Origin: Pseudomonadota bacterium
GTDB taxonomy: Bacteria > Pseudomonadota > Alphaproteobacteria > UBA8366
DNA length: 64,000 bases
Direction of reading: 5' to 3'
Assembly: GCA_036339585.1 (NCBI GenBank)
Contig: JAYZAS010000011.1
Location: 1 to 64,000 of the forward strand
The notes below the pieces were generated by a model that was not told the DNA's origin, made no database searches, and was given only the letters and a program-made list of their open reading frames with translations. Positions 1 to 64,000 of this stretch are shown here, piece after piece (positions within the stretch are counted from its first letter, which is position 1; each line of letters starts with the position of its first letter). The position numbers and the translations under genes are program-made.

Positions 1-1
1 C

Positions 2-3000
2 GATAATCTTGAAGTTACTGCTGTGGGAGACGCCGTCAACGGTGTTGTCGTTATGTCCGGCGACACCATAACTTTCACGCCATTTGCTGATTACAGCGGA
101 CCCGCCAGTTTCACATATACAGTATCCGATGGTCAGGGTGGTAAGGATGTCGGGTCTGTCTCGCTTAATGTCAACGCAGTTGCGGACACTCCAATTTTGA
201 GAACTCAGGTCGCTGTCGGTGAAGCAGGACAATCAGTCAAATTGGATATCGGTGTTGTTAGTGGTGATTTAGATTCATCGGAAACACTCACTTTGGATAT
301 TGCAGGTATTCCCTTGGGTTGCTCCTTAAGTGCAGGTAAGGATCGTGGAGAGGGGATCTGGCGCGTTTCATCAACTGAGATCGAAGATTTAAAACTTATT
401 TTAAGTTCTGAATCATCAGGAAATTTTGATTTATCTCTTACTGCAATGGCTGCTGATGGGGTCAGTACCGCAACCTCAACGGCGTCCTTGAAGGTTTTTG
501 CGATGCCAAAGGGTGTCGCAGTCCCCACAAGGTCACAAATATTTGGCAGTGATGATCCGGGTATCCTATTTGGCACAGCAGGGTCTGACTTGATTGTCTC
601 CCAAGCTGAAAAAGACTTTATCCTGGGTGGAAGAGGAGACGACTTACTTCTCGTTGATGGTAGCGACATCATGAACGCAGGGAAAGGTATGGATACGGTA
701 TTTCTTACAGATGACAATGCTGTTGATTGGAACATTCGCAAGCTTGGTGTTGAGCGTTTTTATTCGGGCGCCGGCGATGACAAAATCTTTGGTAGTAAAA
801 AACAAGAAGTTATTTCGGGTGGCAGGGGTAATGACCGGTTAGAAGGCTCGGGCGGTGATGATACGTATATCTTTAATCGGGGTGACGGACATGACACAAT
901 TGCAGATTATTTTGGAACAACTGTGCTTAAAGCCTCGTGGCGGTGGGTCACTTATACAATTTCCGATGGTGAGGGTGGGGTCGAGACCGAACGGATACGC
1001 GAGAGAATCAATAAGTGGGTTGATGCAAGCGCTGACGCTGGCAATGATAATCTTAGCTTCGGTGAGGGTATTGAATTAGAGGATCTGGTTATCCAGAGGG
1101 TTGGCACTGACCTCTTGATTGGCATAAGGAATCCAAATGAACCTGATATCCCACTTGAGAAATTTTCAGATCTTATCCGGATAGAAAACTGGAAAGATAA
1201 GTTTGATCGGGTTGAAACTATAAAATTTAAGGATGGATCAACTCAAGATATTTCTGGGCTTGGCCAGGGTTCTGGTGAATGGCAAAGTGGTGGAGACGGC
1301 GATGATGTCATAGCCGGTGGAGCTGGAGATGATGTTCTGTCGGGCGGCGCTGGCCAAGATCAATTATTTGGAAAAGGAGGCAATGACCAACTCTATGGCG
1401 GCGATGGCAATGACAGGCTGGATGGCGGTGCGGGCAATGACAGGCTTGGGGGGGGAGCCGGCCGGGATCTATTGATAGGAGGCAGTGGCGATGATCTGTT
1501 GATCGGTGGTGATGAAGTTGTCGCTGCATTTGATCATCGCAACCGTGCAGACTATCGAGATGCTACCGGTGGAATAGATGCCAAACTGTCAGCAACTGCG
1601 ACAGTAAATGGTGATAGTTCAGTTGGTACTGACACACTGGTCCGTATTGACCACGTAATTGGCTCGGAGTTTGACGATGTATTTGTTGCTGATAAAAGAT
1701 TCAGAGATGTTGCCGGCGGCAAGTCGATTAGGATTGAAGGCCGCGGTGGTGATGACACTATTATTGGAAATGGTTCTACAAAAGCGTTTTATAAATCGGC
1801 TAAAGCTGCAGTAACCGTCGATCTGGAGGCCGGGATTGCCCGAGGCACCGATGCGGGTGATGTAGCCGATGTTGGCACGGATACATTATCTGGCATCGAT
1901 CGGATAGTTGGATCTGACTTTGATGATACGCTTCTGGGTAGTGAAAACTATTATCGTGAGGAGTTCCAAGGCAATGCAGGCGATGACTATATTGACGGGC
2001 GCAGTGGGGGAGACCGAGCTTCTATACGTAGGGCCTCCTATCTCATGGATGACGACGGCATCATTGCTAATCTTTCATCAAGCGCAGTGACGATTGGGGG
2101 TGAAACGGTTGCTGCAGGGACTGTCCGAGATGGTTTTGGCGACATTGACACCTTGATGAACATTGAAAGTCTTCGTTCTTCACTACATGACGATGTGCTG
2201 ATTGGCAGTGATAAAGACAACAGTTTCCGCATTGAAGGTGGGAGCAATACAGTTGATGGCGGTCTCGGAACTGACCGTATAAATTACAAGACCCGACAGG
2301 CTGGCAGTGTAACTGTGGACTTGGATGCTGGCACTGCGGCCAATGCCCTTGGTGGTACTGACACTTTAACCTCCATTGAGGATGTTCGTGGCTCCAGATT
2401 CGACGACGTTATAACTGGTGACAGTAACGATAACCGCCTTGATGGGGGTGACGGAGACGACGTTATTAAAGGCGGGGCGGGTAATGACCAACTCTATGGC
2501 GGCGACGGCAATGACAGGCTTGATGGTGGTAGCGGCAATGACAGGCTTGAGGGGGGAGCCGGCCGGGATCTGTTGATAGGAGGCAGCGGCGATGATTTGT
2601 TAATTGGCGGTGATGAGGTTGTCGCTGCATTTAATAACCGTAGCTTTGTAGATTATCAAAATGCTGCGGGTGGGATTAAAGCTAGTCTTTCAGAAACTTC
2701 AACAGTAACGGGTGACAGTTCTGTTGGTACAGATACGCTAGTCCGTATCGATGGCATCAAAGGCTCAGAGTTTGATGATGTGTTTGTCGCTGATAAAAGT
2801 TTTAGAGATGTTGCTGGCGGTAAGTCGATCCGGATTGAAGGCCGTGGTGGAGATGACACCATTATTGGAAATGGATCTACGAAAGCGTTCTACCGTTCGG
2901 CAAATGCAGCGGTGACCGTAGATCTGGCGACGGGAGTTGCTCAAGGCACCGATGCGGGGGATGTCGCCGGCATCGGTACGGATACCTTGTCTGGCGTCGA

Positions 3001-5263
3001 TCGGATAGTCGGATCTGGTTTCGATGATACGCTTCTGGGCAGTGACATTGATGACAGAGAGGAATTCAGCGGCGGTGCAGGCGATGACTACATTGATGGG
3101 CGCGGCGGGTGGGATCGTGCGTCTTATTTGATGGATGATGCTGGTGTTATAGCCAATCTTTCATCAAGTGCAGTGACGATCGCGGGAGATACGGTTGCTG
3201 CCGGAGCGACCCGAGATGGGTTTGGTGACATTGACACTTTAGTGAATATTGAAAGTCTTCGCTCGTCACTACACGACGATGTATTGATTGGCAGTGATGG
3301 AGATAATGATTTCCGCATTGAGGGTGGCAGCAACATAGTTGATGGCGGCCTCGGAAGTGATCGAATTGATTACAAAACTAGACAGGACGGTGGCGTAACC
3401 GTGGACCTGGATGCGGGCTCCGCAACTAATGCGCTGGGGGGCACCGACACATTAACCTCCATTGAGGATGTTCGTGGCTCCAGGTTCGACGACGTTATAA
3501 CTGGTGACAGTAACGATAACCGCCTTGATGGGGGTGACGGAGACGACGTTATTAAAGGCGGGGCGGGTAATGACAGGCTTGAGGGGGGCAGTGGCAATGA
3601 TGGTGCTGTGTACGCTGGGAGCTACAAAAATTACAGCATTCAGACAGGAAACGACTCCAGAGGTCTCAAAACCTTAACGGTAACTGATCTTTCAGGTAAT
3701 GAAGGAGTGGATGTATTAACTGGAGTTGAAAAACTTTATTTTTCAGACCAAGCAATCGATGTTGTTAATTTCATTGAAGGTATTAACGTTAATGGTAACG
3801 TTTCCGTATTAGAATCGGACGGTGGTTCAATAATATATAGCGGTGATGGTGCGGATAATGGGGCTGAAGTAATTATAACCGATCTATTGCTCGATGGTGC
3901 TAGGGAAGTCGAATTTCGCAATCTACAAATTAAGTTTAGCGGAAATATTACTATCGAAGATAATGCTTCCCTAAAAATGACGGACTCTGTTTTTGATATC
4001 GAAATGGACTACCGCAACCAATACGATTTAATTGTAAAGGACCACGGGACACTCCAGGTAGACAATCTCGTCGTGCCGACATCAAGAGAAATGACAAGAT
4101 GGCAGCACAGGGATAATGCTACGATCAATATAAATGGAATGCGCACGCCGGAGCAGGGTCAATGGATGCCGATTTGGCAAATAATGTCCGATAACGTAAC
4201 TTATACCGCAGACAATTCTGATATAGGAGTCACGGCAATTGCATCAGCGAACGACGACGGTGTGGTAACCACGAATGGCACAATGGCTATCACTAATTCT
4301 GATCTAAATGTAGAGTTGGCATTGCCTGTTGGATCCCGGACCATAACACTGCCTGATGCAAATACTAGGGTATCAAGCTGGTCAATCGATACCGGTATTG
4401 ATATTGACGTTGTTAACAGCAATTTGGGCAGGGTTGATTTTGACGTTACCCCAGGCGCTCATATTACGTTGCAAGATAGTTCCAATATCCATTTTGGTTG
4501 GGCGATGGGCTTTCGACAGTCTATTGAGGGAGAGGCACCATCTGCAACGATAAGTGGCTTGAAAGGGAATGGGGCTTATTATGCTGAATCAACATTTGAG
4601 AATGGTAGTTCATCATTGACCCTTATTAATTCATCTGTTGCGGCGTGGTGGCCAACCACATATGGTGACTTCGATCTTACAGTTGATGGCGGAACTTTGA
4701 TCGATCCGATAGCGCATGATAACTCAAAATTACAAATAGACAATTCTGACCTTCTATATCTAGAAGCCCAAGAAAATGCTTTGGCAGTGTTAACCAATTC
4801 ACGAATAAGTGAACAGGTATTGGCAACAGGCAGTGGTCAGATAGAAATAATAAGTTCAGAGGTAGCGCTCGGCTCATTTCAAGGATTTCATGCTGTCGAT
4901 CAGGGCGAGCTGACTATTGACGATACACCTTATACGTCCAGGGATGGCCGCTTTGGCGATGTTTCGCATCGTCGGGGAGAACGCGGTAGTTATGTCAGTG
5001 CTAAGGAAGCTGTTGCTACTGGTGTTGCATATCCATCTGTCAATGTTGAAGTTGATTCTCTCTTCGTTGATGCAAATGACACAGTCATACAAAGTTTATC
5101 AAATGAGAACGAAACAGTTCCAAGCGTGGCCCCAGACAAGGTGGTACAAAAATTTGTAGAGGCAATGGCCGGGTTCAACCCGGGCGATAGCGTAGTCCAA
5201 GACGAGCTTCCAGATACGCCAGACCAATCGCCATCAGCGTTTGGTTTATTATCGGAAGGCTAA
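2..5263 (+). CDS. Giant RTX/cadherin-like secreted adhesin, 3' part
   Basis: The frame is open to the left edge, so only the C-terminal ~1750 residues are present; the GTG at 23 is not a real start. The first ~55 residues look like the end of a cadherin-like (tandem-95) domain. Glycine/aspartate nonapeptide repeats (GGxGxD type, Ca2+-binding beta-rolls) cluster at about 620-860, 1285-1515, 2440-2620 and 3520-3600. Between them lie two copies of a ~1.1 kb module. After 3600 come a short domain often seen after RTX blocks and a long low-complexity stretch of alternating Thr/Asn/Asp/Ser strands resembling a right-handed beta-helix. Such proteins are exported unfolded by type I secretion through an uncleaved C-terminal signal and fold on Ca2+ outside the cell. 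The matching exporter genes lie immediately downstream on the other strand. The adhesin role is inferred; the N-terminal retention or binding region is not visible. Confidence 0.9.
2367..2488 (+). repeat. Near-identical 122-bp direct repeat, copy 1
   Basis: This 122-bp stretch inside the RTX gene recurs at 3453-3574 with a single mismatch that I can find (a at 2398, g at 3484). It encodes the junction from a non-RTX spacer into a nonapeptide block. It is the best-conserved part of a larger ~1.1 kb tandem duplication (about 1385-2488 against 2486-3574), the rest of which has diverged at many third positions. Confidence 0.85.
3453..3574 (+). repeat. Near-identical 122-bp direct repeat, copy 2
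   Basis: Second copy of the 122-bp repeat at 2367-2488, offset 1086 bp and in the same reading frame. Downstream the copies part: copy 1 continues into a longer RTX block, while copy 2 goes straight into the final short block and the C-terminal region. Confidence 0.85.
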
Positions 5264-5264
5264 T

Positions 5265-6752
5265 TTACCCGTATATCAGACTAAACCTATCGCGGTGTAG
5301 CTGCTCATGTTTTTTTGCAATTGAGATTCGAGTTTCGCGGTCAGTCTCTTTGCCAAACGGACAAACAGCCATATTAGCTAATCCGTCAAAGGTCATTTTT
5401 TCGGTGCCATCACTATTAAAAATTCGGTTATATGTAGGGCCTCGTTCAATCTCAGAAAGCCAAAGCTTTGCATTGTCATCTAAAATTAAATCGAGTGCGA
5501 CAAACTTTGGCCCATATCCATGGTGGATGTTCGTCGGCGTGTGCTGATCGAAAAAATTTGTAGCGACCATTGCTTCAATTAATGTTTGAGCTATGACGCA
5601 AACCTGGTTCCATATTTCTGTTGGCTGGAGTCCCTCTTTTTCAAGGTGCATAAATAGCTGATCAATTGTCCACCAGCCCTTTTTGCCAATATCGGATGCG
5701 AGAGCATCCTTAAGGTCTTTTCGATGGCGATCCGGCCGGGTATGCTCGGTATGAACTGAAGTTAAATGAAAACTTTCAGGGTCGGTAGTATATTTACGGA
5801 GCGCAATCTTTGCCGTGCCTCCCCGAAACAAATAAGCGCGAACGGGGTTGTAAGAGCTTACTAAAAGGTAGGTGCGCATCGCAAATTTACGACCCTTTAT
5901 TAGGTATGGATTGGCAATATACTCTTGCACAATCCAATTTGGCTCAGCCTTAAGCAAGCTGAGATCGCTTATGAGGTGGGTACCAATTGAAGCGCTAAGT
6001 GTGGTAGATTTGACAATCCATATGGGATTTTTTTTGAGCTTGCTATCATCTTTCAATAGGTGTGTATCTTGCGGAATTATGTAGCTTTTTGGCAAAAAAT
6101 TAGGCAAGCGGCGTTTAGCTTTTGAGGCCCAGGATCGAGTTGAGGTGATAAAGTTGTCTTTATCTGCCCAAGCTTTCCATCCAGCATAATCATAATTTTG
6201 ATGAAACGTAACCAAGTCAATTTTACTCTCCGGATATCTACTAAATCCTTTTTGAATTTGTCTAACATACTGTTCTGCGGCAGCATTACCCCCGCGGTCA
6301 CGTTCTGCAGCCATTAGCCCGTAGAGTAAACTAGCGTTCGTAGGTGCAAAATCCATCACCCTTTGGTAGCGGTGAATAGCTTCTTCTGGGTCACCTGCTC
6401 GATGCAGTGAAAGTGCCCCTAAAAGGGATGGTAGAATTGAATTAGTTCCTGCCGCTTCTGCCGCTCGATCATAAAACTTTAGCGCCTGGTCGGGTTGACC
6501 TAATTCACTGAAGCAAATGCCGGCATTGAACAAAGCCGGATGAGCACTGTTCTCCAGTTCATAGGTTTTTTCAAATGTCAGTGCGGCATCATGATGCCGG
6601 TTAAGTAACTTATATATACTAGCAAGAAAGAAATGAGACTCTGCATCTGCGGGATTTTCATTTACGAGTCTTTCTGCCTCCTCCATCGCATCAAAGGGGC
6701 GAAAAGGAAGAACTTGGTCCTTAAGTTGTTCTATCTTTTCAGTGGTGTTCAT
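5265..6752 (-). CDS. TPR protein fused to a tubulin-tyrosine-ligase-like (TTL) ATP-grasp ligase
   Basis: The 495-residue protein has TPR-like helical repeats at about residues 20-170, then a region with TTL-family hallmarks. These are FLPKSYIIPQD (219-229), IWIVKS (244-249, nucleotide-binding Lys), IVQEYIANPYLIKGRKFAMR (274-293, close to the family's Q-Y-I-x-N-P-L-L-I-x-G-x-K-F-x-x-R), a weak HLT motif (329-331), and ALDLILDD with WLSEIERGP (419-439, the metal-binding end). TTL enzymes join an amino acid (Tyr, Glu or Gly) to a protein carboxylate using ATP. No signal peptide is visible, so it is probably cytoplasmic. Its start lies 2 nt after the stop of the HlyD-like gene, making it the third gene of the secretion operon, and its end is 1 nt from the RTX gene end. 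Inference: it modifies the RTX protein or an apparatus component, with the TPR giving target recognition. The usual E-x-N metal motif reads E-x-E here. The fold call is firm; the substrate is unknown. Confidence 0.78.
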   Translation of the reverse strand: MNTTEKIEQLKDQVLPFRPFDAMEEAERLVNENPADAESHFFLASIYKLLNRHHDAALTFEKTYELENSAHPALFNAGICFSELGQPDQALKFYDRAAEAAGTNSILPSLLGALSLHRAGDPEEAIHRYQRVMDFAPTNASLLYGLMAAERDRGGNAAAEQYVRQIQKGFSRYPESKIDLVTFHQNYDYAGWKAWADKDNFITSTRSWASKAKRRLPNFLPKSYIIPQDTHLLKDDSKLKKNPIWIVKSTTLSASIGTHLISDLSLLKAEPNWIVQEYIANPYLIKGRKFAMRTYLLVSSYNPVRAYLFRGGTAKIALRKYTTDPESFHLTSVHTEHTRPDRHRKDLKDALASDIGKKGWWTIDQLFMHLEKEGLQPTEIWNQVCVIAQTLIEAMVATNFFDQHTPTNIHHGYGPKFVALDLILDDNAKLWLSEIERGPTYNRIFNSDGTEKMTFDGLANMAVCPFGKETDRETRISIAKKHEQLHRDRFSLIYG

Positions 6753-6754
6753 CC

Positions 6755-8143
6755 CTACCTCTCTCGTAAGGCCTCTGATTGGTAGCGAAGAAGTGGTGCC
6801 ATTAGAAATTCAATTATGCGTCTTTTGCCGGTTTTAATTTCAACAGTTACTGCCATGCCAGGTGTAAGTGGTATATCTTTTCCATCTGCTCGGATCGTAG
6901 CTTTGCTGAGCTTAATGCGGCTGGCGTAAACGAGTCCGAGGTCTTTATCTTGAATGGCATCGCCGGATAAAAATTTAAGGTTGCCTTTGATTGTCCCATA
7001 TTTTGTAAATGGAAAACTTTCTACTTTCACCTCCGTCTCTTGTCCAGCATGTACAAATCCTTTGTCTTTATTCAACACCATTGCCTCTGCTTCTAATTGG
7101 GTCCCTTTTGGCACAACTAACATTAGTATTTGTGCTGGCTGGACTACACCACCAACCGTGTAAACATTTAGTTGCTGCACTGTCCCGTCGGTTGGTGCTG
7201 AAAGTTGTTGCATATTTTCTCGTTTTTCTGCTGTTCTCATTTGGAGTTCGGCCGCATTCATTTTATTCCTTGCTTCGACCATCTGCGTGAGTGCATCACG
7301 TCGAGCATCGGCTGCAAGTTGATCCCGCTGTTTCGCCGCCGAGATCATCGCTGCTTCCGCTTCAACCACGCGATGGCGTTGAATTATCAAATTTTGTTTT
7401 TGCTCAATCAGGCTTTGTTTTACCTCGAGCCATTGGCGACGCGGAGCATTTCCGGTGCGGATTAGCCGTGCCAAAGCAGCCTCCCTCTCGCGTACCAAGG
7501 GTATTGTACCCTCAAGTTTTGCAATTTCTGCTAATATTGCAGCTCGTTCGGCTACTCTGCGAGAGTATTCTGCATCATAGGCTGCCGTCTTAGCTTCGTA
7601 AGCAAGGATATCCGATTTTAATTTCTCTCGATGCATGCTCACTAGGTGCGCTGGTGCGTTTTCTGGAGGAATAAAATCAGGAGGGGTTTTGTCAAGTGCA
7701 CGCAGGTTAGCCTCCAACCGCCTGAATTCAGCAGTCGAAGCTATGAACTCGCGAAGTACCTGTCCTCTATCCACCTCGCTTTCCGTGGGATCTAACTCTA
7801 TGAGAAGGTCCCCTTTTTTCACTTCTTGTCCGTCTTTAACATGGATTGCACGCACAACCCCGATTTCTAGCGGTTGTATTGTTTGTATGCCACCGATTGG
7901 AATAATCTTACCCGTAGCAACGGCAACGATGTCGACCTTGCCCACGATTGACCATATAATGATAATAATAAAGAAGGCTGATAGCGATAATGCTACTGAC
8001 CGTGCCGCAGGTGATGCAGGTCGCTCCATGACCTCGATAGCTGATGGCATGAAAGCAAGTTCATCCTCACCGGCTTTATTTTCTCGGCGTGCATTCCACC
8101 AGTCGAGCACGTAAACTTTTATCTTTTCAAATGCACCTTTCAT
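6755..8143 (-). CDS. Type I secretion membrane fusion protein (HlyD family)
   Basis: The 462-residue protein has one N-terminal membrane segment (about residues 48-66, rich in Ile), a lipoyl-like half (VVRAIHVKDGQEVKKGDLL, near 95-113), a long charged coiled-coil hairpin (about 120-290), the second lipoyl half, and a C-terminal beta-barrel ending in the family-typical TPGMAVTVEIKTGKR. It is the inner-membrane-anchored adaptor that bridges the ABC exporter to a TolC-type outer-membrane channel. It starts 1 nt after the exporter's stop and ends 2 nt before the TPR-TTL gene, so the three genes are almost certainly co-transcribed and translationally coupled. No TolC gene is seen in the window. 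Confidence 0.93.
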   Translation of the reverse strand: MKGAFEKIKVYVLDWWNARRENKAGEDELAFMPSAIEVMERPASPAARSVALSLSAFFIIIIIWSIVGKVDIVAVATGKIIPIGGIQTIQPLEIGVVRAIHVKDGQEVKKGDLLIELDPTESEVDRGQVLREFIASTAEFRRLEANLRALDKTPPDFIPPENAPAHLVSMHREKLKSDILAYEAKTAAYDAEYSRRVAERAAILAEIAKLEGTIPLVREREAALARLIRTGNAPRRQWLEVKQSLIEQKQNLIIQRHRVVEAEAAMISAAKQRDQLAADARRDALTQMVEARNKMNAAELQMRTAEKRENMQQLSAPTDGTVQQLNVYTVGGVVQPAQILMLVVPKGTQLEAEAMVLNKDKGFVHAGQETEVKVESFPFTKYGTIKGNLKFLSGDAIQDKDLGLVYASRIKLSKATIRADGKDIPLTPGMAVTVEIKTGKRRIIEFLMAPLLRYQSEALRER

Positions 8144-8144
8144 T

Positions 8145-10343
8145 TCAACTCTTTTCAGAATCTATGCTGCTCTCTTGGGGAACAGAAGCACCCATTTGGA
8201 GTGCATGTAATTTCGCGTACCTGCCACCACGAGAAATCAATTCCTTATGAGTTCCTTGCTCTGTAATTTCACCCGACTCAATCGTTACAATTCGATCTGC
8301 GTCCCGTACTGCCGAGAGCCTGTGTGCTATAATCATTACCGTCCGGCCTTTACAAATATCACGCATATTTTTTTGAATGGCGACCTCTGACTCATAATCC
8401 AACGCGCTCGTAGCCTCATCAAAAATAAGTATTCGTGGATTACTTACCAGGGCGCGTGCAATTGCAATTCGCTGGCGTTGGCCGCCTGAAACCGTATTGC
8501 CGCGTTCCCCAATTTCAGTATCGTAACCTTCAGGAAGCTCTAAAATGAAATCATGAGCGCCTGCTAACTTAGCTGCTGCTACAACACGTTCCATAGTCAT
8601 TCCAGGATCCGAAAGTGCGATATTATCGCGAACTGTCCTATTGAAAAGCACATTTTCCTGAAGAACGACCCCTATCTGCCGCCTTAGCCATGAGGTATCA
8701 ATCATTGCTAAGTCAGTTCCATCAACGAGCACGCGACCACTTTCAGGCAGATATAGTCTTTGCACGAGTTTAGTGAGTGTGCTTTTCCCAGACCCGGAGG
8801 GACCAACGATACCGATAATTTCACCGGCCTTTACAGTCAAACTAACTCGTCGCAGCACCTCTGGTCCATCGTTTTTGTATCGAAATATAACATCTTCGAA
8901 GCTTATAAAACCCTTTATCTGGGGCATGGTTGCACGATTTATGTTTTGGCGTGGTTCCGTAGGTGTATTGAGAATGTCGCCAAGCCGGTCAACTGAGATC
9001 CGAGCCTGCTGGAAGTCCTGCCAAAGATTAGCAAGGCGCAAAATTGGTCCGATTACTCGTTGGGATAACATATTGAAGCCGACAAGCTGCCCGACAGTCA
9101 GGTCCCCTTCAACTACCATCAAAGCACCAAAATAGAGTGTTAATGCTAACGTAACTTTGCTAATTAATTGCGCCGTTTGCCCGGAAATATTTCCTAAGTG
9201 AGTTGTCTTGAAACTTGCACCAACATATCCTGCAAGTTGATCTTCCCATCGTCTTTGCATTTGGGGTTCGACGGCCATAGCCTTCAGTGTTTCTACGCCA
9301 CTGACTGATTCTACCAAAAAAGCCTGATTTACAGCACCGCGTTGGAATTTTTCCTCTATTCGACGACGTAAGACCGGAGTGACTAATATTGAAAGAAGGA
9401 CATAAAATGGTATCGAAGATAAAACGATCCAAGTGAGCGTCGGGGAAAACATATACATCACTGCAAAAAAGACAAAGGTAAAGAAAAGATCAATTACCAA
9501 TGTCAAAGACGAACCTGTTATAAAGTTTCTTATGTTCTCTAACTCACGAACTCTTGCGATAGATTCACCAGTTCTGCGAGCTTGGAAATAGGAGAGGGGC
9601 AATTTCAACAGATGATCAAACAACTTAGCACCCAGCTCTACATCCACTCTATTTGTAGTGTGGGAGAAAATATATGTACGCAAAAGGCCCAAAAGAACTT
9701 CAAAAACAGACACCACCAAAAGGCCAAACACTAATACATCAAGTGTGGTTAACCCTCGATGCACTAGGACTTTATCTATAATCACCATAAAAAAAAGTGG
9801 CGAAACCAAAGCAAAAACTTGTAAGAAAAATGAGGCGACTATCACCTCTGAGAAAATTCGCTTATATCGCAGCAGAACTGGTATGAACCAGGAAATATCA
9901 AATTTTCCGCCTTTTCCCAGTATTGGTGTACGTTGAGTAACAAGAATAACTTCCGCGTTCCAAATATTCTCAAACTCCTTACGGGAGAGGGTTTGTGGCT
10001 TGTTTGATGAGGGAGATTGTATAAGTATTTTATCTTCTGCAATCTGACCCAACACAAAAAAGTTACCGTTATGCGTCTGTGCTATAGCGGGCAAGCTGGT
10101 TTTTCGCAGACGGTCCCAAGTGGTTTTGATAGATCGAGATTTAAGGCCAAACTTTCGTGCTGCTCGTAAAACATCCTGCACTCCAAGCGGTTTTTCCGCC
10201 TCGCCAAACTCGTGACGTATAGCCTCAACGTCGCCCGGTATACCAAAAAACCTTAACAGGAGTACAAGGCATGCCGCTCCGGTGTCGATTTTCTGAGAGT
10301 CGGCTGGAGGTTTGATTTCTTTCCTATTGTTCGTCTCGGGCAA
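8145..10343 (-). CDS. Type I secretion ABC exporter with C39-like domain (HlyB family)
   Basis: The 732-residue protein has three parts. An N-terminal peptidase-C39-like domain (about 15-140) has the catalytic Cys position as Thr (DTG at 20-22 where active peptidases have DCG), so it should bind rather than cleave substrate, as in HlyB. Six transmembrane helices follow (about 150-440). The nucleotide-binding domain has Walker A GPSGSGKST (~512), signature SGGQRQR (~620) and Walker B ILIFDEATSALD. It exports unfolded RTX substrates. The start is TTG, supported by a GGAG ribosome-binding site just upstream (ctcc at 10351-10354 on the plus strand). It is the first gene of the operon with hlyD-like and TPR-TTL genes. 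The neighbouring RTX gene is the obvious substrate. Confidence 0.94.
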   Translation of the reverse strand: MPETNNRKEIKPPADSQKIDTGAACLVLLLRFFGIPGDVEAIRHEFGEAEKPLGVQDVLRAARKFGLKSRSIKTTWDRLRKTSLPAIAQTHNGNFFVLGQIAEDKILIQSPSSNKPQTLSRKEFENIWNAEVILVTQRTPILGKGGKFDISWFIPVLLRYKRIFSEVIVASFFLQVFALVSPLFFMVIIDKVLVHRGLTTLDVLVFGLLVVSVFEVLLGLLRTYIFSHTTNRVDVELGAKLFDHLLKLPLSYFQARRTGESIARVRELENIRNFITGSSLTLVIDLFFTFVFFAVMYMFSPTLTWIVLSSIPFYVLLSILVTPVLRRRIEEKFQRGAVNQAFLVESVSGVETLKAMAVEPQMQRRWEDQLAGYVGASFKTTHLGNISGQTAQLISKVTLALTLYFGALMVVEGDLTVGQLVGFNMLSQRVIGPILRLANLWQDFQQARISVDRLGDILNTPTEPRQNINRATMPQIKGFISFEDVIFRYKNDGPEVLRRVSLTVKAGEIIGIVGPSGSGKSTLTKLVQRLYLPESGRVLVDGTDLAMIDTSWLRRQIGVVLQENVLFNRTVRDNIALSDPGMTMERVVAAAKLAGAHDFILELPEGYDTEIGERGNTVSGGQRQRIAIARALVSNPRILIFDEATSALDYESEVAIQKNMRDICKGRTVMIIAHRLSAVRDADRIVTIESGEITEQGTHKELISRGGRYAKLHALQMGASVPQESSIDSEKS

Positions 10344-10413
10344 AAGTAATCTCCAAGTCTTAGCAACGGGTAAAAAGCGGCGTAAGCGAGGCCAAGCGTT
10401 GAAGCTTTAACGT

Positions 10414-10419
10414 ATTATA
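10414..10419 (-). promoter_or_regulatory. Possible -10 box of the secretion operon
   Basis: A TATAAT hexamer lies on the minus strand in the 128-bp gap between glnS and the exporter gene, about 70 bp upstream of the exporter's TTG start. No convincing TTGACA-like box sits 16-18 bp upstream, so this is only a candidate. Confidence 0.25.
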
Positions 10420-10471
10420 ATTGTAATGATAATAATAGCGGATCGTGATCCATTTTTGTGCTAGAGCGCAT

Positions 10472-12142
10472 TCAATTGGCGTTGGCTTTTGTCCAGCTAT
10501 CTCGAAGTGCAATTGTACGATTAAAGACAAGCTTTTCAGGCTTAGAATCGTAATCAACACAGAAATATCCATTGCGCTCAAATTGTATCGCATTACCAAT
10601 AGCTGCATTTGCAAGGCTTGGTTCAATTTTACATCCATTAAGGACCTTTAGTGATCCAGTATCAATTTGATCCTCAACATTACCCTGTTTTCCGGGTTCT
10701 TCATCTGAAAAAAGGGGATTATATAAGCGTACTTCTGCCTCTACTGCATCCAACGCTGAAACCCAATGAATAACACCTTTGACCTTCCGCCCATCTGGCG
10801 CGCGCGCGCCCTTTGTTTTGGGGTCATAGCTACAACGTAATTCCGTCACATTCCCCATTTGATCTTTGACGATCTCCTTGCACTTAAGGTAGTAAGAAAA
10901 CCGAAGTCGCACCTCGCGCCCAGGCGCCAACCTAAAAAACTTTTTTGGCGGGTCCTCCATGAAATCATCTCGCTCAATGTAAATTTCGCGGCTAAAGGTT
11001 AATGATCGATTTCCAGCACTTTCATCTCTTGGATTGTTTGATGCGGTTACTTGTTCCGATTTTCCAGGCGGGTAATTTTCAATAGTAACCTTCAGGGGTT
11101 TCAAAACTGCTAGTCGACGTTCTGCATGTTGATTGAGGTATTCTCGAATTTCAAATTCAAAGGCTGCTAACTCTACAACTCCCTCTCGTTTGGATACCGA
11201 TAGCTTTGAAATAAAGTTTCTAATTGCTTCGGGTGGCACTCCCCGGCGTCGAAGGCCTGATAGTGTGGGCATACGGGGGTCATCCCATCCAGTTACATGG
11301 CCCTTATCAACCAATCGCATTAAATTACGCTTCGAAAGAACTGTGTGTGATATATTGAGGCGCGCAAATTCAAACTGCCTAGGTCGGGACGGTGTACGTA
11401 ATTTTTCAAGTAGCCATTCATATAGTGGACGATGATCTTCAAACTCTAGCGTGCATATAGAATGAGTAACGTGTTCAATAGCATCCGACTGACCGTGCGC
11501 AAAATCGTAGGTGGGATAAATTCTCCATAGAGTACCGGTACGTGGGTGTGGAGTTCGTAAAATACGAAATAAAACTGGATCCCTCATGTTAATGTTACCC
11601 GAAGACATGTCAATTTTTGCACGAAGAACCTTTTCACCATCAGCAAATTCGCCGTTCTTCATTTTCTCAAAAAGTAAAACATTTTCTTCTCGCGTCCGGT
11701 TACGGCTTGGGCTTTCGCGTCCAGGTTCCGTAAGCGAGCCACGATACTCTCTTATTTCCTCTGGACTTAGGTCATCTACATAGGCATAGCCTGCTTTAAT
11801 GAGACTAACAGCCATTTGATAGAGTTGGTCAAAATTATCGGAGGCGTAATAAAGGTGATCCCCCCAATCGTAACCCAGCCATTTAACATCTCTTTTTATA
11901 GCATCGATATATTTTTTATCTTCTTTTAATGGATTGGTGTCATCTAGTCGGAGATGACATCGGCCGTTGAATTGTGATGCAAGGTCAAAATTTAGACAAA
12001 TAGCTTTGGCGTGCCCAAGATGAAGATAACCATTGGGTTCCGGTGGAAATCGCGTAACGACAGTTTCAGTTTTTTCTTCTCTGAGGTCATTCCGGATCTG
12101 TTCCAGTATAAAGTTATTAGGTAATGGATCTTCCTGGTTCAT
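10472..12142 (-). CDS. glnS: Glutaminyl-tRNA synthetase
   Basis: The protein is 556 residues, the usual length for bacterial GlnRS. It charges tRNA-Gln directly with glutamine. The class I signature is at [16 protein letters not shown] (33-48; HLGH = HIGH motif) and the KMSKS-like loop reads VLSKRN (~268). The C-terminal anticodon-binding beta-barrels are present. The N-terminal region [10 protein letters not shown] resembles gammaproteobacterial GlnRS. Many alphaproteobacteria lack this enzyme and make Gln-tRNA by GatCAB amidation, so its presence is a lineage marker or an old transfer. It is upstream of the secretion operon on the same strand, with a 128-bp gap, and is probably separately transcribed. 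Confidence 0.96.
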
Positions 12143-12208
12143 TTTTGTCTCTTCAATAAATTAATCTTGGTCAAAAATAAAATCTAACTTCAATGCTGAT
12201 TCTGCTCA

Positions 12209-12514
12209 TTACTCTCGTAAACTAAATAGTATGCCACCCGAGCCTCTGACACAAATGGCGGCGCCAATAATGTCCTACCAGAAAGGTGTCTGTTTTTTTA
12301 CAATCCACAGCCAGACAAGAGAAGCGGCAATGTAAAACCTTCCGTATGCTGCGAATGCTTCACCCGCAAAGACGATATCGATCCGTGTGAGGGAATAGGC
12401 AAAGAGTATCAATAGACCTATTCCCAGCACTGCCCACTAGACAGACTTATCCAGTTTGAACCATGGGCAGATAGCGGAACAACCACCTATTTCTGCGACT
12501 GACGCTATTTTAAT
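12209..12514 (-). pseudogene. ynfA: Decayed YnfA/UPF0060 small membrane protein
   Basis: Reading 12514 down to 12209 gives 101 codons and a stop that match the UPF0060 (YnfA) family in order: AEIGGC near the N-terminus, LFAYSLTRIDIVFAGEAFAA, YGRFYIAASLVWLWIV, and DIIGAAIC near the C-terminus. Two in-frame TAG stops (12437-12439 and 12275-12277, the latter where the family has W-D-x-I-G) interrupt it, and the N-terminal start helix is missing or degraded, with another stop upstream. YnfA proteins are ~108-residue, four-helix inner-membrane proteins proposed to be SMR-like exporters. The frame is otherwise intact, so the inactivation looks recent. Sequencing error could explain one stop but hardly two plus a lost start. 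Confidence 0.8.
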
Positions 12515-12823
12515 TTAGTGTAGTGCGACATTAGCAAACCATGCCAAGAAAGCCGAAAGAAAAGTTGTTCACAAAAGGATTACCACGTAAATAAGCAAGT
12601 CCTGCCTTGATTTTTAGAAATCTGTAAAAAATTGTATTAGGCTCGGTTGCAAAAATAACGTTTTTCTGCACTGTCAGGAAATATAAATGGTGAAATGACC
12701 AGAAGTTAAATAAAATACCAGCCCAGTCTGAATTGGATGGCATCCATTTGGGCATTGGAATGATATATGTTTGGCTGTAACGTGATGTCATTAGACTGAA
12801 TAACATCGCAGGACGGTGCGGAG
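12515..12823. other. Intergenic region upstream of sthA
   Basis: About 310 bp between the ynfA remnant and sthA. It is AT-rich and I see no tRNA, convincing ORF, clear promoter or strong hairpin. It presumably carries the sthA promoter. Confidence 0.5.
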
Positions 12824-14365
12824 ATGGCGAAAAGAAAAACCGAAAACAAGGCCACGAAGTTCTCCAACACAAAACAAAAAAGTGGTTTGGGGAAGGAAAA
12901 CCAAAGTGTACCTCACTCATTTGATTATGATCTGTTGGTCATTGGTTCTGGTCCCGGCGGGCACCGTGCTGCGATACAAGCCGCGAAACTAGGTAAGAGA
13001 GTGGCACTGGCTGAGAAGAATGCAATGGTGGGGGGTGTATGCGTTCACACAGGAACAATACCTTCAAAAACCTTGAGAGAGGCTGCATTACACCTCACTG
13101 GTTATCAAGAGCGTTCAATCTATGGGGCCTCTTACACGGTTAAAGAAGACATTACTATGTCCGATTTACTGCGGCGGGCGCACTATGTCATTAATCATGA
13201 GCAAGATGTCCTTTGTCATCAGCTAAGGCGAAACAATATTGATATTATTGCTGGTGAGGCTCAGTTCCTGGATCCGCATACCCTCAATATAAGTGGTGCT
13301 AGTTCTAGTGCCAGCAGAACAATTACTGCAGACAACATACTTATTGCTACTGGTACAAAAACAGCGCGTGATAGAAAAATCGTATTTGATGGGGAATATA
13401 TTTTTACATCCGATGATCTTCTAGACATACAGCATTTGCCAACCTCGATAACAGTGATTGGTGCGGGTGTAATTGGGCTGGAATATGCAACTATTTTTGC
13501 TGCGATTGGTGCTCGAGTGACACTTGTGGACTCGCGTCCGCGATTACTCGACTTCATAGATGCGGAAGTAATCGATACGCTCGTTTACCAAATGCGGCAG
13601 GATAGAGTTACTATCAGGCTTGGTGAGACAGTGTCCGCTGTCGAAACTTTTAAAGATGGGGACAAAACCAAAGTGAAAATTGCTCTGGACAGTGGGAAGG
13701 AATTTGCAACTGAGAAGGCGCTAGTCTCTGTAGGGCGCATGGGGGCGACAGAGTCATTGAATTTGGGTAAAGCGGGCATAGCTCCCGATGACCGTGGCAG
13801 ACTTAAGGTCAATGATGAATATCGGACTGAAATGCCGCACATTTTTGCGGTAGGGGACGTCATTGGTTTCCCGAGCTTAGCATCTACTTCGAGAGAACAA
13901 GGACGGATAGCTGCTTGTCACGCTTTTGGTTATGAAACCGAATCCCTTTCATCTTTGTTTCCTTATGGCATTTATACGATTCCAGAAATTTCAGTTTGCG
14001 GAAAAACGGAGGAAGAGCTGACAGAGGCTGGCATGCCATATGAAATTGGGAAGGCTAGTTATAAAGAAATTTCACGGGGCCATATCATTGGTGACGAGCT
14101 TGGGTTTCTAAAGTTATTATTTCATTTGCAGACGCGTGAGCTGCTTGGTGTACATATTATTGGTGAAGGAGCCAGTGAATTAGTTCACATTGGTCAATCA
14201 GTGATGGGTGCTGGCGGTAAAATTGATCATTTTATTGACACAGTGTTCAATTATCCAACCTTAGCGGAATGTTATAAGACGGCAGCTTTTAATGGCATAA
14301 ATCGTCTCGCGCAATTGCCACAAAGCGCAGATGTAGATAAGGATTCTTTGCCGGTCAGTATGTAG
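12824..14365 (+). CDS. sthA: Soluble pyridine nucleotide transhydrogenase
   Basis: The 513-residue flavoprotein belongs to the pyridine nucleotide-disulfide oxidoreductase superfamily and moves hydride between NADPH and NAD+. The FAD-binding glycine motif is at VIGSGPGG (39-46). The active-site segment reads GGVCVHTGTIPSKTLR (70-85): the first Cys (73) is present but the second redox Cys is Thr (78), the pattern that separates SthA from dithiol enzymes such as lipoamide dehydrogenase. A second Rossmann motif (VIGAGVIGLEYA) and the C-terminal dimer domain are complete. The first ~30 residues are a charged extension not usual in the family; start at 12824 has a GGAG-like site immediately upstream. 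It stands alone between glnS/ynfA and an unknown gene. Confidence 0.88.
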   Translation: MAKRKTENKATKFSNTKQKSGLGKENQSVPHSFDYDLLVIGSGPGGHRAAIQAAKLGKRVALAEKNAMVGGVCVHTGTIPSKTLREAALHLTGYQERSIYGASYTVKEDITMSDLLRRAHYVINHEQDVLCHQLRRNNIDIIAGEAQFLDPHTLNISGASSSASRTITADNILIATGTKTARDRKIVFDGEYIFTSDDLLDIQHLPTSITVIGAGVIGLEYATIFAAIGARVTLVDSRPRLLDFIDAEVIDTLVYQMRQDRVTIRLGETVSAVETFKDGDKTKVKIALDSGKEFATEKALVSVGRMGATESLNLGKAGIAPDDRGRLKVNDEYRTEMPHIFAVGDVIGFPSLASTSREQGRIAACHAFGYETESLSSLFPYGIYTIPEISVCGKTEEELTEAGMPYEIGKASYKEISRGHIIGDELGFLKLLFHLQTRELLGVHIIGEGASELVHIGQSVMGAGGKIDHFIDTVFNYPTLAECYKTAAFNGINRLAQLPQSADVDKDSLPVSM

Positions 14366-14498
14366 AAATGGCGAAGAGAGAATGAAGCATACCAGTTGCA
14401 CTATGGGGAAAAAATGCTTCCATTCGTTTCGGATTGATGGCAGCGATTGCCATTGGAAAGGTCTGCAAGCCTCTTAGTAAAGAATTATCTGGGATATT

Positions 14499-16100
14499 AT
14501 GTCTGTCGTAAAAAAATCTTCTGCTGAAATATTTTCGTATAATGCACTTCAACAAATTCCTCAATTATTGACATTGCAAGATCGTAATCCACACAGCCCG
14601 ACATACGGATGCTTCGATCGTAATTTTTGGCAGTACCGACTGGTAGATTTTCCTACCGGGATGGCTCAAGAGTTTGTCTATCCATTGGCATTAGCTTACT
14701 CAACAAAACTCCCCGATAACCCTTATTTTGGCGACGAGGTACTCTGTGAATGGATCAAAGCCGGGATTTATTTTGCAGAAAAAAGCTCACATTCGGATGG
14801 CTCTTGTGATGATTTTTATCCTTACGAGAGGGCGGCTGGTGCAGCAGCCTTTTCACTTTTTGGATGTTTAGAGGCGTATCATTTACTTCAACTTAAAGAT
14901 GGCCAATTGGAAAACTTTTTCGCTCGTCGAGGCCGTTGGTTGGCTGAGCACCCTGAAAGTGGCAAGTTAAGTAATCACGAGGCTCTTATAGTGTACTGTC
15001 TTTATTTGCTCTCTCAGAGGTTCGAAGGTTTAGGTCTTGCTCACGATTATCGAGAGCGTCTAGATCGTCTTCTTTCATGGCAGCACAAAGAGGGATGGTT
15101 TGTTGAATATAATGGCTGTGACCTTGGATACCAAACGCTTACAATTGCAATGCTTGCTCAGCTTTACGATGAGAGCAGAGAAGGGGGACTTCGAGAGCCC
15201 TTAGAGCGTGCGATAACTATGACAGCTCAATTTATGCATCCAGACGGCAGCTTTGGTGGTGAATATGGAAGCCGAAACACATATAATTACTTTCCGCATG
15301 GGTTTGAAATTGCAGGCAAATGGTTGCCAGAGGCACTCGAGCTAAATGATCGTTTTGCAATAGCCCTTCAATCGGGTCGAGCACCATGTTACTCCGATGA
15401 CCATATGATTGCTCATCATATGTGGAGTTATTTGTTAGCCGCTCGCTATCACATTTCAACCCGCAATCAGACGGGTTTTAGTCAAAAGAGGAGGTCCTAT
15501 TATAAGGGGGCCGGCCTACTCGTAGATAGACGTGACGAGATGGATTTATACGTAGCGCTTAATAAAGGCGGCAGCTTCAAATTATTTCGGGATGGTGAGT
15601 TTATTGCCTCGGACACACAGGTTTCTTTGAAAATGCGCGACGGTTCCACAGCAGTTTGTCATCATATCGATGAATACGCCATCGATGTCGGAGTTGATTA
15701 CGTCGAGATCTCTGGTAATGCCGGTTGGGCAAAACAGAAGCTAATGCTCCCATTGGATAACATAATACTGCGCACTTTTATGCTTACAGTTGGACGTTTT
15801 TTCCCTGGTGTTGTTCGACGACTGTTGCAGCAACTTCTAATAACATACAAGAGTGTTGCACCATTCCAGTTCTCTCGGCGTTTTGATTGGGAGGGTGGTG
15901 AATTGATTGTTACTGACTGCATAAGTGCTGCAAAATGGGATGATGTTATTTCTGCTGGATTGGGAGGGCATCAAACATCGATTTCCGTTGTGCAGAGCCG
16001 GCCATATCATCCCAGCCAACACCAACCTTGGCTTGATATTACTAAAAGAACTCGAAATTTAAAATCGGGCCAGGCCCTTAGGATTACCCGTAAATATTAG
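14499..16100 (+). CDS. Uncharacterised protein, possible alpha/alpha-toroid carbohydrate-active fold
   Basis: The 533-residue protein has no signal peptide that I can see. Residues ~30-320 are helix-rich with regularly spaced aromatic and acidic motifs (FYPYERAAGAAAF, NYFPHGFEIAGKW, DDHMIAHHMWSYL), as in alpha/alpha-toroid proteins such as heparinase II/III-like lyases and unsaturated glucuronyl hydrolases. The last ~180 residues are beta-rich (LYVALNKGGSFKLF, DWEGGELIVTD), consistent with the beta-sandwich that follows a toroid in polysaccharide lyases. I do not recognise a named family and see no catalytic set I can assign. The neighbours (sthA, an EmrA-like adaptor on the other strand) do not define a pathway. 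A glycan-related role is inference. Confidence 0.7.
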   Translation: MSVVKKSSAEIFSYNALQQIPQLLTLQDRNPHSPTYGCFDRNFWQYRLVDFPTGMAQEFVYPLALAYSTKLPDNPYFGDEVLCEWIKAGIYFAEKSSHSDGSCDDFYPYERAAGAAAFSLFGCLEAYHLLQLKDGQLENFFARRGRWLAEHPESGKLSNHEALIVYCLYLLSQRFEGLGLAHDYRERLDRLLSWQHKEGWFVEYNGCDLGYQTLTIAMLAQLYDESREGGLREPLERAITMTAQFMHPDGSFGGEYGSRNTYNYFPHGFEIAGKWLPEALELNDRFAIALQSGRAPCYSDDHMIAHHMWSYLLAARYHISTRNQTGFSQKRRSYYKGAGLLVDRRDEMDLYVALNKGGSFKLFRDGEFIASDTQVSLKMRDGSTAVCHHIDEYAIDVGVDYVEISGNAGWAKQKLMLPLDNIILRTFMLTVGRFFPGVVRRLLQQLLITYKSVAPFQFSRRFDWEGGELIVTDCISAAKWDDVISAGLGGHQTSISVVQSRPYHPSQHQPWLDITKRTRNLKSGQALRITRKY

Positions 16101-16127
16101 GCCAAAACGATTTGTATAATTGAAATA

Positions 16128-17225
16128 TTACTTGCCAAGCCAGTTAAGTATGCTTCTTGCAAAACTTGGTATTGGGCGCTGATGTTTAGTGTCTATCTCA
16201 ACGATGACACTCATCCCAGCGCGCAGTTTCGGCTCACCACTCTGATCTGCTATTGCTAAGCGTACAGGGATACGTTGAACGACTTTTACCCAGTTACCTG
16301 TAGCATTCTGTGGCGGTAGTATTGAAAATTCTGCTCCCGTTGCGGGGCTTATGCTGGATACCTCTGCTTGCCACGTTTTATCGGGATAAGCGTCAACGGT
16401 AATCTTAGCAGTCTGTCTAACTCGCACATGTGTTAACTCGGTTTCTTTGAGATTTGCCTCTATCCAAACTTTGTCTGCTCCGACAATACTGAATACTGGC
16501 TTTCCTGCAACAACATACTCACCAGTTTGCAAATCATGCTTTGTTACGTACCCTGAGACTGGGGCTGCAATCTCTGTGTCTTCTAAATTGAGTGTAACGC
16601 GTTCTAAACGTGCCTTCGCTTCAAGGACGCGGGGATGAGACTCTACATCCAACTCGGGGTCCCCGCCAAGTTTTGCAAGCATATGTCCGAGTTCTTGGCG
16701 AATGCCGTCTGCCCGACCACGAGCTCGTTCCATGTTCGAGCCTGCGGCGTCGAAGCGGTTCTGTGTCACAACTCCGCGTTTAAGAAGTAATACGCGCCGG
16801 TCGAATTCTTTTTTAAAAAATGCCGCAGATTTCTCGCCTTCTTTGAGTTCCTCAGTTTTATCGGCATAAAGCTTCTGCATTGTGGTGATGTCATTTCGGA
16901 TTATCGCAAGTTCGGCTTTAATACCTTGCCGTTCAATAAGTAACGCTGATTTATCAAGGCTAAAAAGTAATTGGCCCATGGCGACATACTGATTTTCATT
17001 CACATGTATCTTTGAAACTCGTCCCGAAATGTCGGTGCTGATGGCTATCTTGTCAGCCTTTACGTAGGCATTTTCTGTGGATATTAAACGACCACCCGTC
17101 GCATAGTAAAAGGCACCGACCAAGAGTAATACCGCCGGTCCAAAGCATAGTAATGCTGCGCGCAAAAGCAAACGACTGCTGAAGCGGCTGGTAAAAAGGG
17201 GGATACGTTTAAGTAGTTCTGGCAT
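16128..17225 (-). CDS. EmrA/HlyD-type membrane fusion protein of a drug efflux system
   Basis: The 365-residue protein has one membrane helix (about residues 22-42), then the EmrA-type STENAYVKAD motif, lipoyl half GRVSKIHVNENQYVAMGQLL, a coiled-coil hairpin (about 95-200), second lipoyl half APVSGYVTKHDLQTGEYV, and a beta-barrel with PDKTWQAEVSSISPATGAEF, typical of EmrA. Such adaptors link a DHA2-type (EmrB) transporter to an outer-membrane channel. It has no transporter beside it: the genes either side are unrelated and on the other strand. The only DHA2 transporters in the window are the four at 56.4-62.8 kb, so a partnership at a distance is possible but unproven. Confidence 0.88.
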   Translation of the reverse strand: MPELLKRIPLFTSRFSSRLLLRAALLCFGPAVLLLVGAFYYATGGRLISTENAYVKADKIAISTDISGRVSKIHVNENQYVAMGQLLFSLDKSALLIERQGIKAELAIIRNDITTMQKLYADKTEELKEGEKSAAFFKKEFDRRVLLLKRGVVTQNRFDAAGSNMERARGRADGIRQELGHMLAKLGGDPELDVESHPRVLEAKARLERVTLNLEDTEIAAPVSGYVTKHDLQTGEYVVAGKPVFSIVGADKVWIEANLKETELTHVRVRQTAKITVDAYPDKTWQAEVSSISPATGAEFSILPPQNATGNWVKVVQRIPVRLAIADQSGEPKLRAGMSVIVEIDTKHQRPIPSFARSILNWLGK

Positions 17226-17473
17226 TAAAAATCCTCATAGTTTCTAGCTATCGCACAAGCACTTTTTTATTTTCTTAAACGGGGTAACACAAGTATTTCA
17301 AAGGTCGCCGCATTTGATGTATTGCCGATACTGTAATTTAATGAGATCGGATCAAACTACCCACGGCAGTTATCCCATATTAGTTCGCATTCAGAAAATT
17401 GTGTGACCGTTTTAACTGCTTCTGCCATAATCTGCTATAACTTTGTCACAAATTGTATGCACTGGGTTAAACT

Positions 17474-17899
17474 ATGAATGGTAAGAAATATGCTGGGGAT
17501 ATTACTTTGGCCGACGCTTGGAGCGATTTAGGTGGTGATGCAAGAGCTGTTTTAATTGACGTACGGTCTGACGCAGAGTGGGAGTATGTAGGCATTCCCT
17601 GTTTAAAAAAGCTTAATAAAGAACCCATTTTTGTGGCTTGGGCAAACTACCCTAGTAATATGCGAAATAACAACTTTGTTGATGATGTAAAAATTGCCGT
17701 TCCAGAAACCGACCAAAAGATATTGTGTCTGTGCCGTTCGGGACAACGTTCAATCGCGGCAGCCATAGCTTTGACAGTCGCAGGATACACCAATGTTTTT
17801 AATATTCTCGAGGGCTTTGAGGGAGATAAAAATGAAAGTGGCCAGCGAGGGTTTCTAGGAGGTTGGAGGATGCGCGGCTTGCCGTGGCGCCACAGATGA
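17474..17899 (+). CDS. Rhodanese-like sulfurtransferase domain protein
   Basis: This 141-residue single-domain protein has the rhodanese start motif LIDVRSDAEWEYVG (about 36-49) and the active-site loop CRSGQRS (about 87-93) with the sulfur-carrying Cys. A C-terminal GGWRMRGLPWR is common in alphaproteobacterial stand-alone rhodaneses. It should carry persulfide sulfur or detoxify sulfide or cyanide; the acceptor cannot be told. It is monocistronic, with about 250 bp upstream and 440 bp downstream without genes. No signal peptide is present, so it is cytoplasmic. Confidence 0.88.
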   Translation: MNGKKYAGDITLADAWSDLGGDARAVLIDVRSDAEWEYVGIPCLKKLNKEPIFVAWANYPSNMRNNNFVDDVKIAVPETDQKILCLCRSGQRSIAAAIALTVAGYTNVFNILEGFEGDKNESGQRGFLGGWRMRGLPWRHR

Positions 17900-18337
17900 A
17901 ATCTGATTTTTTTAAACAACGTTATGCACTTTTTAAAAAGTAAAATCACTGGAAGCAAAATTTAACATTGAGAATACCGATTGGTTTTCGAAGCCTGTTT
18001 ACAGTACCAAATCGATTCTACATTGTGGGGTTGGCAGAAAGGTTTAAAAAAGCCAAATCAAGGTCATAAAATGACAGAAAAACAATAGTTTAAACCATAT
18101 AGCGATAAGTTGCTTGTGTTACCCGTGTCGAGCCGATAACGTTAAGTAACGGTGGTAATCTTGGACAACGGGTAGCTATTCGTTGTTTAGTTTGTGTAAA
18201 GACAGTGCGTTTGTGCACACCTGAATTAAAGTGTTGATAAAAAAAGTATCAGACAGCATTGATGTTGTTACGGGTGGGGCAAAAAGATTTTTAAAAGGTC
18301 TGGTCTGGCGTTAGTGGTATAAAACGGGAATGCATCT
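17900..18337. other. Intergenic region between rhodanese and M23 peptidase genes
   Basis: About 440 bp without a supported gene. A perfect 14-bp palindrome, ACTTTTTAAAAAGT, lies at 17928-17941 shortly after the rhodanese stop; it is too AT-rich and unlooped to call a terminator. I found no tRNA or recognisable riboswitch. The M23 promoter should be here. Confidence 0.5.
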
Positions 18338-19849
18338 GTGAAGCTACGTTTTCTTGCAACAATTTTTAGAGAACGCGAACTTATATTGCGTTCTCATGGC
18401 CGCGTTTACTTTCTACGACTGACATCTGGGCTTCAATTCTGCATAATCTCGCTCCTCTGCGGAGTGGTCTTATGGGGGGTAGGCATGACCATAGCTTCAA
18501 TCGTGCAGAGTGGCGTCATAGGTATTAAGAATGATGAAATACGCGAAGCTCGTGTGGGATATGAGTATATGTTTCGCGAGGCTGAGACATCGCTGGCGCA
18601 ATTGGAAGAAATAACAAGAGCTATAAGCAAAAATCAGATGTTACTTGCTGACAACTTGAAAAATGCTGAAAATACCAAGAAGCAAAAATTTATAAGAGCA
18701 AAGATCGGTGAACTAGAGGAAAAAGGCCGAGAAATAGAAATAACCAGGGCAAAGTTAAAAAAATCCCTTGATAATATAGCGTTTGAGTTCGGCATGGCTG
18801 AGGGGCAACGTTCCCAGATTATTGCTACTCGTGCGGCATTGCGAGGGCGAGTTGCTGACTTAAAAACTCAACTTGAAAAAAGTCAGCGTCTTAAAATGTC
18901 CCTTGACAAAGAAGTAGCATCACTCTCGACTGATCTTTCTAGGTCTCGTCTTAAGCATAAGCAGGAGCAGGATCGACGCGAAACTCTGGTTGGTGATGTA
19001 GCAAGATTAGAGGAAAATCTTGCAACGGCTCAACAGTATAAACGGGCCGCAGAAAAAGATCTAAAGTTGGTATTAGGTCAACTTGCAAAGGCAGCGGGTG
19101 ATCCAACGAATACTGGCGTTAAAGAAAAACCTCTCCGCGATCAGACAGTTGCTCTACTAAATAGACTTTCGGTCCTGCATTCGGCTCACGAAAACGTTTT
19201 AGAGCAGTTATATGGTCGTGCTGCTGGTAATATCGAAGAGGCGGAAAAGTTAATTGAGATGACGGGGATCAAGGTTGACCATATTATAAAATACGTCAAG
19301 AATTCCACAAGTAATCAAGGTGGCCCATTGGTACCTGCTCCAGGCCCTGGGCAGCTGGCGGAGGGCTTGAGTGGTACGGTGATGAATGTTGATAGTAAGT
19401 TAGGCCGCTGGGTCGCATTACGGAAGGTTCTTGCCGTTATCCCACTAATGTCACCTTTGGATTTTTATCATCTCGCTAGTCCATTCGGCCTTAGGCTCGA
19501 TCCAATAACGAAAAAACGTGCTATGCATTACGGGGTAGATTTAGCCGGTTGGAGGGGTGCTCCAGTCTACGGTACGGCGCCTGGTAAAGTTGTGTTTGCT
19601 GGGCGCAAAGGCCGGTATGGTAAAATGATAGAGATTGATCATGGTTTTGGTGTGAGAACACGTTACGCGCATTTATTGAAGATTTCGGTTAGGGCGGGCC
19701 AACAAACCATACACAGGCAGAAAATTGGAACAGTAGGAAGCACGGGTCGAAGTACAGGTCCGCATGTTCATTACGAGATACGGTTTGAGGGTAAACCTCT
19801 AAACCCTCGTAAATTTATTATGGCAGGTAGGTATGTTTTTAAAGGGTAG
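18338..19849 (+). CDS. M23 family peptidoglycan endopeptidase, membrane-anchored
   Basis: The 503-residue protein has a GTG start. A short basic N-terminus leads to one transmembrane helix (about 29-58), then a long coiled coil (about 65-260, dense in Lys/Glu/Leu), then a C-terminal LytM/M23 domain. The domain keeps all zinc-site motifs: HYGVDLAG (~396-403; His and Asp ligands), RYAHL and HVHYEI (~475-480). This layout fits enzymes that cut peptide cross-links in the periplasm. The next gene, a bactofilin, overlaps its 3' end by 17 bp. Linked M23/bactofilin genes are known from other bacteria (Csd1/CcmA in Helicobacter, LmdC/bactofilin in Hyphomonas and relatives), where the bactofilin positions the hydrolase for cell shape. 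A role in shape or stalk-like growth is therefore likely. Confidence 0.92.
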   Translation: MKLRFLATIFRERELILRSHGRVYFLRLTSGLQFCIISLLCGVVLWGVGMTIASIVQSGVIGIKNDEIREARVGYEYMFREAETSLAQLEEITRAISKNQMLLADNLKNAENTKKQKFIRAKIGELEEKGREIEITRAKLKKSLDNIAFEFGMAEGQRSQIIATRAALRGRVADLKTQLEKSQRLKMSLDKEVASLSTDLSRSRLKHKQEQDRRETLVGDVARLEENLATAQQYKRAAEKDLKLVLGQLAKAAGDPTNTGVKEKPLRDQTVALLNRLSVLHSAHENVLEQLYGRAAGNIEEAEKLIEMTGIKVDHIIKYVKNSTSNQGGPLVPAPGPGQLAEGLSGTVMNVDSKLGRWVALRKVLAVIPLMSPLDFYHLASPFGLRLDPITKKRAMHYGVDLAGWRGAPVYGTAPGKVVFAGRKGRYGKMIEIDHGFGVRTRYAHLLKISVRAGQQTIHRQKIGTVGSTGRSTGPHVHYEIRFEGKPLNPRKFIMAGRYVFKG

Positions 19850-20420
19850 GGACAAGGGATCTACAGGTAAGCTAATGCCGCCAAGTGATAACAAAAATCG
19901 AACACTTTCGATCATAAGTGCGAATTTGAGGATTAACGGGAACGTGGTCACTGATGGTGTTATTCAGCTCGATGGTATTGTAGATGGTGATGTTATTTGC
20001 GATGATTTGACACTTGGAGAATCAGCAGTAATTAATGGCTCAATACAAGGCAGCAGTATTCGTATTTCCGGTACCGTAAACGGAGAAATAGCCGCCCGTA
20101 ATGTAGAGATTACAAGTACTGCGAAGGTCACCGGCGACATTAGTCATACAAGTTTAATGATAGAAGCCGGAGCATTCGTCCAAGGGTTATGTCGTTACGT
20201 AGAAACAAATAACCCAAAAGAGAGTCCTAAACTTGTAAAAGGTCCCAAATCAAATTTGGTGGCTACTGAAAAAGATCGCTCGGCGTCCAAACCTTCATCC
20301 GCGAGAACAGGAAGTAAATCCACCGTTAGTGGTGCCTCTGACAAAGAGCAACAAGATAGCAAATCATCAACATCAAAAAATTCTTCAGGGAAAGCTGGTA
20401 CAACCGGAAGAAAAGCCTGA
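19833..20420 (+). CDS. Bactofilin cytoskeletal protein
   Basis: The 195-residue protein has a central bactofilin (DUF583) beta-helix at about residues 25-125, seen as short repeated strands (DGVIQLDGIVDGDVICDD, SSIRISGTVNGEIAARNVEI). An unstructured Ser/Lys-rich C-terminal tail follows. Bactofilins polymerise without nucleotide into membrane-associated filaments. The start used overlaps the M23 gene by 17 bp; a second ATG at 19875 would remove the overlap and give a 181-residue protein, so the start is uncertain. The pairing with a membrane-bound M23 peptidase suggests a morphogenetic module. Confidence 0.93.
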   Translation: MFLKGRDKGSTGKLMPPSDNKNRTLSIISANLRINGNVVTDGVIQLDGIVDGDVICDDLTLGESAVINGSIQGSSIRISGTVNGEIAARNVEITSTAKVTGDISHTSLMIEAGAFVQGLCRYVETNNPKESPKLVKGPKSNLVATEKDRSASKPSSARTGSKSTVSGASDKEQQDSKSSTSKNSSGKAGTTGRKA

Positions 20421-20472
20421 AGTTTCAGATTTAGCCCGATTTAGAATAAGCGGGATCGTATTTTCTTCTGGG

Positions 20473-21321
20473 TCAAATCTCACTGAGAAAGAGATTTATT
20501 GCTTTTATAGATTGTGGTTCCCAAAGAGACGGGACATGCCCCGTTTTTGGTATCGTTACTGACAAAAAGTTCGGATGGAGTGTTGCCATACGTTCAAAAC
20601 AATCAGGTAACAAGATGTCAGAATTTTCACCCCGAATTCCCAGCACCGGAATATCGCGTAGCGCGAGAAATAGAGGCCACAAATCAGGAATCTTTTCTGA
20701 TTTGAGCAACGGTTTTACCAAGTTTACGTCCCAGTCAGGATAAAAAATGCCATTTTTGTCCACGCGATATGTGCCTTCAGCAGCTAATCGCCAGTCATCG
20801 TCACTTTGCAGAGAAAGACTAGGGAATTTAGATTTTAATTCAGTTATAGCTGCATCCCAATTAAGTGGCGAGGTCGCTGTCCCGATGTATTCTATAATGC
20901 GTTTACGTCCTGAATTAGCAAGCTCGGGGCCAATGTCATTTAGAATAACACCGCATAGAATACGTGGATAAGCGGCTGCCATTCCCATAGCCAGCAGTCC
21001 TCCGAGTGATGTCCCTATTATGATAACTTTATGAATTCCAGCAAGAGCCAGTAGATGCCGAATATCATTCAAGTACGTAGTCGGAATATAATTATGAGGG
21101 TCTGGGTCACGTGCGGATTTCCCTCGGCCCCTGTAATCAATGGCTAGAACTCTTCTCTCCTTGGATAACCGAGCTGCAGTCCGGTGAAAATCCTTGGAGT
21201 TTCGAGTAAGCCCCGGAAGGCATAGTACTGGTATCTTCTCCTGCTTTGGTGAACCGTAGTCCCGATAATAGATGCATAGGCCATCCTCAGCATGAAAGTA
21301 ATTTTCGGTGAAGGTTATCAT
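20473..21321 (-). CDS. Alpha/beta hydrolase
   Basis: The 282-residue protein has the alpha/beta-hydrolase core: oxyanion region CLPGLTRNSKDF, nucleophile elbow GTSLGG (Ser near residue 104), an acidic position late in the core, and the catalytic His in KTGHVPSLWEP near the end. It resembles stand-alone esterase/lyase-type hydrolases of alphaproteobacteria; the substrate is unknown. Its ATG overlaps the stop of the upstream lytic transglycosylase gene by 1 nt, so the two are probably coupled. It converges on the bactofilin gene. Confidence 0.88.
   Translation of the reverse strand: MITFTENYFHAEDGLCIYYRDYGSPKQEKIPVLCLPGLTRNSKDFHRTAARLSKERRVLAIDYRGRGKSARDPDPHNYIPTTYLNDIRHLLALAGIHKVIIIGTSLGGLLAMGMAAAYPRILCGVILNDIGPELANSGRKRIIEYIGTATSPLNWDAAITELKSKFPSLSLQSDDDWRLAAEGTYRVDKNGIFYPDWDVNLVKPLLKSEKIPDLWPLFLALRDIPVLGIRGENSDILLPDCFERMATLHPNFLSVTIPKTGHVPSLWEPQSIKAINLFLSEI
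20529..20548 (+). terminator. Possible terminator of the M23-bactofilin operon
   Basis: ACGGG, a 6-nt loop and CCCGT followed by a run of five T form a short intrinsic-terminator-like hairpin on the plus strand, about 110 bp after the bactofilin stop. It lies inside the 3' end of the convergent hydrolase gene. The stem is only 5 bp, so the call is weak. Confidence 0.3.
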
Positions 21322-23561
21322 TATTTAAAAATTGAATAGTAGGAGTCGTTAGATTCTTCATCAGAGTTTTCCTCAAAGACTTCAGTCGAAGTTTCTCCCA
21401 TTTTTTCTATACCTTGTTCCTTGCCCTTACGTGGCTTAGCCTTGTTGAAGCGGCGTATTTTATCCTCAAATAAAGTAGATATACCTTCGGAACTGGTAGG
21501 TGCAGCCAACACTGACATGTGTTCGTTTGAACTCGTCATAGATTCTTTAGTGTGAGGGGGGCTACCCCTTAGTTGGGTCATCTCAAATTTTCTCTCGCCG
21601 AGCGTTATTAAAATTTTTCTGCTCGACCCTTTATTTTGGTATACAGTTCGATTCTCCAAAACTCTTTGGACATAATTTCGCGTTTCCTTGTATGGGATTT
21701 TTTCAATCCAGTCGACTTTATCTAAGATTGAAGGCCCCGGACGACCTGAACGGCGAATCCACCTGTTTACAGCGCCAGGTCCGGCATTATAGGCGGCTAG
21801 TGCTAAAATTTCAGAACCGTTATAGCGCGTCAGCAATTGTTTGAGGTAATATTGTCCTAGACGAACATTGTAAGCTGGATCGCGTGTTAAGCGCGCTTTT
21901 GAGTAAGGCACACGCATCTTGCGAGCCACACGATACGCAGTACCAGGCATTAGTTGCATAAGCCCACGAGCCCCCGCGCGGCTGACTGCACCTTTGTAGA
22001 AAGCACTCTCTTGACGCACTAGGCCGTTTATCAAGGTTGGATCTAAATCGTTGTCTAAACGGGTTTTCAATTCCGGATACCCAACATCAATTAGGGGCAC
22101 ACCCTGACGAAGCGCATAACGCGCCGCGCGTATAGCGTAATCACCTCGTTCAGCAGCGTTAGCCAAGTCGCCAATCGCCACCCACAGGTCGGGATCCTTA
22201 TTATTTCTGATAATGTAGTTTAAGAACTTCTTGACGAGTTTTTTCTCTCCAATTTGCGCGAGTAGCACCACAATCTGGGTGATTTCTTTGTCCCAAAACT
22301 TCGTAATTTTGTATTTATTTATTTTGGGTTGCCGAGGCAAATATAAACGTTCCTTTGGAGGAAGATGGATAGCCGCTAGCTGCCCATAAAATCTTGTACT
22401 ATGAGTAGCCGCAACTCGATACCATTGAACTGCGATTGCTGCATTGCCCCCTGCATCAGCGGCACGCCCTGCCCAATATGCTGCCCGCGCCCTGCTGATA
22501 GGATAGCGCACCAACTTAAAAAGTTTTTTAAAGTGCTGAAATGCATCGACATGTCTTTTGAGAAAACGCAGGGCAATCCATCCAGCAAACCATTCTGCTT
22601 CTGCGCGCTCAGCATAACCAGTCTGGCCATGGTCACTGATAAGTTTATATGCCGTTTGAATTTTGCCATTCTGCAAAGCCCAACGAGCAATAAGACGTCT
22701 CTCAAGCCCCCATTTAGCTGGTCGCGTAAGATTATCCGTTGGTGCAGTCTTCAGGAGGTCGTATGCTGTTTTCATCAGACCATTTCGCCTGCGCCATCTC
22801 ACGCGATCGTAGATGAGACCAGGATCATTCCTAAAAATTGGTTGCACTTTCCCGACAGAATAGTCAACGCCAGGGCCCCGTCTTATGAGTTGGATTCGTG
22901 CTTGCCCAAGGTATTGCCGCTCACGGTCGACGAACCTCAATTGTCGCCTTGCAGCATAGACATTGTCATCCCACAGCAGGCGGTCAAGGCGTGCCGCATG
23001 ATTTGAAATAGATAAATATTTGCGGTATTTTCTAAGAAAAGACAGTGCTTCCCTGCGGCCAAAATTTTTATGTATCCAAGCTTCTTGTAACTGCGATTTT
23101 CCAGTTTTTCTCTGGCCGTTATCCATTAGAGCTTGTGCTTTTCGAGCAGCTGCTACCCCTGAAATAGGAGGGTGTTTATCAAACCAAGAAAGAATTGCTG
23201 TTGGCGATAAATCTTTCGGAAAAACTTCTTCTGCCCGACGGATTAAATATCGACGTTGCGGCCATGAGGAATTTTTTTCCAAGAAAGAAGCAATATCAGC
23301 AAAAGTGGCGCCTGTCTTAGGTTCTTTGAGATACATCCAACGTATTGCCTTAGCTGGCAGCGTATTTTCAGCAACTTCAGCAAACCTCATTGCCCTATTA
23401 AACTGGCGACGATGAGCAGCTTTGAAGGCTTTTTTGTAAAGCTTGACGTCATTTTCGCTTAAAAATATTGATTTTGCTGCAGGCTCCCCAAAAGGCTGTA
23501 GCCCCGCACATAAAAGCAAGAGTAAAAAAAGGTGAAGGAAGCGCTCAAGTATATTGCGCAA
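21321..23561 (-). CDS. Soluble lytic murein transglycosylase (Slt70-like)
   Basis: The 746-residue protein has a TTG start and an N-terminal signal peptide (LHLFLLLLLCAGLQ). A long superhelical alpha-solenoid U-domain (about 40-490) is followed by a lysozyme-like SLT domain. Catalytic Glu is in VRQESAF (~517), followed by GLMQLMPGTA and AAYNAGPGAVNRW. It cleaves the MurNAc-GlcNAc bond to give 1,6-anhydro ends in the periplasm. A charged C-terminal tail (~100 residues) beyond the catalytic domain is an extra relative to E. coli Slt. Its stop overlaps the hydrolase start by 1 nt. It is divergent from dapA, with a 198-bp shared upstream region. Confidence 0.93.
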   Translation of the reverse strand: MRNILERFLHLFLLLLLCAGLQPFGEPAAKSIFLSENDVKLYKKAFKAAHRRQFNRAMRFAEVAENTLPAKAIRWMYLKEPKTGATFADIASFLEKNSSWPQRRYLIRRAEEVFPKDLSPTAILSWFDKHPPISGVAAARKAQALMDNGQRKTGKSQLQEAWIHKNFGRREALSFLRKYRKYLSISNHAARLDRLLWDDNVYAARRQLRFVDRERQYLGQARIQLIRRGPGVDYSVGKVQPIFRNDPGLIYDRVRWRRRNGLMKTAYDLLKTAPTDNLTRPAKWGLERRLIARWALQNGKIQTAYKLISDHGQTGYAERAEAEWFAGWIALRFLKRHVDAFQHFKKLFKLVRYPISRARAAYWAGRAADAGGNAAIAVQWYRVAATHSTRFYGQLAAIHLPPKERLYLPRQPKINKYKITKFWDKEITQIVVLLAQIGEKKLVKKFLNYIIRNNKDPDLWVAIGDLANAAERGDYAIRAARYALRQGVPLIDVGYPELKTRLDNDLDPTLINGLVRQESAFYKGAVSRAGARGLMQLMPGTAYRVARKMRVPYSKARLTRDPAYNVRLGQYYLKQLLTRYNGSEILALAAYNAGPGAVNRWIRRSGRPGPSILDKVDWIEKIPYKETRNYVQRVLENRTVYQNKGSSRKILITLGERKFEMTQLRGSPPHTKESMTSSNEHMSVLAAPTSSEGISTLFEDKIRRFNKAKPRKGKEQGIEKMGETSTEVFEENSDEESNDSYYSIFK

Positions 23562-23759
23562 AACTTAAGTCTCACTGGTTGAGGGTCTATTGACTTGCCT
23601 TATAATATTGACTGCTTTGCATTTAGCAACATGAACAAAAGTGGATAATTACTTTTTTTTAAAAGGTAGTAAAATATCGGAATACTTGCTGTTGGCCCAA
23701 ATACGGCGTTAATGTAATTTCTTAGTTGGTTTAATAGCTTATAAGGTGGCCGTTTAGCG

Positions 23760-24635
23760 ATGTTTAAAGGATCGATGACTGCGTTAATCACGCCCTTCCG
23801 TGATGGTAAGGTTGACGAAAAAGCATTCCAGAGTTTTGTTGAGTGGCAGATAGAGCAGGGCACGCATGCCCTCGTTCCAGTTGGCACCACCGGCGAGTCG
23901 CCAACGCTTAGCCACAGTGAGCACAAGCGGGTAGTCGAGTTATGCATAGAGGCCACCGCTGGAAGAGTTCCGGTAATTGCGGGGGCAGGTTCTAATTCCA
24001 CTGAGGAAGCTATCGCTTTTACCAGGCATGCAGAAACTTCTGGTGCGGATGGAGCATTAAGTGTATGCCCCTATTACAATAAACCATCGCAGGAGGGAAT
24101 GTACCTGCATTTTAAAGCTGTAGCGGAGTCAGCTAATATACCTATCTTGATTTATAACATTCCCGGCAGATCGGTGGCAGATTTGTCTATTGAAACCATG
24201 GCCAAGTTAGCAAATATCCAGAATATCGTCGGCGTGAAGGACGCTACCGCCGACTTGTCCAGACCTTTAGCAAGCAGACTAGCAATTGGGGATGAGTTCC
24301 TCCAGATATCTGGCGAGGATGCTACTATTGCTGCATTTCTGGCTCAGGGTGGGCACGGGTGTATTTCAGTAACATCAAATGTTGCACCAAAAGCATGCGC
24401 GGATTTGCATAATGCTTGGCAAGAAGGTGATATGGAAAGGTTTAAGACCTTACGAGATCTATTGATGCCTCTTCATGAGGCAATTTTTTGTGAGCCGAGC
24501 CCGGCACCAGCTAAATATGGGGTTCACCTTTTGAGGGATCTGTCGTATGATGTTCGGCTTCCCTTGATATCCTTGACAGAAACTGGTCAGGCAAGAATGC
24601 GTGATGCAATGGTCAAAGTAGGCGTAATAAATTAG
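23760..24635 (+). CDS. dapA: 4-hydroxy-tetrahydrodipicolinate synthase
   Basis: This 291-residue TIM-barrel enzyme condenses pyruvate with aspartate semialdehyde in lysine and meso-diaminopimelate synthesis. The substrate-binding GTTGES is at 42-47, the catalytic Tyr in IYNIPGR (~133), and the Schiff-base Lys in GVKDATAD (~161). Length and motifs are those of the family. It precedes smpB by 17 bp on the same strand, an order common in alphaproteobacteria. Confidence 0.96.
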   Translation: MFKGSMTALITPFRDGKVDEKAFQSFVEWQIEQGTHALVPVGTTGESPTLSHSEHKRVVELCIEATAGRVPVIAGAGSNSTEEAIAFTRHAETSGADGALSVCPYYNKPSQEGMYLHFKAVAESANIPILIYNIPGRSVADLSIETMAKLANIQNIVGVKDATADLSRPLASRLAIGDEFLQISGEDATIAAFLAQGGHGCISVTSNVAPKACADLHNAWQEGDMERFKTLRDLLMPLHEAIFCEPSPAPAKYGVHLLRDLSYDVRLPLISLTETGQARMRDAMVKVGVIN

Positions 24636-24652
24636 TAGTTGTATCATTTAAA

Positions 24653-25120
24653 ATGACAAAAAAACCGAGGGTACGGCAGGCTGAGATTAAAAATCGAAAA
24701 GCACGCTTTGATTATTTTATAAATGAGACGCTTGAGGCGGGCTTGGTGTTGGTTGGCAGTGAGGTAAAATCATTGCGCGCTGGTAAAGCAAGTCTTGCCC
24801 GGGCCTTTGCAGGACCAAAAGGTGGGGAACTTTATCTACAGAATTGTAATATTGATGATTACACAGAAGCAAACCGTTTTGGGCATGAACCGCGCAGGGC
24901 GCGTAAATTATTGGTTCATAAGCGTGAGCGTAATCGTTTGATGGGGGCCGTTCAACGCGAGGGTTATTCTTTGATCCCCATGAAGCTTTATTTCAACGAA
25001 CGGGGAATAGCTAAAGTTCAACTTGGGCTGGGAAAAGGAAAAAAGAAATACGATAAACGGCAGGTGCAGAAAGAGCGAGACTGGAACCGTCAGAAATCGC
25101 GCTTATTGCGAAACGGTTGA
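24653..25120 (+). CDS. smpB: SsrA-binding protein
   Basis: The 155-residue OB-fold protein binds tmRNA and brings it to stalled ribosomes. Family motifs are clear: NRKARFDYFI near the start, GLVLVGSEVKSLRAGKASL, the LYLQNCNIDDY strand, and the basic tail KKKYDKRQ...RDWNR. It probably shares a transcript with dapA. No ssrA RNA gene was recognised within the window. Confidence 0.97.
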   Translation: MTKKPRVRQAEIKNRKARFDYFINETLEAGLVLVGSEVKSLRAGKASLARAFAGPKGGELYLQNCNIDDYTEANRFGHEPRRARKLLVHKRERNRLMGAVQREGYSLIPMKLYFNERGIAKVQLGLGKGKKKYDKRQVQKERDWNRQKSRLLRNG

Positions 25121-25248
25121 GCACAAATTTCTCGCGCGTGGGCTCAGATGCAGTTGCTAAAGTTGAGAAGCAGTTCACAGACAGTATTTATCATTACTCA
25201 GGTTCATATTTCTTTTGATAGGTAGACTTTTTGTATATCGCCTGCTGT

Positions 25249-26016
25249 CTAAAAATTATCCTTAAGCCTGCGGATTTCTGAAAAAACCGTTAATGCATCG
25301 GCTCCCTGCAATCCTATGGTGGTTTGGATGTTTTCACTTGCAGGCCGCACAAATGGGTTAGTGGCACGTTCTAACCCAATTGTGGTCGGTACGGTTGGTA
25401 GGTTATTTGCTCGTAACGTATTGATCTCATCACTTCGAGCCTTGAGTCGTTCATTGGCAGGCTCAATGGTCAAAGCAAATTTTGCATTAGCTTGCGTGTA
25501 TTCATGTCCGCAGTAAACAGAAGTTTCATTGGGAAGTGTCATAAGCTTCTGTAAGCTTGCCCACATCATGGATGGAGTCCCTTCAAATAAACGCCCGCAT
25601 CCCAGAGCGAAAAGAGTGTCTCCTACAAACGCGATCCCCTCGGTTGCAAAGTAAAACGCGATGTGTCCCGAGGTGTGGCCAGGTACTTCAAGTACTTTCG
25701 CCTTTATAGCTCCAAATAAAAATTCTTCATCATTGGCTACTTGGATATCTATTCCTGGTATACGTTCGGCATCATTAGTGGCCCCGATAATCGTGCACGC
25801 CCATTGCTCTTTTAGTTGTAAATTAGCTTCGGTGTGATCTACATGATGGTGGGTGTTCAAGATATGGGAAAGTTGCCACCCTTTCTCAGCTAGGCCGGCG
25901 TTGATCGCATTTCCATCAGGTGTATCAATCGATGCAGTCAAACCTGTAGCCGGGTCATGAGCGAGGAAGCCATAATTGTCTGATCGACAGGGGAATTGAT
26001 GGATTTGGAGTGGCAT
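25249..26016 (-). CDS. gloB: Hydroxyacylglutathione hydrolase (glyoxalase II)
   Basis: This 255-residue metallo-beta-lactamase-fold enzyme hydrolyses S-D-lactoylglutathione to lactate and glutathione. The binuclear metal motif THHHVDH is at 55-61, with the further ligand regions GHTSGHIAF, FVGDTLFALGCGRLFEG and YCGHEYTQANAKFA all present. C-terminal glutathione-contact segments (ERLKARSDE, NPFVR) match GloB rather than generic hydrolases. It converges on smpB. Confidence 0.95.
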   Translation of the reverse strand: MPLQIHQFPCRSDNYGFLAHDPATGLTASIDTPDGNAINAGLAEKGWQLSHILNTHHHVDHTEANLQLKEQWACTIIGATNDAERIPGIDIQVANDEEFLFGAIKAKVLEVPGHTSGHIAFYFATEGIAFVGDTLFALGCGRLFEGTPSMMWASLQKLMTLPNETSVYCGHEYTQANAKFALTIEPANERLKARSDEINTLRANNLPTVPTTIGLERATNPFVRPASENIQTTIGLQGADALTVFSEIRRLKDNF

Positions 26017-26135
26017 TTTTTGGCCCTTTAATTAGCGGTTGTTAGATATCAGAGTAATTTTTTAATTCCGGAAATGCTATAGTAATTATTCAACCGCATT
26101 TGTACATCCACACATGTTCGCAGAGGGAGGAAAAC

Positions 26136-26408
26136 GTGAAAGATAGCGCAGATATTGTAAATGCAGATATTGAGATTGCAGATGGATTTATTCATTTAGC
26201 GAACGAAAAGTTAGAAGCTGGTTTTGATCCTTTTAAAGTAAGCGCGGCAATGGTGCATGCAGCAGCTAATTTTAGTGCTTTTGCATATGCAAATGGAAAT
26301 AAGGGACCATTAGATGATAAGCGATTAATACAAGAATTTCACCAATTGCTTTTAGGATATGATGACCACCATCGAAAACGACTTAAAAAGGAAAATGACA
26401 AAGTATAA
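26136..26408 (+). CDS. DUF3144 family small protein
   Basis: The start is taken as GTG at 26136 because a strong GGGAGG ribosome-binding site (26124-26130) sits just upstream, which gives 90 residues; a longer frame exists but has no such site. The protein has the DUF3144 pattern: ADGFIHLANEK near residue 16, then KVSAAMVHAAANFSAFAYA, and a C-terminal FHQLLLGYDDHH. It is helical and cytoplasmic, and the family has no established function. The gene stands between gloB (divergent) and a GGT gene. Confidence 0.8.
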   Translation: MKDSADIVNADIEIADGFIHLANEKLEAGFDPFKVSAAMVHAAANFSAFAYANGNKGPLDDKRLIQEFHQLLLGYDDHHRKRLKKENDKV

Positions 26409-26467
26409 AGTAAAGGTAGGGTGTCGGTTGTTATCTAAAAATTTTAGCAATTTCTATAGGGAATTTT

Positions 26468-28330
26468 ATGAAGAAAATTGACATTGAGCGTATTTTTAGG
26501 GCGAGCGGTACTGCTCCAACAGCAGCACTCGATGGCGAAGCTCCTTTTTCGACACGACCAGAACTGATCGGGACTTTTGGTATGGTGGCCTCTAGTCATT
26601 GGCTGGCCACAGCATCGGGTATGTCAATCCTAGAGAAAGGAGGCAATGCATTTGATGCTGCTGTGGCTACAACATTTGCGTTGCAGGTTGTGGAGCCGTC
26701 AATGTGTGGGGTGGGTGGCGAGGCGCCAATGATATTTTGTGATGCAAAGACTAATAATATTCATGTGATAAGTGGGCAGGGGACAGCCCCTGCGTCGGCA
26801 AATATTAAAGCTTATCGAGACATTGGTCTCGAGATTGTGCCGGGCTCAGGTCTGCTCCCAGCAGTAGTGCCCGGTGCTTTTGATGGCCTAATGAAGCTGC
26901 TCCGCGATTGGGGTACGATGACTTTACCCGAAATCTTAGCGCCTGCCATAGGGTATGCCCGAAAAGGTTATCCTATGTCTGGACGAGTTTGTTCCACAAT
27001 TGCAGGCTTAACAGAACTTTTCAATGAGCACTGGCCGACTTCCGCTTCTATCTATCTGTCCAATGGGGAAGCTCCTAAACCATGGGTGCTCTTCAAAAAT
27101 CTTCCGCTTGCTGAATTTTTTATTCGCATTGTTGCTGAGTATGAGGGGGCTCGCGGTGATAGGGAGAGCAAAATTGAAAGTGCGCGTAACGCGTTCTACA
27201 AAGGGTTTGTTGCAGATGCAATTGGTCGTTTCGTAGCTGAGAATAAATTCCTCGACACAACAGGTGAGTGCCATGGTGGGTTTTTGACTGCACAGGATTT
27301 AGCAAGTTTTGAAACCTCTCTTGAAGTCCCACTAAGCATCGACTACGGCGAGTATTCTGTTTTTAAAATGGGTTCATGGAGCCAAGGACCAACATTTTTG
27401 CAACAGCTTGAGATGTTGAAAAACTTTGATGTTAAATCGATGGATCCTGATGGACCTGATTTTGTGCACACCATTGCAGAAACAACTAAATTGGCCTTCG
27501 CTGACCGAGAAAAGTTTTATGGTGATCCAAAATTTGTGGATGTGCCAATTGAAATACTCCTTTCGGAAGAATATGGACGACAACGCTCAAGCCTTATTAC
27601 TGAACAATCATCGGGCGAAATTAGGCCGGGGAGAATAGATGGATATGGTGGTCCTGTTATATATGGGTTAGGTGATGGGAGTCGCGTAAGCGTGGGAGAT
27701 GACGGGGTAATAACGAAGGTAGCAACGGCGAGTGGCTCAACTATTGCTTCTGGTGACACAGTCCATCTAGATATTGCTGACAAAGAAGGAAATATGATTT
27801 CGATAACTCCTTCAGGGGGGTGGCTTCGTAGTTCTCCTGTGATCCCAGAACTTGGGTTTCAACTTTCTAATCGCGGACAGATTTTTACCTTGGATGAAGG
27901 TTCTCCTGGTGCTATTGAGCCAGGGAAACGCCCACGCACTACCCTAAGTCCGGGGTTTGTAAATCGTGCGGGTAAACCTTATATGGCTTTCGGTACGCCA
28001 GGTGCCGATCGGCAAGACCAGTGGGCCTTGCAATTTTTTTTACGTCACGTAGACCACGGTCAAAATATACAGCAGGCCATAGATGGACCCACATTTAATA
28101 CAGATCATTTCCCTGGGTCTTTCTTTCCAAAACAGGCAAAACTTAGGTCATTGTCCCTTGAAGGTAGATTCTCACGTGAGACTATCTCGGAGTTGGAACG
28201 CCGTGGTCACATTGTTGAAGTTGGAGAAGATTGGTGCCAGGGTAGGATGACAGCGGTGGCTAAGGAGGGTTGTTATTTGAAAGCGGGTGCAAGCGCCCGT
28301 TATATGCAGACCTATGCTGCTGGGCGTTAA
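26468..28330 (+). CDS. Gamma-glutamyltransferase-like Ntn hydrolase
   Basis: The 620-residue protein is a member of the GGT superfamily, whose members are made as a precursor and self-cleave before a catalytic Thr. N-terminal motifs GGNAFDAAVATTFALQVVEP and GVGGEAP are present. The cleavage/nucleophile Thr is in SGDTVHLDIAD (~430), where classical enzymes have T-T-H-x-S-V-V-D. PRTTLSPGFV and the AFGTPGADRQDQW segment end the small subunit. There is no signal peptide, so it is probably cytoplasmic, unlike E. coli GGT. The substrate may be another gamma-glutamyl amide or an acyl-amide. A second member lies at 45.0 kb. Confidence 0.88.
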   Translation: MKKIDIERIFRASGTAPTAALDGEAPFSTRPELIGTFGMVASSHWLATASGMSILEKGGNAFDAAVATTFALQVVEPSMCGVGGEAPMIFCDAKTNNIHVISGQGTAPASANIKAYRDIGLEIVPGSGLLPAVVPGAFDGLMKLLRDWGTMTLPEILAPAIGYARKGYPMSGRVCSTIAGLTELFNEHWPTSASIYLSNGEAPKPWVLFKNLPLAEFFIRIVAEYEGARGDRESKIESARNAFYKGFVADAIGRFVAENKFLDTTGECHGGFLTAQDLASFETSLEVPLSIDYGEYSVFKMGSWSQGPTFLQQLEMLKNFDVKSMDPDGPDFVHTIAETTKLAFADREKFYGDPKFVDVPIEILLSEEYGRQRSSLITEQSSGEIRPGRIDGYGGPVIYGLGDGSRVSVGDDGVITKVATASGSTIASGDTVHLDIADKEGNMISITPSGGWLRSSPVIPELGFQLSNRGQIFTLDEGSPGAIEPGKRPRTTLSPGFVNRAGKPYMAFGTPGADRQDQWALQFFLRHVDHGQNIQQAIDGPTFNTDHFPGSFFPKQAKLRSLSLEGRFSRETISELERRGHIVEVGEDWCQGRMTAVAKEGCYLKAGASARYMQTYAAGR

Positions 28331-28778
28331 AAAAAACCTTTTAAGATTAGGACTATTAGCGGGCATCATGAATTCGATGTTATTACCTACTAGTGCTTTT
28401 GGATCAGCCCTTCAGAAATTTTGGTGGGAAAGCAGATTAATAATATTATTTTCGCCATCTACCCTTAACAGTAATTTTAACACCCAAAAACGAGACGTTG
28501 AGTCATCTATTGGCGGTATGCTTGAACGGCAGATGCTCATCGTAAAAGTGGTCGGTCAGCGTCCTGTAAAGGTCAATGGCGTCATCGACACAACCCTTAA
28601 CGGATCAAAGTTGCGTTCAGAATATAGGGTTCTGAAAAAACAGTTTTCAGTTGTTCTTATTGGCAAAGACGGAGATGAAAAAGGTAGGTGGTTGAAGCCG
28701 GTGAAGTTAGAAAAAATATTCGATCTTGTTGATCAAATGCCGATGCGTATAAATGAAATTTACGAGCAAGGTGGTTAA
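28314..28778 (+). CDS. DUF4174 family exported protein
   Basis: Using ATG 28314 (overlapping the GGT 3' end by 17 nt) gives 154 residues with a signal peptide (KKNLLRLGLLAGIMNSMLLP) and a mature part with the DUF4174 pattern: WWESRLIILFSPS, then FSVVLIGKDGDEKGRW, and the C-terminal DLVDQMPMRINEI. The fold is expected to be thioredoxin-like without a CxxC pair. The function is not established. Overlap suggests co-expression with the GGT gene. It converges on the sulfatase with an 8-bp gap. Confidence 0.75.
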   Translation: MLLGVKKNLLRLGLLAGIMNSMLLPTSAFGSALQKFWWESRLIILFSPSTLNSNFNTQKRDVESSIGGMLERQMLIVKVVGQRPVKVNGVIDTTLNGSKLRSEYRVLKKQFSVVLIGKDGDEKGRWLKPVKLEKIFDLVDQMPMRINEIYEQGG

Positions 28779-28786
28779 ATAAACTA

Positions 28787-30133
28787 TTAGCCAGGCGGCG
28801 TGTAGGGGTCAGCAGCTCCAGGTGGAATTGGAGGATGCTCTTTTAAACTCAGACGAAATTCGTGGCGCATTTTCATTACAACGTTACGAACCCAATTCGC
28901 CTTCATCATCACGTTGGTTTGCTCTTTTGGGTCCCAGATTAGATTGAAGAGGTATGGGGCTTCAAGGTGGTAGGGTCCCTCATATACTTCTGGTTCCCAA
29001 ATAAAATGCATTTTCCAATGTTTCCACTTGATGGCTCGCATTTCATCCTTGATGTAAAATAGAAATCCTTCCCGATTTGATTTTTCTTGCTTTCCAAAGA
29101 AAAAATCTAGCTGACAAACGCCATCTATAGGGCGATCATCGGGCACCGAACAGCCGGCTAGATTCAACAGTGAGGTGTAAAGATCGACGATGTGAATAAT
29201 CTCATCTGTAACGACACTCTCTTTGATGTGACCAGGCCACCTCATCATGAAAGGGACCCTTAGGCTACCTTCCATAGCTGTGTGGTAGGTTCCGCGCCAA
29301 TATCCAGCAGTGCCACGCCATGGTTCGCGAAACTCAGGCCCATTGTCCGAGCCAAAGATCAGTAAAGTATTATCTCGAATACCCAAGTCTTCTATTGCGT
29401 CAACAATCAAACCAACATTGTGGTCCATCTCGGCTAAGCTGTCTGAGAATTCGCCGTGCCCAGTTTTTCCGATATGGTCTGGGTGTGCCAAGCTTGGAAA
29501 ATGCATTTGTGTAATTGGTAAATAACAAAAAAATGGCACACTTGCATCATGTTTCGCTTTCATAAATTCTATGCTCTTATTAACGCATTCACGGTCAATA
29601 GTGCGCCGTGTGTCTTCATCTAAAATTTTAACCTTTTGTGCTTCTCCTCCAGCAACCGCTTCCCATATATAAGGGGTATCCACAGGCGCATCTTCCCAAT
29701 ATGGAGAGGTTGTAAACATCGCTTCATTCATGGTTCTAGGAATGCCATAATATTTTTCAAAGCCGCGGTCATGGGGAAGCCGCCCTGGTTGATCTCCTAG
29801 GTGCCACTTCCCAAAGTGACAACAAGAATAACCAGCTTCAGAAAGCAGTTCTGGTAGCAATCGCTCGTAACGCGTGAGACCTTGAGGTAGATTTGCAGGT
29901 ACTGATTGAAAAGCACCGGTTCGGATCGGGTGTCGACCTGTCATAAGCGCTGACCGTGTGGGAACGCAATCACTCTCTACGTTGAAGTTATTAAACTTGA
30001 TTCCCTCGGTTGCAAGGCAGTCTATTCGTGGTGTTTTAGCTCCTCGGAGCTCCCCGCCCCCGTAGCATCCAAGTTCACCCCACCCTAAATTATCTGCCAG
30101 AATTAAAACTATATTTGGCTTTTTAGTTGCCAT
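28787..30133 (-). CDS. Sulfatase (arylsulfatase family)
   Basis: Start chosen at ATG 30133 because GGGGAG lies just upstream; this gives 448 residues beginning MATKKPNIVLILADNLGWGE. The metal site LADNLG and the formylglycine motif CVPTR (56-60; family consensus C-x-P-S/T-R, followed by TGRHP) are intact, so Cys56 should be matured by a formylglycine-generating enzyme. IFGSDNGPEF is the second metal-binding segment and GKWHLGDQPG the catalytic Lys/His region. It hydrolyses a sulfate ester; the substrate is unknown. No signal peptide is visible. Marine sulfatases often act on algal polysaccharides, but a cytoplasmic enzyme points to a small molecule. Confidence 0.93.
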   Translation of the reverse strand: MATKKPNIVLILADNLGWGELGCYGGGELRGAKTPRIDCLATEGIKFNNFNVESDCVPTRSALMTGRHPIRTGAFQSVPANLPQGLTRYERLLPELLSEAGYSCCHFGKWHLGDQPGRLPHDRGFEKYYGIPRTMNEAMFTTSPYWEDAPVDTPYIWEAVAGGEAQKVKILDEDTRRTIDRECVNKSIEFMKAKHDASVPFFCYLPITQMHFPSLAHPDHIGKTGHGEFSDSLAEMDHNVGLIVDAIEDLGIRDNTLLIFGSDNGPEFREPWRGTAGYWRGTYHTAMEGSLRVPFMMRWPGHIKESVVTDEIIHIVDLYTSLLNLAGCSVPDDRPIDGVCQLDFFFGKQEKSNREGFLFYIKDEMRAIKWKHWKMHFIWEPEVYEGPYHLEAPYLFNLIWDPKEQTNVMMKANWVRNVVMKMRHEFRLSLKEHPPIPPGAADPYTPPG

Positions 30134-30295
30134 TATCACGCTCCCCAACTTGTACAACTTAAGCTAACAGCTTCAGTGCTAAACGAGTTTGCTGGGAAGA
30201 ACAACCTGTGATTTCATGGAGATATTTTTTTAACCTTGGAGAGGTGACTGAAGCGATTTAATAAGAAATCTCTTTTTGAATACTTTCCTTTTCTT

Positions 30296-31231
30296 TTACA
30301 GAATCGGGTGGTCACTTATTCCTCTTGTAGTTAGAAACAACGCCACTCCAAACAAGAAAATTAAAAGGCCACCTAGTATCGCTGCTCCATTAAAAAAGTG
30401 GATTATACCAATATTGCCTGCTGGCATACTTTTCAGCAATTCTTCCGCAGTAGCGCGTGCATAAACCGCCAAAGCTGCAAGGGTTGAGACGGTGATGGCC
30501 GTTCCAAAAGAAATTGCGAATACCGAAACGATTCCAGCGACTTTTAATTTAAAAATGGTCGCAAAAATCAGGACCAGCACTGAGCCAGTACAGGGTCGAA
30601 TGCCGATTGATAACACCATGCTTAGAAAATTAACGATCGGAATCCTATCATTTGATATATCATGTTCGGGTAGATGGGAATGATCACAATGCTCATGATT
30701 GTGGTGTTTGTGCAAAAGCCTTTTGAATGCTGCCAACATAAATATCAAGCCAATTATGGCAATCAGAACGTAACTAACCCGTTCAAGAGTTTGGGCGGTG
30801 CTATTAGCTTCTGCCAATGTCAGTTTGAGTAATCGCACGGTTATTTCGACCGTGATAATCGCAGTTAAACCCTGCAATGCAGCGCTTATAAAAGACAAGG
30901 CTATTCCTTTTTTTAGTTTGGTTTTATGTGTCGCAAGGTAGGTAGCGATGATCAGTTTGCCATGCCCAGGGCCCGCTGCATGAAATACGCCGTATACGAA
31001 GCTCAGGCCTACAAGTGACCAAAATGCACCAGCACTTTGCTCCTGCGTTATGCGAACGGCGCTAGCAAGGCTTTGATGCAATTCACGTTGCCATAAACGA
31101 ATTTCACTGATGATCGATCTAAGACTGGTAAAATATTGAGGCATCTCTATCATAAACAGGAAAAAGAAACCCGTCATGAGAGTTAAAAGAAATACTGTTA
31201 AATAGAAAGTGCGCGCTTTTATCAGTTTCAT
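30296..31231 (-). CDS. NicO/RcnA-type nickel/cobalt transporter
   Basis: The 311-residue integral membrane protein has about six to seven hydrophobic segments. The NicO hallmark FHAAGPGHGKLIIATYLATH lies near residue 85, and a His-rich cytoplasmic loop (HKHHNHEHCDHSHLPEHD, near 175) should bind metal. RcnA-type proteins export Ni2+/Co2+. The start is 1 nt after the stop of the DUF1007 gene, a pairing seen in many alphaproteobacteria in which the DUF1007 protein is the periplasmic partner. Confidence 0.9.
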   Translation of the reverse strand: MKLIKARTFYLTVFLLTLMTGFFFLFMIEMPQYFTSLRSIISEIRLWQRELHQSLASAVRITQEQSAGAFWSLVGLSFVYGVFHAAGPGHGKLIIATYLATHKTKLKKGIALSFISAALQGLTAIITVEITVRLLKLTLAEANSTAQTLERVSYVLIAIIGLIFMLAAFKRLLHKHHNHEHCDHSHLPEHDISNDRIPIVNFLSMVLSIGIRPCTGSVLVLIFATIFKLKVAGIVSVFAISFGTAITVSTLAALAVYARATAEELLKSMPAGNIGIIHFFNGAAILGGLLIFLFGVALFLTTRGISDHPIL

Positions 31232-31232
31232 T

Positions 31233-31895
31233 TTACTTACATTGAAGCACTATTTTTTCCGCAAATAGCTTGCCAAGTTTATTCCCGCCACTTTGCGTTT
31301 TATCTAAAGAGGCTGCAAAGGTTCGGATTTCCTCATCTGGATTAGCTCTTATGAGGTTGCCGACGCAACTGTCGCCTTTAATCCCCACTAATTCGAACGC
31401 CGGCTGTTTTTCGGCATGAAGTATTTCTATGTAATAAGTCGGGTCGTAAACCGAATAAACGAACTTTTGATTTTTTGGATCAATTGGCTGAGAGAAATTG
31501 AGTGTCATTTTGCTCCAAAAACGGTCCTTATTTTTACCGGTTTTTAGAGTTCCTGAAGTACCAGGCCTGTTATGTGAAGGTTTTATGCGTTTGCCATCTA
31601 CAGTGACTTCGGTGAAATAATTATGTTTTTTGAGCCTATTCAACATTCCTTCAGTGAACTTTGAGTGTGCATTTTTTGCACCTTTTTTCTGTATATTTTC
31701 TACAGTAAGAGTTAAGAATGCTGAATAAATAGGATCAAAAAGCCAATAAATCTCAAGTGCTTGGATATAACCATCTTTATTAAAAAGTACTTTAGTCTTC
31801 ATATCAATCCAAACGTGTGGATGAGCTTGTCCGTTTGAAGGAATTGCAAAGAAGACAAAAAAAGCGAATAGCGCCGAAAGACAACGAATTTTCAT
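31233..31895 (-). CDS. DUF1007 periplasmic protein, partner of NicO transporter
   Basis: ATG 31895 is preferred because it directly precedes a signal peptide (MKIRCLSALFAFFVFFAIP); a longer frame would bury it. The mature protein begins with the DUF1007 motif AHPHVWID and continues EIYWLFDPIYSAFLT. Near the C-terminus a Cys (GDSCVGNL) and acidic residues follow. It is likely a periplasmic accessory for nickel/cobalt handling. The gene is the first of a two-gene operon with the transporter. Confidence 0.87.
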   Translation of the reverse strand: MKIRCLSALFAFFVFFAIPSNGQAHPHVWIDMKTKVLFNKDGYIQALEIYWLFDPIYSAFLTLTVENIQKKGAKNAHSKFTEGMLNRLKKHNYFTEVTVDGKRIKPSHNRPGTSGTLKTGKNKDRFWSKMTLNFSQPIDPKNQKFVYSVYDPTYYIEILHAEKQPAFELVGIKGDSCVGNLIRANPDEEIRTFAASLDKTQSGGNKLGKLFAEKIVLQCK

Positions 31896-32165
31896 AGGTT
31901 TTAAATAACCTGTAATACATTGCGCTTCCATGTGAATTTTCAAAATCTATAAACTTTTTTAGAATGTGTAATGGAGCAATATCAAAATGTTTTACACAAA
32001 AAATATCTGCATTCTGATACTGATAGCTTTTATCGATTTAAGAACACAACATCGGACTTCTATGTACCCTTAAGTCGTTATGTATTAATTTTTAGTGAGA
32101 TGGACTGGCATCAGTCTAGAGAACCCGAACGACCATGGTAACACCACCAGAAGAGGTTGAATTCA

Positions 32166-33665
32166 ATGGCAAACCCGTTAGACATTCCTAAAGTATGGGA
32201 CTTTGTTACTGACGTAGTTGTAATCGGTTTTGGCGGTGCGGGATTTGCGGTTTCCGTGACGGCGCATGACCTTGGATCAGACGTTATTTTACTTGAGAAG
32301 GCCCCAGAGGGTGCGGCGGGTGGCAATACTCGTGTAGCTGCACAGGGTTATCTGAGCCTCGAAGGAGAGGAAGACGCAATCGATTATCTGACGGCCCTTT
32401 GCGGCCATTACAAGGTTCCAAATGAGATGATACGCGTTTGGGCTCAAGAAATGTGTAAGAATAAGGAATGGCTAACCAGCCTTGGCGGCAATCCGCAAGA
32501 GCATCAGCATCCTCCCGCCGGTATTGAGTTTCCTCATTTGCGTGGTTCTCGATGTGTCCATAAATTTCATGAGGGTGACACTTACGGTTATGGAAAGACT
32601 TGGGAGCTCTTCGAGCGCCTGACTAAAGACAGGGCAAAAAAAAGCGAACGGCCGCTGCGTATTTTTTATGAAACTCCGGGCAGAGGTCTTGTTCAATCAA
32701 AAGAAACAGGAGAGATAATTGGTGTGCGCGCTGAACGGAACGGGCTCCCAATTACAATCAAAGCTCGTAAAGGGGTTGTTTTGACATGCGGGGGATTTGA
32801 GAATAATCAGGAGATGATACGCGATTATTTGCCTGGCATGCCGTATTGCTATACGACGGGGTCTCCCTATAACGAAGGCGACGGTATTACAATGGGTCTT
32901 GAGGTTGGGGCGGACCTTTGGCACATGAATAATTTCGCTGGACCGGCTTTGCAACTAAAAGCGGATGGTCATCCGACAACTTTCTCGATGCGGGCCCTAC
33001 ATTTCTCCAAAGAAATGCAGGGAGGTATGATTGTGGTTGGCGCTGATGGAAAACGTTTCATTGATGAGAAATACAAAACTTGTCACGGAAAAATTCCCCG
33101 GAACGGAACTTATCAGCCGCTCCCAACTCCGTGCCCAGTTCATATGATATTTGATCATGAATTATTTTGCGCGGGGCCACTCTATGACATGCACCCAAGG
33201 AGCGGATGGACAACGGTGATGGGGCGTTACGACTGGTCAGATAATAACGTAAAAGAACTCAAAAATGGGTGGATAAAAAGAGCGGACTGTTTTGAAGATT
33301 TAGCAAATGATATCTCACTTAATCCCCAGGTTTTGAAATCAACAGTCCAACATTGGAATGCAATGATGCGAGATGGATGCGACAGGGACTTTGGCCGAAA
33401 GTTAATGCTAAAGCCTCTTGGTGCAGCCCCATTCTACTCCGTAGAACTCTCTCCTACTATGCTAAATACACAAGGAGGACCGCGACGCAATGAAAACGCT
33501 GAAATAGTTAGGCCCGATGGCAGCCCAATAGGACGTCTCTATAGCTCCGGGGAATTAGGCTCAATCTATAGTAATTTATATCAGGGAGCCGGCAATATTG
33601 GCGAATGCCTTGCCTTTGGGCGCATAGCAGGACGTAACGTTGCCATGCTGTCTCCCTGGGAATGA
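32166..33665 (+). CDS. FAD-dependent fumarate-reductase/3-ketosteroid-dehydrogenase-like flavoprotein
   Basis: ATG 32166 gives 499 residues. The N-terminal dinucleotide-binding motif VVVIGFGGAGFAVSV (~20-34) with ILLEK identifies an FAD_binding_2 enzyme. GGNTRVAAQGYLS follows as in the fumarate-reductase flavoprotein group, and a C-terminal segment GRLYSSGELGSIYSNLYQGAGNIGECLAFGR contacts the flavin. The family removes or adds hydrogen across C-C bonds of acids, steroids or CoA-derived molecules; the substrate is not resolved. A GST gene follows after 27 bp, so the two may form a detoxification or catabolic pair. Confidence 0.85.
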   Translation: MANPLDIPKVWDFVTDVVVIGFGGAGFAVSVTAHDLGSDVILLEKAPEGAAGGNTRVAAQGYLSLEGEEDAIDYLTALCGHYKVPNEMIRVWAQEMCKNKEWLTSLGGNPQEHQHPPAGIEFPHLRGSRCVHKFHEGDTYGYGKTWELFERLTKDRAKKSERPLRIFYETPGRGLVQSKETGEIIGVRAERNGLPITIKARKGVVLTCGGFENNQEMIRDYLPGMPYCYTTGSPYNEGDGITMGLEVGADLWHMNNFAGPALQLKADGHPTTFSMRALHFSKEMQGGMIVVGADGKRFIDEKYKTCHGKIPRNGTYQPLPTPCPVHMIFDHELFCAGPLYDMHPRSGWTTVMGRYDWSDNNVKELKNGWIKRADCFEDLANDISLNPQVLKSTVQHWNAMMRDGCDRDFGRKLMLKPLGAAPFYSVELSPTMLNTQGGPRRNENAEIVRPDGSPIGRLYSSGELGSIYSNLYQGAGNIGECLAFGRIAGRNVAMLSPWE

Positions 33666-33692
33666 ATTTTTTAATCGGTAAAAGGAAGAAAA

Positions 33693-34322
33693 ATGAAACT
33701 TATTGGTCTTTATCGGTCGCCATATGTACGCCGAGTTGCAGTCAGTCTTAACGTTTTAGAGATAGAATATGTCAATGAGTCTGTAACTCCATTTGAGTCT
33801 CCGGAGGCGGTAAGTAGATATAATCCCTTAAATCGAATTCCGACGCTGATACTCGATGACGGCGGTGTGCTTGTCGAGAGTTATGCAATACTTGATACGC
33901 TCGATGATATGAGCCCTCCCGAGAAGCGCTTAGTGCCATCAACCGGAGATACTCGTATGCATGTAATGCAATTGTCTGCAATCGCCACAGGTACAATGGA
34001 CAAAGCAGTTTGGGCTGTCTATGAGGGACGTTTTCATCCGAAGGATAAATATCATAAGCCATGGGTAGAACATAATGATGCGCAAGCGGACAGTGGTTTG
34101 GCTTATCTAAATGAGGCTGTGTTGAAAGCAGATTGTATTGAAAATGGGTGGTTGGGCAGCACTGACCGCATCAGTCAAGCAGATATAAGCGCATCTATTG
34201 CTTATAGTTTTACTGCGATGGCCCGACCTAAGCTCGGTGTCGCAGATAAATACCCGGCTCTTGATGCATTTGCAGGCCGTATGGAGGCCCAAAAAGCATT
34301 TTCGTCAGTATCGCCACAGTAA
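33693..34322 (+). CDS. Glutathione S-transferase
   Basis: The 209-residue protein has a thioredoxin-like N-terminal domain (YRSPYVRRVAVSLNVL near 8-23; NRIPTLILDDG with cis-Pro near 50; VESYAILDTLDD, the glutathione gamma-glutamyl site) and an all-helical C-terminal domain. Ser9 or Tyr7 of YRSPY may activate glutathione. It is 27 bp after the flavoprotein gene and probably co-transcribed. Substrate unknown. Confidence 0.9.
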   Translation: MKLIGLYRSPYVRRVAVSLNVLEIEYVNESVTPFESPEAVSRYNPLNRIPTLILDDGGVLVESYAILDTLDDMSPPEKRLVPSTGDTRMHVMQLSAIATGTMDKAVWAVYEGRFHPKDKYHKPWVEHNDAQADSGLAYLNEAVLKADCIENGWLGSTDRISQADISASIAYSFTAMARPKLGVADKYPALDAFAGRMEAQKAFSSVSPQ

Positions 34323-34389
34323 CAATATCGTTGAAAGATGTATCAAGTAACTTTTGAGGGCATACCTACACAGCTAAAGCACGCGCAGA

Positions 34390-35250
34390 TCATTTTATGG
34401 TCGCTTTTCCGTTATTCAAAACGATCACATCATCTCGGTCTGGAACGGTAGCGCAAAATAATATCGTTTTACCTTGGATCCAAATTTTTGTGCGGATTGT
34501 TTCACCTGGGAAAACCGGCGCGGAGAATCGTCCTTCCATGCTTAGGAAGTTTTGTGGATCATATGCGCAAGTGGTCTTTACAAGAGCATGACATACAACC
34601 CCAAATGTCAATAAACCATGAGATATAGGTCGACTAAAGCCAGCACTCCTTGCAGTATCCGGATCGGCATGCAATGGGTTGTAGTCGCCACTTAAGCGAT
34701 AAATCAATGCTGATTGAGCCAAAGTAGGTAAATCACAAATATAATCAGGTTTATCTGACGGAATTGCCTGCGGGACTTCAATTGGTCCTGTGGGGCCCCC
34801 AAACCCACCGTCAGCTCGGCAATAGGTTGAGGCGCGGATGGTACAGATTAATTCATCATCCTCAGCGTGGATTACATCTCGGATGCTCGAAATAAGTGCG
34901 CCGCGCCCTTTGCCTTTATCAATAATCGCATCAACCCTAGCCTGCCCGATAAATGTTCCTTCCGTCGGGATTGGCTTATGGATAGTGAATGAATTGCCTG
35001 CATTAACTAATTTTAGGTAGTCAACGCCAGTATCGGGGTTTCTTAACCAATTGCCAGGATATCCTAGTACTGACGCCATGCTAGGTAAGGCAACAAGGTC
35101 TTTTTCATAAACAAAGCGTAACTCATTTTCGTCTGTTGGATTTGCACCAATGCCGACACCAAGTGCATAAAGAATAAGGTCCTTTGATGTAATTTTTTGA
35201 CGAGTTTCGTCAAATTGCCAGTTTATCAATTTTTCGTAGTTTATAGCCAT
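34390..35250 (-). CDS. MaoC-type 2-enoyl-CoA hydratase (MFE-2 hydratase-like)
   Basis: The 286-residue protein is a double hot-dog hydratase. The C-terminal half has the hydratase-2 motif YRLSGDYNPLHADPD with ISHGL (about 195-225), containing the catalytic Asp and His. The N-terminal half opens with a region typical of peroxisomal MFE-2 hydratases (YALGVGIG). It adds water to trans-2-enoyl-CoA to give (3R)-hydroxyacyl-CoA. It lies 48 bp downstream of a dehydrogenase gene that matches the other half of MFE-2. Confidence 0.93.
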   Translation of the reverse strand: MAINYEKLINWQFDETRQKITSKDLILYALGVGIGANPTDENELRFVYEKDLVALPSMASVLGYPGNWLRNPDTGVDYLKLVNAGNSFTIHKPIPTEGTFIGQARVDAIIDKGKGRGALISSIRDVIHAEDDELICTIRASTYCRADGGFGGPTGPIEVPQAIPSDKPDYICDLPTLAQSALIYRLSGDYNPLHADPDTARSAGFSRPISHGLLTFGVVCHALVKTTCAYDPQNFLSMEGRFSAPVFPGETIRTKIWIQGKTILFCATVPDRDDVIVLNNGKATIK

Positions 35251-35298
35251 ATTAGTAATCCATTTTTCGCTAGTCAGGCATTTCGCATTAAAACAAAA

Positions 35299-36246
35299 TC
35301 ACACAGGGTCCCACGGAAAGATGTCGGCAGTTCTGTCAAGGGGTAGGAAGTTATGTCTCAAAGCTGGAACAACTCTCTCAGCTATCGCGGCTGGCGTCCA
35401 GCCTTCCGCTGTCTGCATTGTTCGTAAGGGGCGCGGCTGACTAAATAAGTGGATCTCGTTATGCCTGGTTGCGAATACCTGTCCCGTTATATCTCTGCTC
35501 ATATCAGAAGCTAAGAAAACTGCCATCGGTGCATTTTTTTCAGGTGTCACTTGTTTCCGTTGCTCTGCTCTCTTTTTCTGTTCCGGTGTATTGGTAGGCA
35601 CCGAACCAGTCATACGGCTCCATGCAGAGGGCGCAATACAGTTGGATCTGACGTTATAACGAGCCATATCGAGTGCAATACACTTGGAGAATCCAACAAT
35701 GCCGAGCTTGCAGGCGCCATAGTTCGACTGCCCAAAATTTCCGAGTAATCCTGACGTTGAGGTCATGTGAATGAACGAACCGCTTGATTGATTGCGAAAG
35801 TGTGTAGCAGCAACACGACTTACGTTGAAAGTACCTTTCAGCATGACATTCACCACACTGTCCCAATCTTCTTCTGTCATTTTGTGGAATATTACATCGC
35901 GCAAGATGCCGGCGTTATTTACTACCACATCAATTTGCCCAAAGTTATCCAGGGCAGTTTCGATTATGTTTTCTGCCCCTTTATAGTTTGCGACGGAGTC
36001 GGTGTTGGATACTGCTTCACCACCACTACCGTTTATGTCATCGACTACTGATTGTGCTAGACTTGCATCACCACCGGTGCCATCAAGCTCAACACCAATA
36101 TCATTTACCACTACCATCGCCCCGTGGGACGCTAGTAATTTTGCTATCGCTTTACCGATTCCCCGTCCGGCGCCTGTCACAACACACACCTTCCCATCAC
36201 ACATCTTTTGTGGGTCAATGGTGTCAGCTAACACTTGATCGGTCAT
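35299..36246 (-). CDS. Short-chain dehydrogenase, (3R)-hydroxyacyl-CoA dehydrogenase-like
   Basis: Start at ATG 36246 is supported by AAAGGAGA seven bases upstream, giving 315 residues. The Rossmann motif VTGAGRGIGKA, the NNAG motif, catalytic Ser (HMTSTSG) and YGACK (Tyr and Lys) are all present. A C-terminal extension beyond the SDR core (FSQPRPLRT and FLPLDRTADIFPWDP) matches the dehydrogenase part of MFE-2-like proteins. It oxidises (3R)-hydroxyacyl-CoA. Operon with the hydratase gene downstream. Confidence 0.9.
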   Translation of the reverse strand: MTDQVLADTIDPQKMCDGKVCVVTGAGRGIGKAIAKLLASHGAMVVVNDIGVELDGTGGDASLAQSVVDDINGSGGEAVSNTDSVANYKGAENIIETALDNFGQIDVVVNNAGILRDVIFHKMTEEDWDSVVNVMLKGTFNVSRVAATHFRNQSSGSFIHMTSTSGLLGNFGQSNYGACKLGIVGFSKCIALDMARYNVRSNCIAPSAWSRMTGSVPTNTPEQKKRAEQRKQVTPEKNAPMAVFLASDMSRDITGQVFATRHNEIHLFSQPRPLRTMQTAEGWTPAAIAERVVPALRHNFLPLDRTADIFPWDPV

Positions 36247-36468
36247 GTTTATCTCCTTTGGCATGGTGCATTTTGTTTTTGAAATCCGCTTATTAAGAAA
36301 ACCATCAACCTACGCATGAGAAGCCTCATGTCCATTGTCATTATAATTTTTAGCAATATTACAATCTTTGACGCTGATTGAAATGATGCATGTATAGATG
36401 TTTCTGGATTGAGCTGCTAGTTTTGCCCCGTTTAATTTTTCTTTTTAAAGCATTTGTAGCATGGAGAG

Positions 36469-37293
36469 ATGAGCATGCCCAACCCAGTAAACACCAGTTC
36501 AGATTTTAATCCAGAGGCTTTCGAAGCGGTCAAATGGGAGCTTCGCAAAAATACGGCGTACATTACGATGTCGCGTCCAGAGGCGCGAAATGCATTAAAT
36601 ATCGCAATGCGAAACGAATTGATGGCATGCTTTAATGAAGTTCAGGAAAATGGGCAAATCTGGCTTGCAGTACTATGCGGGGAAGACCCCATTTTTTGTG
36701 CTGGCGCTGATTTGAAAGAGAAACTCAATCTTGCCCGTTCTGATGGAGACAAAGAACGGTCTCGTCTGTCAAATGAGCTCTATATGACTATGCGTCGCTG
36801 CTACAAACCAATTATTGCGGCCATTAATGGAGGCTGTATCGCGCAAGGGGCCGGACTCGCTTTGCTCTCAGATATTCGTGTAATGTCAGATCAAAGTTTC
36901 TTTTGGTGGCCGCAGGTTATGCGCGGCATTTCATCCATGTCCGGGCCTTTACTACTAACTGAAGCGGTTCCGCCTGGTTTTGCACTCAAATATTTACTTA
37001 CGGCAGATAAGATATTACCTAATGATGCACTTCGCGTTGACCTCTGTACCGAGGTTGTTAAGCATCATAATTTGATGTCGGCCGTCGATCGATGGGCGAA
37101 TAAAATGCTGCGAAATGCACCGCTTTCTTTGCAGGCAATTAAAGAGGTTGCGGTGCGTAGACGAGGCATGTCAATTGATGATGCCTTTCCTGTAGGAAGA
37201 AAAATTTCTGAACGAACTATGGACTCAGTAGATTCATTAGAAGGGCTCAGGGCTTTCAAAGAGAAGCGCATACCTATTTGGACCGGTAAATAG
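36469..37293 (+). CDS. Enoyl-CoA hydratase/isomerase family protein
   Basis: The 274-residue crotonase-fold protein has oxyanion-hole segments FCAGADLKEKL and NGGCIAQGAGLALLSDI. Where hydratases carry the second catalytic Glu (P-E-x-x-x-G), this one reads PQVMRGI, and the first Glu position is also not evident, so it may be an isomerase, hydrolase or another crotonase activity. Two in-frame ATGs (36469 and 36475) follow a GGAGAG stretch. It is divergent from the MFE-2-like pair and could share acyl-CoA substrates. Confidence 0.85.
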   Translation: MSMPNPVNTSSDFNPEAFEAVKWELRKNTAYITMSRPEARNALNIAMRNELMACFNEVQENGQIWLAVLCGEDPIFCAGADLKEKLNLARSDGDKERSRLSNELYMTMRRCYKPIIAAINGGCIAQGAGLALLSDIRVMSDQSFFWWPQVMRGISSMSGPLLLTEAVPPGFALKYLLTADKILPNDALRVDLCTEVVKHHNLMSAVDRWANKMLRNAPLSLQAIKEVAVRRRGMSIDDAFPVGRKISERTMDSVDSLEGLRAFKEKRIPIWTGK

Positions 37294-37361
37294 ACAGTAG
37301 TGTTGGCCGCATCATATATTTAAGAGTTCCGCAAATTTAATAACATTTGTCGCTTACAAAT

Positions 37362-38567
37362 CTATTTATAGTTGTCGATAACTGGGGTCTGTTCTGTCTG
37401 CTCCCTAAAATATAATGTTAGAATAAGTGTGGCACTTACGAATAGTATCGCTAGAGCAAGCCATGCGATGCTGTACCCAAAATGATCTACAATCCATCCA
37501 AAAAATGGTAACCCGATTCCAGCTCCTGCGCTGGTAAATATTCGATTAGTGCCGACGGCAGTTGCAGTAAGTTTTTTGTCGGATGTCTCAACGCATACAG
37601 TTTGTGTAACCCCGACATAGCCGGCAGTAGCAAGTCCAACTGGGAAGGCGAGGGCCAGAATAATATAAAAATGCCAATTGGGTGATGCCAATGCCATCCC
37701 CAATAATGATAAAGTGCCTAACGTACCAATTATCAATAAAACTGGCTTTCGTTTTGCTGCGAATAGAAGGTCGCTGATTGCACCCCAGCTCAATCTGCCA
37801 ACAGCACTTGCGGTTTGAGCAATGCTCAGACAAGTCGCTGATATAGTTGGATCGGCACCGATGGCCTCTCGGCAAAAAGCTGCAATATTTGCAAGCATGG
37901 CATACATAGACGCTTGGAAAATCCCAATTGATGCGTTGAAGATCTGGAGATTTTTATCACGTATTACCGTTAGCATTCCCTTTAGTGGAGGTGTTTTTGG
38001 GCCGCTAGTATTACAGGGCAGCAGAAGGGCTAGTCCAGCAGCTAATGCTATGAGGGTTGCGAATCCAAAAAGAATTTCGGCGCGGTTAGAAATATCGATT
38101 AGCACTCCTGCAACCATAGCTCCTAAAATTCCGCCCAACGGAACACCAGTTTGTTTTATACCCATTGCTGAGGCGCGACGTTCTCGAGGGAATATGTCAA
38201 ATACAGTTTTGCTGGTACATGGGTTGACCAGTCCATAACCTGTGCCAAGCATAAGCATTCCAACGCATGCTGTTCCAAAGGAACTGGCTACTCCTATAAT
38301 AGCAGTCCCAGTCGCTGCTAACAGCATTGAGGAAGCAAATACGATGCGTGTCCCGATATAATCTATGAGCAGTCCACCCGGGATTGCGATAAACCCCTGC
38401 ACGATCATATAAATACCGATTAACCAACCATACTCCTCCGCATTAATGCCTAACTCGTTTTTGAGGTTTGTTGCGATTGCTGCAAGGGCCATTATCGTGC
38501 AGTTTCCAAAAAGATGGCCCCCGGTGAGGGCAGCAAGTCGAATCTTAAGATTTAAACTGGTTCGCAT
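37362..38567 (-). CDS. MFS transporter
   Basis: The 401-residue protein has 12 predicted membrane helices, an MFS motif GGLLIDYIGTR in the loop between helices 2 and 3, and a PRERRASAMGIKQTGVPLGG segment characteristic of helix 4-5 in solute carriers. The family moves small organic molecules by proton coupling; I cannot name a substrate. It is 22 bp downstream of the ICL/PEP-mutase gene on the same strand, so it may carry the acid that enzyme acts on. Confidence 0.88.
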   Translation of the reverse strand: MRTSLNLKIRLAALTGGHLFGNCTIMALAAIATNLKNELGINAEEYGWLIGIYMIVQGFIAIPGGLLIDYIGTRIVFASSMLLAATGTAIIGVASSFGTACVGMLMLGTGYGLVNPCTSKTVFDIFPRERRASAMGIKQTGVPLGGILGAMVAGVLIDISNRAEILFGFATLIALAAGLALLLPCNTSGPKTPPLKGMLTVIRDKNLQIFNASIGIFQASMYAMLANIAAFCREAIGADPTISATCLSIAQTASAVGRLSWGAISDLLFAAKRKPVLLIIGTLGTLSLLGMALASPNWHFYIILALAFPVGLATAGYVGVTQTVCVETSDKKLTATAVGTNRIFTSAGAGIGLPFFGWIVDHFGYSIAWLALAILFVSATLILTLYFREQTEQTPVIDNYK

Positions 38568-38589
38568 TAAAACTATCTAGCTAGGCTTA

Positions 38590-39453
38590 TTATGGTCGAT
38601 CGCGATAGCGAGCCTCAACGTCTTCTATTTCAGAAAGACCAAGTGTTGAATTATATTCTTGGAAGGTCGCTAAATTATCTTTTGTCGCTTCAAGTCCGTT
38701 CGTAGCTAATATACTTTTCAGTGACTTCCGAACATTAAATATTACGGACATTGCAATCGCGGTCGGCAAAATCCCAAGTTTTACATCATAGATATCCAGC
38801 CCATTTGCTGACAGGGGTGTGTTTCCCGTGGTGTCAATAATGCAGGCCATTGGCATGTTGAGATTAGAAGCTTTTTCCAGCTGTTTATGCTTGCATGGCG
38901 GTCCAAACATTAGCATGTCTGCCCCAGCATCACGGTATTTTTCTAAACGCTCGCAAGCGGCCTCAAACCCATCTACAGCAATCGCATCCGTCCGCGCAAT
39001 AATGAGTAAAGATTGATTCTGTCGGGCATCGAGGGCCGATTTTATTTTACTTACCATTTCATTTGTAGAAACAAGCTCTTTGCCCGCGAAATGGCCACAT
39101 TTCTTTGGGTATGTTTGGTCTTCAATATGTAAAGCAGCTGCTCCAGCATTTTCAAATGCTCGAACGGCTCTGCGTACGTTCAATGCATTCCCATAACCTG
39201 TATCTGCATCGACAATTAGTGGTAGCCCTGCAGCATCGCTTATTCTCGCGGCATGATCTGCCATCTCTGTCAGCGTTATAAGTCCGACATCCGGAACGCC
39301 GAGATGTGAAGCGGTCGTCGCATTTCCACCCATGTAGGCAATATCGAAACCTGACTCTGCAATTAATCGGGCGGTAAGAGCATCCGTTGCGCTGGGTGCT
39401 AAATGAGTTCCAGGGCGTGATAGCAGGGCTTGTAAGTTTTCTGGCTCGGGCAT
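38590..39453 (-). CDS. Isocitrate lyase/PEP mutase family protein, copy 1
   Basis: ATG 39453 (GGAG upstream) gives 287 residues. The TIM-barrel hallmarks are LIVDADTGYGN (metal-binding Asp pair), HIEDQTYPKKCGH (active-site loop with Cys) and RTDA. Family members include methylisocitrate lyase, phosphonopyruvate hydrolase, oxaloacetate decarboxylase and dimethylmalate lyase; this sequence lacks features I can use to choose. The gene precedes an MFS transporter. Two paralogues are at 53.8 and 54.8 kb. Confidence 0.88.
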   Translation of the reverse strand: MPEPENLQALLSRPGTHLAPSATDALTARLIAESGFDIAYMGGNATTASHLGVPDVGLITLTEMADHAARISDAAGLPLIVDADTGYGNALNVRRAVRAFENAGAAALHIEDQTYPKKCGHFAGKELVSTNEMVSKIKSALDARQNQSLLIIARTDAIAVDGFEAACERLEKYRDAGADMLMFGPPCKHKQLEKASNLNMPMACIIDTTGNTPLSANGLDIYDVKLGILPTAIAMSVIFNVRKSLKSILATNGLEATKDNLATFQEYNSTLGLSEIEDVEARYRDRP

Positions 39454-39939
39454 AATGCAGCACTCCATTTTTGGGGATACGACGTTTGGGATAGACTTTA
39501 GCGTATGATGAGGATTGGATATATCACTTTGGTTTGTCGTGATGTAATCAAAATAAAACCGATCAAAGTGGGGGTATGGGGAGTGTATTTAAGCGCGAAA
39601 AAATCATAGATGTTTGCTAAGGCAACATTCAAGTGGCAAGCACTTCAATTGATTTGCAAATAAGTGATTTTTTATTGATTGTGTACGTCAGTTCAATCCT
39701 AACTAAAAAATCAGTTTTGCAGATGCAGATAAGTGCTTGAGAGCCGCATTTTTAGCTCTGTGCAAGGAATCATCACTTTTGACCAAGAGTGATTAACTTT
39801 TGAGCATTTCTCATGAAACATCCATTTAAATTATCTCTGGATTAAAATATAAAATGTTGTTTCTATTGCAGTTTTTTGCAATTTGCTGGTTGGCATAATG
39901 TGTGCGGTGCTCTGCGATCGAACAGGCAAGGGTAGTTCA
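39454..39939. other. Divergent intergenic region
   Basis: About 490 bp between the divergent ICL/PEPM and Fe-S protein genes. A 6-bp inverted repeat with a 10-nt spacer, ATCACT (39772-39777) and AGTGAT (39788-39793), could be an operator. I see no gene or RNA. A leftward extension of the Fe-S protein frame to a TTG at 39883 is possible but has no ribosome-binding site. Confidence 0.4.
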
Positions 39940-41268
39940 ATGGCTAAGGCAACCGTAGACAATTTTGTAGATGCCTTTCGAAGGGAGATTGATGCCACTG
40001 CTGAGGCATGTGTAGGTTGCGGTAAGTGTTATGAAATTTGTCCAATAATCGAAAGCGCAGGTGTTGGTGGATTAGATTCGGAACTTATGACGAACGGGAT
40101 CCGGGATATCCTGTCTGGTGGAAATATAAATGAAAAATCGCGCCAATGGGCAGATGCTTGCATCCTCAGTGGAGATTGTATCGATAGCTGCGATTACGGC
40201 ATTAATCCGAGGTTGATGTTGACGATGGCGCGGGCAGTATCAAAGGAGCGAACTCATAACGAAAAGGAGAGAAAATTAGAGGGTCAAAAGGCATTCAAGG
40301 CTTTGGGTGCCGGTGTAAAGGTTCTATCGCGTATGCAGTTAACGGCAGCTGATCGGAACCGGCTTGGTCAGGATGGCACAATAGCAGTTCCTGACGAGAA
40401 AAGTGTGGACTATATATTTTATACCGGATGTAATGTTTTGAAGACGCCACACATAGCTTTGCTGTGCTTAGACATCATGGATGCTTTAAAAGCAAAATAC
40501 TTGGTTTTGGGTGGTCCATCCCATTGTTGCGGTATTTTGCAACTTCGTGCCGGGGACGTTAAAACCTCAACCAAGGTAGCCTCAAATACCATAGAAAAAT
40601 TTATCCAAACGGGCGCAACTGAAGTCTTATCGTGGTGTCCGACATGCCAAGTTCAATATTCGGAGTTCGGCTTGCCTACTTACGAAAATGCCACAGGGAT
40701 AAAGCCGTTTGAAATGACGCCGTTTGTTTTGTTTTTAGAATCACAGCTAGACGCTTTGCGTCCCTTGCTTAAGCAGCCTGTTAAGAAAAAAATTGCTCTT
40801 CATCTTCATCCCGGCATTGCAGGACTTCCGAATGCTGCAAGGAGATTATGTGATGCAGTTCCTGGTATTGAGGTCATAGATCTAAATCTTCCTGAAATGG
40901 GCTTAATGAGCAATTCTCTCTCGACAGTGCCATCTCTTAAAAAGGATTTGCAAGCTCAAGAATTAGCCGCCGCTGAAGCTGCTGGCGTGGATGCTCTTGC
41001 TGCTGTTTATCACGCGGATCATCGAGAGTTATGCGCTCATGAGCGCGATTACCCGTTTAGCGTAATCAACTTCTTGGAAATAATTGCAGAATCAATGGGC
41101 ATTTTTCGCGACGATACCTTCAAAACCATGAAGATAAAACAGGACGCAGACAAAATTCTAAAGGATTGTGCAGATATGTTAGAGGCAAATGCGATATCAA
41201 AAGACCATGCGCGTCCAATCATTGAGACGGCACTTTTGGGCGAGCAGCCGGTACCGTTACGTGGTTAA
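39940..41268 (+). CDS. HdrD/GlpC-like iron-sulfur (CCG domain) protein
   Basis: ATG 39940 gives 442 residues. Near the N-terminus is one full 4Fe-4S motif, CVGCGKCYEICP. The second ferredoxin motif reads CILSGDCIDSC, i.e. C-x2-S-x2-C-x3-C, with Ser at a ligand position. A CCG domain follows with spacing C-x31-CC-x35-C-x2-C (GCNV..HCCG..WCPTC), inside the published consensus. The second CCG repeat (after LHLHP) has lost most cysteines. Such proteins pass electrons between a flavoprotein dehydrogenase and quinone or heterodisulfide (HdrD, GlpC, GlcF, LutA). No dehydrogenase partner is adjacent; the flavoprotein at 32.2 kb is only a loose candidate. Confidence 0.83.
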   Translation: MAKATVDNFVDAFRREIDATAEACVGCGKCYEICPIIESAGVGGLDSELMTNGIRDILSGGNINEKSRQWADACILSGDCIDSCDYGINPRLMLTMARAVSKERTHNEKERKLEGQKAFKALGAGVKVLSRMQLTAADRNRLGQDGTIAVPDEKSVDYIFYTGCNVLKTPHIALLCLDIMDALKAKYLVLGGPSHCCGILQLRAGDVKTSTKVASNTIEKFIQTGATEVLSWCPTCQVQYSEFGLPTYENATGIKPFEMTPFVLFLESQLDALRPLLKQPVKKKIALHLHPGIAGLPNAARRLCDAVPGIEVIDLNLPEMGLMSNSLSTVPSLKKDLQAQELAAAEAAGVDALAAVYHADHRELCAHERDYPFSVINFLEIIAESMGIFRDDTFKTMKIKQDADKILKDCADMLEANAISKDHARPIIETALLGEQPVPLRG

Positions 41269-41537
41269 TATAATTTCCTTTAGTTACAAAGAACTTTCCT
41301 ACCCAAGTTATTTAGGTTAAAAAATAAACAGAATAAAATATGCCTAAATTTTCATCATTTAATCCTTATCGAGCACAAAATGTGAGCGCTCAATCCTCCA
41401 TTAAGTGAAATTATACAATAAAAACAATAGGTTAATACCCGGCATAGATAGTGCAGTGGAAACTACAACGTTCACGGGAATTATTCGGGCAGTGAACTTA
41501 AGACTTTTAATTGTATAAAAACATATAGAGGAAGAAG

Positions 41538-42503
41538 ATGAGACTGATAGTAAAAGTTTACCTTGTATCGCTTATTATTTTTTCTGCCGCATTTACCAGC
41601 GGCTCTGTTAATGCGTTTCCTGAAAAACCGGTTAGGTTGACTGTTGGGTTTGGTCCGGGTGGGCCATCTGGAATTGCAGCGCGGTTTATGCAGAAAAGGT
41701 TCACTGCGGTCACTGGTCAGGAGTTAATCATTATTAACAAGCCTGGTGCTGGAGGTGCGAAAGCGTGGTCGCAGATCAAAAAAGATAAGAAAGATGGATA
41801 TGAGCTAACATTGCTGAACTTCCCGCACACCGTTCTACAGCCTATTGCGCGCGGTAAAAATGCTGGTTACTCATATGAAGATATTCAGCCTGTTCTTTAC
41901 TACACTTCCGTCCCGCAAGTATTAGCGGTACGAAAAGATAGCCCAATTAAAACATTCAAGGATTTGGTGACTGCTATAAAGGCCAAGCCTGGTTCAGTGA
42001 CAATCGGTGGAACAGGAATTGGTGGCTCCAATCACTCTGCATTCTATAAATTCAACAAGGTTGGAGGGTTTAAGGCAGCCTATGTGCCGTTCAAAGATAC
42101 TTCGTCTACGATCGCTGGATTAAAGAGTGGCTCTACCGATGCTGCGTGGACATTTACTACTCAGGGTGTGAAAGACGGTGACTCTATAAGGATGTTGGCT
42201 ATTGCCTCAGAAAAAAGAATGTCGTTATTCCCCGAACTGCCAACGTTGACAGAGCTTGGGTACCCCGTAGTTGATGTGGCTTATTGGTCTATTGGAGTTC
42301 CTCCTGGAACTCCGTCTAACATTCGGCAGAAGGTTTCCGATGCCTTCCAAAAAGTAGTGAATGACGCCTCGGTTAAGGCCGATATGAGTAAAGGTGGTTA
42401 TCAACCCATATTAATTCCATACCCCAAAAGCAACGAATTCAAAGCTCGGTTGGGTAAAGATTATGGCGCTGTAGGTAAAGCGCTCTCAAAGAAGAAAAAG
42501 TAA
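41538..42503 (+). CDS. tctC: TTT transporter solute-binding protein (Bug/TctC family)
   Basis: The 321-residue protein has a signal peptide (VYLVSLIIFSAAFTSGSVNA) and the Bug fold pattern: PEKPVRLTVGFGPGGPSG at the mature start, NKPGAGG near residue 70, and GTPSNIRQKVSDAF near the end. It captures a carboxylic acid or related solute in the periplasm and delivers it to the TctA/TctB membrane complex encoded next. A GAGGAAGAAG ribosome-binding site precedes ATG 41538. Position 1 of tctCAB. Confidence 0.93.
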   Translation: MRLIVKVYLVSLIIFSAAFTSGSVNAFPEKPVRLTVGFGPGGPSGIAARFMQKRFTAVTGQELIIINKPGAGGAKAWSQIKKDKKDGYELTLLNFPHTVLQPIARGKNAGYSYEDIQPVLYYTSVPQVLAVRKDSPIKTFKDLVTAIKAKPGSVTIGGTGIGGSNHSAFYKFNKVGGFKAAYVPFKDTSSTIAGLKSGSTDAAWTFTTQGVKDGDSIRMLAIASEKRMSLFPELPTLTELGYPVVDVAYWSIGVPPGTPSNIRQKVSDAFQKVVNDASVKADMSKGGYQPILIPYPKSNEFKARLGKDYGAVGKALSKKKK

Positions 42504-42550
42504 GGGCATTGTGGGGTAGTTTTGCGCCATGAGCGTGAGCCTACCCCAAC

Positions 42551-44077
42551 ATGTGTACAATGGAATTTCTACAGCATATCTCGGCCTCTTTTTCTCCTTA
42601 CATTTTAGCAGTAGGCACTTGCGGCCTTTTTTTAGGCATATTGTTGGGAGCACTGCCAGGGTTAAGTTCAACATTTTCTTGTGCCGTGATGCTTCCTATT
42701 TCATTCTCGATGGATCCTGTGCCGGGGCTAATTTTTCTTGGCACCGTCTACATGGGGTCTACCTACGGGGGCTCATTCTCGGCAATTCTAATTAAAACTC
42801 CGGGCACGCCACAATCTATCACCACTACATTTGATGGGTTTCCAATGGCGAAACGAGGTGAGGGAGGGTTGGCCCTATCGATAGCGTGCATGGCATCGGT
42901 GATTGGAGGGTTGACGGGAATATTTGTTTTTTTATGGCTAGCTCCTCCACTTGCTAAGTTTGCGTTAATGTTCGGCCCAGCAGAGTATTTCTGGCTTGCA
43001 CTGTTTGGCCTTACCATTATCGCCTCTCTAAGTGAAGGTAACCTAATCAAAGGCCTCATCAGTGGTTTTTTTGGCTTGGCATTGTCCCAAATTGGTGTCT
43101 CGGTGGTTAGCGGTGACATGCGGTTCACATACGAAAATCCCGCTTTAATTGGTGGGATCCCTATCATTCCTGCTACGATCGGGCTGCTATGTCTCCCGGT
43201 AGCGATAGATTTAATAGCTGATCCAGATCACCACCTTAGTACACCGCTAACTGAGCGGAGAAATAATTTTTTAAGAGCCGCTAGGGCAATCTGGGACCGA
43301 AAGCGAAATGCTATTCAGAGTTCACTCATAGGTACATTAATCGGAATCATTCCAGCAGCTGGGGGAGCAATAGCCAGTTTAGTTGCGTATGCTGAGGCAA
43401 GCCGGACCGCCAAAAAAAGCGACAGGTTTGGAGATGGTGATCCCGGGGGAATAATAGCTTCGGAATCGGCTAATAATGCTACGGTTGGAAGCGGTCTAAT
43501 ACCAACTTTTGTACTCGGAATTCCCGGCACTCCTCCCGACGCCGTTATTTTGGGAGCGATGATGGTTCATGGGGTGCAGATTGGACCAAAACTCTTCACT
43601 GAGCATAATGACATTGTATTGACGTTTCTGTCGGGTATGACCATAGCAACCGTGCTTATGCTGCCAGTCGGTTTATTCTTGGGGCGTTTTATCTACTCAG
43701 CGGTTACCAAGATGCCAAAATCATACTTGGTGCCGATGGTAGCCCTTATGCTGGTTATTGGATCCTTCGCCATCCAAAATAACTATCACGATATAGTGAT
43801 TATGCTTGTTTTAGGAATTGTTGCTTGGATCATCAGTCGTTTTGGATTTCCAGCGCCACCCATCGTGTTAGGGCTCCTGTTGGGTCCTATAGCGGAACAG
43901 GGTTTTGCCCAAGCTCTAATGATTGGTCGTGCCAAAGACTCAGTGTTGGAGACCTTTTTTGCAAGGCCAATATCAGTTGCTTTAATTGGCTGCATTTTAG
44001 CTGCCATCATATTACCGCCGCTTTTGCGGCGCTCCTCTTTCAACAGGTTAAGGATGAAAGAAAATGTTTCAACTTAA
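42551..44077 (+). CDS. tctA: TTT transporter large permease (TctA family)
   Basis: The 508-residue membrane protein has about 11-12 hydrophobic segments and TctA signatures: GILLGALPGLSSTFSCAV near residue 30, GSTYGGSFSAILIKTPGTP near 70, and FVLGIPGTPPDAVILGAM near 320. It forms the proton- or sodium-coupled channel. Start at 42551 or the ATG nine bases on. It follows tctC by 47 bp and overlaps tctB by 14 bp. Confidence 0.94.
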   Translation: MCTMEFLQHISASFSPYILAVGTCGLFLGILLGALPGLSSTFSCAVMLPISFSMDPVPGLIFLGTVYMGSTYGGSFSAILIKTPGTPQSITTTFDGFPMAKRGEGGLALSIACMASVIGGLTGIFVFLWLAPPLAKFALMFGPAEYFWLALFGLTIIASLSEGNLIKGLISGFFGLALSQIGVSVVSGDMRFTYENPALIGGIPIIPATIGLLCLPVAIDLIADPDHHLSTPLTERRNNFLRAARAIWDRKRNAIQSSLIGTLIGIIPAAGGAIASLVAYAEASRTAKKSDRFGDGDPGGIIASESANNATVGSGLIPTFVLGIPGTPPDAVILGAMMVHGVQIGPKLFTEHNDIVLTFLSGMTIATVLMLPVGLFLGRFIYSAVTKMPKSYLVPMVALMLVIGSFAIQNNYHDIVIMLVLGIVAWIISRFGFPAPPIVLGLLLGPIAEQGFAQALMIGRAKDSVLETFFARPISVALIGCILAAIILPPLLRRSSFNRLRMKENVST

Positions 44078-44549
44078 AATGAATATTAATGGCAATAACA
44101 ATAGGGCCAGGAATATACTGGGAAGTCTAACATTCGGCATGCTCGGTATTTTTATGTTTTATGCATCGCAGGATTTTGAAAGTGCTGGACGGGTTACTCC
44201 TGCATTTATTGGTTGTGGATTAATAGTCTTGTCAGTTCTTTTGGTCCTTGTAGAATTTTGTAAAAGTGAGTTATTACCCCCTCCAACTGCTATCACAGGC
44301 TCTTTAGTTCGTCGTAGTTTGTTCATAGCGTTAATGGTTATCTGGGTTGTGGCTCTGCCATATCTTGGTTTTGTAGTGGCAGGGTGTCTCGCGTTCGCTA
44401 TAATTTCAGCGGCAGTTCCCAAAAATTCCCACAAAACATCGGCTTCTGTTGCTATAAACACTGTTGCCGGCATCGTAACCACTATCGGGTTCTGGGTCGT
44501 GCTTACGGTTTTTTTAAAAGTCCCGCTGCCTGAGGCAACTTTTTTTTGA
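44064..44549 (+). CDS. tctB: TTT transporter small permease (TctB family)
   Basis: The 161-residue protein has four membrane segments, the expected size and topology of TctB. The frame overlaps the end of tctA by 14 bp and has AAGGATGAAAG upstream; a later ATG at 44079 just after the tctA stop is an alternative. It completes the tripartite transporter. Confidence 0.85.
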   Translation: MFQLKMNINGNNNRARNILGSLTFGMLGIFMFYASQDFESAGRVTPAFIGCGLIVLSVLLVLVEFCKSELLPPPTAITGSLVRRSLFIALMVIWVVALPYLGFVVAGCLAFAIISAAVPKNSHKTSASVAINTVAGIVTTIGFWVVLTVFLKVPLPEATFF

Positions 44550-44587
44550 GTAATTTTGGAACTTTCAATAAGCTAGGCTAGACAACG

Positions 44588-44977
44588 ATGCTAGAACTTC
44601 AACACATAGTCTCCTCCCAAGGCCCAAAGCGTGTTGGTCCCTTCAGTCATGCTGTCCGAGCAGGCGATTTTTTATTTGTAACCGGACAAATGCCTACACT
44701 GCCAGAGGACCCAAATACGTTGGTTTCTGGTGGTATAGAAGAGCAAACAAAAAGAGTTATGGATAACCTCAAACTTGTTCTTAGCAGCCAAAGCCTAGGT
44801 TTCGACAGGATAGCTTTTGCGCGAGTTTATCTAGTAAACTTCCAAGACTTTGACCGCATGAACAAAGTCTACCAGAGCTTTTTTCCTAAAGACCGACTGC
44901 CCTCCCGCACTTGCATTGGCGTTACAGGACTGGCAGTTGGGGCTTTGGTTGAGATTGATTTTGTTGTGGCTTGTTGA
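44588..44977 (+). CDS. RidA (YjgF/UK114) family protein
   Basis: The 129-residue protein has the RidA signatures GPFSHAVRAGDFLFVTGQ near the N-terminus, EEQTKRVMDNLKLVL in the middle, and the C-terminal PSRTCIGVTGLAVGALVEID with the conserved Arg that contacts imine/enamine substrates. RidA proteins deaminate reactive enamines formed by PLP enzymes or act in catabolic operons. It lies 38 bp after tctB and 59 bp before a GGT-like gene, which suggests catabolism of an imported nitrogen compound. Confidence 0.92.
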   Translation: MLELQHIVSSQGPKRVGPFSHAVRAGDFLFVTGQMPTLPEDPNTLVSGGIEEQTKRVMDNLKLVLSSQSLGFDRIAFARVYLVNFQDFDRMNKVYQSFFPKDRLPSRTCIGVTGLAVGALVEIDFVVAC

Positions 44978-45036
44978 ACACAATAACAATCCTGTTGTGA
45001 TTAGTTGATATTGTAAGCACTCTTGATAGGAACGGC

Positions 45037-46623
45037 ATGATTGAAACAATGAGGTCTTCTCGTGGCGCAGTAAGTGCACCACATCATTTGGCTGCTGAGG
45101 CGGGGCTGAGGGTGCTCCGTGAGGGTGGAAATGCAATAGAGGCCATGGTGGCGACCGCAGCTACCATAGCTGTTGTGTATCCTCACATGAACGCCTTAGG
45201 CGGAGACAATTTTTGGTTGATTCATAAATCGGGCAGAATTTTTGGAATAGATGCTTGTGGGCGGGCCGCCAAAAAAATCACTAGAGAATTTTATTTGAGC
45301 CGCGGTTTCAGTTCTATTCCATCTCGAGGGGCACTCTCTGCTTTGACAGTGGCGGGTGCTCCAAGTGGCTGGGAATTAGCTTTACAGATAAGCGCGAAGT
45401 TTGGTGGCTCGCTGCCATTGGACCGTCTTTTGGAAGACGCTATATACTACGCTGGTGTGGGTGTTCCTGTCACACGATCACTTCAAAAAAATGTCGTGAA
45501 TAAGTCAAATGAATTAGCTGATATCCCTGGGTTCTCTGAAACGTTTTTACCCGACGGAAAACCACCAATTGTTGGTGAGCGGTTTGTTTTGCCAGCATTG
45601 GCAGAAACGTTGATGCAAATCGGTGAACGAGGAATATCAGATTTTTACGAGGGAGAACTAAGCAGAAAGATCATCTCCGACCTGGCTAAGGTTGGCAGCC
45701 CATTAAGTTTGGAGGATATGGAAAAGCATAAGGCGCGGATGACTGAACCGCTGCAGGCAGCAACCAGCTCTGGCACACTCTACAATATGCCGCCGCCAAC
45801 TCAAGGTATTGCCTCACTGATAATTCTCTCATTATTTGATATACTTAAAAGGCCTGAGGCGGAAACCGCAGACTACATTCATGCTATAATAGAGGCTACA
45901 AAAGCTGCGTTTAATATCCGGGATAAGTATGTGGCCGATCCAGACTCCATGAATGTCTTGGTCAGTAAGTTCCTTAGTCACGACTCATTAACCCAGTTGG
46001 CATCCGGTATTGATTTCAGTCATGCAAAACCTTGGAACACCCCAGTCGATAGTGGTGATACGGTTTGGATGGGTGCTGCAGACTCAGATGGTTGTGTTGT
46101 AAGCTGTATACAAAGTGTTTATTGGGAGTTTGGAAGCGGTCTTGTTCTCCCTGAGACAGGAATTGTGTGGCAGAACCGTGGCATAGGATTCTCACTTAAT
46201 CAAAATCACCATAACAGGCTTGAACCAATGCGCCAACCGTTCCACACAATTCAACCCGCGCTTGCTAATCTGCACGACGGCAGGGTCATGGCTTATGGCA
46301 CTATGGGGGGTGAGGGACAACCACAGACGCAAGCTGCTATATTCAGTCGTTACGTTACCTATAAGCAGGATTTGCAAACAGCGATAAATTCACCGCGATG
46401 GTTGCTAGGTAGAACATGGGGTGATGATACCAGTAAATTACGGCTTGAGAGTCGTTTTACAGCTGACGTGACCAACGACTTAGCCCAACGTGGTCATGAA
46501 CTAGAAATGGTTGGTGATTTTGACGACATTATGGGACACGCAGGTGCCGTGGTGTTACGACCTGACGGGATTTTCGAGGCGGCAAGTGATCCTCGAAGCG
46601 ATGGGGCCGCTTTAGGGTTTTGA
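45037..46623 (+). CDS. Gamma-glutamyltransferase-like Ntn hydrolase (YwrD-type)
   Basis: The 528-residue protein is a second GGT-superfamily member. It has the N-terminal RVLREGGNAIEAMVATAAT motif and MNALGGDNF, nucleophile Thr in SGDTVWMGAADSDG (~341), and GTMGGEGQPQTQ near the C-terminus. There is no signal peptide, as in cytoplasmic YwrD-type enzymes. It comes after the TTT transporter and RidA genes on the same strand and may act on the solute they bring in. It is clearly different in sequence from the member at 26.5 kb, so this is not a recent duplication. Confidence 0.88.
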   Translation: MIETMRSSRGAVSAPHHLAAEAGLRVLREGGNAIEAMVATAATIAVVYPHMNALGGDNFWLIHKSGRIFGIDACGRAAKKITREFYLSRGFSSIPSRGALSALTVAGAPSGWELALQISAKFGGSLPLDRLLEDAIYYAGVGVPVTRSLQKNVVNKSNELADIPGFSETFLPDGKPPIVGERFVLPALAETLMQIGERGISDFYEGELSRKIISDLAKVGSPLSLEDMEKHKARMTEPLQAATSSGTLYNMPPPTQGIASLIILSLFDILKRPEAETADYIHAIIEATKAAFNIRDKYVADPDSMNVLVSKFLSHDSLTQLASGIDFSHAKPWNTPVDSGDTVWMGAADSDGCVVSCIQSVYWEFGSGLVLPETGIVWQNRGIGFSLNQNHHNRLEPMRQPFHTIQPALANLHDGRVMAYGTMGGEGQPQTQAAIFSRYVTYKQDLQTAINSPRWLLGRTWGDDTSKLRLESRFTADVTNDLAQRGHELEMVGDFDDIMGHAGAVVLRPDGIFEAASDPRSDGAALGF

Positions 46624-47100
46624 TGCTCCGATCTCCTCTCGAATGGCTATTAAAGGTAATTTGAAATAATGTGTTTAGACAGTTGTGCAAGAAAGTTCCC
46701 TGGCGGATGACAATCCATTTTAGATTACAATGCAAAAACGACTGAAGAAAAAGGGGTGTAAGCCATAAAAGCTGTTGAATATTGTTTACCCCATTCTTGC
46801 CGCTGGACCATCAGTGTCGCAATACAAGTGCTAAGGTGGCGTTACGAATAGGCCTCGTTATTTAGGAAAGTCTTTTTGCGAGTAAAGAGGCAGCTGAAGA
46901 GGAACATTTAGAGCGCACACTTTGTTATGGTTGTGAGCGGGCTGAAATCGTTGGTTACAGAAGCATACTGATGGTCAAATGACTACGCTATACTACTTGA
47001 AGAAGGTGGGCTCGTAATGCCGGATTAGTTCATAATAGCTGTGGCATACAATGTAAAAATGCTAAAAAAGCAAGTAAACTTGTAATTTTATAGTAAATAC
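46624..47100. other. Intergenic region, possibly degraded
   Basis: About 480 bp between the GGT gene and the oxygenase cluster. Short open stretches on the plus strand (for example 46969-47024) are broken by frequent stops and I could match none to a family. It may be a remnant of a lost gene or plain spacer. No tRNA or clear terminator seen. Confidence 0.4.
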
Positions 47101-47715
47101 TCAAATTACCGCAGTAAAGTTTAAAGTAATTTTTCTTTCATCTAATGTATGCAATAAGTCTCTGTGTCTAAAGTTACTATTAAAAATGATTAGTTGACCC
47201 TCATTAGTATCATAAGCAATGTTTTCCATGTTGTATTCATTATCCTCTATTACTGGAACAGAAATCATTTTTTCGGCAGCAGGTGAGTCAAAAACAATTT
47301 TCGCGGAACCTTTTGGAGCTTTTAGAATATAGATCCCAGAAAAAAGACTATTAGGATTTATATGAACGTCAGTAGAGCAGTTTTTTTCGAATATATTTAT
47401 CCACATGTTCTTAATAAATACATTATTATTTGGTAAGTGTACTCCAATATACTTCGCGAATTCTATCAATTCACATGCAATTATTTGGCTCAAATCCAGA
47501 AATTCTGGTTGCATGTGCAACTCGTTATTATTCTCTATTGTGGTATATAATGAGCATGCCCAATCACTCGGGCGACTGTTTGGCGTACTGCTGCGAATAA
47601 AATCAACGGCCGGCAGTAAACTTTTTTTTATGTCATCATGATCGGGAATATTCGAGATCTGCACAGGACAGGGAAATAGCTCTAAGTATCTAGTGTGGGG
47701 TGTTACGTCTGTCAT
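47101..47715 (-). CDS. 2OG-Fe(II) oxygenase-like protein A (PF13759 type)
   Basis: ATG 47715 gives 204 residues and is preceded by GAGG five bases upstream; it lies 7 nt after the stop of gene B. The protein matches the putative 2OG-Fe(II) oxygenase group PF13759/TIGR02466. The iron-binding segment reads DVHINPNSLFSG, where paralogues have H-x-H, so one likely ligand is Asn. The distal His is in NSNFRHRDLL and the 2OG-binding Arg in DERKITLNF. It is most like paralogue C (48489-49097). The family is presumed to hydroxylate a peptide or small molecule; no substrate is known. Confidence 0.82.
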   Translation of the reverse strand: MTDVTPHTRYLELFPCPVQISNIPDHDDIKKSLLPAVDFIRSSTPNSRPSDWACSLYTTIENNNELHMQPEFLDLSQIIACELIEFAKYIGVHLPNNNVFIKNMWINIFEKNCSTDVHINPNSLFSGIYILKAPKGSAKIVFDSPAAEKMISVPVIEDNEYNMENIAYDTNEGQLIIFNSNFRHRDLLHTLDERKITLNFTAVI

Positions 47716-47722
47716 TGTGGCC

Positions 47723-48367
47723 TCACATAGTTGCGTTAAAAGACACACTTATGCGTTCACCCTCTGAGGCATTTACTTGAACCGAGTGCCGTAAACTGCT
47801 GTCAAAAATTACCAAATCACCGGGTTGAGGTGAATATGATGCAACTACATTGTTATAGGGAGTATCTCTCTCAATAGGCGGCCTGATCATGGTATCAGCC
47901 TGGTAAGAGTGGAAAAGGATCTTAGAACAGTTTGGCGGTGCCTTTACATAATAAACGCCAGTCATGATGTGATTGGCATGATTGTGAATCTCCTGACTCA
48001 TACCGTGCTGATATATGTTTACCCAACATTGAGTAATTCGCAGATTATTTTCAGCTAATGGATAAGCCATTGTTTCTCCAAATTTTTTAAGGCCTTCCAT
48101 TAGAAAATCAGCAAATTCCCGAAATGCGGGACGTTCATGAAGATTACAATTATTTGATATTGTTGTGTAGACATCACAAGCCCAAGAGGTGGGTTTGCCA
48201 TTTGGTGTCTCTGCCCGGATCTGATCCAGCTCTTGTATCATAGCGTCACAAAGTCTGTTTGAATTAGGTGCGCGGGTCAATTGGATAGGAACCTTAAACA
48301 AATCTTCCACAATGCGCTCGATTTTAATAGGAGACGCTGGTTTACTGTTATTAGGAGTAAGCGGCAT
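47723..48367 (-). CDS. 2OG-Fe(II) oxygenase-like protein B (PF13759 type)
   Basis: The 214-residue protein has FKVPIQLTRAP at the start, the iron-site segment GMSQEIHNHANHIMTGVYY, the distal GDLVIFDSSLRHS and GERISVSFN with the 2OG-contacting Arg. It is closest to paralogue D (49105-49716), sharing GMSQEIHxHxNxIMTGVYY and the FHSxxADxMIRP segment. It is the first gene of the B-A pair; gene A follows after 7 nt. Confidence 0.85.
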   Translation of the reverse strand: MPLTPNNSKPASPIKIERIVEDLFKVPIQLTRAPNSNRLCDAMIQELDQIRAETPNGKPTSWACDVYTTISNNCNLHERPAFREFADFLMEGLKKFGETMAYPLAENNLRITQCWVNIYQHGMSQEIHNHANHIMTGVYYVKAPPNCSKILFHSYQADTMIRPPIERDTPYNNVVASYSPQPGDLVIFDSSLRHSVQVNASEGERISVSFNATM

Positions 48368-48488
48368 GCCTGGCCTTTCATAAGTTACCCATCATTAAGT
48401 GTAATATTTCTACGCAATAGAGGCCAGTTAGTAAAATGTCGCTATTACTGGGAGGAAATTTTCAATGTCTAAGGGATCAATATTAAAA

Positions 48489-49097
48489 TTACAGAGCGCA
48501 TGTGAAGCCTATTGAAATTCTCTCTTCATCGACATTGTGAAGCAGAACACGATGTTTCAGGTGGCTATTAAAAATTATTAAATCACCTTCACTCATTTTA
48601 AAACCAGCCTGGCGCATATTGTATTGATTACTTACCTTTATCGGGGGGGTTATCATTTGTTCAGATGAAGGAGAGTCAAATGCAAGTAAACCGGAATTAT
48701 ATGGTACTTTTATGAAGTAAACGCCAGTAAATAATGAGTTTGGATGGCAGTGTTGATCCATAGAGTCTTTATTTTTTAATATATTTATCCACATATTATT
48801 TATAGATAATCTACCGTTATTTTTATCTATACAAAGTTTACTTGCAAAAACCTCAATTTCCTCAGTGATAAAGTCAGCTAGTTCGCGAAAGCTCGGTTCG
48901 TCCATTAGTTGGTTTTTATTGCGCGCAGTTGTGTAAAGGTTGCCCGCCCAATGGCGAGGTTTGCTGTTTGGTGTTGTCCGACAAATCTCATTGATAGCTG
49001 CCAACAATGTAGAGTTTAATTTTTTAAAATTGGACGGCTTAGAGATTTGGATGGTTTGCGGAAAATATTCCAATATTGTCGATGGTAATTCGTACAT
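48489..49097 (-). CDS. 2OG-Fe(II) oxygenase-like protein C (PF13759 type)
   Basis: Start ATG 49097 gives 202 residues and leaves a 7-nt gap after gene D, the same spacing as in the B-A pair; an ATG 21 bases upstream would overlap D by 14 nt. The iron site reads MDQHCHPNSLFTGVYF, distal His in NSHLKHRVLL, Arg in EERISIGF. FDSPSSEQMI and NQYNM link it to paralogue A. It is the second gene of the D-C pair, and 121 bp separate it from gene B. Confidence 0.83.
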   Translation of the reverse strand: MYELPSTILEYFPQTIQISKPSNFKKLNSTLLAAINEICRTTPNSKPRHWAGNLYTTARNKNQLMDEPSFRELADFITEEIEVFASKLCIDKNNGRLSINNMWINILKNKDSMDQHCHPNSLFTGVYFIKVPYNSGLLAFDSPSSEQMITPPIKVSNQYNMRQAGFKMSEGDLIIFNSHLKHRVLLHNVDEERISIGFTCAL

Positions 49098-49104
49098 TTT
49101 TCTG

Positions 49105-49716
49105 TCAGAACCGCGCATTAAACGAAAGGCTAATGCGCTCTCCTTCTATGTCGTTCGTCGGAACTGAGTGACGCAGCGAACTATCAAAGAAAATGAGGTC
49201 ACCAGGCTTTGGGTGCAGGGATGCTATCGGGTTGTTGAGTGCGTTTTCCTCGTAAACAGCAGGACGTATCATTACATCAGCAAAGTGCGAATGAAATAAA
49301 ATCTCTGAACAATTGGCCGGCGCCTTGAGGTAATAAACACCGGTCATGATATTGTTGGGGTGATGGTGTATTTCTTGGCTCATACCAAAGTTGTAGATAT
49401 TCACCCAGCATTGCGTGATTTCAAGACTTTCGATGGTAAAATCATATCCCATCGCGTGACCAAATTGCATAAATCCCTGGCGCATCAATAGATCGAAATC
49501 ATGAAATCCAGGGCGCTCATGAAGCCTGTTGTTGTTAGTCAGCGTTGTGTAAACATCACATGCCCAACTATCCGGCTTGCCATTCGGTGTGGTCATGCTT
49601 ACTTGCTTAATCTCGGCGACAAGTTTCTCATTAAGTGTTGCCGCATTCGGAACTTTGATTAGCATAACTGGAACAGGAAATAGCTTTTGGTAATCACGGG
49701 CTGGAACTTTGGACAC
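49105..49716 (-). CDS. 2OG-Fe(II) oxygenase-like protein D (PF13759 type)
   Basis: The 203-residue protein has a GTG start with AGGAAG upstream. Motifs: LFPVPVMLIKVPN, GMSQEIHHHPNNIMTGVYY, GDLIFFDSSLRHS and GERISLSFN. All expected ligands (H-x-H, distal His, Arg) are present. It is first in the four-gene run and is closest to paralogue B. The upstream gene (ArsC/Spx-like) is divergent, so the promoter for the run should be in 49717-49806. Confidence 0.85.
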   Translation of the reverse strand: MSKVPARDYQKLFPVPVMLIKVPNAATLNEKLVAEIKQVSMTTPNGKPDSWACDVYTTLTNNNRLHERPGFHDFDLLMRQGFMQFGHAMGYDFTIESLEITQCWVNIYNFGMSQEIHHHPNNIMTGVYYLKAPANCSEILFHSHFADVMIRPAVYEENALNNPIASLHPKPGDLIFFDSSLRHSVPTNDIEGERISLSFNARF

Positions 49717-49806
49717 AGCGAACTTTCTTCCTTCTATCTAACTACAAATTATAGTCGCATTAGATTGTGGTGGTATTATATGAAATTACGGTTGAGGAGG
49801 CGATTG

Positions 49807-50163
49807 ATGATTCATATATATGGTCTGAAAAATTGTGACTCTTGTCGGAAAGCCATAAACTGGTTGTCCACTGAGAGTATACCTCTGAAGTTTCACGATT
49901 TTCGTACTCAGGGACTTGACCCTAAAAAACTAGATAGATGGTTGATTCAAACAGATTGGAATGTATTGCTTAATCGGCGCAGCATGACTTGGCGTAAGAT
50001 TCAAGACATAAAAAAACAGGACCTCAATAAAGCGCGTGCAAGAGATTTGATGCTTGCGCACTTTAAATTAATTAAAAGGCCGGTCTTTGAGATACAAAAG
50101 AAAGTTCTGATTGGAGCCACAGTGGATATATTTAATATGATAAAGAAACTAAACAGAGGATAG
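49807..50163 (+). CDS. ArsC/Spx-family thioredoxin-fold protein
   Basis: ATG 49807 with GAGGAGG just upstream gives 118 residues; a longer open frame to the left lacks this support and overlaps the divergent gene. The N-terminal IYGLKNCDSCRKAINWL carries C10-x-x-C13, the ArsC/Spx position, and IKRPVFEIQKKVLIGA is the conserved C-terminal strand of the YffB/ArsC group. It may be a glutathione-dependent reductase like YffB or a regulator like Spx; the CxxC pair resembles Spx, but alphaproteobacterial members are usually annotated as ArsC-like. Confidence 0.85.
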   Translation: MIHIYGLKNCDSCRKAINWLSTESIPLKFHDFRTQGLDPKKLDRWLIQTDWNVLLNRRSMTWRKIQDIKKQDLNKARARDLMLAHFKLIKRPVFEIQKKVLIGATVDIFNMIKKLNRG

Positions 50164-50196
50164 TTTCCGTAACTCAGGGTCATAGGAGTAAAATAA

Positions 50197-50985
50197 ATGG
50201 AATGCAGAATGGACGGACGCAACGCCCTCATTACCGGGTCTAGTCGTGGTCTTGGTCGTGCGATGGCACTAAATTTTGCGGCATCAGGTGCCAATGTTGT
50301 AATTTGTGGTCGGCGTGAAAATTTGCTTAGCGAAACTCTAAAAGAAGTCGAGGCTGTTTCCGACACAAAAGCGTTTGCATTTGTAGGAGATGTAAGTACA
50401 GCTGCTGGTGTAGCTGAGCTGCTAGACAATGCCGAAAATGCTCTTGGTCATATTGATATTTTGATCAACAATGCGGGTGCCTCTTTGCGCAAACCTTTCT
50501 GTGAGATTAGTGATGAGGAATGGGTAAAAGACTTTGAGGTAAAGGTTTATGCCGCCATTCGAACTTGTAGGCATGTTCTTCCAGGTATGATGGAACGTAA
50601 GTGGGGTCGAATAATAAATGTTCTCAATATTGGGGCGAAAGCGCCGCCGGGCGGAGGAGCTCCAACAGCTGTGTCTCGCGCCACTGGAATGGCTCTCACT
50701 AAGGTACTGTCCAAGGAGGGAGCTCCTCACAATGTTTTGGTAAATGCTATGCTTGTCGGACGGATAGAGAGTGATCAGTGGCTTAATCGTTGGAAAGCAA
50801 CCGACCAAAAGCAGAGCTATGATGACTATCTCAAAGATATGGCAAAAGATCTTAAGTTACCAATTGGGCGCCTCGGGCGTGCCGAAGAATTCGCGAACAT
50901 GGCTTGTTTTCTTTGCTCAGATGCGGGGTCGTACATAAATGGGGTGGCAATTAATGTTGATGGCGGCACAAGTCCTGCCGTCTGA
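50197..50985 (+). CDS. Atypical short-chain dehydrogenase/reductase
   Basis: The 262-residue protein has a normal SDR cofactor half: LITGSSRGLGRAMA (12-25), GDV and NNAG (91-94). In the catalytic half the usual Ser, Tyr and Lys are not found: the Ser region reads NVLNIGAKA, and the Tyr-x-x-x-Lys region reads TAVSR (157-161). C-terminal INVDGGTSP is present. Because the rest is well conserved, including SKEGAPHNVLVNAM, it is probably a functional member of a divergent SDR subgroup rather than a pseudogene. It follows the ArsC-like gene by 33 bp. Confidence 0.82.
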   Translation: MECRMDGRNALITGSSRGLGRAMALNFAASGANVVICGRRENLLSETLKEVEAVSDTKAFAFVGDVSTAAGVAELLDNAENALGHIDILINNAGASLRKPFCEISDEEWVKDFEVKVYAAIRTCRHVLPGMMERKWGRIINVLNIGAKAPPGGGAPTAVSRATGMALTKVLSKEGAPHNVLVNAMLVGRIESDQWLNRWKATDQKQSYDDYLKDMAKDLKLPIGRLGRAEEFANMACFLCSDAGSYINGVAINVDGGTSPAV

Positions 50986-51085
50986 GAAATAAGGTCATAA
51001 TTTTATAAATAACGCCAATTAGAAACTGCAAGTTGTGGCTTACATGCTTAGCTTGCGGTGCCAATATTTTAAACAAAGGTCTCTA

Positions 51086-53797
51086 TCACGCCGCCTTTAA
51101 AAGTGCTTGTCGTAAACAGTAATGCAACATGCCACCATTTTTAAAATATTCTAACTCCACTTCTGTATCTAGGCGGCAGCGAAGTTGGATGGTTAGCTGC
51201 TCGCCGTTTTCCCGTGTGATTTTACATTCGATGTCTTGACGGGGAGTTAACCCTTCGGACAAACCGGCAATATCAAATTTCTCTGAACCATTCAACTCAA
51301 GCGTTTTACGGGTTTCACCATCCTTAAATTGAAGAGGAAGAACACCCATCCCAATTAAATTTGAACGGTGAATGCGTTCCAGATTCTCTGCGATGACGGC
51401 TCTTATGCCCAATAGTTTTGTTCCTTTAGCCGCCCAATCACGAGAAGATCCGGTGCCGTAGGCTTGAGCTCCGACAACTACAAGCGGAACGCCATCAGAT
51501 TTATATTGCATTGCAGCATCGAAGACACTCATCTCTTCCCCACTTGGCCAATGGCGGGTAAATCCGCCTTCTTTTCCATCAACCATCTCGTTTTTAAATC
51601 GTATGTTCCCAAATGTTCCACGCATCATAACTTCGTGATTTGTGCGGCGCGCACCATATGTATTGAAATCCTTTCGCTCCACGCCCTTTGATAAGAGATA
51701 TTGTCCCGCTGAGTGCTCTTCTGGTATGACGCTAATTGGTGAAATATGATCTGTGGTGGTCATGTCACCCGCCATTATGAGGCAGCGAGCTCCTTCAATA
51801 TTCTCTACCTTTGGCAGTTCCATCTCCATCCCTTCGAATAAAGGGGGTCGTTTGATGTATTCACTATTTTCTGGCCACTTGAATTCTATACCCTCATCAG
51901 TTTCCATCGCCTGCCATTCTGGCGTGCCCTCGTAAACAGACGCATAACGCTTACGGAACATCTCTGGCGTAATTACATCCTCCATAATACTCTCAACTTC
52001 TTTTGAAGAAGGCCAAATATCATGAAGAAAAACATCTTTACCTTCTGCGTCTTGGCCTAGAGGATCAGTGGTTAGATTTATTTGAAGAGAACCTGCAAGA
52101 GCATATGCAACAACCAAAGGAGGAGATGCTAAATAGTTCGCGCGGCATTGAGGATGGACACGTCCTTCAAAATTTCGATTTCCAGATAGGACAGCTCCCA
52201 CGACAAGGTCATGTTCATCAATAGTATCTGCAATTGATGTCTCAAGCGGGCCAGAATTACCCATGCAAGTCACACAACCGAAACCCACGATATTAAAACC
52301 AAGAGCATCGAGGTCCTTCTGGACACCCGCTGCTTCAAAATAATCTGCTACAACACGTGAACCTGGCGATATTGACGCTTTTACCCATGGTTTGGGTCTG
52401 ATCCCTATTAGTCTTGCATTGCGTGCCAATAAGCCCGCAGCCAGCATAACCGCAGGATTTGACGTGTTTGTACAGCTCGTAATTGCGGCAATCATAACCT
52501 TGCCATGGCTGAGTTCGAAGTCCTTTCCGGGTACATTCACAGCTTTAATTTCTGCCGTTCCGCACATATCCTCTAATGCGGTTTCAAAGTTTTTTGGAAT
52601 TTGACTGAGAAGAGTTTTTTGGTTTGGTCTGGAGGGACCTGCCATGCAGGGTTCAATATCGCTTAAGTCTATTTCGACAATATCCGTGTAAGTTGGTTCT
52701 TTTTTTGTTGGATCTCTCCACAGACCTTGTAGCTTCGCATAAGTCTCTACCAGATTGATTTGTTCCTCTGACCTTCCGGATACCCGCAAATAATCCAATG
52801 TTTTAGTGTCAATTGGAGAAAACCCCATAGTCGCACCATACTCGGGAGACATATTTCCCAAGGTTGCACGGTTTGTGGCGCTCATTTCATCAAGGCCCGG
52901 CCCACAATACTCAACAAAATTTTGCACCACACCGTGATCGCGAAGCATTTGCGTTGCCGTTAATGCGACATCAGTAGGGGTTGATGCGGGGCCTAGTTCG
53001 CCAATTAATTTACAACCAACCACATCCGGTATTAACATTGATATCGGCTGGCCAAGCATGGCTGTTCCACCTTCAAGACCACCTACGCCCCAGCCAAACA
53101 CTGATATTCCGTTGACCATAGTGGTATGGCTGTCCATGCCCAAAAGGCTGTCAGGTATAGCACAGAGCTCGCCATTTATTTCGCGCCCAGTAACAACGTT
53201 CGCAATGTATTCTATGTTAACTTGGTGAAGGATGCCTGCACCTGGCGGAACAATTCTTACATTTTCGAACGCTTGTGCAGCCCATTTCAAAAAGGAATAG
53301 CGTTCACCATTTCGCTCATATTCCAGGGCTACATTTCGTTGTAGAGCATCTTCGGTACCATGAAAGTCTGCTATCACTGAGTGATCGATGACAACATCGA
53401 CCGGTATGAGTGGATTTATTGACTTAGGGTCACCGCCTAATTCAGATACTGCATCGCGCATTGCTGTTAATTCGACCAGAAGTCCCATATTGACGTCAGG
53501 CATGAGTATTCGAGCAGGATAGAAATTGATCTCCCGACTGTTTTTTGTGTTGCTTGGGGTGCTAATATTTTTTTTGGTCTCGGAAACCCATTTGCCAAGT
53601 GATGTGATATCATCCGCAGTTACAGAAATTCCATCTTCATTTCGAAGCAGATTTTCTGCTAGGACTTTGAGTGAGTAGGGAAGATCAGATAGATTCCCCG
53701 CTCCATTCTCTTCTGCAGCTTTTATACTGAAGTAATTGTATTCCTTACCATCTACATTGAATGCTCTTTTACAATCAAAACTATTGATGCTTGCCAT
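51086..53797 (-). CDS. acnA: Aconitate hydratase A
   Basis: The 903-residue enzyme isomerises citrate and isocitrate through a [4Fe-4S] cluster. Cluster ligands are in ITSCTNTSNP (~440) and GFGCVTCMGNSGPL (~505-518). The swivelling C-terminal domain has the substrate-binding YGTGSSRDWAAKGTKLLG. Full length and motifs match AcnA/IRP-type aconitase. It is 12 bp downstream of an ICL/PEPM-family gene on the same strand. This pairing recalls the 2-methylcitrate or glyoxylate pathways but no citrate-synthase homologue is present. Confidence 0.96.
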   Translation of the reverse strand: MASINSFDCKRAFNVDGKEYNYFSIKAAEENGAGNLSDLPYSLKVLAENLLRNEDGISVTADDITSLGKWVSETKKNISTPSNTKNSREINFYPARILMPDVNMGLLVELTAMRDAVSELGGDPKSINPLIPVDVVIDHSVIADFHGTEDALQRNVALEYERNGERYSFLKWAAQAFENVRIVPPGAGILHQVNIEYIANVVTGREINGELCAIPDSLLGMDSHTTMVNGISVFGWGVGGLEGGTAMLGQPISMLIPDVVGCKLIGELGPASTPTDVALTATQMLRDHGVVQNFVEYCGPGLDEMSATNRATLGNMSPEYGATMGFSPIDTKTLDYLRVSGRSEEQINLVETYAKLQGLWRDPTKKEPTYTDIVEIDLSDIEPCMAGPSRPNQKTLLSQIPKNFETALEDMCGTAEIKAVNVPGKDFELSHGKVMIAAITSCTNTSNPAVMLAAGLLARNARLIGIRPKPWVKASISPGSRVVADYFEAAGVQKDLDALGFNIVGFGCVTCMGNSGPLETSIADTIDEHDLVVGAVLSGNRNFEGRVHPQCRANYLASPPLVVAYALAGSLQINLTTDPLGQDAEGKDVFLHDIWPSSKEVESIMEDVITPEMFRKRYASVYEGTPEWQAMETDEGIEFKWPENSEYIKRPPLFEGMEMELPKVENIEGARCLIMAGDMTTTDHISPISVIPEEHSAGQYLLSKGVERKDFNTYGARRTNHEVMMRGTFGNIRFKNEMVDGKEGGFTRHWPSGEEMSVFDAAMQYKSDGVPLVVVGAQAYGTGSSRDWAAKGTKLLGIRAVIAENLERIHRSNLIGMGVLPLQFKDGETRKTLELNGSEKFDIAGLSEGLTPRQDIECKITRENGEQLTIQLRCRLDTEVELEYFKNGGMLHYCLRQALLKAA

Positions 53798-53809
53798 GAT
53801 TAGATTTTC

Positions 53810-54673
53810 CTAGTCTGAATATTTATCGTCCAATTGCATATAATGTGGTGTGTTAACCGCCTCCTCACGATCTTGAAATGACGCCATCATATCCATGTAT
53901 TTTTCCGTATGACCAACTCTGAGGATTTCTTCGGCCATAAGCTTCATTGTATGCATCGCCGCTCGTTGCAAATCTCCGGGTGCTATCATGAGATTAAAAC
54001 CAAGTTCTTCGAGAGCTTTTTTTTCTAGAACTGGCGATTTCCCAGACCAAAACATGTTGTAGAGCAAAGGAACGTCTTTGAATTCCCCTGAAATCTTTTT
54101 TAATTCATCCAATGATGTTGGTGCTTCCACGAATGCAACGTCTGCGCCTGCCTCCATGTACTTGTGCATTCTCTCAATTGCGCTATTTACCCCTTCGATA
54201 GCAAGGGAGTCTGTTCGTGCAATGACAACAAAGTCAGGATCCAGTTGATTATCTTTTATTGCCCTGATTTTCGTTACTAATTCTTCAACCGGTACTACGG
54301 TTTTGTTATCTAGGTGCCCGCAGCGTTTTGGAAATGTCTGGTCCTCTATATGAAAGCCGGCGATTCCCGTTCGCTCAAAGCGCTTGAGTTCGTGCAAGGC
54401 GTTTAATACGTTTCCATATCCGGTGTCAAAATCACCGATTATTGGTATCTCCACTGCATCGACCATTTGAGTAAGCCTATCCTCAATTTGGAAAGGGTTT
54501 AACATCCCCATGTCCGGTATGCCCGTTGATCGTGCAATGCCACCACCGGTTGCATACACAATCTCTGCACCGGCAGCCTGTACTATTCTCGCTGACATTC
54601 CGTCATATGCACCTGGAACTAAATGAGTTTCACCTGTTGCAAGTAATTTGCGAAGCTTGGTTGTGGCACGCAT
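53810..54673 (-). CDS. Isocitrate lyase/PEP mutase family protein, copy 2
   Basis: The 287-residue protein starts at ATG 54673 with an optimal GAGGAGG site. Motifs: VPGAYDGMSARIVQAAG, IIGDFDTGYGN, HIEDQTFPKRCGHLDNK (active-site loop with Cys) and ARTDSLAIEG. Relative to methylisocitrate lyase (PrpB), the loop is similar but the metal motif reads DFDTGYGN rather than DADTGWG. It could cleave methylisocitrate, dimethylmalate or a related hydroxy acid. Co-transcribed with acnA. Confidence 0.88.
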   Translation of the reverse strand: MRATTKLRKLLATGETHLVPGAYDGMSARIVQAAGAEIVYATGGGIARSTGIPDMGMLNPFQIEDRLTQMVDAVEIPIIGDFDTGYGNVLNALHELKRFERTGIAGFHIEDQTFPKRCGHLDNKTVVPVEELVTKIRAIKDNQLDPDFVVIARTDSLAIEGVNSAIERMHKYMEAGADVAFVEAPTSLDELKKISGEFKDVPLLYNMFWSGKSPVLEKKALEELGFNLMIAPGDLQRAAMHTMKLMAEEILRVGHTEKYMDMMASFQDREEAVNTPHYMQLDDKYSD

Positions 54674-54834
54674 GAACTAATCCTCCTCGGCAATGACGTT
54701 CTAATACGGAAAAACCGAGTGCGCATAAACGCCGCCCGATACCGTTACGTTATCGCATGAGCAATTAATTGGAGCAATGGCATATGGGTTCTGGTTGGAG
54801 GATTAATTTTGTATTGGCATAGTTTTAAAGAATA

Positions 54835-55704
54835 TTACTCTACTGAATATTTTTTTTCTAACTTACGCATCATTGTCAAACCTCCAATTTCCCAAGCATC
54901 ATCTAAAGGCATAAGCGAGGATTTTACTGATTTGCTGTCGCCAGTCTCAAAAATTTTTTGAAGGGTCTCTTTGGTTGCTTTAGCTGCTGCAAGCAGTGGT
55001 TGTGCATAGAAACAGTCAAGTTTGAAGCCCATCTCATGTACTTCTTTTGCGGTAAGTATTGGTACCATAGGACTAGGGCTATGGTTGTAAAGTAAAGGTA
55101 TCCGCTTTTTAAAATGGTTTGCAATTGCGCGTGTGTGGTCAAGATTATCAGCTACTTCACAGAACAACATGTCAGCACCAGCATCTATATAGGCATCCCC
55201 ACGTTTTAACACTGCCTCAAGTCCTTCAACCAGATAAGCGTCGCAGCGAGCGATGAGGACGAAATTTTTATCCTTAACAGCATCTTTTGCTGCTCGGATT
55301 TTTTGAACCATTTCAGTTTTTGGTATAACTGATTTGCCTGTCATATGCCCGCACCTTTTGGGCCATGTTTGATCTTCAATATGAATACCAGCTACTCCGG
55401 CTGATTCGAATGCTCTTACAGTTCGTTGTGTATTTAGAATATTTCCATAACCGTTGTCAGCATCGACAATCACAGGAATGTTCACCGCTTCCGCTATGTA
55501 CCTTGCGTTGGTGACCATTTCATCCATTGATAGCAGGCCGATATCTGGATAGCCCCTGCATACGGCGGTTCCTGCTCCAGTAACAACACAGAGTTCGAAG
55601 CCTACCTGCTCAACCAATTGGGCGGTCATTGCGTCATGAGCGCCGCCAGCGAGGATGAGACTATCCTGTTTGAGTAAATTGCGCAGTTTTTTTGTTACTG
55701 TCAT
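54835..55704 (-). CDS. Isocitrate lyase/PEP mutase family protein, copy 3
   Basis: ATG 55704 gives 289 residues and sits 4 nt after the stop of the carboxymuconolactone-decarboxylase-like gene. Motifs: LAGGAHDAMTAQLVEQVG, VIVDADNGYGN (DADNGYGN, where copy 1 has DADTGYGN), HIEDQTWPKRCGHMTGK and ARCDAYLVEG. The Asn for Thr change and ARCDA instead of ARTDA distinguish it from copies 1 and 2 and suggest another substrate. It is 161 bp from copy 2. Confidence 0.87.
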   Translation of the reverse strand: MTVTKKLRNLLKQDSLILAGGAHDAMTAQLVEQVGFELCVVTGAGTAVCRGYPDIGLLSMDEMVTNARYIAEAVNIPVIVDADNGYGNILNTQRTVRAFESAGVAGIHIEDQTWPKRCGHMTGKSVIPKTEMVQKIRAAKDAVKDKNFVLIARCDAYLVEGLEAVLKRGDAYIDAGADMLFCEVADNLDHTRAIANHFKKRIPLLYNHSPSPMVPILTAKEVHEMGFKLDCFYAQPLLAAAKATKETLQKIFETGDSKSVKSSLMPLDDAWEIGGLTMMRKLEKKYSVE

Positions 55705-55708
55705 CTGA

Positions 55709-56266
55709 TTAAGCAGGCAATGGGGCTTTGTCGTTTCCGTCTGGGATTTCCACATCAAAATTATTTAAGACGGAACCTATCAATCCATAAAAACCACAAA
55801 GGCAATTAAGTTCTATCACCCCATCTGGTCCAAACTCCCTCAGGGCTTCTGAAAATATATTGTCGGGTGTTCTGAGGTCATTAGCAAGCATGCCAGTGAC
55901 GAATTCATAAACAAGCTTTTCTTGCTCGTTATCAAAATCTGGCTCTTTGCGCTCTGCAATAGCATCACAAATGTGTGGAGAAATTCCTTCTTTCTCTCCT
56001 ATGCGACGATGGGCATGCCACTCATATTGAGCTGTCCAGTGTCTTGCCGTGATTATTATAGCAAGTTCCCGCAAATTGCCGGGCAAAACACCTTCAAAAC
56101 GCAGTTGTGCTCCTACTTTTTGAATTAAGTTACCTACTGCGGGATGATGTAGAAGGGGTACAAAAGGGCCCCGTAATTCGCCACGAGGGCTGGCAACTAT
56201 CTGATCACGAAAGGCTTCCTGATCTGGATCAAGGTTTTCAATGTCGACCTCAGGGAGACGGCTCAT
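55709..56266 (-). CDS. Carboxymuconolactone decarboxylase/AhpD-like protein
   Basis: The 185-residue all-helical protein has the CMD-type pattern RELAIIITARHWTAQYEWHAHRRIGEKEG (about 65-93), here without the CxxC redox pair of AhpD, so a peroxidase role is unlikely. Members of this type often sit in catabolic operons and may be decarboxylases or isomerases. It is the first gene of a minus-strand group with ICL/PEPM copy 3. Confidence 0.85.
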   Translation of the reverse strand: MSRLPEVDIENLDPDQEAFRDQIVASPRGELRGPFVPLLHHPAVGNLIQKVGAQLRFEGVLPGNLRELAIIITARHWTAQYEWHAHRRIGEKEGISPHICDAIAERKEPDFDNEQEKLVYEFVTGMLANDLRTPDNIFSEALREFGPDGVIELNCLCGFYGLIGSVLNNFDVEIPDGNDKAPLPA

Positions 56267-56368
56267 GTTATGTTCCTTAAATATTAAATTTTATAAGTCA
56301 TACGCTTTTAGAGCTTAAGCGACAATGATGTGCAGTTTAACCTATTTCAATTCATTAATTTTATTCCT

Positions 56369-57895
56369 CTACTTACGTAATTTTGTATTTTTGGGCGAGC
56401 GCAGCAGCAAAAGAAGTGGCATAAGCGCAATTACGGCAAACATCATTATCGTGAAGTCATGAATATAAGCGATAAATTGAGCCTCCGCATCAATCACTTC
56501 CCCAAAATTACTGAGACCCGCTACATCTTCTAAATCCCAATTTTCGGGCAATAAAGAATGTCTTAATCGTTCGTTGTACAAACTAGCATTTTCTGAAAGA
56601 CTTTGGCGGGCTGTATGGGTTGACTGAACCAAGAGTAAGAACAGGACGGAAACACCGATGGAAGAGGCTATTCGTCGAATAAGACTTAGAATGACGGAAG
56701 CGTCAGGCCGTAATGATGCGGGTATGTTTTGGAAAGCTGCAGTTACTGCGGCAGTAGACATGAAACCTAACCCAAAGCCTTGCACTAGTATTGCCAACAT
56801 AATAGGAAAGGGTCCTGTTTCCCTCGAGAGCTCAGAAAGCATCCAAGAGGAAAGGGCAAGACTTAGCATTCCGAGGAACAGTATGGGGCGTGGATTGAAA
56901 CGTTGTAGTAATAATCCGCAACAAAATGCAGCTATCATAGTTCCAATGCCACGCGGTGTCATTAGCACGCCAGCGTCCATAGGAGGGTAGCCGAGATGGT
57001 TCTGGAGAATCGGCGGTATTAGCCCTACATAGCCCCACATAGTGAAATTCAGAATAAAACCAAAAATGGCACCGACTATAAAATCACGATTTTTCAAAAC
57101 CGCTGGATTCAAATATGCGTTTCGTGTTGAGAAACAATGGATTGTAAAAACCCAAAAAGCCGATGCGGCTATGATAGAGTAAATTATAATTTCAGGAGAG
57201 TCGAACCAATCACGACGTTGACCATTATCAAGCATTAATTGAAAGGCGCCTACACAGATTGCTAAGAGAAAAAAACCAAATAAATCAAATCTTTTTGATC
57301 CTTCAGGTTTGTCAGTGGGCACAAGTGTATGCATCATGACTAAAGCGGTAAGACCCAGAGGGATATTCATCAAATAAACTACTTGCCAGCCGAAGAATTC
57401 AGTTAAAACTCCGCCAACCAATGGGCCAATAACCACGGCACTCATTCGCCCTGTTTGAAGCCAACCAAATGCCTTTCCATGTTGATCGGCCGGAAAAGTA
57501 GCAAGCACAACCTGTATCGTAAGGGGATTTAGTCCTGCAGCAAAACAACCCTGAAGAAACCTAAAGGCAACAATTTCTGGTATGCTTGATGATTGGGATA
57601 CTAATGTTGAGAATAAAAGGAATCCGCAAATTACGAAGATATAAAGCCTTTTACGGCCAAGCTTTCTCGCTAACCACGCGTAAACTGGAGTAAACATGGC
57701 CGCTGCAACAAGATAGGCGGTGAGCACCCACGAAACTTCTGTTATGGTCGCGGATAAAGCGCCTTGCATCTGTGGCAAGGCTACACCCGTAGCAAAGCTG
57801 TCCATACCCTGCATTGCCCCGGCGGGTATTGTCGACAAGGCAATGAGTAATTTTTGGCGTTCAGATAGCCTAACTTGTGTTTCAGTAGCTGCCAT
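56369..57895 (-). CDS. DHA2 family (EmrB/QacA) MFS exporter, copy 1
   Basis: ATG 57895 aligns with the starts of its paralogues and gives 508 residues. About 14 membrane helices; motif A-like WLARKLGRKRLY after helix 2; motif C-type helix near GRMSAVVIGPLVGG; helix 1 with GMDSFATGVALPQMQG. A long loop before the last helix holds LPENWDLEDVAG and QAQFIAYIHDF, a feature shared by all four copies. EmrB-type proteins export hydrophobic compounds, usually with an EmrA adaptor, not found next door. Last of four tandem genes. Confidence 0.93.
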   Translation of the reverse strand: MAATETQVRLSERQKLLIALSTIPAGAMQGMDSFATGVALPQMQGALSATITEVSWVLTAYLVAAAMFTPVYAWLARKLGRKRLYIFVICGFLLFSTLVSQSSSIPEIVAFRFLQGCFAAGLNPLTIQVVLATFPADQHGKAFGWLQTGRMSAVVIGPLVGGVLTEFFGWQVVYLMNIPLGLTALVMMHTLVPTDKPEGSKRFDLFGFFLLAICVGAFQLMLDNGQRRDWFDSPEIIIYSIIAASAFWVFTIHCFSTRNAYLNPAVLKNRDFIVGAIFGFILNFTMWGYVGLIPPILQNHLGYPPMDAGVLMTPRGIGTMIAAFCCGLLLQRFNPRPILFLGMLSLALSSWMLSELSRETGPFPIMLAILVQGFGLGFMSTAAVTAAFQNIPASLRPDASVILSLIRRIASSIGVSVLFLLLVQSTHTARQSLSENASLYNERLRHSLLPENWDLEDVAGLSNFGEVIDAEAQFIAYIHDFTIMMFAVIALMPLLLLLRSPKNTKLRK

Positions 57896-58142
57896 TAAAA
57901 AATTTAACTTAACTTTAGTATTTGTGACACCGCAGAAATATGGCTTGCCCAAACTTTAACACCGGATTAAAGGCATTTATTCTTGACAATAGGAAAGTTG
58001 TTTTTAGGCTCCTTTTTCCTTCCCCTTGTCTGAAAATCGGAAGAGCATTTGTAGTGTTCTATTAATAGCGCTTCATATAGTTAATCAAGCCTTTGTAAAA
58101 GAATGGCATCGGTAGAAGACGAAGATAAAATGATACAACTGG

Positions 58143-59660
58143 TTAGTATTTTTTTGTATCAAGTCGCATCAAAAATACAAGTGGGAAGAGACATAACAGA
58201 ATTACAGCCATAAGCTGAAAATCAAATAGGAAGCCAAGAAATTCGGCTTCTTTTTCAACGAGTCGGTTCAAATGGAAGGCTCCAGACTGTTCATCTGGGT
58301 TCCAACTTTCGGGAACTGATAGCTCTCGTAGGCGTTCAGGCGCGATATGTATCGCTAGGCCATTGCGCACTGACTGGGTTTTATGAACAAGCACACTTAC
58401 AAGAATTGAAATTCCTATCGAAGTCCCAAGCCTGCGAGCAAGTGAGTTCATCACTGTCGCATCAGGACGCAGTGCTGGGTCAAGGCTGGTAAAAGCGCAG
58501 GCAGTGATGGGAACGGTAAAGGCTCCTATGCCAAACCCTTGAAGAATAACAATTGCCATAATGTATTGTATCGGCGTATCGGCAGTAATTAACGATAAGA
58601 GCCACATAGAACCTGCCATCGAGAGCAATCCAAGAGTAACTGTTGGACGTGGGTCGCGCCCCGTAAGAAGCCATCCGGCTACCGAAGCACCTATTATTGA
58701 GCCAATTCCCCGCATCGCCATTACTATTCCAGCGCTCGTCGGAGGATGGCCCATGTGATCTTGAATCACTTTTGGTAGCAGCCCAGCCATGCCATAAATC
58801 ATGAATCCGAGCGCGAACACCAGAACCAGTCCAATAAAGAAATCCCTATTCATGAAGACGTGCGGATCGATATAGGTATTTTTTGCAGTTGAGACGTGGA
58901 CAGAAAACAAATAAATACCAATCGCTGAAAGAGCAGCAAATATTATTATTGTATTGCTTGCAAACCACTCCAAACGCTCACCCTGATCGAGCAGTAACTG
59001 CAAAAATAGGATAGCTATGCTTAGGGTAATAAAGCCAAACATATCAAACTTGGATGCCTTGATAATACCGCCCTCAGGAATATAGCGAGCCACCAAGTAA
59101 AAAGCCGCCAACGTAACTGGGATGTTGGCCCAAAAAACCCAACGCCAGTCAAACCACTCGGTAAGAAAACCACCTACAATAGGGCCTAGCATTACGCCGG
59201 CCATTCTGCCGTTTGACATCCAGCTGAAAGCCTGTGGGTGAAGTTGCCTAGGGTAGGCGGCTAATAATACCTGCTGCGCGAGAGGATTTAGGCCAGCGGA
59301 AAATGCTCCTTGAATAAACCTGTATATGATTAATTCGAGCAAAGTATTTGAGGTAGCTACAAGCAAGGTGCTGCCTATAAAGCCTGCTATAGTAATAAGG
59401 AGGAGTTTTTTTCTTCCAAGTTTTTTGCTTGCCCATCCGAATAATGGCATGAAGATGGCGGCTGCAACCAGATATGAAGTCAGCACCCAAGAAATTTCCG
59501 TAATCGTTGCAGAAAAACTACCTTGCATAATAGGAATGGCAACAGAGACCGCAAAAGTATCCATGCCTTGCATGGAACCGCAAGGAACTATTGCGACTGC
59601 AACCCAAAAACGTTCTTTTGCTGGCAGGTGAGTAGTTCGTTCGCTACTGGCATCGGACAT
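58143..59660 (-). CDS. DHA2 family (EmrB/QacA) MFS exporter, copy 2
   Basis: The 505-residue protein has GMDTFAVSVAIPIMQG in helix 1, WASKKLGRKKLLL motif A, and GRMAGVMLGPIVGGFLTEW. The final loop reads VPESWNPDEQSG and EAEFLGFLFDF, the most divergent version of this loop in the set. It starts 4 nt after copy 3 ends, so they are coupled; copy 1 follows after 247 bp. Confidence 0.93.
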   Translation of the reverse strand: MSDASSERTTHLPAKERFWVAVAIVPCGSMQGMDTFAVSVAIPIMQGSFSATITEISWVLTSYLVAAAIFMPLFGWASKKLGRKKLLLITIAGFIGSTLLVATSNTLLELIIYRFIQGAFSAGLNPLAQQVLLAAYPRQLHPQAFSWMSNGRMAGVMLGPIVGGFLTEWFDWRWVFWANIPVTLAAFYLVARYIPEGGIIKASKFDMFGFITLSIAILFLQLLLDQGERLEWFASNTIIIFAALSAIGIYLFSVHVSTAKNTYIDPHVFMNRDFFIGLVLVFALGFMIYGMAGLLPKVIQDHMGHPPTSAGIVMAMRGIGSIIGASVAGWLLTGRDPRPTVTLGLLSMAGSMWLLSLITADTPIQYIMAIVILQGFGIGAFTVPITACAFTSLDPALRPDATVMNSLARRLGTSIGISILVSVLVHKTQSVRNGLAIHIAPERLRELSVPESWNPDEQSGAFHLNRLVEKEAEFLGFLFDFQLMAVILLCLFPLVFLMRLDTKKY

Positions 59661-59664
59661 GTTC

Positions 59665-61251
59665 TTAACTGTTCTTTTTTGCCGATTTTGAGTATTTGGG
59701 ATGCTCTTCCATTTCGCCCGGCGGCTTAATTCGCAAAACTAGTACGAGCGGTAGAAGTAAAAACATCAAAAGTGTCATAAGCCGAAAATCATGAAGATAA
59801 GCGATAAATTCCGCTTGTTTGTCTATGACCTTCTCCATAGATAATAAGCCTGGCAGGCTGTCTAGATTCCATTTTTCTGGCAATGGAAGGTGTTTGAAAA
59901 GCTCATTATGGGCAGTGTAGTTCTCGCTGAGGACCTGCCTTGCACTTTGTGTTGATCGAGCGAGCTGTGTTACTAAAACTGATACTCCGATCGCCGATCC
60001 CAAGCGTCTAAACAAACTCAGGACCGACGTCCCATCTGCACGCTGAGATGGTGACATTGATTGGAAAGCTACCGTCGTGAGCGATACTGAAAGAAACCCA
60101 AATCCTGCTCCTTGTATAAACAATGCCAGAGAGATGTATATCGCGTTGACCTCAGGAGTGAAAAAAGACAACCAGCACGTTGATCCACCTATACAGCATA
60201 TACCAAGCGCCGAGATTGGCCGGGCCGAATATCTCATTAGCATTGCGCCCGCGATAAGTGACGAAACCATCGTGCCTATGCCTCGTGGTACCATCAGGAA
60301 ACCAGTGGAAATAACTGGGTATCCCATGTGGTTTTGCAATATTGGAGGAATTAATCCAGCGTAACCGAAAACCATAAAATTGAGTAGAAATCCAAAGAGC
60401 AGTCCTATTAGGAATTCACGATTGGCGAAAACTCTCGGGTTTAGGAAAGGATTGCGGCTCAAAAAGATATGACCAACAAATAAATATAGTGCGCCAGCAG
60501 ATAGCAATGTTGCACCGATGATTTCTACTGAGTCAAACCAACCTAGGGTTTGACCTTGATCAAGAGCATATTGTAGCGCAAGGATAGCGATACCGAGTAT
60601 TAGAAAACCAAAAAGATCGAATTTTTTGGTAGTCTCAGGATGCCCCCGCGGCACGTAAAGGTAAACCAGATATGCTGCCAGCATTCCAAGGGGGATGTTT
60701 GTAAGGAATACAAAACGCCAAGAGAAGTATTCCGTCATAATGCCGCCCAATAATGGCCCCACAATGATACCGCTCATCCGCCCGGTTGTTAACCAACCGA
60801 AGGCTATTCCCTGTTGACTGACAGGGAATGTTGCTAGGACGATTTGCATAAGTAGTGGGTTGAAACCAGCTCCAAAGAATCCTTGGCAGAATCGGAAAAA
60901 AATTATCTCTTCAAGGCTATCTGATTGAGCTATTAATCCGGCACATGAACAAAAACCGATAATTATAATTAGAAATAATTTTCGACGTCCGACACGCCGG
61001 GCGAGCCATCCATACATAGGCGTAAAAACTGTCGCGGCAACCAAGAAGGCAGTAAGGATCCAGGAAATTTCCAGTAAGGTTGCTGATAAAACCCCCTGCA
61101 TGCGTGGTAATGCTACGCCGACAGCAAAAGTATCCATGCCCGTAATCATGCCGGCCGGCAAAATACCAATGACCACAGCAATGCGTTGACGAGGTGTTAG
61201 TAGAACCTCTCTTTCTTCGGGCTCCTGTTTGGATTCTGATTTTTCTATCAT
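59665..61251 (-). CDS. DHA2 family (EmrB/QacA) MFS exporter, copy 3
   Basis: The 528-residue protein has GMDTFAVGVALPRMQG, WLARRVGRRKLFL, GRMSGIIVGPLLGG, and a final loop with LPEKWNLDSLPG and QAEFIAYLHDF; overall closest to copy 1. The C-terminal ~25 residues are hydrophilic and charged (EMEEHPKYSKS). Its start overlaps the stop of copy 4 in an ATGA, indicating translational coupling. Confidence 0.93.
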   Translation of the reverse strand: MIEKSESKQEPEEREVLLTPRQRIAVVIGILPAGMITGMDTFAVGVALPRMQGVLSATLLEISWILTAFLVAATVFTPMYGWLARRVGRRKLFLIIIIGFCSCAGLIAQSDSLEEIIFFRFCQGFFGAGFNPLLMQIVLATFPVSQQGIAFGWLTTGRMSGIIVGPLLGGIMTEYFSWRFVFLTNIPLGMLAAYLVYLYVPRGHPETTKKFDLFGFLILGIAILALQYALDQGQTLGWFDSVEIIGATLLSAGALYLFVGHIFLSRNPFLNPRVFANREFLIGLLFGFLLNFMVFGYAGLIPPILQNHMGYPVISTGFLMVPRGIGTMVSSLIAGAMLMRYSARPISALGICCIGGSTCWLSFFTPEVNAIYISLALFIQGAGFGFLSVSLTTVAFQSMSPSQRADGTSVLSLFRRLGSAIGVSVLVTQLARSTQSARQVLSENYTAHNELFKHLPLPEKWNLDSLPGLLSMEKVIDKQAEFIAYLHDFRLMTLLMFLLLPLVLVLRIKPPGEMEEHPKYSKSAKKNS

Positions 61252-62786
61252 TTATTTCCAAGCGTTTTCTTTGGAGATCGTTCCGAACCTCGGAATAATA
61301 GTATTAGCGGCATCATAAGTAATATTACTATGCCAAGGACATGAAAGTCGAAAAGGTAAGCGATGAACTCAGCTTGCCTTGTCACTTCTTTATCGAGTGC
61401 TGCCATGCCTTGAATATTGGTTAAACTCCAGCTGTCAGGTAACTCTTTGTGGCGAAAAATTTCATTCAGTTGACTTACATTTGCACCAAGTATCTCATGG
61501 TTACGCTGGGTATTTCTAGCGATCATTCCGACAAGTACTGACACTCCAACACTGGATCCAATTTTACGCATTAGGCTCATAAATGCTGTTGCTTCGGCAC
61601 GGTGTTCTGCAGGAAGCGTAGCAAATGTCATGGAATTTCCTGATACGAAGAAAAGCCCGAAACCAAAGCCTTGAATAATTATCGCGAAAATGAAGTGCCA
61701 GGTTGCTGTCTCAGGTGTGAAGCCAGCCATCATCCAGAGTGATAAAGACATTAGTGACATTCCAAATGCGCAGATCCATTTTGGGTTGAACCGGATCATA
61801 AGCCTTCCGGCGGTAGTAGAAGCTAATGCGGTTGCAATTCCGCGAGGGGCAAGGATAAGTCCAATTGTCAGAACCGGAACATCCATTAATCTGTTTAGGA
61901 AGGATGGAATTAGGCCCGTAAGTCCGACAAGTGTTACTCCGTGCATGGTAGTTAAACATAATCCAAGAACTAAATTACGGTTTTTAAAAATGGCGGGTTC
62001 GACAAATGGCTCATTCGAGGTCAATATATGCACTATAAAAAGGTAGAGTGCGAGACAGGCCGCAGCAAGTTCGAGCAAGATTTCGGGGGAGTGGAACCAG
62101 TCAAGCTTGTTGCCCCTATCTAGCATAAGTTGTGTAGCGCCAAGACAAATTGTGAGTAGTATGAACCCAAACCAATCGAAAGGTCGTTTTTCATTATCCT
62201 TGCTCTCAGGCACAAACATGTAAATTAATAACATGGCGACGGAAGCTATCGGGATATTCACGTAAAAATTCCAGCGCCACGATAAAAATTCAGTGAGTAT
62301 TCCACCAAGTGTTGGGCCGCAAATTGCGCTAAACATTACTCCAAATGACCACCAGCTGATTGCGATTCCGTGTTCTTCGCGTGGATATATATCGAGAAGG
62401 ATATGCATTGAAAGAGGAACCAGGGCAGCACCGAAGACACCCTGTGTAAAACGATAGGCGACCATTTCATTAATTCCGTCAGCTCCACCAGCAAGCATTG
62501 AACAGACAATAAAGCCACCTATAACAACAAGGAATAGTCGCTTACGACCGAATTTACGACCGAGCCAGCTCACTGGCGGTGTGGCAATGGCAACTGCAAT
62601 TAGATAAGATGTTAAAATCCACGATGCTTCCTCAAAGGTTAGCGATAGCGAGCCCCGTATATGTGGCAGAGCGACAGCAGCAAGCATTGTATCCATGCCT
62701 TGTAACCCAGCCCCCATCACGGTAGCTATAGTTATTATTCCACGGTGGGTAACAGAGTCGGTGATTTTACTCGCTGTTTTAGGCAT
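61248..62786 (-). CDS. DHA2 family (EmrB/QacA) MFS exporter, copy 4
   Basis: Start taken as ATG 62786 (512 residues); a GTG at 62822 is possible. Helix 1 reads GMDTMLAAVALPHIRG, motif A is WLGRKFGRKRLFL, and the helix 5 region FGVMFSAICGPTLGG lacks the GRM sequence of the other three, so this is the most divergent copy. The final loop has LPDSWSLTNIQG and QAEFIAYLFDF. First gene of the four-gene operon; divergent from the hydrolase at 62.9 kb. Confidence 0.92.
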   Translation of the reverse strand: MPKTASKITDSVTHRGIITIATVMGAGLQGMDTMLAAVALPHIRGSLSLTFEEASWILTSYLIAVAIATPPVSWLGRKFGRKRLFLVVIGGFIVCSMLAGGADGINEMVAYRFTQGVFGAALVPLSMHILLDIYPREEHGIAISWWSFGVMFSAICGPTLGGILTEFLSWRWNFYVNIPIASVAMLLIYMFVPESKDNEKRPFDWFGFILLTICLGATQLMLDRGNKLDWFHSPEILLELAAACLALYLFIVHILTSNEPFVEPAIFKNRNLVLGLCLTTMHGVTLVGLTGLIPSFLNRLMDVPVLTIGLILAPRGIATALASTTAGRLMIRFNPKWICAFGMSLMSLSLWMMAGFTPETATWHFIFAIIIQGFGFGLFFVSGNSMTFATLPAEHRAEATAFMSLMRKIGSSVGVSVLVGMIARNTQRNHEILGANVSQLNEIFRHKELPDSWSLTNIQGMAALDKEVTRQAEFIAYLFDFHVLGIVILLMMPLILLFRGSERSPKKTLGNK

Positions 62787-62902
62787 GGTGACTGGAGAAT
62801 ATAGAAATTGTGTTTGATCCACTTATAATAGAATAATCGGCATGATTTTGTTGGTCTTTATATGTTTTGGTTAAATCGCAGTCACGGCAGGAACGGGGAA
62901 AC

Positions 62903-63688
62903 ATGACAAAGAAACAACCTATTGCATTTGTTACCCAAGGAAGCGGACCGAAACTTGTGCTTTTTCATGGGGGGTTTGGCTGTCGGTATCATTGGGTAAA
63001 AAATATTGAGGCCCTAGCGGAGCAATTCACTGTTTATGCAATTGATCATCCAGGGTATGGAGAAAGCCTTGGTGTCTCTTCCGAAATGTCCGGGCCAGAA
63101 TATTTAGATTATTTTTATCTCGCTTTACAAGGTATGTTTCCAGCCGATGAACCGTTAAAATTTGCAGGTTTTTCGTTCGGCGGAGCGATTGCTGCCAATA
63201 TGGCTGCCCGAATGGGTAGCAGAATAAGTCATCTATTGTTGATTTCGCCCGCCGGAGGGCCGAAGAGGGACTATCCCAATAGGCCGACGCGTAGCTACAA
63301 GGAAGCAGGAGATGATGAGGCTCTACTGAGAGATATTTGCCGTCATAATTTACTTGTAAACATGCTTTCATTTCCTGAAACTGTCACAGAACAATGCCTA
63401 GATATTCAAGTGTATTGTGTAAATCATACCAAATTTAACAGTCGTAAAGTTAGTGGCGGAGATACTTTAGCCAGTGACCTTGGGAATCTGAAAAGCAAGC
63501 TTAGAGTATTGTGGGGTGAGGGCGATGACTCTGAATATAGAAATGCAAATCAATTAATTGACGATATCCGTTCGGCATACCCCGGGGTATTAGATTTGCA
63601 TCGGGTACCTGATGCGGGGCATTGGGCAGCATTTGAGAATCCCGAGGCCGTAAACTCACTTATGATTGATTTTTTTACTGCTGAGTGA
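62903..63688 (+). CDS. Alpha/beta hydrolase
   Basis: ATG 62903, preceded by AGGAACGGGG, gives 261 residues. Motifs: LFHGGFGCRYHW (oxyanion), DHPGYGES, nucleophile elbow GFSFGG (Ser ~97), an Asp late in the core (VLWGEGDDSE) and His in DAGHWAAFENP. It resembles carbon-carbon hydrolases of meta-cleavage type and general esterases. It diverges from the exporter operon with a ~115-bp shared upstream region, so common control is possible. Confidence 0.9.
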   Translation: MTKKQPIAFVTQGSGPKLVLFHGGFGCRYHWVKNIEALAEQFTVYAIDHPGYGESLGVSSEMSGPEYLDYFYLALQGMFPADEPLKFAGFSFGGAIAANMAARMGSRISHLLLISPAGGPKRDYPNRPTRSYKEAGDDEALLRDICRHNLLVNMLSFPETVTEQCLDIQVYCVNHTKFNSRKVSGGDTLASDLGNLKSKLRVLWGEGDDSEYRNANQLIDDIRSAYPGVLDLHRVPDAGHWAAFENPEAVNSLMIDFFTAE

Positions 63689-64000
63689 TCGCAAGCATTT
63701 TGTCGGAGCAAGAATAAGGGGTCCGGAAGCGACGGTTTTACATTCTTGCATGAGGCTGAAAAGAATTGGTGGTTGGGAAGAAATGTTTTTGGTCGCCCAT
63801 GTCGCAGCAACAGGATAATCATTGTACCACCATTGTTGGTCTAAAATACTTCCATCTGCTGACCTCATGTCAACCAGTAAATGAGTAGGCCTATACAGGT
63901 CCAGAAAATCGATCAAAGGTTGGCGAGAATTCCCATATTGGGCATAAATTAGACTCTTCGTTGCGCTTTGTAGATTATTTATGTAAGGCAGGGAGTAGGG
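63656..64000 (-). CDS. C-terminal part of an unidentified protein (runs off window)
   Basis: On the minus strand a frame is open from the window end to a TGA at 63656, 114 codons. It contains protein-like segments (LLVDMRSADGS, QQWWYNDYPVA) and no internal stop. The tail overlaps the 3' end of the convergent hydrolase by 33 bp. I do not recognise the family; the Tyr/Trp/Asp pattern could be an extracytoplasmic domain of a membrane protein. Moderate confidence that it is real. Confidence 0.5.
   Translation of the reverse strand, partial: PYSLPYINNLQSATKSLIYAQYGNSRQPLIDFLDLYRPTHLLVDMRSADGSILDQQWWYNDYPVAATWATKNISSQPPILFSLMQECKTVASGPLILAPTKCLRSLSSKKINHK

Follow-up and report, generated by a model that had tools for sequence, protein, structure and literature searches.

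Four adjacent genes of family PF13759, found in a 64,000-nucleotide stretch of DNA (the window), form two bicistrons, D-C and B-A, and each of these likely encodes one heteromeric Fe(II)/2OG oxygenase made of a catalytic and an auxiliary subunit, the latter having repeatedly turned into a pseudoenzyme. The heteromer would probably be a heterodimer. We arrive at this two-subunit reading from the strict pairing of the two genes, their joint duplication, their joint loss, and a decay of predicted catalytic residues that affects only one member.

Two related bicistrons at one locus

The genes are open reading frames on the minus strand in the order D-C-B-A, as the original prediction had it (Table 1). 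All four proteins score above the curated cut-offs of both PF13759 and TIGR02466, with A the weakest match (49.6 and 72.3 bits, respectively). The resemblance of D to B and of C to A, first noticed from shared motifs, is borne out by protein identities of 55-56% and 42%, respectively, against 31-33% in every cross-type comparison, and a likeness between the D-C and B-A units can still be detected at the DNA level (63-70% in three blocks). The motifs needed one correction, since A reads FDSPAAEKMI and not EQMI, one residue off. We refer to the upstream genes (D and B) as type 1, to the downstream genes (C and A) as type 2, and to D-C and B-A as pairs I and II.

Table 1. Positions of the oxygenase genes, predicted ligand sites and flanking features in the window.
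Feature	Position	Strand	Description
Gene D	49716-49105	minus	GTG start; upstream (type 1, predicted catalytic) member of pair I; PF13759; HxH...H...R intact
Gene C	49097-48489	minus	Downstream (type 2) member of pair I; predicted tetrad intact; signature FT, not FN
Spacer C/B between the two units	48368-48488	minus	121 nt; similar in three genomes (119-121 nt)
Gene B	48367-47723	minus	Upstream (type 1, predicted catalytic) member of pair II; predicted tetrad intact; modelled double-stranded beta-helix
B motif H128-N129-H130	47978-47986	minus	Predicted iron-ligand HxH
Gene A	47715-47101	minus	Downstream (type 2) member of pair II; predicted ligands altered, fold kept in the model
A motif H118-I119-N120	47356-47364	minus	Same site degraded to HxN
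A K195	47131-47133	minus	At the predicted 2OG-binding Arg position; Lys also in the two other genomes of the genus
ArsC-family neighbour	49807-50163	plus	Divergent from D; outside the oxygenase unit

The gaps of 7, 121 and 7 nt given originally are correct for the ATG starts of C and A. Both genes have further in-frame starts upstream, an ATG at 49118 that would make C overlap D by 14 nt and a GTG at 47748 that would make A overlap B by 26 nt, so the D/C and B/A gaps are exactly 7 nt only if the ATG starts are right. The other pairs described below have gaps of 4-28 nt or a small overlap, and 7 nt is therefore not a fixed property of the bicistron. A scan of the four-gene cluster for promoters and terminators gave no more matches than shuffled sequences did, with no clear promoter or terminator in the spacer between C and B.

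The bicistrons in related genomes

We identified 17 complete upstream/downstream bicistrons, falling into five groups (I-V), in seven genomes from two related families of marine alphaproteobacteria; the relatives are metagenome assemblies from thinly sampled families, and the counts are not independent because the genomes are akin to one another. The source genome has 11 PF13759 matches, including a third pair on contig C12 (approximately 78.9-80.1 kb) and a single gene on contig C1. Pairs I and II occur together in three genomes of the source genus, pair III in four genomes, pair IV in three, and pair V in two genomes of the second family. Genomes with just one pair at this locus were found as well, a search that the original prediction had suggested: pair II stands alone at the same spot in two genomes of the sister genus (G005 C43 and G009 C36), where ArsC-family, SDR and aconitase-like genes mark the locus as orthologous.

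Across all five groups, the downstream gene lies directly behind an upstream gene (17/17), in agreement with the original claim that both types are retained side by side. There are also ten related genes that occur singly, and none of them is of type 2 (0/10). Samples of 385 genomes of the class and 398 of the phylum yielded no match near pair level, matches outside the order staying below 130 bits as compared with 216-302 bits for members of the pairs. We also considered viral origin or carriage and rejected it: viral contigs were without any pair in peptide-pattern scans with B and C, and the cyanophage and pelagiphage proteins among the matches listed were at most 30% identical to B.

The neighbours of the pairs, most of them named by reading their translations, differ between groups and comprise the ArsC/SDR/aconitase-like set, an amino-acid-type ABC transporter, a decarboxylase-like gene and a hydantoinase-like gene. 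We therefore rejected the neighbourhood as a guide to the substrate, as no pathway emerges from it. In the window, positions 41538-46623 of the plus strand, convergent with the oxygenase genes, carry a gamma-glutamyltranspeptidase gene, checked by Pfam, along with a RidA-like gene and a putative tripartite tricarboxylate transporter set, both named by reading.

Duplication of the pair as a unit

In a tree of all the upstream and downstream genes (17 of each) and the ten single genes, the downstream genes form one clade (support 96/94) and the upstream genes another, for which the support is only moderate (81/63). When the catalytic columns were masked, type 2 remained one group (88/93) and the type 1 genes of pair V were not separated from the single genes. 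Sub-groups I-V are mirrored on the two sides of the tree, and pairwise distances among upstream genes correlate with those among downstream genes (r 0.84, a value reached in 2 of 20,000 permutations). The recurrence of the five groups on both sides implies that the bicistron predates the divergence of the two families or has moved between them.

These mirrored histories argue that the bicistron was duplicated whole on several occasions, which produced D-C and B-A at this locus and the third pair elsewhere in the source genome, and they uphold the original proposal of a unit duplication, as does the grouping of D with B and of C with A in every tree that we built. A duplication inside the source genus was not rejected by the AU test (p 0.38), and the tandem copy at this locus may have arisen either there or earlier than the divergence of the sister genus. 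Since the two types are both kept together and co-duplicated, the upstream and downstream proteins very probably act as a pair.

Predicted fold and catalytic residues

AlphaFold single-chain models of B and A (mean pLDDT 73.7 and 82.3), each built from only 12 sequences, are both double-stranded beta-helices. Their nearest PDB folds are 3bvc and 2rg4 (Z 20.8-21.2), solved proteins titled uncharacterized that share the PF13759/TIGR02466 family, the fold and the HxH...H...R set and differ in lying outside the paired clade. The nearest characterised folds are of the prolyl-4-hydroxylase/PHD2 type (4J25, 4IW3 and PHD2 entries; Z approximately 15-16), which differ from the proteins described here in sequence (7-16% identity) and in having HxD rather than HxH; their substrate is not transferable. 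HxD is the iron motif of PHD2, and most 2OG oxygenases have HxD/E where the PF13759 proteins that we compared have HxH. The family therefore probably has an iron site of three histidines.

The predicted tetrad of B consists of HxH (H128 and H130), H194 and R205, at the positions taken by HxD...H and the 2OG Arg in iron-binding 2OG oxygenases, an assignment made from motif position and fold and not from a metal-bound structure. This tetrad is intact in all type 1 proteins (17/17), in the outgroups, in the sequences of 3BVC and 2RG4, and in the single genes where readable, one site being masked by N and the G028 C472 gene being cut by the contig end. Type 2 proteins have the complete tetrad in 9/17 cases (C in three genomes, pair III, and pair II of the sister genus) and have lost at least one predicted ligand in 8/17, in three of the five groups (II in the source genus, IV and V). 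The difference between types (0/17 vs 8/17 broken) gives p 0.003 by Fisher's test, for sequences that are not independent of one another. A second mark, an Asn to Thr change six residues past the Arg, is present in every type 2 protein (17/17), the upstream, single and outgroup sequences compared all having Asn.

The losses take different forms. The tetrad of A reads HNHK in the source genome and in G001, and HHHK in G002, where HxH persists; that of the type 2 protein is HDRQ or FDRL in pair IV and HNNH in pair V. That two separate assemblies show an identical change speaks against sequencing error. Parsimony on the tree without catalytic columns suggests at least two independent losses, of which one could be common to pairs IV and V. 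The broken type 2 proteins of pairs IV and V still score above the PF13759 cut-off in Pfam. The residues required of an active Fe(II)/2OG oxygenase are present in D, B and C and are not all present in A, which we do not file as an active oxygenase because it has HxN, and Lys in place of Arg. Judged by sequence A is likely a pseudoenzyme, one that appears from its model to retain the fold though its ligands are lost. The original description of four 2OG-Fe(II) oxygenases thus stands as to family membership and is doubtful for A.

These patterns bear on whether the bicistrons could simply co-transcribe two active oxygenases that act one after the other or each on its own substrate within a single pathway. 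Both members carry the full tetrad in pairs I and III and in the sister-genus pair II, both members are under purifying selection (see below), and the type 2 proteins with a full tetrad, C included, could be active. We nevertheless consider this explanation unlikely: the downstream proteins of pairs II (source genus), IV and V lack key ligands and are retained all the same, the Asn to Thr change in all downstream proteins affects a position that is otherwise invariant in the family sample, and the pairs share no common pathway gene nearby. The two-step hydroxylation by two different active enzymes that was proposed originally is disfavoured on the first of these grounds, A being among the broken proteins, though pairs I and III may have two active sites and carry out two-step or dual catalysis.

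Selection and joint loss

Relative to G002, dN/dS is 0.07 for D, 0.13 for C and 0.10 for A. Type 2 genes range from 0.10 to 0.32 as against 0.05 to 0.20 for type 1 and, in the pairs compared, mostly lie above their own partners; none of the 17 downstream genes has a stop or frameshift. These ratios indicate that the downstream genes are still under purifying selection despite their ligand losses. In pairs I-III the G+C content of the downstream gene is 5-10 points below that of its upstream partner. At the pair III locus of G002 (L111:4483-4866), between genes that flank an intact pair III in the other two genomes, we found a type 1 remnant that ends just past HxH and no type 2 gene; type 1 has thus lost its end and type 2 has gone entirely, so that both members of pair III were lost together.

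A downstream protein that keeps a modelled DSBH fold despite ligand loss and evolves faster than its partner might instead be a separate, non-oxygenase sensor of 2OG, a metal or a metabolite that regulates the enzyme or some other target. We regard this as quite improbable, because strict one-to-one pairing and co-duplication suit a subunit better than a general sensor and because the downstream protein has no extra domain. Least probable by our estimate is that the genes are ordinary tandem paralogues, together by chance and translational coupling, whose downstream copies are slowly decaying: adjacent homologues do arise by plain tandem duplication, PF13759 duplicates are adjacent elsewhere too (L018), and the downstream genes show relaxed constraint and, in pairs I-III, the lower G+C, but the low dN/dS in every type 2 gene compared, the uninterrupted reading frames, and an order and adjacency conserved over two families and five locus groups are hard to reconcile with such decay.

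Other PF13759 bicistrons

Two genomes of a related genus, g13, contain a different PF13759 bicistron (L126:1846-3056 in G028 and L055:2223-3478 in G031) whose members overlap or nearly do so. Here it is the upstream protein that is broken, its first His being replaced by Arg or Lys and its distal His and Arg lost, and the downstream protein is intact; both members of the G031 pair score above the PF13759 cut-off. Given the reversed order and the different sub-family, this looks like a separate evolution of an enzyme/pseudoenzyme arrangement. The duplicates at L018 (304-3293, G002) are two long PF13759 proteins of approximately 500 aa in tandem with a 4-nt overlap.

A proposed two-subunit enzyme and comparison with known systems

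In the two-subunit enzyme that we favor, the upstream protein (D or B) would be the catalytic subunit, its HxH...H...R set predicted to bind iron and 2OG. The downstream protein (C or A) would descend from a duplicate of an oxygenase presumably able, by analogy, to form pairs with itself, and would have become an auxiliary that supports or completes its partner's active site or substrate binding. Its own catalysis would then have been dispensable, allowing the ligands to decay in several lineages, and the bicistron would provide balanced co-synthesis of the two subunits.

A working principle of this kind is established in fungal talaromyolide biosynthesis, where TlxI lacks the 2OG-binding Arg and is auxiliary to TlxJ (PMC12141560; PDB 7VBQ); kcat/Km is 1.63 per min per uM for the TlxJ-TlxI heterodimer and 0.02 for TlxJ alone, an approximately 80-fold difference (PMC12141560). 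Like the bicistrons, the non-haem iron oxygenases TlxJ-TlxI and TlxA-TlxC each consist of two homologous 2OG-oxygenase proteins, which in Tlx form one enzyme, and one organism has two such pairs, as with D-C and B-A. A homologous subunit without catalytic residues is found in pairs II (source genus, so B-A), IV and V and not in pairs I (D-C) and III. The Tlx proteins differ in being fungal, in belonging to a natural-product cluster, and in having an established substrate and structure, whereas the bicistrons encode PF13759 proteins of approximately 205 aa in marine bacteria, are dispersed and outside any cluster, and are known here from genes and models. The likeness that we draw is one of working principle and common fold class, by analogy, and we claim no closer kinship.

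Members of PF13759/TIGR02466 are common in marine bacteria and cyanophages, and the full-text literature on them is very sparse; our searches of it found neither an assigned activity nor a description of a paired or degenerate sub-family. Our low-confidence guess, taken only from the likeness of the modelled fold to prolyl hydroxylases, is that a peptide, an amino acid or a similar small metabolite is hydroxylated. More broadly, and tentatively, as we would put its chances somewhat below even, PF13759 enzymes may generally be dimers that have more than once turned into obligate catalytic/pseudoenzyme heteromers in bacteria, in the form of self-contained, multiplying bicistrons with a substrate for each pair, and would then make up a class of heteromeric 2OG oxygenases that is bacterial and independent of gene clusters.

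Should the downstream protein prove to be a subunit that is required, assays of the single proteins could fail. The pairs also offer a graded series of decay, from the intact C through the partly broken A to the more fully broken proteins of pairs IV and V, in which the passage from enzyme to helper may be studied, with the sister genus and its intact single pair II at the orthologous locus representing the 'before' state.
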